The notes below the pieces were generated by a model. The model was not told where the DNA came from. It saw only the letters and a list, made by a program, of their open reading frames with translations, and did no database searches. Positions 1-44,688 of a stretch of DNA of 44,688 bases are shown here, piece by piece (the first letter of the stretch is position 1; each line of letters starts with the position of its first letter). The stretch covers positions 1 to 44,688 of the forward strand of contig JAJECO010000057.1 of NCBI GenBank assembly GCA_022822005.1. Direction: 5' to 3'. A program made the translations under genes and the position numbers. The DNA comes from Candidatus Poribacteria bacterium. GTDB taxonomy: Bacteria; Poribacteria; WGA-4E; PCPOR2b.

Positions 1-239
1 TTAGAGAATATAAAATCTGGACTAAGAAGAAAGACGAAAATGTCTGTCTCGTCCATCTTTTTTCTGATTTCTTTGGAAATAGTTTGTCCCGGAAGGATAT
101 TTAGATCAGACCAATCCCTGAGCAAGTTATTCCTCTTCAGCCCAGAAAGTGCTGTCTCCATATCGTTTCTATGTTGAGCATCTTTATGGGAATAACTATA
201 GAATAGGTTTGCATAGAAAGTAGTACCGTCACTTTTCAT
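1..239 (-). CDS. TIR-domain protein, N-terminal part (cut by window edge)
   Basis: The minus strand from the ATG at 239-237 reads 79 codons without a stop to the window edge. An AAGGAG Shine-Dalgarno lies a few bases upstream. The start MKSDGTTFYANLFYSYSHKD is the beta-A region of a TIR domain, and LRDWSDLNILPGQTI and ETDIFVFLLSPDF match the following TIR strands and helices. Bacterial TIR domains are often NAD-consuming effectors in anti-phage systems. The catalytic Glu region and any effector or sensor domain lie outside the window. The gene follows the HNH gene by 58 bp in the same direction, so it is probably the third gene of the same operon. The TIR call is firm; the defence role is inferred from the neighbours. 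Confidence 0.8.
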   Translation of the reverse strand, partial: MKSDGTTFYANLFYSYSHKDAQHRNDMETALSGLKRNNLLRDWSDLNILPGQTISKEIRKKMDETDIFVFLLSPDFIFS

Positions 240-297
240 AATTTTCTCCTTGATTGGATATTTGGCAATACTATATCTCAGTTCATTATATAAGATC

Positions 298-1221
298 TTA
301 CTTCACCGGCACTGACAATTCACGGTAATCCCCTTTAAAAACCTCTTTAACGTGCCAACCGATAAACTCCACTTCCGGATAATAAGACCGCCTTTGAGGA
401 AAGTTGATCTTTTCACCATGAAACCTCATAAGCCATTCCTCAAAGCCCACTGAACCGTCGGCATCAACTGATACCATTATTTCTAGCTGATCGGATAGCG
501 CAAACGCCCCACGGTCAAATAGCTTATGGTGTAATGAACATAGAGCCAATCCATTTTCTTCTGTATCGGGACCATTTGCTTGATGCCATTTTATATGAGA
601 CGCTTCTAAAGCAACGGGTTGATGACGTAATTTCACATCAAAGCCGCAGACGGCGCATTTATATTCGTAGGCTTTCAAGACATTCGCTCGGAAGTTAGGG
701 TTTCGCCTTCGCCGTTTGGAACCTCGCCTTTGCGGCTCAAAAATCTGGAAAGGTGGCTCAAGCTCAACAGTCTGTAAAATGTCTTCATGGATTGAATAAG
801 GAAAATGAGCGTATAGTAGGCTCTGAACTATCTCATATACTAGTCTCAGATCATTTTGAAGTTGCTCGACAATAACTTTGTGGAAACCGCCGGAAACATT
901 GTGATCAAGGAGCTTTCGGTTGCTGGGATTCTTACCTAGGTTTGGTGTATTTTGATCAGCATCTGCCACTTGCCAAACCCCGTCATTTTGGAGGAACCAA
1001 AACGGATACTCTGGTCTATAATTATCTCGTCTTGGACCAAACTCCCTTAATAAGTGTTTGAGAGGCTCATTTACTTCGGAATATGGAAGGGGTTGACTTT
1101 TGCCTCGTAATAATTTTCCAATCGCATACAAAACTAGCAAAGGTTTATGAGGAGCTCTCTCGCCACCTCTTTTCCACACCTTTAATTGTTCAAATTTTTG
1201 AATAATTTCTTCTCTGTCCAT
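298..1221 (-). CDS. HNH endonuclease with sulfur-binding (SBD)-like N-terminal domain
   Basis: A 307-residue protein in two parts. Residues about 1-150 (HKPLLVLYAIGKLL at 25-38 and PEYPFWFLQNDGVW at 70-83) resemble the sulfur-binding domain of ScoMcrA-type type IV restriction enzymes, which recognise phosphorothioated DNA. Residues about 175-245 form a complete zinc HNH nuclease: C189/C192, H209 in EASHIKWH, N223 in EENGLALC, and C228 with H231/H232 in SLHHKLFD. A basic linker (KRRRRN, 169-174) separates them. Such enzymes cut DNA carrying phosphorothioate or related modification. The gene sits 36 bp after a PP-loop sulfurtransferase-like gene, which fits that chemistry. The start has no strong Shine-Dalgarno, suggesting translational coupling. 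The HNH call is certain; the SBD call is by recognised pattern and should be checked by profile search. Confidence 0.85.
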   Translation of the reverse strand: MDREEIIQKFEQLKVWKRGGERAPHKPLLVLYAIGKLLRGKSQPLPYSEVNEPLKHLLREFGPRRDNYRPEYPFWFLQNDGVWQVADADQNTPNLGKNPSNRKLLDHNVSGGFHKVIVEQLQNDLRLVYEIVQSLLYAHFPYSIHEDILQTVELEPPFQIFEPQRRGSKRRRRNPNFRANVLKAYEYKCAVCGFDVKLRHQPVALEASHIKWHQANGPDTEENGLALCSLHHKLFDRGAFALSDQLEIMVSVDADGSVGFEEWLMRFHGEKINFPQRRSYYPEVEFIGWHVKEVFKGDYRELSVPVK

Positions 1222-1257
1222 TTTGACGCTTTGTTGTTTGGGGGAATTTGCAATAAG

Positions 1258-2064
1258 TTACGCACTACAAATCAGACACGGCTCCTCATCGTCCTCATCA
1301 TCAAGGACATCACCGAAGATTTCAACTAATGGACGATTCGGTTGTGCTTCCTTTTCCCGTGCCATTGTCTTCGCATAGTTTTCCTCAATCTGCCGTACCC
1401 GTTCAGGATCGGACAGTTCTTCTAAACTTTCGCTTTGGCTCCAAGTATACCGCTCGCCTGTATCTTTATCAAATTTCTCGTAATCCTTGGCGAGTTCAAA
1501 GAGGTCGGGGTGGTTCTTCTTCAATCCAATCCACTCTGCTTTGCGTTGGTAGAAACAGAAATAGCACCCGGAGCGAGTTCGCCACTGGTAATACTCCGGC
1601 AAGCCGAGACCGCTCTCCTCCAAAATCCGATAGACATCCCGCTCGGTGATGCCGTCCTCTTTGAAAGGATATTTGGGTTCAATATTTCGCGCCTCAACGT
1701 TCTTCAGGGGTTTATAGCCAACACGGTCCTCGTCGGCACGGATGGCGATGTAGTTGTAAGCCTTATCCTCAGCGACAAAATCCTCAAAGGGTTTGATTTT
1801 GAGGAGGCGAGTGCACCAGCGCACCTGTGATGATGGTAGCAAATCGCCAAAAACCGAAAGCCAGTGGTCAAACGTGCGCTCGGCGTTCAACTTTTCAATT
1901 TTTTTGCCCAAAAAGGCTTCCAACCGATCGAGGAATTCATAGGTTTCCGGTAATTCCTTGCCCGTATCGCAGAAGGCGTATTCCATCTCCGGCACTCTGT
2001 CACGCATGTAGATAGCGAGTGCTGAACTATCTTTGCCGCCGGAAAGACCGAGGATATGGCGCAT
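1258..2064 (-). CDS. PAPS-reductase/DndC-like ATP pyrophosphatase (CysH family)
   Basis: A member of the phosphoadenosine phosphosulfate reductase superfamily, whose members activate substrates with ATP for sulfur transfer. The PP-loop motif SGGKDS lies about eight residues from the N terminus. Other family marks are FCDTGKELPETYEF, RWCTRLLK, and a CYFC motif followed by FYQRKAEWIGL. The protein ends in CLICSA after an acidic stretch (DDEDDEEPC). The Cys in RWC plus the CxxC pairs could ligate an Fe-S cluster, as in DndC. I place the start at the ATG at 2064, because GGAG lies five bases before it; an in-frame ATG at 2076 has no comparable site. It is the first gene of the run leading to the SBD-HNH and TIR genes. 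It is shorter than typical DndC and no dndD/dndE is visible, so assimilatory sulfate reduction is not excluded but is unlikely in this context. Confidence 0.8.
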   Translation of the reverse strand: MRHILGLSGGKDSSALAIYMRDRVPEMEYAFCDTGKELPETYEFLDRLEAFLGKKIEKLNAERTFDHWLSVFGDLLPSSQVRWCTRLLKIKPFEDFVAEDKAYNYIAIRADEDRVGYKPLKNVEARNIEPKYPFKEDGITERDVYRILEESGLGLPEYYQWRTRSGCYFCFYQRKAEWIGLKKNHPDLFELAKDYEKFDKDTGERYTWSQSESLEELSDPERVRQIEENYAKTMAREKEAQPNRPLVEIFGDVLDDEDDEEPCLICSA

Positions 2065-2076
2065 TTTTTCTCCCAT

Positions 2077-2439
2077 GGTATGCCCTACTTTCTTCTTGAG
2101 ATGTGCTCCCCTGTTGCTAACAGAATTGATTATAGTAGATTTTAGAATTAACTAGACACTCCCAATGCACAACCAACCCCCTAAATCCCCCTTATCAGGG
2201 GGACTTATGAACCCGCTGTGTAAGTCCTAATTTATCCGCGTAATCTGCTAAATCCGTTTTAATCCGCGATTCAGACAAATGGCACATGTCGCCCCGCTGG
2301 GGCTTTGGGGTATGGGGCTATCCGGATGCTATAAACATGTCGCCCCGCTGGGGCTGAATGAAGCAATGAATCAATGATTTTTATGTTTCACGCATCACGT
2401 TTCACGTTATCAACAGCTGCAAACTAACACCATTGGTTA
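2077..2439. repeat. Repeat-rich intergenic region upstream of the CysH-like gene
   Basis: No convincing gene. About 2127-2165 resembles the left end of the MITE-like element at 6019 (TAGTAGATTTTAGAATTAA here). Around 2168-2210 lies a CCCCCT/AGGGGG inverted repeat. GCCCCGCTGGGGC micro-hairpins sit at 2291-2303 and 2342-2354. Positions 2231-2295 are a near-copy of 2743-2796. Positions about 2385-2440 match the distal end of the large dispersed repeat found at 3295 and 33732. Confidence 0.75.
2231..2295 (+). repeat. Direct repeat, left copy, flanking hicB-like gene
   Basis: The run from TTTATCCGCGTAATCTGCTA through ATTCAGACAAATGGCACATG to TCGCC recurs at 2743-2796 with only a few substitutions. 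The two copies bracket the hicB-like gene about 0.5 kb apart. Confidence 0.75.
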
Positions 2440-2655
2440 TTAAGCGGTAGCCACATCAATAAACGCTGCTGTTGATGATGGCAGCGGCACAACAACACCA
2501 TCTTCTCGCAGACCCTCGATATGAAATTGGATCGCTTCTGTAATCAATCCGCGCACTTCTTCCATTGTCTCGCCTATCGCAACGCAGCCGGGGAGGTCGG
2601 GCACATAGGCACTATAACTGTTTACCTCTTTTTCAAAAACGGCAAGATATTGCAT
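2440..2655 (-). CDS. HicB-family antitoxin-like protein, solitary
   Basis: A 71-residue protein. The segment FEKEVNSYSAYVPDLPGCVA, then GETMEEVRGLITEAIQFHIEGL, is the partial RNase H-like fold of HicB antitoxins (the old UPF0150 family). HicB normally neutralises the HicA mRNA interferase, but no HicA-like reading frame precedes or follows it here. The short C-terminal tail shows no clear ribbon-helix-helix or HTH DNA-binding domain. GAGG five bases before the ATG supports the start. It stands alone between direct repeats and many hairpin repeats, so it is either an orphan antitoxin or a relic brought in with repetitive DNA. The family call is confident; function without a partner is unknown. 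Confidence 0.8.
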   Translation of the reverse strand: MQYLAVFEKEVNSYSAYVPDLPGCVAIGETMEEVRGLITEAIQFHIEGLREDGVVVPLPSSTAAFIDVATA

Positions 2656-3294
2656 AAGTTCCTCGGAACCGGGGCAATAATCGCAATCTGCGACATCTAC
2701 AGTTCAGATTTAACCGCTCAACCGAACCTACATTTATCTGCGTAATCTGCTAAATCCGTTTTAATCTGCGATTCAGACAAATGACACATGTCGCCCGCCC
2801 CGATAAATCCCCGATGAATCGGGACAGGCGGGATTCAAAACTGGGGCTAAATGCACCCTGTCCCGTCCTAAAATAGTCCCGTTTCGCGTTCCGGTTTATA
2901 TCCTGAAAATCCTGATTCAGACAATAATTATGAACCGCCCTCAATCATTATAGATTTTACCACACAATTGTTTCGTTAGGTAGAAAATATTCGTATACAA
3001 TTAAAAAAGCATCGTCAAGCCAATCCCTATCCCATCAGATTGCTTCGCTTCGATCATCAGCGCAGATATTAGTAACAAACAGCCTATAAGGCGGAAGAGG
3101 TAACACATATAGCTTATCTTGTCAAGCACTGCTCCCGGCTTCCGTAGGGCTATCCAGTTTTAGGCTTTTTACCCGTTTTGTTTGAAAAGTCGGAGTCGGG
3201 AAGTCGGGATTCGGAGATCCCTCCTACAGAGAAACGAGTGTCAAGATTGGGAAATCCCTCCCCGATAAATCGGGATGCAAGCACTTACAGAAAA
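2656..3294. repeat. Repeat-rich intergenic region, no gene seen
   Basis: Contains the right copy of the direct repeat (2743-2796), a CCCCGAT/ATCGGGG palindrome region (about 2797-2835), a second fragment ending in GATTCAGACAATAATTATG (about 2910-2932), and AT-rich sequence to 3060. Short minus-strand frames here are built from repeat sequence and have no protein-like features. Confidence 0.65.
2743..2796 (+). repeat. Direct repeat, right copy, flanking hicB-like gene
   Basis: Near-identical to 2231-2295 over its length, with CCGCG changed to CTGCG at two places. It continues into a variant of the CACATGTCGCC hairpin unit. Confidence 0.75.
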
Positions 3295-3654
3295 ACTATG
3301 GTGAACAATACAAATAAGTACACACATTAACCTTTGGCGTTAGTTAGCGAAAGGGTCTTTCCCACATTGTTGAAGCGTTCATTAATTCATTAGTGGGATA
3401 GCTCATTGATTCTTCTTAGGTTCTGCCCTTTGGCTGCACATGTCGCCCCTCCCCGATAAATCGGGATTCGAAACCGGGGCTTTGGGGTATCTGTTTATCC
3501 ATGTACTATAAACATGTCGCCCCGCCGGGGCTAAAGGCACCGACGATCCAATAGTTTTGATGTGTCACGCATCACGTTTGACGTTATCAACAGCTGCAAA
3601 CTAACACCGGTGGTTATTATTCAAATGTATCAGTAATTATAATTTTTACCATAA
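3295..3654 (+). repeat. Dispersed repeat element, copy A (360 bp)
   Basis: Begins ACTATGGTGAACAATACAAA and ends AATTATAATTTTTACCATAA. The same sequence recurs at 33732-34040 in the same orientation, with scattered substitutions. Copy A carries about 50 extra bases, including one more hairpin unit (GCCCCGCCGGGGC at 3519-3531). The ends form a short imperfect inverted repeat (TATGGTGA against TTATGGTAAA). No protein-coding frame is shared between the copies. From 3655 to the next gene at 3814 nothing else was recognised. Confidence 0.85.
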
Positions 3655-3813
3655 ATGACCCTACTGGCTTCCCTCCGTACATTTCCCAAACTATTTTGAA
3701 CAGTTAGACAGCAATTGATGTTAAGATAATCTGCATAAGAAACCTACCAGTAATTATTACTAGGGCTAACTTCAACCAAACGACACACATACCTTCGCAG
3801 AGGATAACAGCTT

Positions 3814-5001
3814 ATGAGATGGGTGAATGTTCAAGAGATCTACGCCGATGGCAAACACAACGCTTGGCCCGACATGTGTCGCTGGCGGGGTAGATATTAC
3901 GTTATATTTAACTCCGGTGGGGTGGGTCATGCAAACGGTCACTCCATTTGTCTCCTATCTTCCACCGACGGTGAGCGGTGGGAGAAGGTGATCGAACGCC
4001 CCTCAATGGAGTGGACCGTATCGACCGATGCCACACGCGGTGCGCTGTGTCCTAAACTGTTACCGACCGATGATCGGCTTATTGTGATGTTCTACTACTA
4101 TGCGCCCGGAAATATCGATGCGTCGGAGAAACAGAAGCAGCATCTTAGGAACCGATGGTTAGAACTCAACGGCTCGGAGCAGAGTTTTGCGCGTTGGATT
4201 GGGCATCACGATGTATCGTTTCGGACGGCGCTCACATTTACGGAAGACGGTCATACCTTCTCATCGCCGCAACCGCTGTTTGGTCCAAGTTGGCGTGTCT
4301 GGCGACCGCATACCTTCGACGGACGACATTATGTTATCGGTTTCCGATGCCATGGCCAATCTTGGGAAATCAGCCCAGCGTTAGAACGCATGATTCCGGT
4401 TGCGGATTCGATTGAAATGTTTGAAAGCGCGTCCCTGTTTGGTTCCGAAGATGGGCTTCAATGGTCGCGGGTCAGCGATATCGGCGTTGATGATAACGAC
4501 GAGCCGGATTTTGACTTCACGGCGGAAGGTCGCCTGTTAGCCGTCAGTCGAACCGGTGCGTCAATGAGTGAGGATCGTCCTGCCATGGCGTACATGAGCG
4601 ATCCACCCTACACAGATTGGCGCAGAGTGGCCTTGAGTGCACCGTTGAACTCTCCCGCGGTCCGGCGTGTAGGGGATCAATGGGTGGTCGCCGGTCGTGC
4701 GTTGGTCCAAGGATCCGAGAGGCCCGCTCGGTTTGCTCCTGACACAGCGTTCGACGCGTATGGTCCCACCCGCTTGTGGCTGCTCGATGACCAGAGCGGC
4801 ACACTGACGGAAGGTGCCACATTGCCGAGTTGGGGTGACAGCGCCTATCCGGCGATTGAGGTGACGGACGAAGGGGATCTGTTAGTTGTCTACTATTCCT
4901 GCTCTGAGACAATTGACGCCAATCTCCTGATGGGACCGGGACCGTTACCGGGGAAATACGCCCCGACGTCGATTTATCTTGCCCGCGTGGTTATGGAGTG
5001 A
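3814..5001 (+). CDS. Sialidase/glycosidase-like beta-propeller protein (BNR/Asp-box)
   Basis: A 395-residue protein with repeated Asp-box-like motifs of sialidase-type propellers: SSTDGERWEKV (about 49-59), TEDGHTFSSP (about 142-151) and GSEDGLQWSRV (about 210-220). The opening (WPDMCRWRGRYYVIFNSGGV) and repeated aromatic strands also fit a five- or six-bladed propeller of the exo-sialidase or GH43/GH32-like type. No signal peptide is visible, so it is probably cytoplasmic. The substrate cannot be read from the sequence. The start has only a distant GAGG. It opens a plus-strand series with an SDR, a C45 peptidase and a second SDR, suggesting sugar-derivative or amide catabolism. The fold call is good; catalytic activity is uncertain. 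Confidence 0.7.
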   Translation: MRWVNVQEIYADGKHNAWPDMCRWRGRYYVIFNSGGVGHANGHSICLLSSTDGERWEKVIERPSMEWTVSTDATRGALCPKLLPTDDRLIVMFYYYAPGNIDASEKQKQHLRNRWLELNGSEQSFARWIGHHDVSFRTALTFTEDGHTFSSPQPLFGPSWRVWRPHTFDGRHYVIGFRCHGQSWEISPALERMIPVADSIEMFESASLFGSEDGLQWSRVSDIGVDDNDEPDFDFTAEGRLLAVSRTGASMSEDRPAMAYMSDPPYTDWRRVALSAPLNSPAVRRVGDQWVVAGRALVQGSERPARFAPDTAFDAYGPTRLWLLDDQSGTLTEGATLPSWGDSAYPAIEVTDEGDLLVVYYSCSETIDANLLMGPGPLPGKYAPTSIYLARVVME

Positions 5002-5078
5002 ACCGAGGGTGATTTTCTTGCCTCAGCGGACGATGGCGTGTTACTATCACCTGAGTTGCTAGTTGCTAAACCGGCTCG

Positions 5079-5139
5079 GCTTGGATAGGCATATCCAAGC
5101 CCGATTTGCGGCGGTGTTGTGGATTTGTCAATCCACAAC
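5079..5139 (+). terminator. Two tandem hairpins after the sialidase-like gene
   Basis: GCTTGGATA (5079-5087) pairs with TATCCAAGC (5092-5100) over a 4-nt loop. GTTGTGGATT (5116-5125) pairs with AATCCACAAC (5130-5139) over a 4-nt loop. Neither is followed by a T run. They may be Rho-independent-like pause sites, mRNA-end stabilisers or repeat-family hairpins. Confidence 0.4.
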
Positions 5140-5195
5140 GAGCAGGACCATTAGCATTTATCCGACAGTGTGCTACTACTAAGAGGAGGTAGACA

Positions 5196-5993
5196 GTGCC
5201 AAGGTATGAACTGGATGGACAGGTCGCCATTGTAACGGGTGCCGGACGCGGGATTGGTAGGGCGACTGCGCTGCGGTTGGCTCGCGAAGGCACGAGTGTT
5301 ACGGTTGCGGATATCGATGAAGCAAATACAAATCAGGTCGCGGAAGAAATCGAATCAGCCGGTGGAACTGCCCACGCGTACACAGTGGACGTAACGGACA
5401 GAGCCGATACCGAGCGGATGGTGGCTGAGACAGTGGATCGGTTTGGCAGGTTGGATATTCTGGTCAACAACGCTGGAATTGCCGTTATCGCATCACTGAT
5501 GGACACCGACGAGGCAGCATGGGATTCGTTGATGAACGTGAATGCCAAGGGGGTGTTACTCTGTTCCCAAGCGGCGGCCCGGCAGATGATCGATCAGGGC
5601 AGCGGGGGCCGGATCATTAACAACGCGTCCGGTGCGGGTAAGATCGCGCCCGGTAGAAGCACACCGCTTGGCGCATACGCTGCGAGCAAGCACGCTGTTG
5701 TCGCACTCACCAAACAGTTCGGATTGGAGTTGTCCTCGCATGGGATTTTGGTCAACTGTGTGTGTCCCGGTATTGTGGATACATCGATGTGGGACCTGAT
5801 TGACCGTGAAGTCGCTCAATTGGAAGGTGTGCCGGTCGGCTCGGTGAAGGCGCGCGCGGCGGCTGGCATCCCGGTTGGCCGGATCCAGCAGCCGGAGGAT
5901 GTCGCCAACCTGATCGCGTATCTCGCATCATCGGACGCCAGCTATATCACGGCGCAAGCCCTTAATGTGTCGGGCGGTATGTTGCCGTATTGA
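5196..5993 (+). CDS. Short-chain dehydrogenase/reductase
   Basis: A 265-residue classical SDR, an NAD(P)H-dependent oxidoreductase usually acting on hydroxyl or keto groups of sugars, steroids or acyl carriers. TGAGRGIG (14-21) binds the cofactor. D39 after the second strand suggests NAD(H) preference. NNAG lies at 91-94, and the catalytic Ser, Tyr and Lys are S145, Y161 and K165 (YAASK). Translation starts at a GTG (5196), supported by the strong AGAGGAGG site six bases upstream. It lies in the plus-strand cluster between the sialidase-like gene and the C45 peptidase, from which it is separated by a MITE-like element. The substrate is unknown. Confidence 0.9.
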   Translation: MPRYELDGQVAIVTGAGRGIGRATALRLAREGTSVTVADIDEANTNQVAEEIESAGGTAHAYTVDVTDRADTERMVAETVDRFGRLDILVNNAGIAVIASLMDTDEAAWDSLMNVNAKGVLLCSQAAARQMIDQGSGGRIINNASGAGKIAPGRSTPLGAYAASKHAVVALTKQFGLELSSHGILVNCVCPGIVDTSMWDLIDREVAQLEGVPVGSVKARAAAGIPVGRIQQPEDVANLIAYLASSDASYITAQALNVSGGMLPY

Positions 5994-6389
5994 TCTCGTC
6001 GGGACGATATAGGTTCATTTATGGTAGATCTTAGAATTAATGAAACACTCCAAACCGAACCGCATTGCCCCCAGGTCCGGTAGGTGCGGTTTCTAACCGC
6101 ACCGCATCGGCGCAGTTGGAAACAGCGCCTACCATACACGGGGAGCGAAAGCGTCTATCTGTTTTTAGGATCTACCATAATTCTCCCGTAGGCTCGATCT
6201 TCTGGTCGAAGCTACGGCGAGGCAAAATGTCCCGCCTACGGATTTGGGGCATTCCGAAATCGGTTAGACAGTGGCAAACTAAATAGCCTTAGAGACGATG
6301 GAAAAGTTCTTGCCCTCAGGCTCGAAATCGGTTATCCTTTTTGGACAGTTCCACTATTTTTTAATTCGCCCATTTTTTGAGGAGAGGAC
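5994..6389. other. Intergenic region with MITE-like element
   Basis: No gene seen. The left half is the inverted-repeat element 6019-6180. The right half (6181-6389) contains short imperfect GTAGG/CCTAC inverted repeats and a T-rich stretch before the C45 peptidase. Confidence 0.6.
6019..6180. mobile_element. MITE-like element with 15-bp terminal inverted repeats
   Basis: The left end TTATGGTAGATCTTA (6019-6033) is inverted at the right end as TAGGATCTACCATAA (6166-6180), with 14 of 15 bases matching. Inside is a perfect hairpin, GGTGCGGTT (6083-6091) with AACCGCACC (6095-6103). The 162-bp element encodes nothing. A related left end occurs at about 2127-2165. No clear target duplication was identified. 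Confidence 0.55.
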
Positions 6390-7421
6390 ATGACGGAACA
6401 TACATTCCCCCTAATTGAGGTATCCGGCAACGCGTATCAGATGGGCTACCAGCACGGGGAACAGGCGACCGATCTGGTGCAAAAATATCTGTTGTGGATT
6501 GAGCGACTGACGGGCAAGTCGAGGCAGTCACTGGCTCAGAACGCGATGGCTTTTCTCCCCATGATGGAGAAACTCAGTCTCGCCTTTGTGGAAGAGGTTC
6601 GGGGACTCGCCGACGGAGCGGGCATCAGTTTTGAAGAGGCGGTGCTGTGTCAGGCACGCGCCGAAGCTGCCCGGGTGCACGAAGGGGGATGCACGGCATT
6701 TGCGCTCACCGGTTCATCCACGGCGGATGGTCTACCGTTGGCGGGCCAGAACCAAGATTTGGAGCCGGAATACGGGGATGTGGCAATTCTACTTCACGTC
6801 AAGCCGACTGACGGTCGTCCCAGAGCCTTGATATTTACGTTTGCCGGACAGCTTGGCTATTCGGGCGTGAACGAGTACGGATTGGCGCACTTCGCCAACG
6901 CGCTCTATGATTTCGAGTGGAGTATGGGGATTCCCCACTATCCGCTCAAACGCGTCATGTTAGAACAGTCGAGCGTTGAGGATTGTATCGACCTTTTGAA
7001 AGCGCATCGGACCTGCTCGGCGGCAAATGCGGTAATCTGCGATGGCGAAGGCAACATCGGCGATGTGGAGGTCCGCCCGGAAGGGGTTGTACCTTTCGAG
7101 GATGAGCATTCAGACTGTCGCCTGCACACCAATCACTACTTGACCTCCCCGTTTGTAGATTACGAAACCCATTCGCTGCCGGACTCCTGCCCGCGACTTG
7201 ACCGCATCCGAGTGTTAGTTCGGGAGCATTGGGGGAAGATCACTGTCGATACCTTGAAGCATATCCTCGCAGACCACCAAGGTGATCCGGGCGGCATCTG
7301 TCGGCACGGGGAACAGAATATGCACTCGATTTCTGGCTACATCGCCGAACCGGCAAAGAAGGTGCTGCACGTGCGTCGGGGGCACGGCTGTCTGGGCACT
7401 TGGCAGACTTACTCGGTATAG
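6390..7421 (+). CDS. C45-family peptidase / acyl-CoA:6-APA acyltransferase-like Ntn hydrolase
   Basis: A 343-residue homologue of isopenicillin-N acyltransferase (peptidase family C45). These proenzymes cleave themselves before a Cys, which becomes the N-terminal nucleophile and then hydrolyses or transfers amide-linked acyl groups. The HEGG-CTAFAL context puts the predicted scission at Gly100/Cys101, close to the family position. NQDLEP, FAGQLGYSGVNEYGL and TNHYL are further family blocks. GAGGAGAGG directly before the ATG supports the start. No signal peptide is seen. It lies 41 bp before an SDR and is probably co-transcribed with it. The natural substrate of most bacterial members is unknown; nothing here points to beta-lactam synthesis. 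Confidence 0.85.
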   Translation: MTEHTFPLIEVSGNAYQMGYQHGEQATDLVQKYLLWIERLTGKSRQSLAQNAMAFLPMMEKLSLAFVEEVRGLADGAGISFEEAVLCQARAEAARVHEGGCTAFALTGSSTADGLPLAGQNQDLEPEYGDVAILLHVKPTDGRPRALIFTFAGQLGYSGVNEYGLAHFANALYDFEWSMGIPHYPLKRVMLEQSSVEDCIDLLKAHRTCSAANAVICDGEGNIGDVEVRPEGVVPFEDEHSDCRLHTNHYLTSPFVDYETHSLPDSCPRLDRIRVLVREHWGKITVDTLKHILADHQGDPGGICRHGEQNMHSISGYIAEPAKKVLHVRRGHGCLGTWQTYSV

Positions 7422-7462
7422 GCAAATGAGACGTGGGCGGATTTGCTTGGAGGAGATAGAAA

Positions 7463-8242
7463 ATGCAGCTTGAAGGCAAAACAGCGATTATTACGGGAGC
7501 GGCAGGTGGTATCGGTCGCGCTACAGCACTTCGATTTGCTCAAGAGGGCGCGCAGGTTGTGGCTGCGGACATTCAGGGCGAGGGAGCCGAGGAAACAGCC
7601 CATATTGCAGGTGCAGATTATCCCGATGCAGTTATCGCGCACGCGGTCGATGTCAGTAAAGGGGATCAGGTAGAACAGCTTATCTCTGAAACGGTCTCAC
7701 ACTTCGGGAAACTGGACGTTATCTTCAGTAACGCCGCTATCATGCGTGACGGTTCGGTGGTAGACTTGCCCGAAGCGGACTGGGACGCGCTTTTCGATGC
7801 TAACGTTAAAGGTGCGTTTCTCTGTGGGAAATATGGTATCCCGGTTATGCGTCAAAGCGGTGGTGGATCGTTTATCATCACGGCATCGGTCAACAGCTTT
7901 TATGCCGAGTCAGATATCGCGGGCTATTGTGCGACCAAAGGGGCTGTCTTGCAGCTCACGCGGGCAATGGCGATCGACCACGGACCGGAAGGGGTACGCG
8001 TCAACTGTATCTGTCCCGGCTGGATCGAAACGGCGATGTCACAGCCATTCTTAGAGGAAAACCCGGAGGGGCGGGAGTTTGCTGGCACAATCGCGCCAGT
8101 GGGACGGATTGGTCAACCTGACGATGTGGCGGGGGTAGCGGTCTTCCTCGCGAGCGATGCGTCTCGGTTTGTTACCGGTGCTGCGTACACCGTAGATGGC
8201 GGTTGGACAGCGGGGATGACGAAGGCGTTAGCGTTAATATAA
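7463..8242 (+). CDS. Short-chain dehydrogenase/reductase
   Basis: A 259-residue classical SDR. Cofactor motif TGAAGGIG lies at 11-18, and D36 suggests NAD(H). SNAA replaces the usual NNAG at about 89-92. The catalytic S142, Y155 and K159 (YCATK) are present. GGAGGAG shortly before the ATG supports the start. It is a distant paralogue of the SDR at 5196, not a recent duplicate. It is probably co-transcribed with the C45 peptidase 41 bp upstream. The substrate is unknown. Confidence 0.9.
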   Translation: MQLEGKTAIITGAAGGIGRATALRFAQEGAQVVAADIQGEGAEETAHIAGADYPDAVIAHAVDVSKGDQVEQLISETVSHFGKLDVIFSNAAIMRDGSVVDLPEADWDALFDANVKGAFLCGKYGIPVMRQSGGGSFIITASVNSFYAESDIAGYCATKGAVLQLTRAMAIDHGPEGVRVNCICPGWIETAMSQPFLEENPEGREFAGTIAPVGRIGQPDDVAGVAVFLASDASRFVTGAAYTVDGGWTAGMTKALALI

Positions 8243-8664
8243 CGCAAGTTGATAGATAGCCTGTAGGTCGAATTTCCACAGTCGATAACTAATAGAAATC
8301 ACCATATTCACTAAAATAATGCAAGCTGCACATGTCGCCCCGCTGGGGCTTAGGTATTGGGTGGTTCGCTGTTCCTATAAACATGCCGCCCCGCTGGGGC
8401 TAAAGACGAACGAAGATACGGAACGGAGATCTCCATTCCCTACAAAACAGATGGCTCGGATTCAAGTCTTGGTGGGAATTTTCGTGTAGAATAGCGGTCA
8501 AGCCCCATAACTGCTGTAGAACGTCAACACACTTTAGCAATCATAGAGAGACCGAGTTTTGCCGAAACAACTTGGTTTCTAACATTTAGTTTAATAATGA
8601 AACATTTCACCGTCGGGGAGACATTCTGAGTATCCCGGCATAATTATCTGGAGAAATTCAAGCA
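8243..8664. other. Intergenic region with hairpin repeats
   Basis: No gene seen. It holds a pair of hairpin units at 8337-8400 and otherwise unremarkable AT-richer sequence leading to the aminotransferase. That gene's GGAG site lies about 11 bases before its ATG. Confidence 0.6.
8337..8400 (+). repeat. Pair of GCCCC/GGGGC micro-hairpin units
   Basis: GCCCCGCTGGGGC occurs at 8337-8349 and again at 8388-8400, each preceded by CATGTC or CATGCC. The spacer contains TAGGTATTGG and CTATAA, like the unit pairs at 2291-2354. Confidence 0.75.
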
Positions 8665-10044
8665 ATGATGGCAAATGCCCCAAAAGATTTATCGACACAG
8701 GATTACCGCAAAATTGATCAGGCGCACGCTTGGCATCCGCTCTTTCAACATCAGCTCTTAGAACAGTCGGATCTCCTTGTTTTTGAGAAAGCCAGCGGGA
8801 CAACGATTGTTGACGCGGATGGGAAGGAATATCTGGACGCGTATTCGGCACTTTGGAATGTCAACGTAGGATACGGTCGGCAGGAGATTGCTGATGCGGT
8901 TTATGAGCAGATTCAGAAGTTGCCGTATTACCCACACGCACAGATTAACATTCCCGCAACACTTCTGGCTGAAAAACTCACGGCACTTTTGCCGGGGAAC
9001 CTGAACCACGTCTACTTCTGCAACAGCGGCTCGGAAGCCAACGAAACTGCGATAAAGATGGCGCGGCAATACGGTCGACAGAGGTATCCCGGCGAGAATC
9101 GTTACAAGATTATCAGCCGCTATCGTGGGTATCACGGCTTTACATACGGAGCAATGTCGGCAACGGGTCAAACCCGCCGTCGTAAAGCGTTTGAACCGCT
9201 CGTTCCGGGGTTTCACCATGTCCATCCGCCTTACACCTACCGGTATGGTCAGGGATGCAGCGAAGCCGATTTCGGTATCGCCTGTGCCAACGAGATTGAG
9301 AAGGTGGTTCAGTGGGAAGGGGTAGAGACAGTCGTCGCAGTGATCGCTGAACCAATCATCGGGGGCGGTGGGGTGCTTGTGCCACCGGACAGCTATCTCC
9401 CAAGAGTCAGAGAGATCTGTGATAAGTATGGTCTACTGTTAATCGCCGACGAAGTGATCACCGGTTTTGGCAGGACAGGAAAAATGTTCGGCTGCGAACA
9501 TTGGGATGTGGAACCGGATATCATCACCCTCGCCAAAGGGCTAACAAGCGGCTACATTCCGATGGGGGCATGTGTGGCAAACGATGCGGTCTTTGAGGAA
9601 TTTCTCGGCGAACCGGAAGATAATCGAGAGTTCGCACAGGTCTGCACCTACGGCGGACACCCGGTCGCATGTGCAGCGGGACTGGCAAACTTGGAGATAC
9701 TCACAGAGGAACGATTGGCAGAAAATTCCGAGCGGGTTGGCGCGTATCTTCTGAAGAACCTGAAGACATTAGAAAGCCTCCAGATCGTCGGAGACGTCAG
9801 AGGGAAAGGCTTGATGATCGGTGTCGAGTTGGTCAGCGATAACGAGGGAACACAACTGGATACCGCTACGACCAAAGCGATCTGTGCGGAACTCTTGAAG
9901 CGGGGCATTATTGTTGGACGGATTGGGCAGACCGTGGACGAGCCGGAGAATATTATCTTCTTTGCACCGCCGTTGATCCTGACAATCCCCGAAGCGGATC
10001 GAATTTTTGAGACCCTTGGGGACGTGTTGACAAACCTTGGCTAG
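8665..10044 (+). CDS. Class III PLP-dependent aminotransferase (omega-transaminase group)
   Basis: A 459-residue fold-type I aminotransferase of class III, moving an amino group between an amine or omega-amino acid and a keto acid such as pyruvate. NSGSEANETAIKMAR (120-134) binds the PLP phosphate. D262 in ADEVITGFGRTG contacts the PLP pyridine nitrogen, and K291 in LAKGLTSGY is the Schiff-base lysine. The N-terminal HAWHPLFQHQ and DGKEYLDAYSALWNVNVGYG resemble taurine:pyruvate and beta-alanine:pyruvate aminotransferases, but the sequence alone does not fix the substrate. Two consecutive ATGs open the frame at 8665. The gene is isolated between repeat-rich gaps, so the context gives little help. 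Confidence 0.88.
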   Translation: MMANAPKDLSTQDYRKIDQAHAWHPLFQHQLLEQSDLLVFEKASGTTIVDADGKEYLDAYSALWNVNVGYGRQEIADAVYEQIQKLPYYPHAQINIPATLLAEKLTALLPGNLNHVYFCNSGSEANETAIKMARQYGRQRYPGENRYKIISRYRGYHGFTYGAMSATGQTRRRKAFEPLVPGFHHVHPPYTYRYGQGCSEADFGIACANEIEKVVQWEGVETVVAVIAEPIIGGGGVLVPPDSYLPRVREICDKYGLLLIADEVITGFGRTGKMFGCEHWDVEPDIITLAKGLTSGYIPMGACVANDAVFEEFLGEPEDNREFAQVCTYGGHPVACAAGLANLEILTEERLAENSERVGAYLLKNLKTLESLQIVGDVRGKGLMIGVELVSDNEGTQLDTATTKAICAELLKRGIIVGRIGQTVDEPENIIFFAPPLILTIPEADRIFETLGDVLTNLG

Positions 10045-10085
10045 TGTTAACGTGACGAACATGAAACGTGATGTCCCGATAAATC

Positions 10086-10162
10086 CCCGATGAATCGGGA
10101 CAGGCGGGACAGGCTGTGAAACGTGAAAATCATCAGCAAGTTCGGGCGGGGGAGCCCCGCCC
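10086..10162 (+). repeat. Two palindromic repeats between aminotransferase and NTase-HEPN gene
   Basis: CCCGAT (10086-10091) pairs with ATCGGG (10094-10099), followed by tandem CAGGCGGGA units. GGGCGGGG (10144-10151) pairs with CCCCGCCC (10155-10162) across a GAG loop. The first recurs at about 2800-2835 and 25191-25205. There is no T tract, so neither is a classic terminator. Confidence 0.6.
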
Positions 10163-10197
10163 CTACGGTTTCTGTTGTACGACTGGTGAGGTGCGAG

Positions 10198-10896
10198 ATG
10201 GCACACATTACTAAACGAGAGCTTGATAGCCTCTGCGAAACCCTATACGCTGCAGATGGTGACATTCGCGACATCATTCTGTTCGGATCCTTCGCCTATG
10301 CCCCGTCCCTCGCACAGGACATCGATCTGGTCGTTACAACAACAAAACGGAAAGATTATGGTGTTTATCTCGATGCGGTGGCAGATTTCCCTATAAATGT
10401 GGATGTGATAGCACGCCAGCCGGGGGATAGAATCGGTGACCGCATCGCTTGGGGCATAAAAGCCGTCGGGCAAGTTCTCGCGGGTGAGGGAGAAACGATA
10501 GAGGAGGTGATGGAGGTGCCTGCACCGACTTTTGAGCGAGTACGAAAGATTTTCTACCTTGCCGACGAAAATTTTTCAAACGCTCAAAATGCACAAGATC
10601 TAGATATAAAAGATGAAGCCTATAAAGACGCTTTTAACAAATTGTTTGATGTAGCCCGTAATGCTGCTATGGCTTACCTCGGTAGTGAACAAACGAGATG
10701 GGGACAGTTGCGCCGTGCATTACCTCAACCCTTCTCGGAGCGATTTAGGGAAATTATTGATACCCTCCATATCAGCTTTTCCTACCGTGGCGAGTATCCT
10801 GAAGATGATGTTGACGAAGAATTCCAGCGGTATCGAGATATAGTAAAGCAGTTTGTGGACGATTTGGAACAAGCCGCTTCAGGCAATCTCCCTTGA
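10198..10896 (+). CDS. Fused MNT nucleotidyltransferase - HEPN-like protein
   Basis: A 232-residue protein. Residues 1-110 are a minimal nucleotidyltransferase: LFGSFAYAPSLAQDIDLVV (28-46) holds the GS signature (30-31) and the DxD pair D41/D43, and VDV (68-70) supplies the third acidic residue D69. Residues about 112-225 are helical and HEPN-like (FERVRKIFYLADENFSNAQN, then AYKDAFNKLFDVARNAAMAYL). The usual HEPN RNase motif Rx4-6H is absent. MNT-HEPN pairs are toxin-antitoxin systems in which MNT AMPylates HEPN; here both are in one chain. I start at the ATG at 10198, because GAGG lies six bases before it; the upstream frame is repeat-derived. It ends 22 bp before ispG. Domain calls are good; function is open. 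Confidence 0.75.
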   Translation: MAHITKRELDSLCETLYAADGDIRDIILFGSFAYAPSLAQDIDLVVTTTKRKDYGVYLDAVADFPINVDVIARQPGDRIGDRIAWGIKAVGQVLAGEGETIEEVMEVPAPTFERVRKIFYLADENFSNAQNAQDLDIKDEAYKDAFNKLFDVARNAAMAYLGSEQTRWGQLRRALPQPFSERFREIIDTLHISFSYRGEYPEDDVDEEFQRYRDIVKQFVDDLEQAASGNLP

Positions 10897-10918
10897 CAAA
10901 AACTTTAAGAACAAAACC

Positions 10919-12037
10919 ATGAAAGATCTACTGCAAATCAACAATCGAAAACCAACACGGCAAGTAGAGGTCGGAAACATATCGATCGGTAATGGCAACC
11001 CGATATCGATTCAAACGATGACCACGACGCTGACCCACGATATTGATGCCACGCTGCGCCAAACGGAACGGTGTGTGGAAGCAGGCGCCCAGATTGTGCG
11101 GGTTGCCGTGCCTGAAGAGAAAGATGCGAAAGCGTTGCCTGAACTGGTCAAACGTTCCCCTGTGCCGATTGTCGCCGACATCCATTTCAATTATCGATAC
11201 GCCTTAGCAGCCGTCGACGCCGGCGTTGCGAAAGTACGGATTAATCCGGGCAACATTGGGGTCGAGGAACGGATTGCACAGGTGCTCTCTGCGGCGAAAG
11301 CTGCGCGCATCCCGATTCGGATCGGCGTGAATGAGGGCTCTCTGGAAAAGGATTTGTTGGAAAAATACCCCTCACCGACCGCCGAAGCACTCGTTGAAAG
11401 CGCGATGCGGCACGTCACCATCTGCGAAGAGCACGATTTCACTGACATCATTATCTCCGTGAAATCCAGCGAACCGCTGCGGATGATTGAGGCAAATCGG
11501 CTGCTCTCAGCGAAGGTGCGGTATCCGCTCCACCTCGGCGTAACGGAGGCGGGGACACCGCGCCGCGCACACGTCAAGTCCACCATTGGGATCGGTACAC
11601 TGTTGATGGAGGGAATAGGGGATACCATCCGGATATCGATCACTGGAGATCCAGCGGAGGAGGTTCTGACAGCGAAGGAGTTGCTCCGCACCCTTGGCTT
11701 GGCGGACAACCTTCTTGACGTTGTCTCCTGTCCATTCTGTGGACGGGGTGATGCAGAGGCGGATTATGAGGGCATCGTCACGGTCGCCGAAGAATTGTTG
11801 GAAAAGCACAATATTAGGATCCCTGTTGCGGTGATGGGCTGCGAGGTGAATGGACCGGGCGAAACCCGAAACGCGGAGGTTGGGATCCATTTGGGCGGCA
11901 AGGAACTTGCCGTGCTGAAGATTCGTGGAGAGAAGGTTAGGACATTTCGTGGGAAGGCTGAAGTCAACCCACAGTTCTTGGCGAGCGCACTTTTGGAGGC
12001 TGCACAACAGGTACAGAATGAAGGGGTAAGTGAATAG
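10919..12037 (+). CDS. ispG: 4-hydroxy-3-methylbut-2-en-1-yl diphosphate synthase
   Basis: IspG (GcpE) makes HMBPP from methylerythritol cyclodiphosphate in the MEP isoprenoid pathway. The 372-residue protein has the short bacterial two-domain layout: a TIM barrel from about 10 to 260 (QTMTTTLTHD, VADIHFNYRYAL, RINPGNIG) and a C-terminal Fe-S domain. C271, C274 and C308 with E315 (SCPFCGRGDAE, GCEVNGPGE) match the [4Fe-4S] ligands. I start at the ATG at 10919 because the N terminus then matches the family; an earlier in-frame ATG lies inside the preceding gene. The stop codon abuts the start of the enoyl-CoA hydratase. The same pathway's dxr is at 23866-25041 in this window. Confidence 0.97.
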   Translation: MKDLLQINNRKPTRQVEVGNISIGNGNPISIQTMTTTLTHDIDATLRQTERCVEAGAQIVRVAVPEEKDAKALPELVKRSPVPIVADIHFNYRYALAAVDAGVAKVRINPGNIGVEERIAQVLSAAKAARIPIRIGVNEGSLEKDLLEKYPSPTAEALVESAMRHVTICEEHDFTDIIISVKSSEPLRMIEANRLLSAKVRYPLHLGVTEAGTPRRAHVKSTIGIGTLLMEGIGDTIRISITGDPAEEVLTAKELLRTLGLADNLLDVVSCPFCGRGDAEADYEGIVTVAEELLEKHNIRIPVAVMGCEVNGPGETRNAEVGIHLGGKELAVLKIRGEKVRTFRGKAEVNPQFLASALLEAAQQVQNEGVSE

Positions 12038-12814
12038 ATGGCTGACACAGGGGGAAAAATTGTCGTCCGTCAAACGGGGGCGATCGTCACAATCCAGCTG
12101 AATCGACCCGACAAACTTAACGCGGTTGATCGCGAGATGCTGGATACGCTTGACACAGTAGTGTCTCATTTGCATCAAGACGAATCGGTGCGCGTTGTTG
12201 TGTTGGAGGGGAGCGGAGAGCGTGCCTTCTGTGTCGGGGCAGATCTTAACCATGTTGCGACCTTTGACCCCGCTGGCATCCGCAAATGGGTGAACGACGG
12301 AAATCGTGTGCTCAGCCGGCTCGCTAATCTTCCGGTTCCGGTGATTGCATCGATCCACGGCTATGCGGTTGGCGGGGGTCTCGAATTCGCACTGGCATGT
12401 GATCTGCGGATTGTGTCAGAGGATTCGAGTTTTGGGTTGCCGGAGATCACGCACGGCTGGTTCCCGGGCTGGGGTGGCACCCATCGGTTGCTCAATGTCA
12501 TCGGCGAATCAAAAGCGAAAGAACTGGTATTTCTCGGTGAACGGATTGACGCTCAAACTGCACACGGCTTGGGCTTGGTGAATCGGGTTGTCCCACGGGC
12601 AAACCTGAGTGAAGAAGTGAAGAAAATTGCCGAATCACTTGCTCAGAAGAGCCCGGTTGCTGTGAGTGCTGCGAAAGCAACACTGACGCGAAATCCGATG
12701 CCGGAAAATGGCTATGAAATTTCCTACGAGGCGTTAGCACTATCAACGTGCTTCACAACACCAGAGGTACAAGAAGGATTGGAGGCGTTTTTGAGCCGGA
12801 AGCGTGAGGCGTGA
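12038..12814 (+). CDS. Enoyl-CoA hydratase/isomerase (crotonase) family protein
   Basis: A 258-residue crotonase-fold protein that would hydrate or isomerise an acyl-CoA thioester. The oxyanion-hole segments ERAFCVGADL (67-76) and GYAVGGGLEFALACDLR are intact. Both catalytic glutamates of true hydratases appear to be present, in GGGLEFA and GLPEITHG, so water-addition chemistry is plausible. The ATG directly follows the ispG stop codon with no gap, implying translational coupling with ispG, although no metabolic link is obvious. The next gene starts 38 bp downstream. Substrate chain and pathway cannot be deduced. Confidence 0.9.
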   Translation: MADTGGKIVVRQTGAIVTIQLNRPDKLNAVDREMLDTLDTVVSHLHQDESVRVVVLEGSGERAFCVGADLNHVATFDPAGIRKWVNDGNRVLSRLANLPVPVIASIHGYAVGGGLEFALACDLRIVSEDSSFGLPEITHGWFPGWGGTHRLLNVIGESKAKELVFLGERIDAQTAHGLGLVNRVVPRANLSEEVKKIAESLAQKSPVAVSAAKATLTRNPMPENGYEISYEALALSTCFTTPEVQEGLEAFLSRKREA

Positions 12815-12851
12815 AGGCGTTGAGTGTAGCAATCAAAAAGGAATCAACTCC

Positions 12852-13805
12852 ATGGCAAGTGAATTTCTCGTGGACGGAGATCTATTTGTCGAAGTCGTGG
12901 ACAACAATGACGGGGGTGGGATTCCACCCAAACGGCTTGAGACGCTCGGTCAAGCGCATCGGGATGGCAGCTTTGATAGCACTGCTTTTCCATTCGAGCG
13001 ATCCAACGGTTATAATGGGGTACGCCAACTGTACAGCCGGCAGGGACCACAGGAGAATATCTTTCGCTCTGGCTGGGGTAGTAGCCTTAATTTTGAGTTT
13101 GTTTATGACGAATCGGGCGCAGCGATGACACCGCGCTGGCTTGACGGAAAAAATGGCAGCCCACCGACACCGAGCCGCCTGACTCGGCTGACCGAGAATT
13201 CGGTTCGCTTGGAAACGTTTGTCCCCGAACCGCACCGCGTTGATGTGGGTACGACCTTTACGCTCGTTTCACCCCATTACCTCGATTGGGAAACAACGAT
13301 CGTGATACGATCCAACGGTTTCGAGGGAGATTGGCTTGGCCTGTTCTGGGCAAGCTATATTCACGCGCCTGAAAACAAAACGACCTACTTTCGGAGCCAT
13401 CGTAACAAAGATGGTCGGTTAGAGTGGGTCGCATCTTTGGAAGAAAGCCCACCTGACCCGCGCGTTTTTGCAAGTGAAACAGATCCTCTACTTCCAACCG
13501 AACCCGACCCCAACGGGAGACTTTTTCACAATATCCGTCCAACCCGCTACGCTGCGCCGATGTTCTATGGACGCTGGCGTAACATGATGTTGGAGATGAT
13601 GTTCAAGCACGAAGACAATCTGCGCTTCGCCATCCAGCCAACGGGCGGTGGTTTGAACAACCCAGCATGGGATTTCGCGTTGGTTATCAGGGGTTGCGAG
13701 GTGTTAAAGCCGTATCAATTCAGCGGACGCGTCGCCTTCAAACCCTTCGTTAGCCCTGAAGATGCGTGGAGTGAGTATCGGGAGTGGATCGAAACAAACC
13801 CATAG
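12852..13805 (+). CDS. Conserved-looking hypothetical protein, probably all-beta
   Basis: A 317-residue protein I do not recognise. I start at the ATG at 12852, with AAGGAA upstream; a longer in-frame start at 12804 would overlap the crotonase. It is rich in aromatic and beta-type sequence (TTFTLVSPHYLDWETTIVIRS in two strands, WLGLFWASYI, FYGRWRNMMLEMMF), with no membrane segment or signal peptide. The look is of a sugar-binding or lyase-like beta-sandwich, but no catalytic motif stands out. The composition (IRPTRYAAPMFYG, FAIQPTGGGLNNPAWDFALV) is that of a real, well-folded cytoplasmic protein. It is probably co-transcribed with the crotonase upstream and perhaps the GAF gene 47 bp downstream. 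Confidence 0.6.
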   Translation: MASEFLVDGDLFVEVVDNNDGGGIPPKRLETLGQAHRDGSFDSTAFPFERSNGYNGVRQLYSRQGPQENIFRSGWGSSLNFEFVYDESGAAMTPRWLDGKNGSPPTPSRLTRLTENSVRLETFVPEPHRVDVGTTFTLVSPHYLDWETTIVIRSNGFEGDWLGLFWASYIHAPENKTTYFRSHRNKDGRLEWVASLEESPPDPRVFASETDPLLPTEPDPNGRLFHNIRPTRYAAPMFYGRWRNMMLEMMFKHEDNLRFAIQPTGGGLNNPAWDFALVIRGCEVLKPYQFSGRVAFKPFVSPEDAWSEYREWIETNP

Positions 13806-13852
13806 CCTGCGTCCGAGAATCGTCCGCTCCCGCTTGAAAGGAATTTTGATAA

Positions 13853-14527
13853 ATGTCCAGCAATCGTTCAAATGTTCCTCATACCGAATGGGGAAACCTC
13901 ATCGAAAACCTCAATACCACCGCTGAGGACAGGGGAAATCCTTTTTTCCAGAAAGCGGTATTGCGGTTGGAATCGCTCTGGAAAGAACGCATAACAAACC
14001 AGAATGACGAGGCATCGGCAGTCTTGCTGTCCGCTTTGGCACAGGCGTTGACGGTCTATTCCACCACTACATCAGTAACGAAGGCATTCGTCCATCTACT
14101 GCCGGAGATACTCCGGGTCTCCCAAAGTCCATTCGGTTTCCTCGCAGAGGTCCGCTATAGTGGGTTGAACAAACCGTATCTATACTCACATGCGGTGACA
14201 GATATCTACAAACCCGGTTTCGGCTTGCACGATATCGTCACCGACCTCCAGTTCCATAATCTCGACACATTGAACGGGGCAATAATGACAGGTCGGCGTC
14301 CAGTGTTGACCAACGATCCACCGAACGACCCACGCAGCGGTGGGCTTCCTTTCGGTCACGCAGGGCTTGAGGCGTTTCTCGGATTGCCCTTTCTCGTGGA
14401 CGACGATCTGGTTGGTGCTACCTCGCTGGGCGATCGTCCGGGTGGCTACTCGGAGCGGGAGGTGGAATTGCTTGTTCCGTTATGCGAGATTGGTGGTTTG
14501 ATGATCGCCGCCCACCGCAACAGGTAG
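13853..14527 (+). CDS. GAF-domain protein
   Basis: A 224-residue protein with a single GAF domain over about 45-222. SKAFVH-like helix residues and LRVSQSPFGFLAEV begin it; LNGAIMTGRRPVLTND and GLEAFLGLPFLVDDDLVGATSLGD are the characteristic later strands; YSEREVELLVPLCEIGGLMIAA is the closing helix. GAF domains bind small ligands or chromophores and usually sit in kinases, cyclases or regulators. No output domain follows, so this is a stand-alone sensor. The N-terminal 45 residues are helical. AAAGGAA precedes the ATG. It ends a plus-strand run and is followed by hairpin repeats. Confidence 0.75.
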   Translation: MSSNRSNVPHTEWGNLIENLNTTAEDRGNPFFQKAVLRLESLWKERITNQNDEASAVLLSALAQALTVYSTTTSVTKAFVHLLPEILRVSQSPFGFLAEVRYSGLNKPYLYSHAVTDIYKPGFGLHDIVTDLQFHNLDTLNGAIMTGRRPVLTNDPPNDPRSGGLPFGHAGLEAFLGLPFLVDDDLVGATSLGDRPGGYSEREVELLVPLCEIGGLMIAAHRNR

Positions 14528-14560
14528 ACTCTCTTGACAAGTGTATAGCATTAACATATC

Positions 14561-14673
14561 GCCCCGCTGGGGCTAAAGATTGGAGATGCTCCCGGGCTAT
14601 ACACATTGCGCTCCTCTGGAGCGCAGGAAGTCTTCCTATAGCGGTTCTATAGACATATCGCTCCTCTGGAGCG
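14561..14673 (+). repeat. Three hairpin units of two compensated sequence types
   Basis: GCCCCGCTGGGGC lies at 14561-14573. GCGCTCC-TCT-GGAGCGC lies at 14608-14624, and CGCTCC-TCT-GGAGCG at 14659-14673. The first is preceded by CATATC, the others by CATTG and CATATC, so they are variants of one unit. The C-to-T change in the left arm is matched by G-to-A in the right arm. Confidence 0.75.
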
Positions 14674-14686
14674 AAAAGTAGCGTCC

Positions 14687-14709
14687 ACTAGTTTTAACAA
14701 AAAACTAGT
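14687..14709 (+). promoter_or_regulatory. Perfect 9-bp inverted repeat upstream of membrane protein pair
   Basis: ACTAGTTTT (14687-14695) and AAAACTAGT (14701-14709) around AACAA, about 50 bases before the GTG start at 14761. It could be an operator or an mRNA hairpin. It is A+T-rich, unlike the nearby GC hairpins. Confidence 0.35.
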
Positions 14710-14760
14710 AGATTTCAACACTAGCAACTTGGGTTAAAATATAAAAAAGGAGAACGCCCA

Positions 14761-15108
14761 GTGAAACGTTATTATGTTGCAGCTGCATTCTTAATCATCA
14801 TGGGCGGGTTATTTGCCTATATCAGATTCCACCAAGGAAGTACAGAGGGGGCAATTTGGATAGGCGTCATCTATCCTCTACTCGGAGTTCTCGTATTTTG
14901 TTACGGAAAATTTCGACCTCGACTCGGCCTCGTAGCAATCGCGTTTAACTTAATTCTCTTAGGGGCAATGGCGGCTTATGCAATTTCGACGGGGGATATA
15001 GCGTGGGCAATTTTCCTATGTACCGGGTCAATTTTAATCCCAGTTCTCCACTTCTTCGAGGACACACCATTCGTTAAAGAAAAAATACGACCTTGGTTAG
15101 GTCCATAA
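14761..15108 (+). CDS. Small four-helix membrane protein (paralogue of next gene)
   Basis: A 115-residue, very hydrophobic protein with four predicted membrane helices, near residues 5-21, 32-48, 57-78 and 83-100. It starts at a GTG with AAAGGAG eight bases upstream. The segment IRFHQGSTEGAIWIGVIYPL, followed by PRLG, aligns with LRLHHGNIGGVGAVLFGIAFPL and PRLG in the next gene, so the two are tandem paralogues. No family was recognised and no catalytic or transport motif is visible. The C terminus (VKEKIRPWLGP) is basic and probably cytoplasmic. Confidence 0.65.
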   Translation: MKRYYVAAAFLIIMGGLFAYIRFHQGSTEGAIWIGVIYPLLGVLVFCYGKFRPRLGLVAIAFNLILLGAMAAYAISTGDIAWAIFLCTGSILIPVLHFFEDTPFVKEKIRPWLGP

Positions 15109-15168
15109 ATTAGGCTGATCGTGCTGCTCATTATGACCTTTTTGCTTCCCTTTAAAGGAGAATAACCA

Positions 15169-15615
15169 ATGAAGTGGAATGACCTTTTACCCTTCTTAAC
15201 CTTTGGAGGTATCTTAATCCTTGGAGGATGGCTTGCTCATTTAAGACTCCACCATGGGAATATAGGCGGTGTAGGCGCAGTTCTGTTCGGTATCGCCTTT
15301 CCTCTATTCGGAGCTATCTTCCTTTTCGACGGAAGGTTGCTGCCTCGACTCGGAGTTTTCGTAAAAGCTACGATGCTCCTCATTGCTTGGGGTTTATTCA
15401 CCCACAATGATCTCATAAAAGGGAATATAGGAAATGTACTCATACTGAGTATTGTATTGATCTTAGTGGGAGTCCCGATGTTGTTTGAGAATGAACTGAC
15501 CGTTAAGGGTACAATACAGCATAGATTGAAACATACTCAATCTATTGGGATCTTCGCTGCGCTTGCTTTCCTCAGTATGCTGCTGCTTTGGCTCTTTCTT
15601 CAAAACCACCTCTAA
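15169..15615 (+). CDS. Small membrane protein, paralogue of preceding gene
   Basis: A 148-residue membrane protein with about five helices (near 8-25, 34-52, 60-75, 87-103 and 123-145). It shares the xRLHHG...FPLFG...PRLG pattern with its upstream neighbour but has one additional C-terminal helix after a basic linker (KGTIQHRLKHTQ). AAAGGAG precedes the ATG, and the gap from the preceding gene is 60 bp, so the pair is probably one transcript. The terminator-like hairpin at 15731-15765 would end it. Function is unknown. Confidence 0.65.
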   Translation: MKWNDLLPFLTFGGILILGGWLAHLRLHHGNIGGVGAVLFGIAFPLFGAIFLFDGRLLPRLGVFVKATMLLIAWGLFTHNDLIKGNIGNVLILSIVLILVGVPMLFENELTVKGTIQHRLKHTQSIGIFAALAFLSMLLLWLFLQNHL

Positions 15616-15730
15616 GTTAAAATCGCTTGGCTAACGGGACAACTATTCTGTTCGCTTATCCGTGCCCTTTGTGTAATCCGCTGAATCCGTGATTCAGACA
15701 ATAATTCACATGTTCCCCACCTCATATAAC

Positions 15731-15765
15731 ACCTCCCACGGCTCGAAACCGCAGGGAGGTTTTTT
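15731..15765 (+). terminator. Rho-independent terminator after membrane protein pair
   Basis: ACCTCCC (15731-15737) pairs with GGGAGGT (15754-15760), with inner CGG/CCG pairing, then TTTTTG. It is the clearest intrinsic terminator in the window. It probably ends the 14761-15615 transcript, about 115 bases after the last stop. Confidence 0.75.
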
Positions 15766-15889
15766 GTTGATCCCCCATCAAGCGTTTGACTCTCCGCCGG
15801 TTTTGTGATAATCTGAATTACCCCTTATAGAAGAAGAGGCTACGGCATACGGAGTATGCCTGCTACTTTATAGAAAGGAATTATCCTCA

Positions 15890-16696
15890 ATGAAATACAT
15901 CATGTTCACAAAACATTTAGAAGGGTTAGATATCGAAGGTATTATCGGTGCCCTGAAATCGGTTGGCGTCGGAGGTGCGGATTTGTGCGTACGTCCCGGC
16001 TATCCGGTCAACCCGGACAATTCTGAGAAACAACTTCCTGCGGCTGCAAAGCGGTTTGCTGATGAAGGGCTATCAATCCCGCTTGTGACAACGCCCACCA
16101 GTTTTCTGGATCCGAAAGACACCGACGTGCAACGGGTATACGCGGCGTGTGGGGAGGCAGGTGTTGCCAATCTCAAGGTTGGTTATTGGCATTGGTCACG
16201 GGAAGATGGCGGATATTGGGCATTGGTCGATCGCATCCGCACAGCCCTCGACGGATTTCAATCACTTTCTGCGAAACATGGCGTGCGCACCTGCCTCCAC
16301 AACCATTCGGGCACTTCGATGGGGTTGAACTCATCCGCCGTGATGAACCTCGTCAAAGGATTTGATCCGCAGCATGTCGGCGTATTTGCGGATCCGGGAC
16401 ATCTCTCGATTGTCGGAGAGCCGATCGATATGGCACTCGACATCGTGAAGGATTACCTCGCAGTAATGTCATTTAAGGATATGATGCGTCCACCGGGGGG
16501 TGGCACACGGGTGGTCCGAATGGGTCACGGTTTCGTCGATTGGGAAACAGCGGTCGGAACCTTAACAGAGATGAACTTCGACGGTCCCGTCAGTTTCCAC
16601 AGTGAATATAGCGGGGAGCCGGTGGATACGGTTATTGACCTCGCACGGATTGATGTCCGATTTATCAACGACTTACGCCAAAAGATCGGAGAATAA
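15890..16696 (+). CDS. Sugar phosphate isomerase/epimerase-like TIM-barrel protein
   Basis: A 268-residue member of the xylose-isomerase-like TIM-barrel superfamily (AP endonuclease 2 fold). These metal-dependent enzymes isomerise or epimerise sugars or related acids. Likely metal-site residues lie in CLHNHSGTSMG, VFADPGHLSIVGE and FHSEYSG near the C terminus, with SFKD between. AAAGGA lies upstream of the ATG. The gene is followed 13 bp later by a second protein of the same superfamily, so the pair probably acts on related substrates in one pathway. The exact sugar is unknown. Confidence 0.8.
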   Translation: MKYIMFTKHLEGLDIEGIIGALKSVGVGGADLCVRPGYPVNPDNSEKQLPAAAKRFADEGLSIPLVTTPTSFLDPKDTDVQRVYAACGEAGVANLKVGYWHWSREDGGYWALVDRIRTALDGFQSLSAKHGVRTCLHNHSGTSMGLNSSAVMNLVKGFDPQHVGVFADPGHLSIVGEPIDMALDIVKDYLAVMSFKDMMRPPGGGTRVVRMGHGFVDWETAVGTLTEMNFDGPVSFHSEYSGEPVDTVIDLARIDVRFINDLRQKIGE

Positions 16697-16709
16697 AGGG
16701 AGGGAATGG

Positions 16710-17522
16710 ATGAGCCAATTTACACTCGCACTGAATACCAGTACAATTCGGCCTGCAAGTCTTATGAATAAAATACGGATTGCGGGTGAGACGGGTTACG
16801 AAGCGATCGAACTCTGGAACGACGACCTCACCGCTTATGAAGAGGAACACGGTTCATTAGCAGATGTGAAACGTGCCCTCGACGACTATGGGCTCCCCGT
16901 AGTAACCGTTATCGCCCTGCACGGTTGGCTGGACAGCACTGGCGCAGAACATCAAGAAGCACTCGAAGAGGCGAAGCGGCGTATGGCGCAGGCTGCGGCT
17001 GTCGGATCAACCTATAGCGTTGCAAGTCCACCGCGTGGGGTGGCAGATTTGCAGTTGGGTGGACAAAACTACCGCGAACTGCTCGAATTGGGGCGGGAGT
17101 TGGGGGTCAAACCGGCGATGGAGTTTCTCGGTTTTGTGGACGGGATCAATCAGGTCAAACACGCTTGGGAAGTTATGGAGGTTGCTGATCACCCCGATAG
17201 TACCATCGTTCTCGATCCATTCCACATCTACCGCGGAGGCGGCGAAACCGATGACATGCGTGGAATCCCTGCGGACAAGATAGCGGTGTTCCATTTCAAC
17301 GATGCACCCGCCTCGCCGTCCCGCGCAGAGCAGACCGACGCGGATCGGGTCTATCCCGGCGACGGTATCCTTGATCTAAAGGAAATGATTGCGATTCTAA
17401 AGGAAGCGGACTATCAGGGCGTAATCTCCTTAGAGCTGTTCAACCCCAGCTATTGGGAAGAAGATCCGCGGGAAGTTGCACGCATTGGGCTGGAGAAGAT
17501 GAAGGTAGCAATCGGAGATTAG
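16710..17522 (+). CDS. Sugar phosphate isomerase/epimerase-like TIM-barrel protein
   Basis: A 270-residue xylose-isomerase-like TIM barrel. Metal-binding candidates are AMEFLGF (Glu), VLDPFHIYRGGG (Asp and His), VFHFNDAP (His) and SLELFNPSYW (Glu); that series of Glu, Asp/His, His and Glu is typical of inosose isomerase or IolE/IolI-like and hydroxypyruvate isomerase-like enzymes. I start at the ATG at 16710, with GGGAGGGA just upstream; a longer in-frame start lies inside the preceding gene. It probably forms an operon with that gene. It converges with the KTSC gene on the other strand, 34 bp away. Confidence 0.82.
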   Translation: MSQFTLALNTSTIRPASLMNKIRIAGETGYEAIELWNDDLTAYEEEHGSLADVKRALDDYGLPVVTVIALHGWLDSTGAEHQEALEEAKRRMAQAAAVGSTYSVASPPRGVADLQLGGQNYRELLELGRELGVKPAMEFLGFVDGINQVKHAWEVMEVADHPDSTIVLDPFHIYRGGGETDDMRGIPADKIAVFHFNDAPASPSRAEQTDADRVYPGDGILDLKEMIAILKEADYQGVISLELFNPSYWEEDPREVARIGLEKMKVAIGD

Positions 17523-17556
17523 GCATGCAATCCAATCCTCCCGATTATTGTCAGCA

Positions 17557-17769
17557 TCAGCCAACTTGTGTCCAAGGATATACGTCAATAATGTATTCGT
17601 GCATATAACGACCTTTCGATTCAGCTTCCATCAGTTCTTTATATTCCTCTGGGGGCACATCATAGTAATGGTATACCCCACCGGTGTTAAAGACAACTTC
17701 AAGTGTATGGGTCTTGGAGCCGTAACCTACAGCGTAGAGCATACTGGATTCGACGGTGGTTAATTGCAT
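17557..17769 (-). CDS. KTSC-domain protein
   Basis: A 70-residue single-domain protein of the KTSC family, named after lysyl-tRNA synthetases that carry it at the C terminus. VESSMLYAVGYGSKTHTLEV, VYHYYDVPPEEYKELM and AESKGRYMHEYI follow the family pattern. Stand-alone copies are common and uncharacterised; a nucleic-acid-related role is usually guessed. GGAGG with suitable spacing precedes the ATG at 17769, so I reject the longer frame to 17823. It is the last gene of the minus-strand block, 79 bp after priA. Confidence 0.82.
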   Translation of the reverse strand: MQLTTVESSMLYAVGYGSKTHTLEVVFNTGGVYHYYDVPPEEYKELMEAESKGRYMHEYIIDVYPWTQVG

Positions 17770-17848
17770 CAGATCCTCCGTTTTTAGGGTTACGGCATAC
17801 GGAGCCCCGCAGGTGGGATTCAAAGCAATACGCCTACTACTATCAACC

Positions 17849-20305
17849 CTACAGCACGCTTATTGGATCAATATCCACGATCAGATCGATATTCGTGGGC
17901 GATGCTTCAGCAACCGCACACCGAATCAGTTCACGCAGTTCTTCAACATCTTCAGATCTCAACAGAAAAAGCCATCGAAATTTATTTCTGATCTTGGCAA
18001 GCGGCGCGGGGACGGGGCCTCGAATCTCGACTGTTGGGAAGCGATCCGCTTTGAAGATCTCAAGTTGATCCAGTAGATGGTTCGCGGTTTGGATAACGTC
18101 CTCCTCGACCTCTCCGCGGAGAAGGATGGTTGCGGCATGGCTCAACGGCGGGTAAAGTAGTGCCTCGCGATAGCCAATTTCTTCGCGGTAGAAACGGAGG
18201 TAGTCATGTCCCTGTGCTGCTTGGATGCTGTAGTGTTCCGGCATGTAGGTCTGGACAATAACGTTGCCACCCACCTCGCTACGTCCGGATCGCCCAGCGA
18301 CCTGTGTAAGCAAATTAAACGCGCGCTCACCGGCACGAAAATCCGGTAGATTTAGTGCAGTATCGGCAGAGATCACGCCAACAAGGGTCACATTCGGAAA
18401 ATCTAATCCTTTCGCAATCATCTGGGTTCCGACCAAGATATCAATTTCTCCAAGCCTGAAAGCGTCCAAGATCTTTTGGTGGGCATCTTTACGCCCCGTC
18501 GAATCGGCATCCATCCGTTTAACGCTTGCTTCGGGAAATGCCTTGACCACCTCCTGCTCAACCTGCTCAGTGCCAAGACCAAAATAGCGGATGTACACGC
18601 TGCCACATTCCGGACAGACCTGGGGGGTTGGACGCTCATAACCGCAGTGGCGGCACCCCATCCGTTTGGTATGGAAGTGGAATGTCAGAGAAATCGAGCA
18701 GTTATCGCACCTTTCAACGTAACCACAGGTCCTGCAAAAGACGTGCGTAGAGAATCCCCGCCGATTCAGGAACAGGATAACCTGTTGCCCCTTAGAAAGG
18801 CGTTCTTCGATTGTTCCTCGGAGCACCCTCGAAAAAATTGTACGATTGCCCCTTTTTAACTCCTCGCGCATATCCACAATCTCGACGGGTGGCATCTCAA
18901 TATTCGACACACGGGCGGGGAGTTCCAGAAGGGAATACTGCCCTTGCTCTCCGTGATAAAAACTCTCCAACGATGGCGTCGCGCTGCCGAGGATTAACGG
19001 ACAGCCAGCCAGCTCAGATCGCTTCACGGCAACATCCCGTGCGTGATAGAAAGGCTGTGCGGTGTCTTGTTTGTATGAAGTTTCATGCTCTTCGTCTATT
19101 ACAATCAGCCCGAGGTTCGAAAAGGGAGCGAAGACCGCGGATCTTGGTCCCACAACGATGTCCGCCGCTCCAGCCTTGATCTGCTGCCACTGATCATATC
19201 GCTCACCGTCTGAAAGATTGCTATGAAGCACAGCGATGCGCGCACCGAAACGTCCGACAAATCGAGAAACCGTTTGAGGTGTCAAGGAAATCTCTGGAAC
19301 GAGTACAATCACCTGCTTGCCTCGGTCCAGGACGGAAGCCATTGCTTGCATGTAGACCTCTGTCTTTCCACTCCCGGTGACACCGTGCAGCAGAAACAGT
19401 TCTCGCCTATCCGAATCAATCGCCGCTTGGATTGGCTGTAATGCTGTTGCCTGGTCCGTATTTAAGGTGAGTGGCTGCGTCGGAGGCACCGGATCCAAAC
19501 TCAGCGGGTTTCGCACAATTTGGGTAGACTCAATCTGAATTAACCCTTTCCGCTCAAGGGATTGCAACCCTGCTGAAGAGGTGTCTGCACGTTTGGTCAG
19601 TTCCGTCGTGGTCAACGTTTCATCGTTGGAATCGAGGAGAATGCGGAGCATTTCTGCCTGTTTCGGTGCGCGGCTGGCTTCCAGTTGGGGGATCTGTTCT
19701 TCAATTTCTGAAACTGACTTGGCAAGCGAAACAATTGAGACGGTCTGCGGCCTTGCCTTAGATTGGATGTTCGATCGCAGTTCGACAAGCCCTTTTTCTT
19801 GTAGTGTTGACACCGTAGTGCGTAGCCTTGAGACACCGACCCCGATGCCTCGCGCAATCTGGTGGAGGGATAACCCATCATCTTCCTTGAGTATGGACAA
19901 GACTTCCGTTTGACGCGACTGACGCATATTCGCGATCTGCTCTTTCGTTGCAAGCGAATACACAAGCCAGTTTTGACGTGTCCGGATCGCTGCGGGAGCG
20001 GCACACCGCAGCGCCTCGCCCCATGAAGACAGGTAATATTCCGCCATCCATTTCGTCAGGGTAAGCAGTTCGTCGAAGAAAGTGGGGGTGTCATCTAAGC
20101 AATCGGTAAGGTTTTTGATCTGTATAGAGTCGTCAGGCAGGTCAGGCTCATCCATCAAATCTACGATGACCCCTTCGCGGGTCCTCTCTCCCAAGGGCGC
20201 GAGTACCCTGCTACCACGCTGCGCAAGCGATTGAAGGCGATCGGGAATGGCATAGGAAAAGGTGAGATCCTGGGGGAGCGGGAAAACGACGCGAGCGTAT
20301 TGCAT
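17849..20305 (-). CDS. priA: Primosomal protein N' (replication restart helicase)
   Basis: A full-length 818-residue PriA, a superfamily 2 3'-to-5' DNA helicase that reloads the replisome at stalled forks. The N-terminal 3'-end-binding region starts ARVVFPLPQDLTFSYAIPD. Walker A GVTGSGKT is at 308-315 and DEEH at 404-407. A winged-helix-like region lies about 130-265. Eight cysteines that bind two zincs lie between 524 and 568 (CRTC, CDNC, CRHC, CPEC). The later helicase motifs (GTQMIAKGLDFPNVTLVGV, TQVAGRSGR) are intact. No clear Shine-Dalgarno was seen. It lies downstream of the UDG gene with an 82-bp gap holding a 10-bp inverted repeat (20331-20340 and 20375-20384). Confidence 0.97.
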   Translation of the reverse strand: MQYARVVFPLPQDLTFSYAIPDRLQSLAQRGSRVLAPLGERTREGVIVDLMDEPDLPDDSIQIKNLTDCLDDTPTFFDELLTLTKWMAEYYLSSWGEALRCAAPAAIRTRQNWLVYSLATKEQIANMRQSRQTEVLSILKEDDGLSLHQIARGIGVGVSRLRTTVSTLQEKGLVELRSNIQSKARPQTVSIVSLAKSVSEIEEQIPQLEASRAPKQAEMLRILLDSNDETLTTTELTKRADTSSAGLQSLERKGLIQIESTQIVRNPLSLDPVPPTQPLTLNTDQATALQPIQAAIDSDRRELFLLHGVTGSGKTEVYMQAMASVLDRGKQVIVLVPEISLTPQTVSRFVGRFGARIAVLHSNLSDGERYDQWQQIKAGAADIVVGPRSAVFAPFSNLGLIVIDEEHETSYKQDTAQPFYHARDVAVKRSELAGCPLILGSATPSLESFYHGEQGQYSLLELPARVSNIEMPPVEIVDMREELKRGNRTIFSRVLRGTIEERLSKGQQVILFLNRRGFSTHVFCRTCGYVERCDNCSISLTFHFHTKRMGCRHCGYERPTPQVCPECGSVYIRYFGLGTEQVEQEVVKAFPEASVKRMDADSTGRKDAHQKILDAFRLGEIDILVGTQMIAKGLDFPNVTLVGVISADTALNLPDFRAGERAFNLLTQVAGRSGRSEVGGNVIVQTYMPEHYSIQAAQGHDYLRFYREEIGYREALLYPPLSHAATILLRGEVEEDVIQTANHLLDQLEIFKADRFPTVEIRGPVPAPLAKIRNKFRWLFLLRSEDVEELRELIRCAVAEASPTNIDLIVDIDPISVL

Positions 20306-20387
20306 AGCGTGAAATAGGCGTGGTATATTGGTTCATTAGCACATTAGTCTCTCAATAAACTGGTGAATAAGTGAGCTAATGAACGAA

Positions 20388-21071
20388 CTACGTTTTTAGT
20401 TCCGCCATTACTTTCTGCATATCCTCCCAAACATCGCGTTTGCCGTGCGGATTCCGGAGGAGGTAGGCGGGATGGTAGGTTGCCATGAGTTTGCAGCCGT
20501 GATAATCGTGGAAACTGCCACGCAACGAAGAAATACTCTGGTTGGTGCGGAGCAACGTCTGCGCGGCAAAGGTGCCGAGCGCACAGATTACCTTCGGCTT
20601 GATCAGTTCAATCTGTCTGAGCAGGAAAGGCTCACAGCTTTCAATTTCGACCGGTTTCGGGTTCCGATTGCCGGGCGGACGGCACTTAATCACGTTGGCG
20701 ATATAGATATCTTCGCGCTTCAATTCCATCGCTTCAATAATCCGTGTGAGTAATTGTCCCGCTCGCCCAACGAAGGGCACCCCCTGAGCGTCTTCGTCCG
20801 CGCCGGGGGCTTCGCCGACAAACATGAGGTCCGCATTTTCGTTCCCAGTTCCGAAAACGACTGTATTTCGTCCCTGATGCAATTCGCACCGCTCACAACC
20901 CATTGCTTCATTGCGCAATTGCTCTAGATCAAACTGGGCAAATTCTGATTCGGGTTCTTCCTCTTCTTCAATCAATTCTGTGAAGCCAAGCTGCATCTGT
21001 TCTTCCACGTATTCCCTCACTGTTGCGACAAGTTCCAAATACCCTTCGACAACTTCATTCTGATTTGACAT
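20388..21071 (-). CDS. Family 4 uracil-DNA glycosylase (Fe-S)
   Basis: A 227-residue type 4 uracil-DNA glycosylase that removes uracil from DNA. Motif 1, GEAPGADEDAQGVPFVGRAG, lies at 86-105 and the HPAYLLR motif at 200-206. C59, C62, C130 and C146 match the [4Fe-4S] ligand pattern of family 4. An extra N-terminal region of about 50 residues is acidic (ELIEEEEEPESEF), as seen in some homologues related to phage DNA polymerase domains. It lies 27 bp after the PGI/PMI gene, probably in the same transcript, and leads on to priA, a DNA-repair-linked pairing. Confidence 0.93.
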   Translation of the reverse strand: MSNQNEVVEGYLELVATVREYVEEQMQLGFTELIEEEEEPESEFAQFDLEQLRNEAMGCERCELHQGRNTVVFGTGNENADLMFVGEAPGADEDAQGVPFVGRAGQLLTRIIEAMELKREDIYIANVIKCRPPGNRNPKPVEIESCEPFLLRQIELIKPKVICALGTFAAQTLLRTNQSISSLRGSFHDYHGCKLMATYHPAYLLRNPHGKRDVWEDMQKVMAELKT

Positions 21072-21098
21072 GTGCCATAACGCAAAACGTGGTGCGTT

Positions 21099-22151
21099 TC
21101 ACGTCTCCAATCGGCGCTTGAGTTCCTCAATTCGCCTAACAGGTGTTGGATTCTGTTCGTACAGAATTGCGAGATAGTAACTGGTCCAATCCCCGATTGC
21201 AACCAGGGATAGCAAGCGGGTGAGTAGCGATGTTCCCTCGGAATGCACCTGCGCGATGCCGCCGGTATAGGACTGAATCAGTTCGGCCGTGATATCCATC
21301 CGACGTTGCGTCTGAGATGGCGCAGCCGGGTCGCGGAGCTGGAGGACGTGACATGATCGCGTCAACGCCGGTGGATGCTTCCACCCCTCAATCTCGTTGT
21401 GATTCATCTCAGGATACACACTATAATAGGCGAGCGATTTGCCGTTTTCATTTATCTGCCCCTTCCATCGCATCGCAACCGCTTCGAGTTCTTGAGAGGC
21501 ATAGATAACGGGCAATTTTCCATGCAGCGCGTGTGCCAGCTGCTTGGGTTGACTCTCAGGGGCGTCCGGCTGAAAATCTACCGCCATTCTCGCTAGTAGC
21601 GCAACCGCTTCCTCCAGATCGCTCTGGAGATTGAGGTCTAGCGTATACCCAAGCCGGGCAAATACCGATAAAATCGGCATAAGCAGATAACCGAGCGAAG
21701 CTCTTGGAGGTTGTCCGGCTGGGATTGCTAAACAGGGGAAACCGTGTGCGTCCGCGAACCCCTTTAGCTTTCCACCGCTGGTAACCGCCAGGATTTTCGC
21801 TCCCTGTGCAAAAGCTTTTTTAACAGACAGGAGGGTTTCTTCGGTATTGCCCGAATAGCTAACAGCGACGAAAAGTGTCTGAGACGAGACAAACGCAGGG
21901 AGGGTATATCCTCGGTGGACAATAATTGGGCATGGGAATTCAGTTCCAGCCACTGCTTTCACGAGATCGCCGCCAATCCCAGAACCGCCCATCCCGGCTA
22001 TTACAATGTTGTTGGGAATCCGCTCATCACACCCCGCCAGATCGAGGGCTTCACCAATCTCCCAGCCACGCCTACACTGCTCGGAGAAGGTAGAGAGTAG
22101 ATGAAGCATATCCTCGGAATCATGTTGTTGGATTTGAGCGAGATTCAACAT
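21099..22151 (-). CDS. Bifunctional phosphoglucose/phosphomannose isomerase (SIS domains)
   Basis: A 350-residue double-SIS protein of the bifunctional PGI/PMI family, which interconverts fructose-6-phosphate with glucose- or mannose-6-phosphate. The sugar-phosphate-binding loops GMGGSGIGGDLV (53-64) and SYSGNTEETL (98-107) are intact. EMNHNEIEGW (about 248-257) is the conserved segment carrying the catalytic Glu and His. FARLGYTLDL and PAGQPPRASLGYLLMP are further family marks. It lies 74 bp after rseP in the same direction. It is well recognised, though which activity dominates in vivo cannot be told. Confidence 0.92.
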   Translation of the reverse strand: MLNLAQIQQHDSEDMLHLLSTFSEQCRRGWEIGEALDLAGCDERIPNNIVIAGMGGSGIGGDLVKAVAGTEFPCPIIVHRGYTLPAFVSSQTLFVAVSYSGNTEETLLSVKKAFAQGAKILAVTSGGKLKGFADAHGFPCLAIPAGQPPRASLGYLLMPILSVFARLGYTLDLNLQSDLEEAVALLARMAVDFQPDAPESQPKQLAHALHGKLPVIYASQELEAVAMRWKGQINENGKSLAYYSVYPEMNHNEIEGWKHPPALTRSCHVLQLRDPAAPSQTQRRMDITAELIQSYTGGIAQVHSEGTSLLTRLLSLVAIGDWTSYYLAILYEQNPTPVRRIEELKRRLET

Positions 22152-22225
22152 CGGTATCTATCCAATATCAATTCGTTGGGTCATCCGCACACAGACCGAG
22201 TAATGAGCCGGTCCAACCTTTAGGT

Positions 22226-23860
22226 TCAGACGAAAAAGACGCGCACTACATCGTAGAACGTGATGTATAGGAACAGGCCTGCCAGCAAGACAATGCTCAC
22301 CTGCTGAATAATCATCTGCTTGCGGATACTCAGGGGTCGGCCGCGTAACTTCTCAAGGGTGAAGAATAGGATTTGCCCCCCGTCCGCAATCGGAATGGGC
22401 AATAAATTGACGATGGCAAGATTTACACTGATGAAGCCCACGAAAAAGAGCAAACTTCGCACACCGAATTCCACAACGCGGCGTGTGGTGTCTACAATTC
22501 CGATGGGACCGGTGAGGTATTTGGTTTTAACCTCGCGCGTGACGAGGCGTTTGAGCACCTTTGCAACCATTTCCAAAATTAGCCAGTTCGTCTGAACACC
22601 TTCACCCACAGCTGTTATGACATTATATTCCGGAATTGGAGCAGAGGGGACAGCAAGTGCAAGTCCATTTAGGGATAACTTCCAATGCAACCCTTGGAGG
22701 TTGAGCTGATCCATCTCCTCGCTGCGACTAGGGATCAACGTTGCGGTCTGTTTTTCACCATTGCGGAGTAAGCCCATCTCAACGGATTGACCGGGATTTT
22801 TGGAAACCAATTCGTACAACCTCGGATACAATTCAAAGTTCTCGATGGATTCCCCGTTAACTGAAATAATCTCATCCCCAGTTTGGATGCCCGCGTTTTC
22901 CGCTTCGCTTCCCTCCGCGACAACAGCATTAATTATCCAGTTAATCGGAAAACTGACCTGTAAAGACTCGGCACCCCGCCGAATCCCCAGTAAGACCTCG
23001 TCGTTCTGACTCCTGTTAATCTCTTGGTAAAGTCGCCGATGCGCCGATCCAAAGGGGTAAGAAGGTTCCCAAATGACTGAGCCGAATTCAGGCACATGAT
23101 ATATCTCTCGCCCGTTGATACTTTCTATCATGTCCTTAACTTGGATGCCGGCTTGCGCCGCTGCGCTGCCTTCGGTGACACTTTCAACCGTCGGAGACTG
23201 GCGCGCAGATACTCGAATCTGCCCGATTCCCCGTCTATCAAGACTTCTTGGCGTAACATAGAGCGTCTCACGTTGACCGCCGCGAGAAACAACAACTATC
23301 AACTCTTCATCGGGGTTTGTAAGGATTGTGGTGTTGAAATCCTGCCAATTCTTAATCTTTCTGCCGTTAATTGACACAATAGTATCACCCGGCTCGATGC
23401 CACCCTTCTTCGCAGGGCTGTCATCAGCGACTAATCCGATCTGGGCCATCCGATCCGACCGCCCAATCAGCATCTCCATCAACCACATCGTACCACGATC
23501 TAATCCCATAAGATACACAAATGAAAAGAGGAGGATTCCGAGTATAAAGTTCATCGCGGGTCCTGCAATTGCCACAAAGATACGATGTCCAACGGGGGCG
23601 GAAGCGAATTCACCCTGTTCGCCTTTCTGTTCGTCAGGACTCTCTCCCGCCATTTTCACAAATCCACCGAACGGCAGGGCGGATATGCAGTAGTCGGTCT
23701 CTCCGCGCCGAAACCCGATGAGTCTCGGGCCGAAACCGATTGAGAATTTCTCTACTCGAATCCCGCACCGTTTTGCCGCAAAGAAATGTCCAAGTTCATG
23801 AATAAAAATTAGAAAACCGAGGGCAAGGATAGCGAGTAGAATTGTAGCAGAATGAAGCAT
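22226..23860 (-). CDS. rseP: RIP site-2 protease (M50), with three PDZ-like domains
   Basis: A membrane-embedded zinc metalloprotease that cuts transmembrane segments, as RseP/SpoIVFB relatives do in envelope-stress signalling and signal-peptide removal. HELGH (21-25) holds the zinc histidines and Glu, and NLLPIPIADGGQ (485-496) supplies the third ligand. Membrane helices lie near 4-20, 92-115, 465-485 and 518-538. At 544 residues it is longer than the usual 350-450. The middle shows three PDZ-type cores: IGLVADDSPAKKGGIEPGD (141-159), VTEGSAAAQAGIQVKD (228-243) and VAEGSEAENAGIQTGD (314-329). It lies 5 bp after dxr, so the two are one transcript. Confidence 0.95.
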   Translation of the reverse strand: MLHSATILLAILALGFLIFIHELGHFFAAKRCGIRVEKFSIGFGPRLIGFRRGETDYCISALPFGGFVKMAGESPDEQKGEQGEFASAPVGHRIFVAIAGPAMNFILGILLFSFVYLMGLDRGTMWLMEMLIGRSDRMAQIGLVADDSPAKKGGIEPGDTIVSINGRKIKNWQDFNTTILTNPDEELIVVVSRGGQRETLYVTPRSLDRRGIGQIRVSARQSPTVESVTEGSAAAQAGIQVKDMIESINGREIYHVPEFGSVIWEPSYPFGSAHRRLYQEINRSQNDEVLLGIRRGAESLQVSFPINWIINAVVAEGSEAENAGIQTGDEIISVNGESIENFELYPRLYELVSKNPGQSVEMGLLRNGEKQTATLIPSRSEEMDQLNLQGLHWKLSLNGLALAVPSAPIPEYNVITAVGEGVQTNWLILEMVAKVLKRLVTREVKTKYLTGPIGIVDTTRRVVEFGVRSLLFFVGFISVNLAIVNLLPIPIADGGQILFFTLEKLRGRPLSIRKQMIIQQVSIVLLAGLFLYITFYDVVRVFFV

Positions 23861-23865
23861 CTATG

Positions 23866-25041
23866 TCACCTTCTTGTCTGGATTAATTGGTGTGCTGCTG
23901 ATCGCGCCCATTGATCTGCAGCGAGAATATCATCAAGCATTGGCTGAGATGTAACATCGTGTCGAGTCATCACTTCCTCAAGGTAGTTTGGGATGTCTGT
24001 GAATCCTATTTGTCGGTTCAGAAACGCTTGCACCACCACTTCATCCGCACTACTGAGGACAGTCGGTAAGGTCCCACCCACCTTCGCCGCACTATAGGCG
24101 AGCTGTAGGCACGGAAATTTCTCAGAATCGACCGGTTCCATGTGAAGGACACCAACTTGCGATAGGTCGAGGCGCGGCACAGAGGTGGGGAAACGGTCCG
24201 GATAGGTCAGAGCATACTGGATCGGCAGTCGCATATCCGCCACCCCCAACTGAGCGAGCACCGAGCCATCGACAAATTCAACCATTGAATGAATAATGCT
24301 TTCCGGATGAATAACAACCTCGATTTGGGATAATTCCACATCAAAAAACCATTTCGACTCGATTACTTCAAACCCCTTGTTCATCATTGTTGCCGAGTCG
24401 ATTGTAACTTTTTCTCCCATCTTCCAGTTTGGGTGCTGCAAAGCCTGTTGAGGCGTGACCGAATTCAGTTGACCTAAAGGTGTCTCACGGAAAGGACCGC
24501 CGGACCCCGTGAGGATTAGCCGATGAATTTCAGCACGACTACCGTCATTTCCTTTAACGTCAGAAAGGCACTGAAAGATTGCACTGATTTCGCTGTCCAC
24601 AGGTAGAAGACGAACCCCATATTCCTTGACCGCCTCCATAATCAGGGAACCACACATGACCAATACTTCTTTATTAACAAATGCGAGATCTTTTCCGGAT
24701 TGAATCGCCTCCAATGTTGGTAAGAGTCCTGCACCGCCGCCCATTGCTTCCAGAACCAGATCAACCTCCGCCATCGTCGCAACTGCAGAGGTTCCTTCGG
24801 ATCCTGAAAGGATTTCAACGGTCTTGACATCCCTCAACCGTTCCTTTAGTTGATTAGCAGCTCCTTCATCCCTTACTGCTACAAGCCGCGGGCAGAATTG
24901 GCGCACCTGCTGTTCGATTCGATCAATCGATGTCTTGGCAGCAAGCCCAGCGACGACGAATTCATCGGGGTGGGTCTCCACCACCGACAGCGCGTTTTGC
25001 CCAATAGACCCCGTGGAGCCGAGAATGGCGAGGTGTTTCAT
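23866..25041 (-). CDS. dxr: 1-deoxy-D-xylulose 5-phosphate reductoisomerase
   Basis: Dxr (IspC) makes methylerythritol phosphate with NADPH, the committed step of the MEP isoprenoid pathway. The 391-residue protein has GSTGSIG (8-14) for NADPH, VNKEVLV (122-128), metal-binding PVDSE (147-151), SGGPFRE (180-186) and HPNWKMGEKVTIDSATMMNK (203-222). Length and motifs are standard. The common NKES reads NKEV here, a small substitution. The gene follows cdsA after an unusually long 409-bp gap filled with repeats, and runs into rseP. It partners functionally with ispG at 10919. Confidence 0.97.
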   Translation of the reverse strand: MKHLAILGSTGSIGQNALSVVETHPDEFVVAGLAAKTSIDRIEQQVRQFCPRLVAVRDEGAANQLKERLRDVKTVEILSGSEGTSAVATMAEVDLVLEAMGGGAGLLPTLEAIQSGKDLAFVNKEVLVMCGSLIMEAVKEYGVRLLPVDSEISAIFQCLSDVKGNDGSRAEIHRLILTGSGGPFRETPLGQLNSVTPQQALQHPNWKMGEKVTIDSATMMNKGFEVIESKWFFDVELSQIEVVIHPESIIHSMVEFVDGSVLAQLGVADMRLPIQYALTYPDRFPTSVPRLDLSQVGVLHMEPVDSEKFPCLQLAYSAAKVGGTLPTVLSSADEVVVQAFLNRQIGFTDIPNYLEEVMTRHDVTSQPMLDDILAADQWARSAAHQLIQTRR

Positions 25042-25450
25042 AGCAAGTTTACGAACAAAAGTATAGCAGGTTTTAGGCTGTAGCGTCTAAAGTAGCAGGC
25101 ATACCGCCTCCCGACGAATTCCCCTGAAATCGTCCGATCCCGATTTCAGCCCCGATATGAGCGGGACAGGTTCCGATTCTCGGGATGCTCCCCGATTGCA
25201 TCGGGACAGGCGGGACAGGCGGAACGGCACGGGATTCAGGACAATATGCCGTAACCGTTATGCAAGCCGCCGGACGCTTCACCTTTTGATCAGGACAGTA
25301 CAGTGTTCATGTTGGATTGGACGTATCAGCACGTAGGTGAGGTTGAACGGAAACGAAATAAAAAACACCAACACGCCACCGCTATTTCGGAGTTTGATTC
25401 TGATTGAAATCTCAGAAATAGAGCGAGAACCAGTTATAGGCAATCATCCG
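25042..25450. other. Repeat-bearing gap between cdsA and dxr
   Basis: No gene seen. CTGAAATCG (25124-25132) pairs with CGATTTCAG (25141-25149). CCCGAT (25191-25196) pairs with ATCGGG (25200-25205), followed by tandem CAGGCGGGA units. The part 25270-25450 is A+T-rich with no structure recognised. The gap interrupts an otherwise compact operon. Confidence 0.6.
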
Positions 25451-26266
25451 TCATATTGGATTTACCAGAAATACGAAATAGTAGTACAACACTGGTGCCG
25501 AAAAAATCAAACTATCGCATCGGTCCAGTAATCCACCGTGCCCCGGAATTAAATGCCCCGAATCTTTAGCATCAGCACTTCGCTTAATAATGGACTCGCT
25601 CAAGTCGCTTAGTTGACCAACGATGCCCAGCAGAACCCCAAGAATCAGCGCGTGCGGTAGACTCAGTACGTCTTGCAAGAAAAAAGACCAAACACCAAGT
25701 CCGCCGAGCGCCCCAAATACCAGCCCTGCAATTGTCCCTTCAATCGTCTTGCCGGGACTAATCGTCGGGCGGAGCTTGTGCCTTCCAAATCGCTTGCCGA
25801 AGATATATGCCGCGGCATCACCTAACCAGACGGTCACAATCAAGAAAAAGATTAATCCGCTACCAGTTCCACTGATACTGCGCAGCAGAATCAGGTGATA
25901 TCCAAAAGCCCACCCAATATAGATGGCTCCTAGTAGCGTGCTTGCAACAGAAAGGAAGGCAACGTTGACCTGATCGCGTAAAATCTGGTAGGAAAAAGGA
26001 AGCAGGATCGCCAAGGAGAGAGCCAGTTCAATAGGGACTTTGAAGTCAACCAAATCAACTGCCGATAAACAGAAGAGGACGCCACATAAGACGGTGAAAA
26101 TTCGACCGCCCCGTCCCCCAATTGATTGGGAAAGCCCCCAAAACTCAATCAGCATCAGCGCAGTTGCCAATACAATGGAGGCTGAATAGGCATACCCTCC
26201 CCACCAAACAAGGAAGATAATCACAGGTATTAGGATGATCGCACTGATGACTCGCTTCCAAAACAT
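25451..26266 (-). CDS. cdsA: Phosphatidate cytidylyltransferase
   Basis: CdsA makes CDP-diacylglycerol from phosphatidate and CTP, the branch point of phospholipid synthesis, in the inner membrane. The 271-residue protein has about eight hydrophobic helices. The signature IKRSADAKDSGHLIPGHGGL, followed by LDRCDS, lies near the C terminus with all its acidic residues. GDAAAYIFGKRFGRHKL and SPGKTIEGTIAGL are the preceding conserved loops. It lies 51 bp after frr. In many bacteria uppS separates frr and cdsA; it is absent here. Confidence 0.96.
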   Translation of the reverse strand: MFWKRVISAIILIPVIIFLVWWGGYAYSASIVLATALMLIEFWGLSQSIGGRGGRIFTVLCGVLFCLSAVDLVDFKVPIELALSLAILLPFSYQILRDQVNVAFLSVASTLLGAIYIGWAFGYHLILLRSISGTGSGLIFFLIVTVWLGDAAAYIFGKRFGRHKLRPTISPGKTIEGTIAGLVFGALGGLGVWSFFLQDVLSLPHALILGVLLGIVGQLSDLSESIIKRSADAKDSGHLIPGHGGLLDRCDSLIFSAPVLYYYFVFLVNPI

Positions 26267-26317
26267 TGGCTGAGGGACGGACGAGTTTTTGGTTGCAGAC
26301 TGTGTCTCGGCTGCTGA

Positions 26318-26875
26318 TTACAGCTCGAGTAGCTCTTCTTCCTTTGATTTAAGCAATTCATCGGTCTGGTCGGTGTACAGATCCGTATATTCTTGAACCT
26401 CCGCCGCATACGTATGGCGTTCATCCTGAGAAATCTTTTTCGCCTTCTCTAACTTCTGCAGCGCATCATTTGCATCCCGTCGGATGTTTCTGATAGCAAC
26501 GCGCCCCTCTTCAGCCAGTTTAGCGACGTACCGGGTTAGTTCCTGCCGACGTTCGGTTGTCAACTCAGGGATTTGGATGCGGATTACGTTTCCGTCATTG
26601 TTCGGGTTCAATCCTAAGTCGGACCGTGCAATCGCTCTCTCGACCTCCTTGGTAACTGTCTTATCCCAAGGTTGGATGACAATCAAGCGAGGTTCAGGGA
26701 TGGTAATCGTAGCAACTTGATTAATTGGGCTCTTGGTGCCGTAATAATCGACATGAATATTATCCAATAGAGAAGCCGAGGCTCTCCCGGTGCGAACATG
26801 TGCAAAATCCCTTGCTGTGGATTCAACAGCCTTTTGCATTCGCGTCTCTGCATCACGAAGTATTGTTTTAGGCAT
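26318..26875 (-). CDS. frr: Ribosome recycling factor
   Basis: RRF splits post-termination ribosomes together with EF-G. The 185-residue protein has the full family length and pattern: VRTGRASASLLDNIHVDYYG near residue 30, then PEPRLIVIQPWD, IRIQIPELTTERRQELTRYV and a C-terminal coiled coil (residues about 105-180). I start at the ATG at 26875, because AAAGGAG lies just upstream; the frame extends to 26914 but lacks family similarity there. It directly follows tsf (55 bp). pyrH, usually between tsf and frr, is not here. Confidence 0.97.
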   Translation of the reverse strand: MPKTILRDAETRMQKAVESTARDFAHVRTGRASASLLDNIHVDYYGTKSPINQVATITIPEPRLIVIQPWDKTVTKEVERAIARSDLGLNPNNDGNVIRIQIPELTTERRQELTRYVAKLAEEGRVAIRNIRRDANDALQKLEKAKKISQDERHTYAAEVQEYTDLYTDQTDELLKSKEEELLEL

Positions 26876-26930
26876 TTTGAAAACTCCTTTAGATTGTCCA
26901 TCAATCGCAAACAATCTTCAGTCGTAGAAT

Positions 26931-27527
26931 CTAGTCTTGTCCTAACACATAGAGCGAAAACCGTTTTACAACAATGTTTTCACCAAGCTGTGCGATGGCG
27001 TCCTGAATGACCTGCTTAATCGTCTTATCCATCTCCCGAATATAAGGTTGTTCGAGCAGGCAAGCCTCAGCATAAAATTTGGAGAGTCTACCTTCAACGA
27101 TTTTATCGACGATGTGCTCCGGTTTGCCCTCGTCGAGTGTTTGTCGCCTCAAAATCTCCTTCTCTGACTCTAACACACTCTCTGGCACATCTTCTTCGCT
27201 GACATACTTAGGCTTGGCGGCGGCAACCTGCATCGCGATCTCTTTCGTCAGTTCCTGAAACTGTTCGGTGCGAGCGACGAAATCTGTTTCACAGTTGACC
27301 TCAACCAATACGCCGATCCGGCTGCCGGGATGAATATACGACCCAATCAGTCCTTCAGAGGTGGTGCGTCCACCCTTGAGTTCTGAAGCCTTCAATCCCT
27401 TTTCGCGGAGAAGTTGAATCGCCGCGTCTAAGTCCCCCTCTGTTTCGGTTAGGGCTTTCTTACAATCCATAATTCCGGCACTTGTACGTGCGCGTAACTC
27501 ACTAACCATCTTTGCAGTGATTTCCAT
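26931..27527 (-). CDS. tsf: Elongation factor Ts (short form)
   Basis: EF-Ts exchanges GDP for GTP on EF-Tu. At 198 residues this is the short form found in Thermus, cyanobacteria and others, lacking one of the duplicated core subdomains of the E. coli protein. The N-terminal UBA-like domain (VSELRARTSAGIMDCKKAL, 9-27) and the TDF motif (ETDFVAR, about 80-86) that contacts EF-Tu are intact. The ATG overlaps the rpsB stop codon (TAATG), so the two are translationally coupled. Confidence 0.97.
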   Translation of the reverse strand: MEITAKMVSELRARTSAGIMDCKKALTETEGDLDAAIQLLREKGLKASELKGGRTTSEGLIGSYIHPGSRIGVLVEVNCETDFVARTEQFQELTKEIAMQVAAAKPKYVSEEDVPESVLESEKEILRRQTLDEGKPEHIVDKIVEGRLSKFYAEACLLEQPYIREMDKTIKQVIQDAIAQLGENIVVKRFSLYVLGQD

Positions 27528-28417
27528 TAACTGTTAGCCTCCTGATCCTCTTCCTGTAAATCTTCTTGAGAATCTCCCTGATTTTCCTCTTGCCCCGCTT
27601 CTTGAGCGTTTTCCTGAGAATCCTCTGACTCTTGATTCACACCCTCCGCGTCATCGGTTACGGACTCAGCTTCCGATGCTTCCGGCTCGCCAGCTTCCTC
27701 TACCGGTGGCTCCGCTTCATCTGCCCCTTCTAAGGCACTCGCCCGTCCTTCAACCACGGCGGTTGCAAGCACGGAACAGATAAGCTTAATTGCGCGGATT
27801 GCATCATCGTTTGCAGGAATCGGATAATCGATCGGATCTGGATCACAGTTCGTATCAACGATTGCGACAACTGGAACGCCTAACTTATTCGCCTCTTTTA
27901 CGGCAATGTGCTCCTTACGCGTATCTGTAATAATCACGGCTTCGGGAAGTTTCCCCATAGTTTTGATACCCGCAAGGTTGTTATTTAACTTCGTCTTCTC
28001 ACGTCTGAGACTCATTACTTCTTTCTTGGGCAGCTGCTCAAAGACTCCGTTCTCTTCATCTTGCTCTATTTTCGTCAGCCGGCTAATACTACGCTTAATC
28101 GTTTCATAGTTGGTCAACATACCACCCAACCAACGATGGTTCACGTGGAACATCTGGCATCTGGCGGCTTCTTCTGCTACCGTCTCCTGGGTCTGCTTCT
28201 TCGTTCCGACAAAGAGCACTGCGCCGCCTCGCGATGCAACATCCTGCACAAATTCATAAGCTGTCTGGAGTAGACGCAACGTTTTCTGGAGATCTATGAT
28301 GTAGATCCCGTTACGTTCCGCAAAGATATAGGGTGCCATCTTGGGGTTCCAGCGTCGGGACTGATGCCCGAAGTGAACGCCCGCCTCCAGAAGTTCTTTC
28401 ATTGTAACTGTTCTCAA
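27527..28417 (-). CDS. rpsB: 30S ribosomal protein S2 with acidic C-terminal tail
   Basis: A 296-residue S2. The start is a TTG at 28417, supported by AAGGAG six bases upstream and by family-like N-terminal residues ([19 protein letters not shown]). The next Met, five codons on, has no Shine-Dalgarno. Conserved blocks [33 protein letters not shown] and [13 protein letters not shown] are present. After about residue 230 comes a tail of nearly 70 residues made mostly of E, Q, D, A and S ([18 protein letters not shown]), absent from E. coli S2. It heads the operon with tsf, frr, cdsA, dxr and rseP. Confidence 0.96.
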
Positions 28418-28423
28418 AAGAAT

Positions 28424-28494
28424 CTCCTTACCTAACTTTTAGGTTTTCGCTTCCACTCCTCTCACATTTACATCAGACTCTCAAAACAGGAGAG
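28424..28494 (-). promoter_or_regulatory. rpsB leader hairpins and ribosome binding site
   Basis: On the minus strand, an ACCTAA/TTAGGT hairpin with a 3-nt loop (28430-28444) abuts the AAGGAG site at 28424-28429. A second hairpin (CTCTC/GAGAG, 28478-28494) lies further up the leader of about 130 nt. Their placement suits translational control of rpsB-tsf, for example by S2 itself, but no known leader motif was recognised. Confidence 0.35.
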
Positions 28495-28554
28495 AACCTT
28501 CTGTGTAAATCAAGAAGTGTGATTGATTGAAAAAACTACCTTCAAAACGCGGTA

Positions 28555-28584
28555 AATATAACATATCATCCGAAAGCATGTCAA
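28555..28584 (-). promoter_or_regulatory. Sigma70-type promoter of the rpsB operon
   Basis: On the minus strand, TTGACA (28584-28579) and TATATT (28560-28555) are separated by 18 bases. The -35 is a perfect match and the -10 matches five of six. Transcription would start near 28548, giving a leader of about 130 nt before rpsB. Confidence 0.8.
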
Positions 28585-28646
28585 GCCTGTCTTGGTTTTC
28601 ACGTTCGCAGAAGTGCTCCTTGAGACTTCTGCCCAAGAACACCCTC

Positions 28647-29615
28647 TCATGCCGTTCTCGCTGTCAGGTGCATAAGCTCCGAACAGGTTTTCCACTCAAC
28701 TTCGCTAGCCAGCACTTCGTTCACCCGCCTACCAACCACATCGAGCGCAGCCAATCCGGTCTCCAAACCGTTTGAAAATAGGGATTGCCAATGTGTCAGC
28801 AGAATGGGAAAACCGCCGGTCTCTAATACTTCACGGATTTTGCCGCCACGCCCGTCGCTTGTAATTACCGCATCCGCAATATGTTGGACGAATTCCTGAT
28901 CAGATCGAGGAGAGTCGATAGTCTGCCACCAGAAATCGTCCACCGTCGAAGGAATTGAGATCAACGCTGTGTCCCCATCCTGGAACGCAACCCAAGGCTT
29001 AGATGCTGGCTTGTCATGCAGCGTGTGCAGAAAATACCATGAGAGAGGTCGACCATATACATTTTGTTGTGCTGCGACAATCGCAGCGATATATTCGTCT
29101 TCCACATCACTGGCAAAAGTCCACGGCGACGTTACGCCGGTTGCATCAAACCCTGCGGCTTTCAGGTATTCCATCGCTTTCGTGAGGTAAGGCGTCAGTG
29201 TGCTTCGGTCCTGCTTCTGCGACCAAGGGGATTCGCCTTCATCATAGTATCCGCCCTCGCTCAGGTTCACAGCGAGATTGTGGGTAAGCATCTCCGGACA
29301 GAAATCGAACCGGTCACTCAACCGACGTTTTACTGTGTCCAACCATTCACGGGTTATTGCTGGGCTATGTCCATCAATGCCGGACAGGATATCTCCACGA
29401 CCCGCGGGTACGGGTATGATTGAGAACTTACCTGCCATACCGTGCGCCTGAGCCACATCACAGAAACGATCCAAGAATTCATTCGGAATGGTATCCAACA
29501 ACAAGCGTCCATCGCTGGTATAGGGAGGGCTATCATGCACCTCCTCTTTATGGAAACGATAAACGTGAATTAGCGGACAGCTGTCATCAACTATGAGGGA
29601 AATTGGTATCGCCAT
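28647..29615 (-). CDS. Polysaccharide-deacetylase-like (NodB-fold) protein
   Basis: A 322-residue protein resembling the NodB-fold carbohydrate esterase superfamily, although divergent. The paired aspartates D10-D11 in LIVDDSCP sit where the catalytic and metal Asp occur. H112 in MLTHNLAVN may be a metal ligand, in an HxxxN rather than HxxxH arrangement. FSIIPVPAGRG and a late ILLTHWQSLFSNG fit later strands. No signal peptide is visible, so it is probably cytoplasmic. It is the last of three tightly packed genes with the dehydrogenase (7 bp) and aldolase, implying sugar or sugar-acid catabolism. Catalytic competence is uncertain. Confidence 0.55.
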   Translation of the reverse strand: MAIPISLIVDDSCPLIHVYRFHKEEVHDSPPYTSDGRLLLDTIPNEFLDRFCDVAQAHGMAGKFSIIPVPAGRGDILSGIDGHSPAITREWLDTVKRRLSDRFDFCPEMLTHNLAVNLSEGGYYDEGESPWSQKQDRSTLTPYLTKAMEYLKAAGFDATGVTSPWTFASDVEDEYIAAIVAAQQNVYGRPLSWYFLHTLHDKPASKPWVAFQDGDTALISIPSTVDDFWWQTIDSPRSDQEFVQHIADAVITSDGRGGKIREVLETGGFPILLTHWQSLFSNGLETGLAALDVVGRRVNEVLASEVEWKTCSELMHLTARTA

Positions 29616-29622
29616 AAGCGAG

Positions 29623-30606
29623 TTACAACGGTATTTCTATCTTCTGCGGACGTCCGGTGTGGATAGATTCTGTAATCTTTTCTACCAACAGGGTAGAGAC
29701 AATACCGGGACGCGCCGAAACATAAGGCTCCGTATCGTTACGGATGGCTTCTACTAAGAACGGCATCCGGTCAATAGGTCCAGGTTTTAGGGTTTCATCG
29801 CCGCCAAAAGTGACCTTGCTGAAGTGTTCATATAAGACTGCGGACTGCTCGCCATCGAAGAATTCAAAGAACCACTTGGAGATGACGTTATTGCTTCCGG
29901 CGTCGCTCATCAGAAAAGTCGCCACCGAATCGTTGGCAAAGCGGATAGTTGCTGCCGCTGTGTCCACCATATCAGGACTGCCTAATTCGCCATCCGGGTG
30001 GGTAATCTGCCCGCCTGTCGCGTAGACTTCCACGGGATCCACATCGTGAATCCAACAGAGCAGATCTACGGCATGGACACCGACATCGTAGAGGGGACCG
30101 CCGCCCTCTTCCGGGTGCCAGCGCCATCGACTGAGATCCGCCGGTCCCATCATGCACTGGCCATGGCTCACCTTTGGCGAGTGTATTCGTTTCTTGATCT
30201 CTCGCGCTGCTCCCGAAAAGCGGATTGAGAAGTTAATCATCAGCTTCCGGTCAGCCGTTTTCATCGCCTCATAGATGCGCAGACAGTCGGCAGTTGTCAT
30301 TGCCATCGGTTTTTCGAGATAGAGATGCTTTCCGGCATTGAAGGCAGCAACCGCTAAGTCGGCGTGAGAACTATGAGACGTAGCAATCGAGACAATATCT
30401 ACCGACGGATCGGAAAACACCCGGTCGGGATCGGTGGTGTGGTAATCGCCGCCGTACTGTTCGTGAAAACCCTTCGCTGAGTCGGATCGAACGTCACAGA
30501 AGCCGCGCACTTCAACGTCCGGCGTGTCCGAAGCATACCGTGCGTGACCATTACCCGCACCTCCACATCCAATAAGTGCCCAACCCAGTCTATCACTGGT
30601 CCCCAT
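29623..30606 (-). CDS. Gfo/Idh/MocA family oxidoreductase
   Basis: A 327-residue NAD(P)-dependent sugar or cyclitol dehydrogenase. The Rossmann start WALIGCGGAGNGHARY lies at 9-24. EKPMAM (about 98-103) carries the conserved catalytic Lys, and DVGVHAVDLLCWI (about 173-185) matches the catalytic Asp/His helix. The first residues (MGTSDRLG) are followed directly by the first strand. It lies 2 bp from the aldolase and 7 bp from the deacetylase-like gene, so the three are co-transcribed. Substrate unknown. Confidence 0.9.
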   Translation of the reverse strand: MGTSDRLGWALIGCGGAGNGHARYASDTPDVEVRGFCDVRSDSAKGFHEQYGGDYHTTDPDRVFSDPSVDIVSIATSHSSHADLAVAAFNAGKHLYLEKPMAMTTADCLRIYEAMKTADRKLMINFSIRFSGAAREIKKRIHSPKVSHGQCMMGPADLSRWRWHPEEGGGPLYDVGVHAVDLLCWIHDVDPVEVYATGGQITHPDGELGSPDMVDTAAATIRFANDSVATFLMSDAGSNNVISKWFFEFFDGEQSAVLYEHFSKVTFGGDETLKPGPIDRMPFLVEAIRNDTEPYVSARPGIVSTLLVEKITESIHTGRPQKIEIPL

Positions 30607-30608
30607 TT

Positions 30609-31352
30609 TTACTCCTCCCGTGCTTCTCTCAACTGCCGTCCCGCTTCGGCGGCCAAGAAGCTCATATCATTGCTCAGGTCGAAGAAGACAAACCCTTGCT
30701 CCTTCCGTTTCAGCAGATCCTCGGCGGACCCGACAGGAATGCCACACGGTTTGCCAACCCGATTGCAGGCATCCAGAAAGTGTTGAATTGCCTCTTCATG
30801 TTCGGCACTGCCAGCGGCGACCCCCATTTCAAGGGATAGGTCACCGGGTCCGAGAAAGCCGATGTCAACGCCTTCAATCTCCATGATGGCTTCCGCATTC
30901 CGAATGCCTTCCCGGTCCTCAATCTGCGGTACCACCACGACTTCATCGTCGATCCATGTTTTATAGTCGGGGCCCAATGTCCCCGCTCGACCGGTTCCCG
31001 AAGACCGTCGTCCCCGTGGTGGGTAGCGGCAGGCTTGCGCGATTTGCGTTGCTTGCTCTGGGGTGCTGACATGCGGCGGCACAACCCCGAATGCGCCCGC
31101 ATCTAATACTCGCCCGATGGTTTCTGGCGCATGGTCCCATACGCGCACAATCGGCGTTGCCCCGCGCGATTCAATCGCTCGGAACATATTCGCGATCTCT
31201 GTGATTCCGACCGGAGAGTGTTCCGAATCGACAGCAAGCCAGTCAAATCCAGCGGAGACCATGACTTCTGCTGCTTGTGGTGAACCGAGATTCAGCCACG
31301 AACCAATAGATACTTCTCCACCCGACAATGCTTCACGAATCTTATTTCTCAT
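30609..31352 (-). CDS. HpcH/HpaI family class II aldolase
   Basis: A 247-residue metal-dependent pyruvate aldolase of the HpcH/HpaI family, cleaving 2-keto-3-deoxy sugar acids or hydroxy-keto acids. VDSEHSP (41-47) holds the catalytic His and IVRVWD the substrate Arg. Metal ligands are the Glu of PQIEDREGIRN and the Asp of GPGDLSLEMG. It heads the operon of three. The ATG at 31352 is preceded at once by in-frame stop codons, so the start is fixed, yet its Shine-Dalgarno is weak. A strong AAGGAGG further upstream instead precedes a four-codon frame (GTG CCT CAA CAG TAG), perhaps a leader peptide. Confidence 0.88.
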   Translation of the reverse strand: MRNKIREALSGGEVSIGSWLNLGSPQAAEVMVSAGFDWLAVDSEHSPVGITEIANMFRAIESRGATPIVRVWDHAPETIGRVLDAGAFGVVPPHVSTPEQATQIAQACRYPPRGRRSSGTGRAGTLGPDYKTWIDDEVVVVPQIEDREGIRNAEAIMEIEGVDIGFLGPGDLSLEMGVAAGSAEHEEAIQHFLDACNRVGKPCGIPVGSAEDLLKRKEQGFVFFDLSNDMSFLAAEAGRQLREAREE

Positions 31353-31426
31353 CTAAAATCAGCGGCAGCCTCGTCTACTGTTGAGGCACCGCACCTCCTT
31401 ACCGAAAGATAAATCCAAGAAATCAC

Positions 31427-31455
31427 ATCATATCAGAGTTTTACCGCTTCTGCAA
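31427..31455 (-). promoter_or_regulatory. Predicted promoter of the aldolase operon
   Basis: On the minus strand, TTGCAG (31455-31450) and TATGAT (31432-31427) are 17 bases apart, matching four and five of six consensus positions. It lies about 75 bases before the aldolase start. Confidence 0.55.
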
Positions 31456-31533
31456 CGAAAAACAGATGAGGCCGCGCATTAATCAAGCAACATAACTCCA
31501 GCAGGGAGAGTCAACAACATCAGTCATACACAA

Positions 31534-32274
31534 TTAGAGAAGCAGCAAGATACCCATGACCACCAACGCGACATTAACACATCCATCGAATTGCCCCTCG
31601 GGTATAGATCTGTTCAGTTTGCCACCGAGCCATATCGCCGCCAAAATTAGGGGTAAAGAAGTCACATAGAGCCGTAATACGGTATGCGTCCATAAACCAG
31701 CCAACCCGTGACTCGCCAAAATCAGCATACCGGTGAAGACAAAGTAACTCTGTAACGTGGATCGGAAGCGATCCGGAGACCAATCACGAAGTGTGGCATA
31801 AATGGTAATCACCACCCCGCTGGTGTTGTAAGCTGCGCCGAGCACCCCAGCAAGGAATCCAAATAGGTAAGTGAGTGCGGATCCAGCACCTACTCGGCGG
31901 GAATCGATAATATTTAGATGACGATTTGCTATATTGTATAGGCTAAACAGGATGACCAGTATTCCCAGAAATACTTTCATCAGTTCTTGGGGCACACCTT
32001 TTAACATAAAAATCCCCATAGGTATGCCGAAGCACGACGATAGCACTAAGCGCCAAGCGGCATTCAGGTCCGCGACGCGCCAATTCCTCAATAAGATAAC
32101 AGTTCCAATTGTCATTAGAACAAACGCAACTAATGGGGTAGCGGTCTTTAGTTCGATAATCATCAGTAGCAGCGGCATGGCGATTAACGCCTGACCAAAA
32201 CCGAGCGTCGAATGTACGAAAGTCGAAACAAAGAGAATGGCAAATATTAAAAGATATGGCTGAGTCATGTGCAT
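31534..32274 (-). CDS. TauE/SafE (TSUP) family membrane transporter
   Basis: A 246-residue integral membrane protein of the TSUP family, proposed exporters or importers of sulfite, sulfonates or organic acids. There are about eight hydrophobic helices in two homologous halves, with the family marks STLGFGQALIAMPLL near residue 22 and FLAGVLGAAYNTSGVVITIY near 140. The C-terminal half (LPLILAAIWLGGKLNRSIPE) is also typical. It is transcribed toward the aldolase operon but is 180 bp away with its own spacer, so co-transcription is uncertain. The transported compound is unknown. Confidence 0.85.
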   Translation of the reverse strand: MHMTQPYLLIFAILFVSTFVHSTLGFGQALIAMPLLLMIIELKTATPLVAFVLMTIGTVILLRNWRVADLNAAWRLVLSSCFGIPMGIFMLKGVPQELMKVFLGILVILFSLYNIANRHLNIIDSRRVGAGSALTYLFGFLAGVLGAAYNTSGVVITIYATLRDWSPDRFRSTLQSYFVFTGMLILASHGLAGLWTHTVLRLYVTSLPLILAAIWLGGKLNRSIPEGQFDGCVNVALVVMGILLLL

Positions 32275-32430
32275 AGGGGAATCATTTGCTGGGCGTGGAT
32301 AGCGTGCGAGTTCCGCCTCCAGAGACGTTTATGTTGTACTTACGAGGTTTTTGTGCCAAAATAAAAAATATATAGGGTGCATCAGTCCAATCCACCAATG
32401 AACCAAACCAGCTTCAAGGAGGCGCTCCCA

Positions 32431-33693
32431 ATGGATTCCCTTTCTACAGAATTGTTTGATGAAATCTCTAAGATTCCGTGTGTCAACTCGCATTCTCACA
32501 TTAGTCCTGAGATAGACCGGATTGCGGAAGCACCCGACGCCCTCGCTTTTTTCAAACACGCGTATCCCGCCTCCGATTTGGTCTCGGCGGGGATGACCAA
32601 CGAGCAGATGAAAGCGGCGCTGGAACCGGGTCTTCCGCTTGCAGAACGATGGAAGATCTTCGAGCCGTATTTCCGATACACCCGTTTGACAGGGTATTCG
32701 CAGTGCATCATTGAAGGGTTCCGAGATTTACTTGGGTTTTCCGACTTAACCGCCGAGACCGTTGAACCCATTTCAGATGCCCTGCGTGAGCATAGCAAAA
32801 CCGGATTTTACCATGAAGTGCTGCAGCAGCGCTCTAACATCGCACTCACAGTAATCAACATGGAAGACCTGATCGAAGTGGATCGAACACTGTTCCTGCC
32901 ACTGCCACGCTTGAACCGCTTTAGTATGCTTCATTCTCCTGACCAAGTTCGAGCTATCGAAAAAGATTATGACGTATCCATCACCAACCTTGCCCAACAC
33001 GTCGAAGTAATTCGACAAGCCTGCCGGGATTGGAAGCGGGCAACCGTTGCAGGGGTGAAGATGTCTCAGTCCTACCATCGCTGCATGGATTTCACCGCAC
33101 GGCAGAAGGAGGACGCGGCGAGGGTGTTCGATGGATTGATGCGAGGGGAGTACGCCGGACTGGAATCGGAGGAAGGAGTCCTCTTGGAGGACTACCTCGT
33201 CTTTGAATGTTGTCGTGCCGCCTCCGATGCCGATCTGACTATCCAGTTCCATCAAGGCATACGAGCGGGAAATTACGGAAGCATGGAAGGCTGCACCCCC
33301 GCACCACTGACCGAACTGTTTCAGGCTTTCCGAGAGGCACGTTTCGACCTCTCTCATGCTGGCTATCCCTACCTTCGGGAAGGTGCGGTGCTCGGCAAGA
33401 CCTTCAGCAATGTCTACCTGAATATGTCCTGGATCCATATCATCTCGCCGATCGGCTCCCGGCTCGATTTGAGGGAGTGGCTTCAAATGGTGCCCTATAA
33501 TAAAATTATCGCTTTTGGAGATGACCTCCAACATGTCGAAGCGGTTTATGGTCATCTCAAGATGGCGCGTCAGAATTTCGCAATTGCGCTTGCCGAAATG
33601 ATACGGGAGGGACTGGTGTCAGAATCCCTCGCCCTCGATGTCGCTCAAGCTGCATTCCACGACAATCCAGCGAAAGTTTATGGGGTAAAATAA
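32431..33693 (+). CDS. Amidohydrolase-superfamily protein
   Basis: A 420-residue TIM-barrel amidohydrolase. The HSH metal motif sits at residues 21-23 after CVNS. Later ligands probably lie in IQFHQGIRAGNYG, FDLSHAGYPY and IAFGDDLQHVEAVYG. The C-terminal layout resembles amidohydrolase-2 and uronate-isomerase-like proteins. I start at the ATG at 32431 because AAGGAGG lies about nine bases before it; the earlier in-frame ATGs at 32377 and 32398 lack that. It stands alone on the plus strand between two minus-strand clusters. Whether it hydrolyses, decarboxylates or isomerises is unknown. Confidence 0.82.
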   Translation: MDSLSTELFDEISKIPCVNSHSHISPEIDRIAEAPDALAFFKHAYPASDLVSAGMTNEQMKAALEPGLPLAERWKIFEPYFRYTRLTGYSQCIIEGFRDLLGFSDLTAETVEPISDALREHSKTGFYHEVLQQRSNIALTVINMEDLIEVDRTLFLPLPRLNRFSMLHSPDQVRAIEKDYDVSITNLAQHVEVIRQACRDWKRATVAGVKMSQSYHRCMDFTARQKEDAARVFDGLMRGEYAGLESEEGVLLEDYLVFECCRAASDADLTIQFHQGIRAGNYGSMEGCTPAPLTELFQAFREARFDLSHAGYPYLREGAVLGKTFSNVYLNMSWIHIISPIGSRLDLREWLQMVPYNKIIAFGDDLQHVEAVYGHLKMARQNFAIALAEMIREGLVSESLALDVAQAAFHDNPAKVYGVK

Positions 33694-33731
33694 TTTTCTG
33701 TCGAGATGTGAATCTCGACCTACGCGTTGAT

Positions 33732-34040
33732 ACTATGGTGAACAATACAAATAAGTACACACATTAACCTTTGGTGCTAGTTAGTGAAAGGGTCTTTTCC
33801 ACATTGTTGAAGCGTTCATTGATTCATTAGTGGGGTAGCTGATTGATTTTTCTTAGGTTCTACCCTTGGGCTGCACATGTCGCCCCTCCCCGATAAATCG
33901 GGATTTGAAACCGGGGCTAAAGGTACCCAAGAGCCAATAGTTTTCATGTGTCACGCATCACGTTTGACGTTATCAACAGCTGCAAACTAACACCAGTGGT
34001 TATTATTCAAATGTACCAGTAATTATAATTTTTACCATAA
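33732..34040 (+). repeat. Dispersed repeat element, copy B (309 bp)
   Basis: Same sequence and orientation as copy A at 3295-3654, without the roughly 50-base insertion that adds a second hairpin unit. It starts ACTATGGTGAACAATACAAA and ends TTTTTACCATAA. The rest of the gap (33694-33731, 34041-34120) shows nothing recognisable. Confidence 0.85.
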
Positions 34041-34120
34041 TATTTGTAGGAACGGATAGCACCCATCAGGTCAATGAATCAATGAACTAACGCACCAATG
34101 CACTTAGGTACTAATCTGGG

Positions 34121-34591
34121 TCACTTAGGCAATCGCCGCACCCACAGGTAGAGCGCAAGGTTCATCCCACCAATAAAGCCGAAGATATACGATTGGATAC
34201 CCACCAAGATCCCATGCGCCTGGTCCAAAGAGAGCCCGATCACAATTGGAACGCCGAGTGCAAGGCTAACAAATACAGTTGTCCCTGTAGCACCTTTTGC
34301 CCCCCAAAATGTGATCTCTCGCTTTAGCACGCGCAGATAATCGCGCGCCCACATCCGGGCTATCCACCCACCTTGAATGTAGCCGAGAACAATCCCAAGC
34401 CCGAAACCAACACCACACCAACGCACATCCACGGCTCCAGACATTGCCATAGCCGTTGTCCATGTCAACTGTCCAATCAGCGAAATTACCATGAATGCAA
34501 TCAAGATTGTGGGTTTCATGTAGAATGGCAGCAAGCGGCGATACAGTTTTTCTGGTCGCTGTTTCTCTGGTTTTTGCGCGGGAATATTCAC
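34121..34591 (-). CDS. Small membrane protein of unknown function
   Basis: A 156-residue protein starting at GTG (34591). After a basic N-terminal stretch (KPEKQRPEKLYRRLLPF) come about four hydrophobic helices (near 25-48, 55-75, 102-120 and 125-150). Glycine-rich helices (VGFGLGIVLGYIQGG, IFGFIGGMNLAL) suggest tight packing. No family was recognised. It lies downstream of hisC with a 195-bp gap, so linkage to that gene is unclear. The composition and continuous helices support a real gene. Confidence 0.6.
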   Translation of the reverse strand: MNIPAQKPEKQRPEKLYRRLLPFYMKPTILIAFMVISLIGQLTWTTAMAMSGAVDVRWCGVGFGLGIVLGYIQGGWIARMWARDYLRVLKREITFWGAKGATGTTVFVSLALGVPIVIGLSLDQAHGILVGIQSYIFGFIGGMNLALYLWVRRLPK

Positions 34592-34786
34592 TGGAATTCT
34601 TTCTCGGCTGGATCAAACTAATCACACAGGTTGGCCACTTCTGGACAAAAAATAATCTGTAGAGGTCGCCCATACCAACGCCAGTCACGATGTAAGAGAT
34701 GACAGAGAAAGAACGACTCAAGTCGCTAAAACAGAAAGAGCTTTCTCCTGATTCTCCACCAATCCCGTCCATTATTCTTTATGCTT

Positions 34787-35842
34787 TCAGCCTCGCAATC
34801 CATCAAGGAACAGATTATTATCTTCCGGTGTGCCGATTGTGATGCGCAAACAGTTTTGTAGGGGACCCGGACGATCGAGGTTGCGAACAAGCACACCGTG
34901 GTCGAGCAAACGTTGAAACACTTCTGGAGCGGGTGAATCTGTCCGAAAGAGGATGAAGTTTGCATCTGTGGGAAATGGGTGGATACCATCTATTGGTACC
35001 ATTGCGTTGAAAACCCGTTCTCGCTCGCTCCGAATCAGCTGCAGATGTTGGGCTAATCGGTCAGGACGTTTGAGCAGAAGCGTTGCGGCAAGCTGGGAAA
35101 AACGATTAAGATTATACGGGAGACGGACCTTGTTAAGTTCATCAATGACCGCCGGGTGCGCAACGACGTAGCCGACCCTTAAACCCGCCAGTCCGTATGC
35201 TTTGGAGAAAGTGCGTGTGATGACAAGATTAGGGTATTGCTCGCGTTCTTCCATGAGGGACTGCCCGGAAAACTCATAATACGCCTCATCAAGGAGCACA
35301 AGGGTATCGGACCGGGAAAGGATTTCGCGGATTACTTCAGCCGAAAAGTTGGTGCCTGTCGGATTGTTTGGGTACGATAGAAATACGAGGTTAATCTCGT
35401 GGGAATCGAGATGCGTCTTCCACGCCTCTCGGTCCAGATCAAACCTATCGTCAAGCGGCAAACCCACGGCTTTAAGCTGTGCAACTTGCGCGAGGATTGC
35501 AAACATCGAAAATGTCGGCGTTGGAAAGGAGACGCACGCTTCGGGCCTCCTAAACGCCAACATAAAATTGCCGATTAACTCATCAGATCCATTGCCAACG
35601 ACAACCTCAGTTTTATCAACCCCCAACTGTTCACAAAGTTTTGTTCGCAGCAGATCTGAACTTGGGTCCGGGTAGCGATTAAAATTGAGTTGGGCAATGG
35701 CTTCGATCAGCTCCTGTCGAATCTCCGGTGGCAGGTCAAATGGAGACTCGTTCGCGTCCGCCTTGACTCGGTGTGGCGGCTGGGCGACATGATAGGGGGT
35801 AAGATCCGCGAGATCTTCGCGCAAAAAAGGGTGAAGGTTCAT
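34787..35842 (-). CDS. hisC: Histidinol-phosphate aminotransferase
   Basis: A 351-residue fold-type I PLP aminotransferase of the HisC family, which converts imidazole acetol phosphate to histidinol phosphate in histidine synthesis. NESPFDLPPE (31-40) and RYPDP (56-60) are the N-terminal HisC marks. YPNNPTG (157-163), D185 in LLDEAYYEF and the PLP lysine K214 in TFSKAYGLAGLRVGY follow. The gene lies apart from other his genes and 49 bp after purQ. Some members act on other amino acids such as phenylalanine, so the assignment is by family. Confidence 0.92.
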   Translation of the reverse strand: MNLHPFLREDLADLTPYHVAQPPHRVKADANESPFDLPPEIRQELIEAIAQLNFNRYPDPSSDLLRTKLCEQLGVDKTEVVVGNGSDELIGNFMLAFRRPEACVSFPTPTFSMFAILAQVAQLKAVGLPLDDRFDLDREAWKTHLDSHEINLVFLSYPNNPTGTNFSAEVIREILSRSDTLVLLDEAYYEFSGQSLMEEREQYPNLVITRTFSKAYGLAGLRVGYVVAHPAVIDELNKVRLPYNLNRFSQLAATLLLKRPDRLAQHLQLIRSERERVFNAMVPIDGIHPFPTDANFILFRTDSPAPEVFQRLLDHGVLVRNLDRPGPLQNCLRITIGTPEDNNLFLDGLRG

Positions 35843-35891
35843 TCAGTAACTCTCTTTCTGGTCAGGATTCCATGACGATCAGGATAACGAA

Positions 35892-36671
35892 TCAGGATAG
35901 TTCCGATACATAATCAACAGCATTTTGGAAGATCGCCAGGCCATCTCCATCTTCTGGTAGACTCTCGCGGGTCCACCGGGGATGGTTGAGGCGTGTCAGG
36001 AACCGTTCAGGGTGAGGCATCATGCCAAAAATCCTGCCGGTGGGATCGCAGATTCCGGCGATGTGGCGATCAGAACCATTCGGATTATCGGGATATTCCG
36101 GCGTACCTCCGTTTGTGGGCGCATAGCGAAACACCACCTGTCCGTTGGCTTCGATCTGATTAAGGACCGCGAACGGTGCGGTGAATCGCCCCTCCGCATG
36201 TGCAACTGGCAGGTAAACACGTGGCTTCAAGCCTCGTGTGAAGATACAGTTGCTCTCTTGCGTCTCCAGGTGGATCCAACGACACTCGAACTTTGCGGAG
36301 GTGTTCATAGCGAGGGTAGTCTGCTGTACCCCCTGCGCATCGAGGCGAGGCAACAGACCGGCGCGCACGAGCACCTGAAAGCCGTTGCAGATACCGATCA
36401 TTAACCGTCCCGATTCGACATAAGCAGCAAGCGAGTCAGCAAGTTTGTATCGCATCTCGTTCGCCAGTAAGATTCCAGCGGCAACGTCATCGCCGTAAGA
36501 GAAACCGCCCGGAATTGCCATAATCTGATAATCCATCAGGCGAACTTCACCAGCAATCAGTTGGTTGACATGAACAAGCGATGTCTCTCCACCTACGAGT
36601 TGAAAAGCGTGATCTGTTTCATAGTCGCAGTTAGTGCCTGCGGTGCGAAGGATAAGGACCTTCGGTTTCAT
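35892..36671 (-). CDS. purQ: Phosphoribosylformylglycinamidine synthase, glutaminase subunit
   Basis: A 259-residue class I glutamine amidotransferase that feeds ammonia to PurL in purine synthesis. Its catalytic Cys lies in GICNGFQVL, with the oxyanion region IPGGFSYGDDVAAG and the His/Glu pair in MMPHPERF. TAGTNCDYE at the N terminus is typical of PurQ. It is encoded 41 bp after purL on the same strand, so both make one complex. No purS was seen in the window. Confidence 0.95.
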   Translation of the reverse strand: MKPKVLILRTAGTNCDYETDHAFQLVGGETSLVHVNQLIAGEVRLMDYQIMAIPGGFSYGDDVAAGILLANEMRYKLADSLAAYVESGRLMIGICNGFQVLVRAGLLPRLDAQGVQQTTLAMNTSAKFECRWIHLETQESNCIFTRGLKPRVYLPVAHAEGRFTAPFAVLNQIEANGQVVFRYAPTNGGTPEYPDNPNGSDRHIAGICDPTGRIFGMMPHPERFLTRLNHPRWTRESLPEDGDGLAIFQNAVDYVSELS

Positions 36672-36712
36672 CTCAATTCTCTCCTATACTACAGACTTTG
36701 TGCCAAGGGATT

Positions 36713-39169
36713 TTACCACCGAAATGTTCCCTGCCAGCTCTCCTTGAGTTGAGCTATTGTCGTTTCCACAATCGCACTTCCATCGGTGCCGTTGACAATG
36801 AAATCCCCACTCTCGACTACCGTGCCGATGCAGCCGATCGGGACACCCGCTGTACCCTTCTCAAATGCCTGCCTAACTTGCGGTGACAGCCCCACCATCT
36901 CGGAATAGATACCCGCCATACATCGCTCAAACGCCTCCTGTTTCTCCGGTGCAACTTCCACAATGAATCGACTGTTAGATTCCGAGAAAAGCAATACATC
37001 GTCCGTCGTAACATCGGGGTCGCGGGGTAGATCCGTGAGCGAAAGCTGCATACCGAGTCCACCGGCAAACGCCATCTCCGCCGCAGCTACCCCAATACCG
37101 CCCTCTGAACAATCGTGGCAGGAGCGGACAAGTCCCTGATCAATCGCGAAACTCAGCACTTCCATCGTCCTTCTCCCCTCGGCAGGTCGCACCTTTGGGG
37201 CACTGTTTCCGATGAAGCCGTGGATCGCGTAGTAGTGTGAACCGCCGAGTTCAGCGTAGGTCTTACCAACGACATAAATTCGGTTGCCGGGCGATTTCAC
37301 ATCCATTGAGACCGCTTTGCTCACATCCGGCATGACACAGACCGCAGAGATGAGCAGTGTCGGTGGGATTGCAAGTTGTTCGCCGGTAGTGGTGTCACGG
37401 TATTCGTTATAGAGGCTATCCTTGCCAGAGATAAAGGGGGTTCCGTAGGCAACAGCAATGTCGTAACATGCCCGCGCTGATCGTACCAAGCCGCCAAGAC
37501 GGTCGGGTTTGTCGGGATTTCCCCAACTGAAGTTGTCAAGTAACGCAGTTTGTTCCAGATTTCCACCTACCGCGATAATATTTCTGAGTGCTTCGTCGAT
37601 CGCTGCGGCTGCGCTGTGATATGGATCGATGTCACCATATTTTGGGTTAATGCCATTCGACACGATGACTCCTTTTCGGGAACCGAGGACGGGTGTGGTG
37701 ATACAAGCGTCGCCGGGACCATCATTTTCGCGCCCCACGAGCGGCTTGAGAACCAACCCACCCTGTACTTCATGATCATACTGTCGAATAACCCACTCTT
37801 TGCTTGCAACATTAGGGCTTGCGAGGATGCGACAGAGGTCTTCGGTGAATTGTGTCGAATTACCTTGCCCGAACTGAGGTTCAGGGTGTTGCGGCGGATC
37901 CCAAATCGCCTTTTTTGTGTGACGTGGCAAACCGTCGTGGAGGAAGTCCATATCGAGGTCGGCTACAACCTCTCCACAATAAAACACGCGCAGCCTGTGG
38001 GTATCTGTGAAGGTGCCAAGTACGGTAGCTTCAACTGACTCCGCTTCGCAGATGGTCATCAACTCATCCAGATTCTCAGGCGGCACAGCAATCACCATCC
38101 GCTCTTGCGCTTCGGAGAGCCAGATTTCCCACGGATCAAGGGCTGTGTATTTGAGCGATATGTTTTCAAGATGTACCTCCGCACCCGTCTCCTGCCCCAT
38201 CTCCCCAACAGCAGAGGAAAACCCACCGGCACCGCAATCCGTTATATTGCGATAGAGTTGGCGATCCCGGGCGCCCATCAAGGCATCGACAATCTTCTTC
38301 TCCATAATCGGATTGCCGATCTGAACAACGCTGCCGAGGCTTTCGGACGTGTCGTCCAGTTCCAGAGATGAAAAGGTTGCCCCGTGAATGCCATCGCGCC
38401 CAGTGCGTCCGCCGACCGCAACAATCAGATCCCCCGGTTCTACTGATTTTTCACACCGATTCTTGGGAATCAGACCCACATTGCCACAATAGACAAGCGG
38501 ATTTCCAGTATAGCGCGGGTCAAACAGAATTGCACCGTTCGCCGTTGGAATCCCCATCCGGTTGCCGTAGTCCCGTACGCCCGAGACAACGCCTTTGAAA
38601 ATCCGTTTGGGATGGAGTGCGCCTTTGGGGAGTTCGTCATAGCTAAGATCTGGAAGACCGAAACAGAACACGTCCGTGTTCAGAATAGGCTTCGCGCCAA
38701 GCCCTGTGCCGAGTGAGTCCCGAATCACGCCGCCGATACCTGTGCCTGCACCGCCATACGGCTCGATCGCAGAGGGGTGATTGTGTGTTTCGACCTTGAA
38801 AACGATATTATACTCATCATCAAACTCAATGATACCCGCATTATCAGTGAAAACGGAGACACACCATTCCGCCCCGATCTCCTCCGTCGCTCGCTGGATG
38901 TATGTCTTGAACATTCCATCAACAATCTCTATCTCTTGGCCCTTTTCAGCATACTCAATCAGGCTTTTAAACGTTTTGTGGACACAATGCTCCGACCACG
39001 TTTGGGCAATTGTTTCAAGTTCGACATCGGTGGGGTTTCTCTCCAACTTGGCAAAATAGCCTTGAATCGCTTGCATCTCGTCGAGATTCAGCGAAAGCAA
39101 TCCCTCCTGACTGATGCGCGACAACTCAGCTTCACCGGCGTTCAAGATTGGAATTTGTTTAACGCTCAT
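36713..39169 (-). CDS. purL: Phosphoribosylformylglycinamidine synthase subunit II
   Basis: An 818-residue PurL, the ATP-dependent FGAM synthase of step four of purine synthesis. SEHCVHKTFKSL near residue 60 holds the conserved His. KVETHNHPSAIEPYGGAGTG binds nucleotide and Mg. DGIHGATFSS and FISGKDSLYNEY mark the repeated ATP-grasp-unrelated halves. It is a little longer than the usual 720-760 residues of small PurL, and shorter than the 1300-residue large form. I start at the ATG at 39169, with GAGG six bases before it, not the frame's earlier ATG. It needs PurQ (next gene) and normally PurS. Confidence 0.95.
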   Translation of the reverse strand: MSVKQIPILNAGEAELSRISQEGLLSLNLDEMQAIQGYFAKLERNPTDVELETIAQTWSEHCVHKTFKSLIEYAEKGQEIEIVDGMFKTYIQRATEEIGAEWCVSVFTDNAGIIEFDDEYNIVFKVETHNHPSAIEPYGGAGTGIGGVIRDSLGTGLGAKPILNTDVFCFGLPDLSYDELPKGALHPKRIFKGVVSGVRDYGNRMGIPTANGAILFDPRYTGNPLVYCGNVGLIPKNRCEKSVEPGDLIVAVGGRTGRDGIHGATFSSLELDDTSESLGSVVQIGNPIMEKKIVDALMGARDRQLYRNITDCGAGGFSSAVGEMGQETGAEVHLENISLKYTALDPWEIWLSEAQERMVIAVPPENLDELMTICEAESVEATVLGTFTDTHRLRVFYCGEVVADLDMDFLHDGLPRHTKKAIWDPPQHPEPQFGQGNSTQFTEDLCRILASPNVASKEWVIRQYDHEVQGGLVLKPLVGRENDGPGDACITTPVLGSRKGVIVSNGINPKYGDIDPYHSAAAAIDEALRNIIAVGGNLEQTALLDNFSWGNPDKPDRLGGLVRSARACYDIAVAYGTPFISGKDSLYNEYRDTTTGEQLAIPPTLLISAVCVMPDVSKAVSMDVKSPGNRIYVVGKTYAELGGSHYYAIHGFIGNSAPKVRPAEGRRTMEVLSFAIDQGLVRSCHDCSEGGIGVAAAEMAFAGGLGMQLSLTDLPRDPDVTTDDVLLFSESNSRFIVEVAPEKQEAFERCMAGIYSEMVGLSPQVRQAFEKGTAGVPIGCIGTVVESGDFIVNGTDGSAIVETTIAQLKESWQGTFRW

Positions 39170-39250
39170 TGAATACCTCAATAGATTATGATTAAAAATA
39201 TAGAAAAATGACGTTCTGTTCCTAAACACTACCTGGTCTGCACCACCACA

Positions 39251-40228
39251 TCATCCCACATTCTCAGCAGCCAGCGCCCATATCGATGCTTCGTCTAACG
39301 CAGCGCGCTCATCATCTGTTAATTCCCAGCCCACACCACCTAAATTTTCTTCAACCTGCTCTGGACTGTCGGGACCAATCATCGCCGCAGAAATTTCAGG
39401 GTGTGATAGCACCCACGCGATGGCAACTTGGGCAGGTGTCTTCCCCCGCGCTGTCCCAATGCGAATGAGCGTTTCTACCACCCGGTCAGCGTCGGGCGAC
39501 ATGACCTCATCGAATCCCATGCGTCCCTGTCCCCACGGCGTATCCGGTGGCGGCGCAACCCCATGTCGAAATCGCCCCGTCAGCAACCCGATAGCGAGCG
39601 GACTATACGTCATCATACCCAACCCTTCGGCACGGCAGAACGGCACAATCTCCCGTTCAGGAGAGCGATCAAGCAGGTTATAGTGGTTCTGGACACAGAT
39701 AAAGGGGGCAAGATTACGACGGTCACTGATCCACAACCCTTTACACACCTGCCACGCATCAAAGTTGGCGCAGCCGACATACCGCACCTTCCCCTGCCGC
39801 ACCAGATCGTCTAACGCGCGCAGCGTCTCCTCCATTGGTGTCGTTGGGTCCACATGATGAAGCAGATAGATGTCGATGTAATCCGTTTGAAGACGTGACA
39901 GGCTTTTTTCAATTTCGCGCATGATATGGAAACGCGATAGCCCCCGGTCATTCGGTACCGTTGGGTCATTCGATCCCTTGTTGATGGGTTCGCATACTTT
40001 GGTGGTAATAACAAACTGATCTCGTCGATTCTTGATTACCTCGCCAAGGACGCGTTCAGAGTCCCCACCTTGGTAGGTATTGGCACAATCAATGAAGTTA
40101 ACACCCGCCTCAATTGCACGCTCGATTGTCCCCCGTTGGATCGCTATATCGGGTCGTCCGCGAAAGGCAACCCCCAGACAGATGGGCGAGACTTTAACTC
40201 CTGCTATACCAAAGTTACGATAATCCAT
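39251..40228 (-). CDS. Aldo/keto reductase
   Basis: A 325-residue AKR (alpha/beta)8 barrel enzyme that reduces aldehydes or ketones with NADPH, close in look to the YajO/PdxI-type group. The catalytic tetrad is D47, Y52 (CANTYQGGDSE), K77 (ITTKV) and H124/H125 (LLHHVD). The pattern AIAWVLSHPEISAAMIGPDS near residue 280 binds cofactor. The N-terminal strand is MDYRNFGIAGVKVSPICLGV. It ends the run with the dehydrogenase (24 bp) and the isomerase, so it is likely part of a sugar-catabolic operon. Confidence 0.92.
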   Translation of the reverse strand: MDYRNFGIAGVKVSPICLGVAFRGRPDIAIQRGTIERAIEAGVNFIDCANTYQGGDSERVLGEVIKNRRDQFVITTKVCEPINKGSNDPTVPNDRGLSRFHIMREIEKSLSRLQTDYIDIYLLHHVDPTTPMEETLRALDDLVRQGKVRYVGCANFDAWQVCKGLWISDRRNLAPFICVQNHYNLLDRSPEREIVPFCRAEGLGMMTYSPLAIGLLTGRFRHGVAPPPDTPWGQGRMGFDEVMSPDADRVVETLIRIGTARGKTPAQVAIAWVLSHPEISAAMIGPDSPEQVEENLGGVGWELTDDERAALDEASIWALAAENVG

Positions 40229-40252
40229 TAATTTCGCTCCTCGAGAGACAAT

Positions 40253-41239
40253 CTAGGTCAAAGTTAAAATTGTGTGTCCCTTATCCGGCATATATCGGCG
40301 AACCGGGATCGCCTTGCCCGTCCTGATCGACTCCGTGATTGCGGCATCAATCTCCATGTGGCGTAGTCCCGCCCAACCGTCGGCTACGAACGGTCTACTC
40401 TCCCTAATGGAGCTGACAAATTCTGCTATTAAATCCTCAAATTGGGTCCCGTATGTGCCCCCATCCAACTGTCGGGCATCGCTCCAATGGGTTACATCGT
40501 GTGAGTTGTGCAGATGCCAGTATGCGGTGCCAGCGATATCGTCGATTGTCGCCTCGCCCAGTTCACCGATCCACTTAATCTGAAACTGCAGCCCCAAATC
40601 CTGTGATACTGCCAGTGTGCCCACCGCTCCGCTCTCAAACTTCAGACACGCCACCTTATTGCCCATCTCCGCGTCGTCGGTATAGGCAAAGACCTCCTCA
40701 ACCTCCCCGCTTAGAAACCGTACCATATCAATGAGGTGATTCCATGAACCCAGAGCAGTGCGAGCATAGATCTGCCGAAGGCCCCCGAGTTTGCCGCTCT
40801 GAATGACCTGCTTCGCCCACTTGACGTTGCGCGAGGCGTGCAGGCAGAAGCAGATACCGAAGTGTGTGTCGTGATGCTGCCACTCGTCGATCATCTCTTG
40901 GGCGAGAGGCACGTCGGAGAGTTGGATTCTGTACTGTCCCTCCGCTCCCGCCAACGGCTTCTCGGTGAACACATGCAGTCCCCGCCCCAGACATTTCATG
41001 ACAAGATCGTAACGGTAGCCCTCACCAACAGGGATATCTACGATGTCGATCTCCTCTGTCTGGAGCATTTCATCCATACTGGTATATGCTGGAGCCCCGT
41101 ATCGATCAGCCCCCGCTCTTGCCCGTTCTTCAACGATATCGCAGACGGCGACGATCTGACAATCGGCGAGTCCGGCGAACGATGGCGCGTGGTGGTTCGA
41201 TCCCTGTGCACGGTACCCAACAATGGCAACTTTGAGCAT
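40253..41239 (-). CDS. Gfo/Idh/MocA family oxidoreductase
   Basis: A 328-residue dehydrogenase: Rossmann start VAIVGYRAQGSNHH (4-17), the FTEKPLAG motif with the catalytic Lys (about residues 90-97), and LGSWNHLIDMVRFLSGEVEE in the C-terminal domain. The YRAQGSNHH variant of the usual GxGxxG loop is notable: the first Gly is followed by YRAQG. It lies 24 bp from the aldo/keto reductase and 18 bp after the isomerase gene, so the three are probably co-transcribed. The substrate is unknown; sugar or inositol derivative is likely from family knowledge. Confidence 0.9.
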   Translation of the reverse strand: MLKVAIVGYRAQGSNHHAPSFAGLADCQIVAVCDIVEERARAGADRYGAPAYTSMDEMLQTEEIDIVDIPVGEGYRYDLVMKCLGRGLHVFTEKPLAGAEGQYRIQLSDVPLAQEMIDEWQHHDTHFGICFCLHASRNVKWAKQVIQSGKLGGLRQIYARTALGSWNHLIDMVRFLSGEVEEVFAYTDDAEMGNKVACLKFESGAVGTLAVSQDLGLQFQIKWIGELGEATIDDIAGTAYWHLHNSHDVTHWSDARQLDGGTYGTQFEDLIAEFVSSIRESRPFVADGWAGLRHMEIDAAITESIRTGKAIPVRRYMPDKGHTILTLT

Positions 41240-41257
41240 CGAAAACTCCTTTTCCGT

Positions 41258-42121
41258 CTACTCAACTGCGTCCCAAAGGTTTGTAAGATATTCGCGACTC
41301 CTTTGCAGAGCAACGATACGTTCCTCATCCGGTACATTTTCGCAATTAATCAGATGGACGCGGCGTGCAGGGTTCCGTTTGAACGCCTTGATGTAGAGTT
41401 CAAATGGACTGTGTCCGGTCCCCAGTTCAATCGACCACATGGGTTGCGGACGATCCTTTGCCAACGTATGATCTTTCCAGCCCACGACAGGGATTCGACT
41501 GGGATATTCATCCACAAGCAACCAACCGTAACCCTCCGCAGTCGTCATGTGTCCGATGTTGAGGATGATTCCGGCGTTCTCGCAGGGCATGGAATCGAGC
41601 AATAAACGGCAGTCGTCCAAACCCTCCACCCACGCCGTGTAGTGAATATCAACTCCGATTTTCAGCCCTCCCTCCACGAAGGTCTCTGCGACAGCGTTCA
41701 TACAGATGGCAAGTCGTTTGATTTCGTTCCTTTTCTCCGCCGTAGGTATCTTAGACATGCCGCAACTTGGAGCCGGATGCGTTAAGTATTTGCACTCCAA
41801 TGCCAATGCGTAGGCGGCATACTCCTTTAACCCCGCAATTGTCGGCTCGATCCCCGCGTCGGTGTTGATATCGATGTCCCCAGAAAAATGGAGTGCCCCG
41901 ATTTCCAGTCCGGCGTTCCGCATCGCCTTGCGGACATGCTCTGGATCGGAATCGAGGACGTTGGGGAATGGACTTTCACTCCTGCCTTCCGCGCTAACAT
42001 GCTCCGCCCCCCGGCTCGTCAGCAACAAAATGAAGTCAAAACCGAGTTCCTTGATTGCCCCTAAAGTTTTTTCAAATGACATGTGATGTCCCACCGCGTG
42101 GGTCACAACACCAAATTTCAT
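41258..42121 (-). CDS. Sugar phosphate isomerase/epimerase-like TIM-barrel protein
   Basis: A 287-residue xylose-isomerase-like barrel. Candidate metal-binding residues lie in GVDIHYTAW, ILNIGHMTTAEG, VVGWKDHTL and MWSIELGTGHSP. Opening MKFGVVTHAVGHHMSFEKTL is typical of this superfamily. It is the first gene of the run with the dehydrogenase and aldo/keto reductase. It is transcribed divergently from the selenoprotein gene at 42341, with 219 bp between the two starts. Enzyme specificity cannot be given. Confidence 0.8.
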   Translation of the reverse strand: MKFGVVTHAVGHHMSFEKTLGAIKELGFDFILLLTSRGAEHVSAEGRSESPFPNVLDSDPEHVRKAMRNAGLEIGALHFSGDIDINTDAGIEPTIAGLKEYAAYALALECKYLTHPAPSCGMSKIPTAEKRNEIKRLAICMNAVAETFVEGGLKIGVDIHYTAWVEGLDDCRLLLDSMPCENAGIILNIGHMTTAEGYGWLLVDEYPSRIPVVGWKDHTLAKDRPQPMWSIELGTGHSPFELYIKAFKRNPARRVHLINCENVPDEERIVALQRSREYLTNLWDAVE

Positions 42122-42175
42122 TGCTCTTTAACTCCTCAGTCTAAGTCCAATTGCTGATCTATGGAAAAAAAACAC

Positions 42176-42205
42176 TTGCAGAGTTCATAGCTTCTCTTGT
42201 AGAAT
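42176..42205 (+). promoter_or_regulatory. Predicted promoter of the selenoprotein gene
   Basis: TTGCAG (42176-42181) and TAGAAT (42200-42205) are 18 bases apart, matching four and five of six consensus positions. Transcription would begin near 42212, giving an untranslated leader of about 130 nt. Nothing specific was recognised in that leader. Confidence 0.5.
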
Positions 42206-42340
42206 TTAAGAAATCCGATGTCGATCCATGCGGATACGAATCCAATCCGTGCGATCCAGCAACCAAATCACCTGTCCGGAGAGAAGAACGTTGACCGAAT
42301 CGGATCTCTGGGGAATCTGACAATCTTAGGAGGATTAACA

Positions 42341-42571
42341 ATGGACCTACGAGTTGAATACTGCTCCGCTTGAAACTACCTGCCCAGAGCCGTCAGTTTG
42401 ACGGACGATATACTAAGCAAATTCAAAACAGATGTTAAAGGACTCACCCTCGTTCCCAGTGGTGGTGGATGCTTTGAAGTCTCGCTGAACGGAGAACTGA
42501 TTTACTCCAAATTGCAAACGGGAGAGTACCCAACTGCAGGACAGATTATCTCCGCAATCGAAGGCAGTTAG
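42341..42571 (+). CDS. SelW/Rdx-family selenoprotein with in-frame TGA (Sec11)
   Basis: A 76-codon gene read through an in-frame TGA at 42371-42373. It starts MDLRVEYCSAUNYLPRAVSL; the CxxU (C8, U11) replaces the CxxC of Cys-containing SelT/SelW/SelH (Rdx) proteins. After the TGA, PSGGGCFEVSLNGELIYSKL and GEYPTAGQIISAI are textbook Rdx blocks, so the frame is one intact protein and not a chance extension. Length and thioredoxin-like strand order fit the family, which has a suspected redox role. AGGAGG seven bases before the ATG is one of the best ribosome sites in the window. TGA is a normal stop in other genes here, so a general code change is not the explanation. The stop is TAG. A conventional gene finder sees only ten codons. 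Confidence 0.92.
42390..42404 (+). promoter_or_regulatory. Bacterial SECIS hairpin within the selenoprotein gene
   Basis: CCGTCA (42390-42395), loop GTT (42396-42398) and TGACGG (42399-42404) form a perfect 6-bp stem with a G at the first loop position. The loop lies 22 nt after the TGA, inside the 16-37 nt window expected of bacterial SECIS elements, which recruit SelB with Sec-tRNA. Confidence 0.8.
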
Positions 42572-42587
42572 AAACATAGATCTTTTT

Positions 42588-42626
42588 TGATGCGTGGTGA
42601 GTCAGGCAACAAATCATCACGCATCA
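42588..42626. terminator. Long hairpin after the selenoprotein gene
   Basis: TGATGCGTGGTGA (42588-42600) pairs with TCATCACGCATCA (42614-42626) with one G-T wobble and a 13-nt loop. There is no T run after it on the plus strand, so it is a weak terminator candidate or an mRNA-end stabiliser. It lies in the convergent gap with the RidA-like gene. Confidence 0.45.
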
Positions 42627-42680
42627 CATCTCCCCCTCCCACTCACACATCCACTGAAATTGGCGAGAGCATCGAAGGTA

Positions 42681-43439
42681 TTAACTGAAATCGACGTGTA
42701 GCTCTCGCGTTACCCCCCGCATATCCATTTCGTATTCTATATCCACAATCGGTGGTCGCGATGGATACCAATGGACGCCGTGTCCCTTACCTGCAATTAG
42801 CTTCGGGAGCACAATATCTTCGACAAGTCCGCTGATTGGATGTACGGTGTAGATGTTAATCCGATTTACCGCATCCCAAGCACCCCCCAACCCCAACAGA
42901 CGTTCCTCCATCACTTCGACAACATAGATAGCCTTCTCTCGTATGGCATCTTGATCGGTTTCCCCACGTCGAACAATGCCATCGGAATTCAATGCCGCTT
43001 CCAAAAGCTCACCGGCACCGGCAATAATGAAGGTCGGTTCTACCGCATTATCACAGGGAAGCACATGGGAGAACCCGTAAAGCATCGGTACTTCCGGTGG
43101 TTCGATTAGGGGGGCTACATTTGTGCGCGCCAGGGGATTGAGTTCATCCACATAAAGCCCCCAGTCCTGCAAGACTTGGCAGTACCCGTGATTGAAGTCG
43201 ATGAACCCTTCCATGGTGAAAGGTGCTGGACTTCGGAGTTGCATTGCACACAAGGCAGTCCGTCCCTGCCTCTGCGCCTTCAAATACGCGTCAACGTGCG
43301 TAAATCCCTCACGCCACGGAACAGGATTTTTTAGAGTGATGTTGACGATTTCGTAGCCGGGATCGGCGATGACACCGCAGGAATACGGATCGATACCCTT
43401 GAGAAAATGGTAATGACCCTTGGGATTATGGATAAGCAC
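42681..43439 (-). CDS. RidA/YjgF-superfamily-like protein
   Basis: A 252-residue protein. Its C-terminal half resembles the RidA (YER057c/YjgF/UK114) fold: TFIIAGAGEL, then DQDAIREKAIYVVEVMEERL, AWDAVNRINIYTVHPI and a final PPIVDIEYEMDMRG strand. The N-terminal half may be a second, divergent copy (EIVNITLKNPVPW, VDAYLKAQRQGRTALCAMQL). RidA proteins hydrolyse reactive imines; substrates of distant members are unknown. I start at the GTG at 43439, because GGAGG lies five bases before it. The frame opens at a TTG at 43451 with no ribosome site. It lies 29 bp after the epimerase gene. Confidence 0.6.
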   Translation of the reverse strand: MLIHNPKGHYHFLKGIDPYSCGVIADPGYEIVNITLKNPVPWREGFTHVDAYLKAQRQGRTALCAMQLRSPAPFTMEGFIDFNHGYCQVLQDWGLYVDELNPLARTNVAPLIEPPEVPMLYGFSHVLPCDNAVEPTFIIAGAGELLEAALNSDGIVRRGETDQDAIREKAIYVVEVMEERLLGLGGAWDAVNRINIYTVHPISGLVEDIVLPKLIAGKGHGVHWYPSRPPIVDIEYEMDMRGVTRELHVDFS

Positions 43440-43468
43440 GGGTTCCTCCAATGGGATATTGAGCTATT

Positions 43469-44326
43469 TTAACCTGACTCCAAATGCTTTTGTGACATAG
43501 ACCACACATATTGTGGCTGATAGCCAAAAGCGGCTTCTGCTTTGATACAACTCATCGGGGAAACGTGACCGGGCAAGGCATCTCGAACCTCTGTCTCATC
43601 TCCAAAATAACGTTCGATCAACGCGGTCGTCGGATGTGAGAGTACAACACGCGAGCCGGTGATATTGTAGGGACCGGAAGCCACTGACTCCACCTCAACC
43701 GCGAGCCGACATGCAACTGCGGCATCGCGCGCATCCGTCCGCGTCCATAACAGCGACGTCCCACCGTCCGGAGCGTGCGCCAACTGATCAATCTCCGCAT
43801 CGAGTTGCGTTGGTGTCCGAATTCCCATAAGCCGGAATGACAGAATCGTCATGCCAAAACGGTCAAAAAAGTAATCGGCAGCTTGCTCGCCCACCACCTT
43901 TGAAAGTGCATAACAGTTGGCGGGCCGCAATGGATGTGCTTCATCAACCGGCACGTAGACCGGTAGTGCCTTCGCAAATCCATAGACTTGTGCACTTGAA
44001 GCTGAGACAATCCGCTGAATTCCTAAATCTGCGCACGCTTGAAATATATTAAAAGTTCCTTGGACGTTATCTCCGTAGGTGCGTGTGTCAGGAACTACGC
44101 CCGCATTCGCCCATGCGCCCATGTGGACAACTGCCTCAGCTTTCGCAGTCGCTAACGCTTGGTACACCTCACCGGCATCGGTTAGATCAACGCGTAAGAA
44201 CCGGGGGAGATTCCCCTCTTCAGCAGGTAAAACATCCACGCTCGTTACATTATGACCGGCACTCAATAGTTCTTTCACAACATAACGACCGATGCGGCCG
44301 CTCGCGCCTGTCACCAAAATATGCAT
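43469..44326 (-). CDS. NAD-dependent epimerase/dehydratase (extended SDR)
   Basis: A 285-residue extended SDR acting on nucleotide sugars or related compounds. The NAD motif GASGRIG lies near the N terminus, after ILVT. SASSAQVYG and YALSK (Tyr and Lys) are the catalytic region, preceded by the conserved PLRPANC. It is shorter than the typical 310-330-residue GalE. I start at the ATG at 44326, with AAGGAG six bases upstream; a TTG two codons earlier is less likely. It leads into the RidA-like gene (29 bp) and is divergent from the sialidase-like gene at 44477. Substrate unknown. Confidence 0.88.
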   Translation of the reverse strand: MHILVTGASGRIGRYVVKELLSAGHNVTSVDVLPAEEGNLPRFLRVDLTDAGEVYQALATAKAEAVVHMGAWANAGVVPDTRTYGDNVQGTFNIFQACADLGIQRIVSASSAQVYGFAKALPVYVPVDEAHPLRPANCYALSKVVGEQAADYFFDRFGMTILSFRLMGIRTPTQLDAEIDQLAHAPDGGTSLLWTRTDARDAAVACRLAVEVESVASGPYNITGSRVVLSHPTTALIERYFGDETEVRDALPGHVSPMSCIKAEAAFGYQPQYVWSMSQKHLESG

Positions 44327-44358
44327 GTCCAACTCCTTTTCATTGCGTTGCTCCCTTG

Positions 44359-44381
44359 GATTTGATAAAATGGATCAAATC
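44359..44381. promoter_or_regulatory. Perfect palindrome between divergent genes (candidate operator)
   Basis: GATTTGAT and ATCAAATC form 8-bp perfect arms around a 7-base centre, between the epimerase start (44326) and the sialidase-like gene (44477). Size and symmetry suit a dimeric repressor. Confidence 0.5.
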
Positions 44382-44397
44382 ATCGGTAGACACACTT

Positions 44398-44454
44398 GAG
44401 CAAGCCTCACAGTCACGTTAAATTATGCTCTCAATACAACTGGAAGGCTTGCTC
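44398..44454. promoter_or_regulatory. 10-bp inverted repeat around the sialidase-like gene's promoter region
   Basis: GAGCAAGCCT (44398-44407) is repeated inverted as AGGCTTGCTC (44445-44454). A weak promoter (TTGAGC, 17 bases, TAAATT) overlaps the left arm. Either the arms bind a regulator at two half-sites or they pair in the leader. Confidence 0.4.
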
Positions 44455-44476
44455 GCTCCTAAGTGAAAGGGAAGTC

Positions 44477-44688
44477 ATGGATTTTAACGAGATTAAGTTT
44501 CAGGACGCAAAGACACAAACCTATCTGGGAAGTCCAAGTATTGTCCGACTCGCGGATGGGTCGCTACTCGCAACGCACGACTATTTTGGGAAAGGCTGCC
44601 CTCTGAACCACGAAAATGCACAACACCTGACCAGCGTCTATCGTTCCGACGACGATGGAGAGACGTGGAGCAACCTCACCCACATTGC
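44477..44688 (+). CDS. Sialidase-like BNR/Asp-box protein, N-terminal part (cut by window edge)
   Basis: A frame open from the ATG at 44477 to the window edge (70 codons). It starts MDFNEIKFQDAKTQTYLG. SPSIVRLADGSLLATHDYFG is the first propeller strand typical of exo-alpha-sialidases, and YRSDDDGETWSNL is an Asp box. AAAGGGAAG precedes the start. The beginning lacks a signal peptide, suggesting a cytoplasmic protein, like the related gene at 3814. The palindromes upstream and the divergent epimerase suggest a regulated sugar-utilisation locus. The rest of the gene is outside the window. Confidence 0.8.
   Translation, partial: MDFNEIKFQDAKTQTYLGSPSIVRLADGSLLATHDYFGKGCPLNHENAQHLTSVYRSDDDGETWSNLTHI

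Follow-up and report, generated by a model that had tools for sequence, protein, structure and literature searches.

The window, by which we mean the whole stretch of 44,688 nucleotides analyzed here (contig C73 of a 6.0 Mb genome that is 97.8% complete), very probably encodes a selenoprotein. We read positions 42341-42571 as a bacterial SelW-like protein of the Rdx family in which UGA at codon 11 specifies selenocysteine (Sec), and we put the probability of this reading at about 0.96. The SelW family and the mechanism of Sec decoding are already known, and in marine data (Sargasso Sea and GOS surveys; PMC2398784, PMC1088965) SelW-like proteins rank with the commonest selenoproteins of prokaryotes. 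SelA and SelB have been reported in most sponge-symbiont bins, from various phyla (PMC5649159). No paper in the literature we searched combined Poribacteria with a selenoprotein, and within that literature the selW member of the poribacterial lineage appears to be undescribed.

On this reading, uncultured bacteria of a lineage related to Candidatus Poribacteria decode Sec, and this ability is under selection. Such genes would be truncated or overlooked by gene callers for which TGA is always a stop. With the mechanism and the family already known, the case matters for annotation and for the wider selenoproteome to which selW points. The coordinates of all features are collected in Table 1.

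Table 1. Features of the selW locus (positions in the window) and of the Sec-related genes elsewhere in the genome (contig:position)
Feature	Position	Strand	Details
AGGAGG ribosome-binding site	42328..42333	+	7 nt before ATG
selW-like gene (Rdx family)	42341..42571	+	76 codons, Sec codon 11, stop TAG 42569-42571
In-frame TGA read as Sec (last position of CxxU)	42371..42373	+	TGA conserved, dN << dS downstream
Bacterial SECIS hairpin	42390..42404	+	6-bp stem CCGUCA/UGACGG, GUU loop, loop G 42396; fold and conservation
tRNA-Sec	C78:285-374	-	76 bits; UCA anticodon read from sequence
selB	C78:432-2324	-	369 bits
selA	C78:2400-3758	-	602 bits
selD	C66:75157		370 bits; own in-frame TGA near N terminus, ..LAKTCG-U-AAKVS..
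Two-domain peroxiredoxin ORF	C51:191623-192618	+	in-frame TGA at FTGG-U in each domain
Further one-TGA genes, four peroxiredoxin-like and one AhpD-like	C68:43024-43407, C39:33620-34012, C51:164848-165231, C19:116613-117002, C51:147601-147780		peroxiredoxin-like GTW-U, GEF-U, GAY-U, QTY-U; AhpD-like CRY-U

The read-through protein

The gene starts at the ATG at 42341 and contains a single in-frame TGA before its TAG stop. The Cys codon of the CxxU motif lies at 42362-42364, which places C8-S-A-U11 near the N terminus of the 76-residue read-through protein (MDLRVEYCSAUNYLPRAVSLTDDILSKFKTDVKGLTLVPSGGGCFEVSLNGELIYSKLQTGEYPTAGQIISAIEGS). In profile searches this protein matched Rdx (PF10262) with 71.8 bits (cut-off 22.6, E 5.5e-20) and the NCBIfam model TIGR02174 CXXU_selWTH with 65.7 bits (cut-off 34.2). 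Because both alignments are near full-length, spanning residue 3 to residue 73-74, the sequences on the two sides of the TGA are parts of one Rdx domain. A first-pass annotation, made from the letters of the window, had proposed a complete small gene split by the TGA, an Rdx pattern on either side of it and Sec in place of the second Cys of CxxC. The start, TGA and stop lie where it put them, and the profile check that it suggested confirmed that the similarity holds downstream of the TGA.

The best NCBIfam models for the product were TIGR02174 and the equivalog NF041051 SelTWH_Campy. The score against the latter, 81.8 bits, falls narrowly under the cut-off of 88, which leaves the product within the broader subfamily and outside the equivalog. 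Its homologues among solved structures are the bacterial SelT/W/H proteins 2fa8, 3dex and 2p0g and, weakly, selenoprotein W (2npb, E 0.00099). With Cys-form Rdx proteins, such as 2fa8 (Atu0228) and the protein of one related genome (G132), it shares the family and the position of the redox motif, but they carry CxxC where it has CxxU. With animal selenoprotein W it shares the Rdx family, CxxU and a thioredoxin-like fold, although the sequence match is weak; the SECIS of the animal gene lies in the 3' UTR, whereas here it lies in the coding region beside the UGA, in bacterial style. The marine SelW-like selenoproteins (PMC1088965, PMC2398784) resemble it in family, in the CxxU motif and in a hairpin that directly follows the UGA and has a G in its loop, and differ in host lineage, which here is related to Candidatus Poribacteria.

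Conservation of the TGA and selection downstream of it

Codon 11 is TGA in 94 out of 94 homologous loci that we read, and TAA or TAG in none; these loci comprise two overlapping sets that include the window's own locus and a few genomes twice, and they do not represent 94 independent species. The loci come from many assemblies and several phyla. Because all of them conserve the TGA, a chance in-frame TGA is excluded. Among the nearest relatives, dN downstream of the TGA is 0-0.09 vs a dS of 0.33-1.24. For instance, the window genome and G003 are separated by 12 synonymous and 0 nonsynonymous changes in the codons past the TGA. The selW codons 3' of the TGA are under purifying selection.

These data bear on two other explanations. 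TGA is one base away from TGC or TGT, and errors do occur in metagenome assemblies, so a Cys codon could have mutated to TGA in a pseudogene or have been misread as TGA. However, the same TGA recurs across assemblies and phyla, dN stays well under dS past it, the SECIS hairpin is conserved and the Sec machinery is complete (both described below). On the conservation and selection data we rejected this explanation, which we regard as extremely improbable. Sec insertion competes with termination, which makes regulation by selenium plausible, and the UGA might mainly act as a true stop that ends a 10-residue leader, for example under selenium limitation. Against this, the whole sequence past the UGA belongs, together with the Cys that precedes it, to a single Rdx domain under purifying selection, and the other two stop codons never take the place of the UGA. 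Moreover, selenium regulation would supplement Sec insertion and not replace it. We consider a predominantly regulatory stop very unlikely and retain the reading of codon 11 as Sec.

In order to place the gene among its relatives, we scanned the GTDB species genomes and recovered 64 loci. The three closest (89-99% identity) are all from Candidatus Poribacteria, followed by one more Candidatus Poribacteria at 67%; Planctomycetota and other groups come after these. Among 146 genomes selected by kinship, 84 have SelW matches, and in 83 cases the match contains a single TGA. The sole match without a TGA is that of G132, which encodes CPRC and in which neither tRNA-Sec nor selB was detected. The search for Cys or Sec homologues that the first-pass annotation had recommended thus returned Sec forms in relatives and this one Cys form. 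A genome of the same genus (G005, 95% complete) has tRNA-Sec, selB and a two-TGA peroxiredoxin and gave no SelW match; selW can be absent from it through loss, or can have been missed through an assembly gap.

The probable SECIS hairpin

Published criteria for a bacterial SECIS, as compiled in a 2026 review (PMC13188914), are a loop of 3-9 nt, an upper stem of 4-16 bp, G in the first two loop positions, a location 16-37 nt from the UGA and a minimum free energy at or below -7.5 kcal/mol. With the 40-nt region 42371-42410 folded, the hairpin agrees with all of them (GUU loop with G first, 6 bp, 22 nt between the UGA and the loop, -7.8 kcal/mol). Because the fold of this region is not unusual compared with shuffles (z -1.2), the case for a SECIS rests on conservation. 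The 16-nt hairpin core, which was chosen after the fact, by itself folds at -6.7 kcal/mol with a z of -4.2.

In 78 distinct relatives the stem positions pair in 91% of cells, vs 20-48% after the partner is shifted by 1-3 bases; this conservation follows in part from the protein sequence. The loop G is invariant (78/78). Where Ser is encoded over the loop, its codon is AGY in 70 out of 70 rows, and Ser codons elsewhere in the same selW genes are TCN in 254 out of 360. The hairpin that the first-pass annotation had put forward as a SECIS, and proposed to check, thus fits the published bacterial model and is conserved in relatives. An Rfam scan of 42200-42700 returned two chance-level matches, neither of them a SECIS.

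Selenocysteine machinery of the genome

The first-pass annotation had also reasoned that the organism should have the Sec machinery, and a search of the genome bore this out. The genes selA, selB, selD and tRNA-Sec all score above their cut-offs, so the genome is positive for the Sec-decoding trait. Three of them, tRNA-Sec, selB and selA, adjoin each other, and the in-frame TGA of selD is at what we take to be the Sec/Cys site of SelD. Weaker tRNA-Sec and SelB matches elsewhere in the genome fall under the curated cut-offs, and control genomes give similar sub-threshold matches.

Across the related genomes, tRNA-Sec was found in 73 of the 83 with a UGA-containing SelW vs 25 of the 62 that lack SelW (Fisher p 1e-9, uncorrected for relatedness). 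For the 10 UGA-SelW genomes without tRNA-Sec, selB is present in eight, and the other two are only 80-81% complete. One genome (G077) has two full-scoring tRNA-Sec genes of equal score on different contigs (C41 and C76), which could reflect a duplication or a binning artefact.

Bacterial code variants in which UGA encodes Trp exist, and UGA could similarly be reassigned, or generally suppressed, in this host. However, TGA terminates 12 of the window's 37 long ORFs, and reading through it adds only a short extension in most cases, in line with the earlier remark that it acts as a stop elsewhere in the window. In the other TGA-bearing genes that we examined, the TGA is at a catalytic Cys site, and tRNA-Sec, SelA, SelB and SelD are all present. 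We rejected a UGA read as Trp because TGA stops in the window, and regard reassignment or general suppression as hardly credible next to decoding as Sec. The ORF at 21099-22151 (minus strand) has a long read-through after it, which was considered as a possible second Sec gene and rejected: two separate neighbors share the frame, one encoding a phosphoglucose isomerase-type protein and the other a uracil-DNA glycosylase.

Proposed decoding and function

From these sequence data, we infer that Sec is inserted at codon 11 in the cell. The UGA would be decoded by SelB carrying Sec-tRNA-Sec, with SelB recruited by the hairpin ~22 nt downstream. Sec itself would be formed from Ser-tRNA-Sec by SelA, with selenophosphate supplied by SelD, and the predicted product would be a thioredoxin-like protein of 76 residues whose redox center is Cys-x-x-Sec. 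This product is most likely a thiol/selenol oxidoreductase of the cytoplasm: the CxxU motif and the Rdx family suggest the redox role, and the lack of a signal peptide in the 76-residue product suggests the location.

Translation start and genomic neighborhood

The strong AGGAGG site noted in the first-pass annotation is present, and in most relatives this position is occupied by AGGAGG or a motif close to it. The plausible promoter that the annotation had also described was not recovered: our promoter scan recognized no sigma-70-type promoter upstream of selW, and promoter-like sites were only at the gene and inside it. A xylose-isomerase-like TIM barrel gene lies upstream and an unassigned ORF downstream, both on the opposite strand. 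As only the closest genomes were seen to have these genes next to selW, we rejected an operon or a conserved context, and the flanking genes are uninformative about the function of selW. We infer that selW is transcribed on its own.

Other candidate selenoproteins

Profile searches of the genome gave seven other TGA-bearing matches, six to the peroxiredoxin family (PF00578) and one to an AhpD-like family (PF02627). All seven TGAs are at the expected catalytic Cys site, a position that we take from knowledge of the families and judged also by the Cys paralogue read beside them. Two of the six PF00578 matches are the domains of a single ORF with two TGAs. Counting selW, selD and this two-TGA peroxiredoxin, the genome contains at least eight candidate selenoproteins, and the lineage is rich in such candidates as recognized by in-frame TGA.

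Of the 66 genomes that gave a match, 63 have the two-TGA peroxiredoxin ORF, and the remaining three (G006, G021 and G066) have partial matches. We think it probable that selW belongs to a large selenoproteome that has become fixed throughout the poribacterial lineage, one that includes a two-UGA fused peroxiredoxin in most genomes of the order. If this is true, a single peroxiredoxin chain would require two efficient Sec insertions. One genome (G022) has an additional copy of the peroxiredoxin ORF with one TGA.
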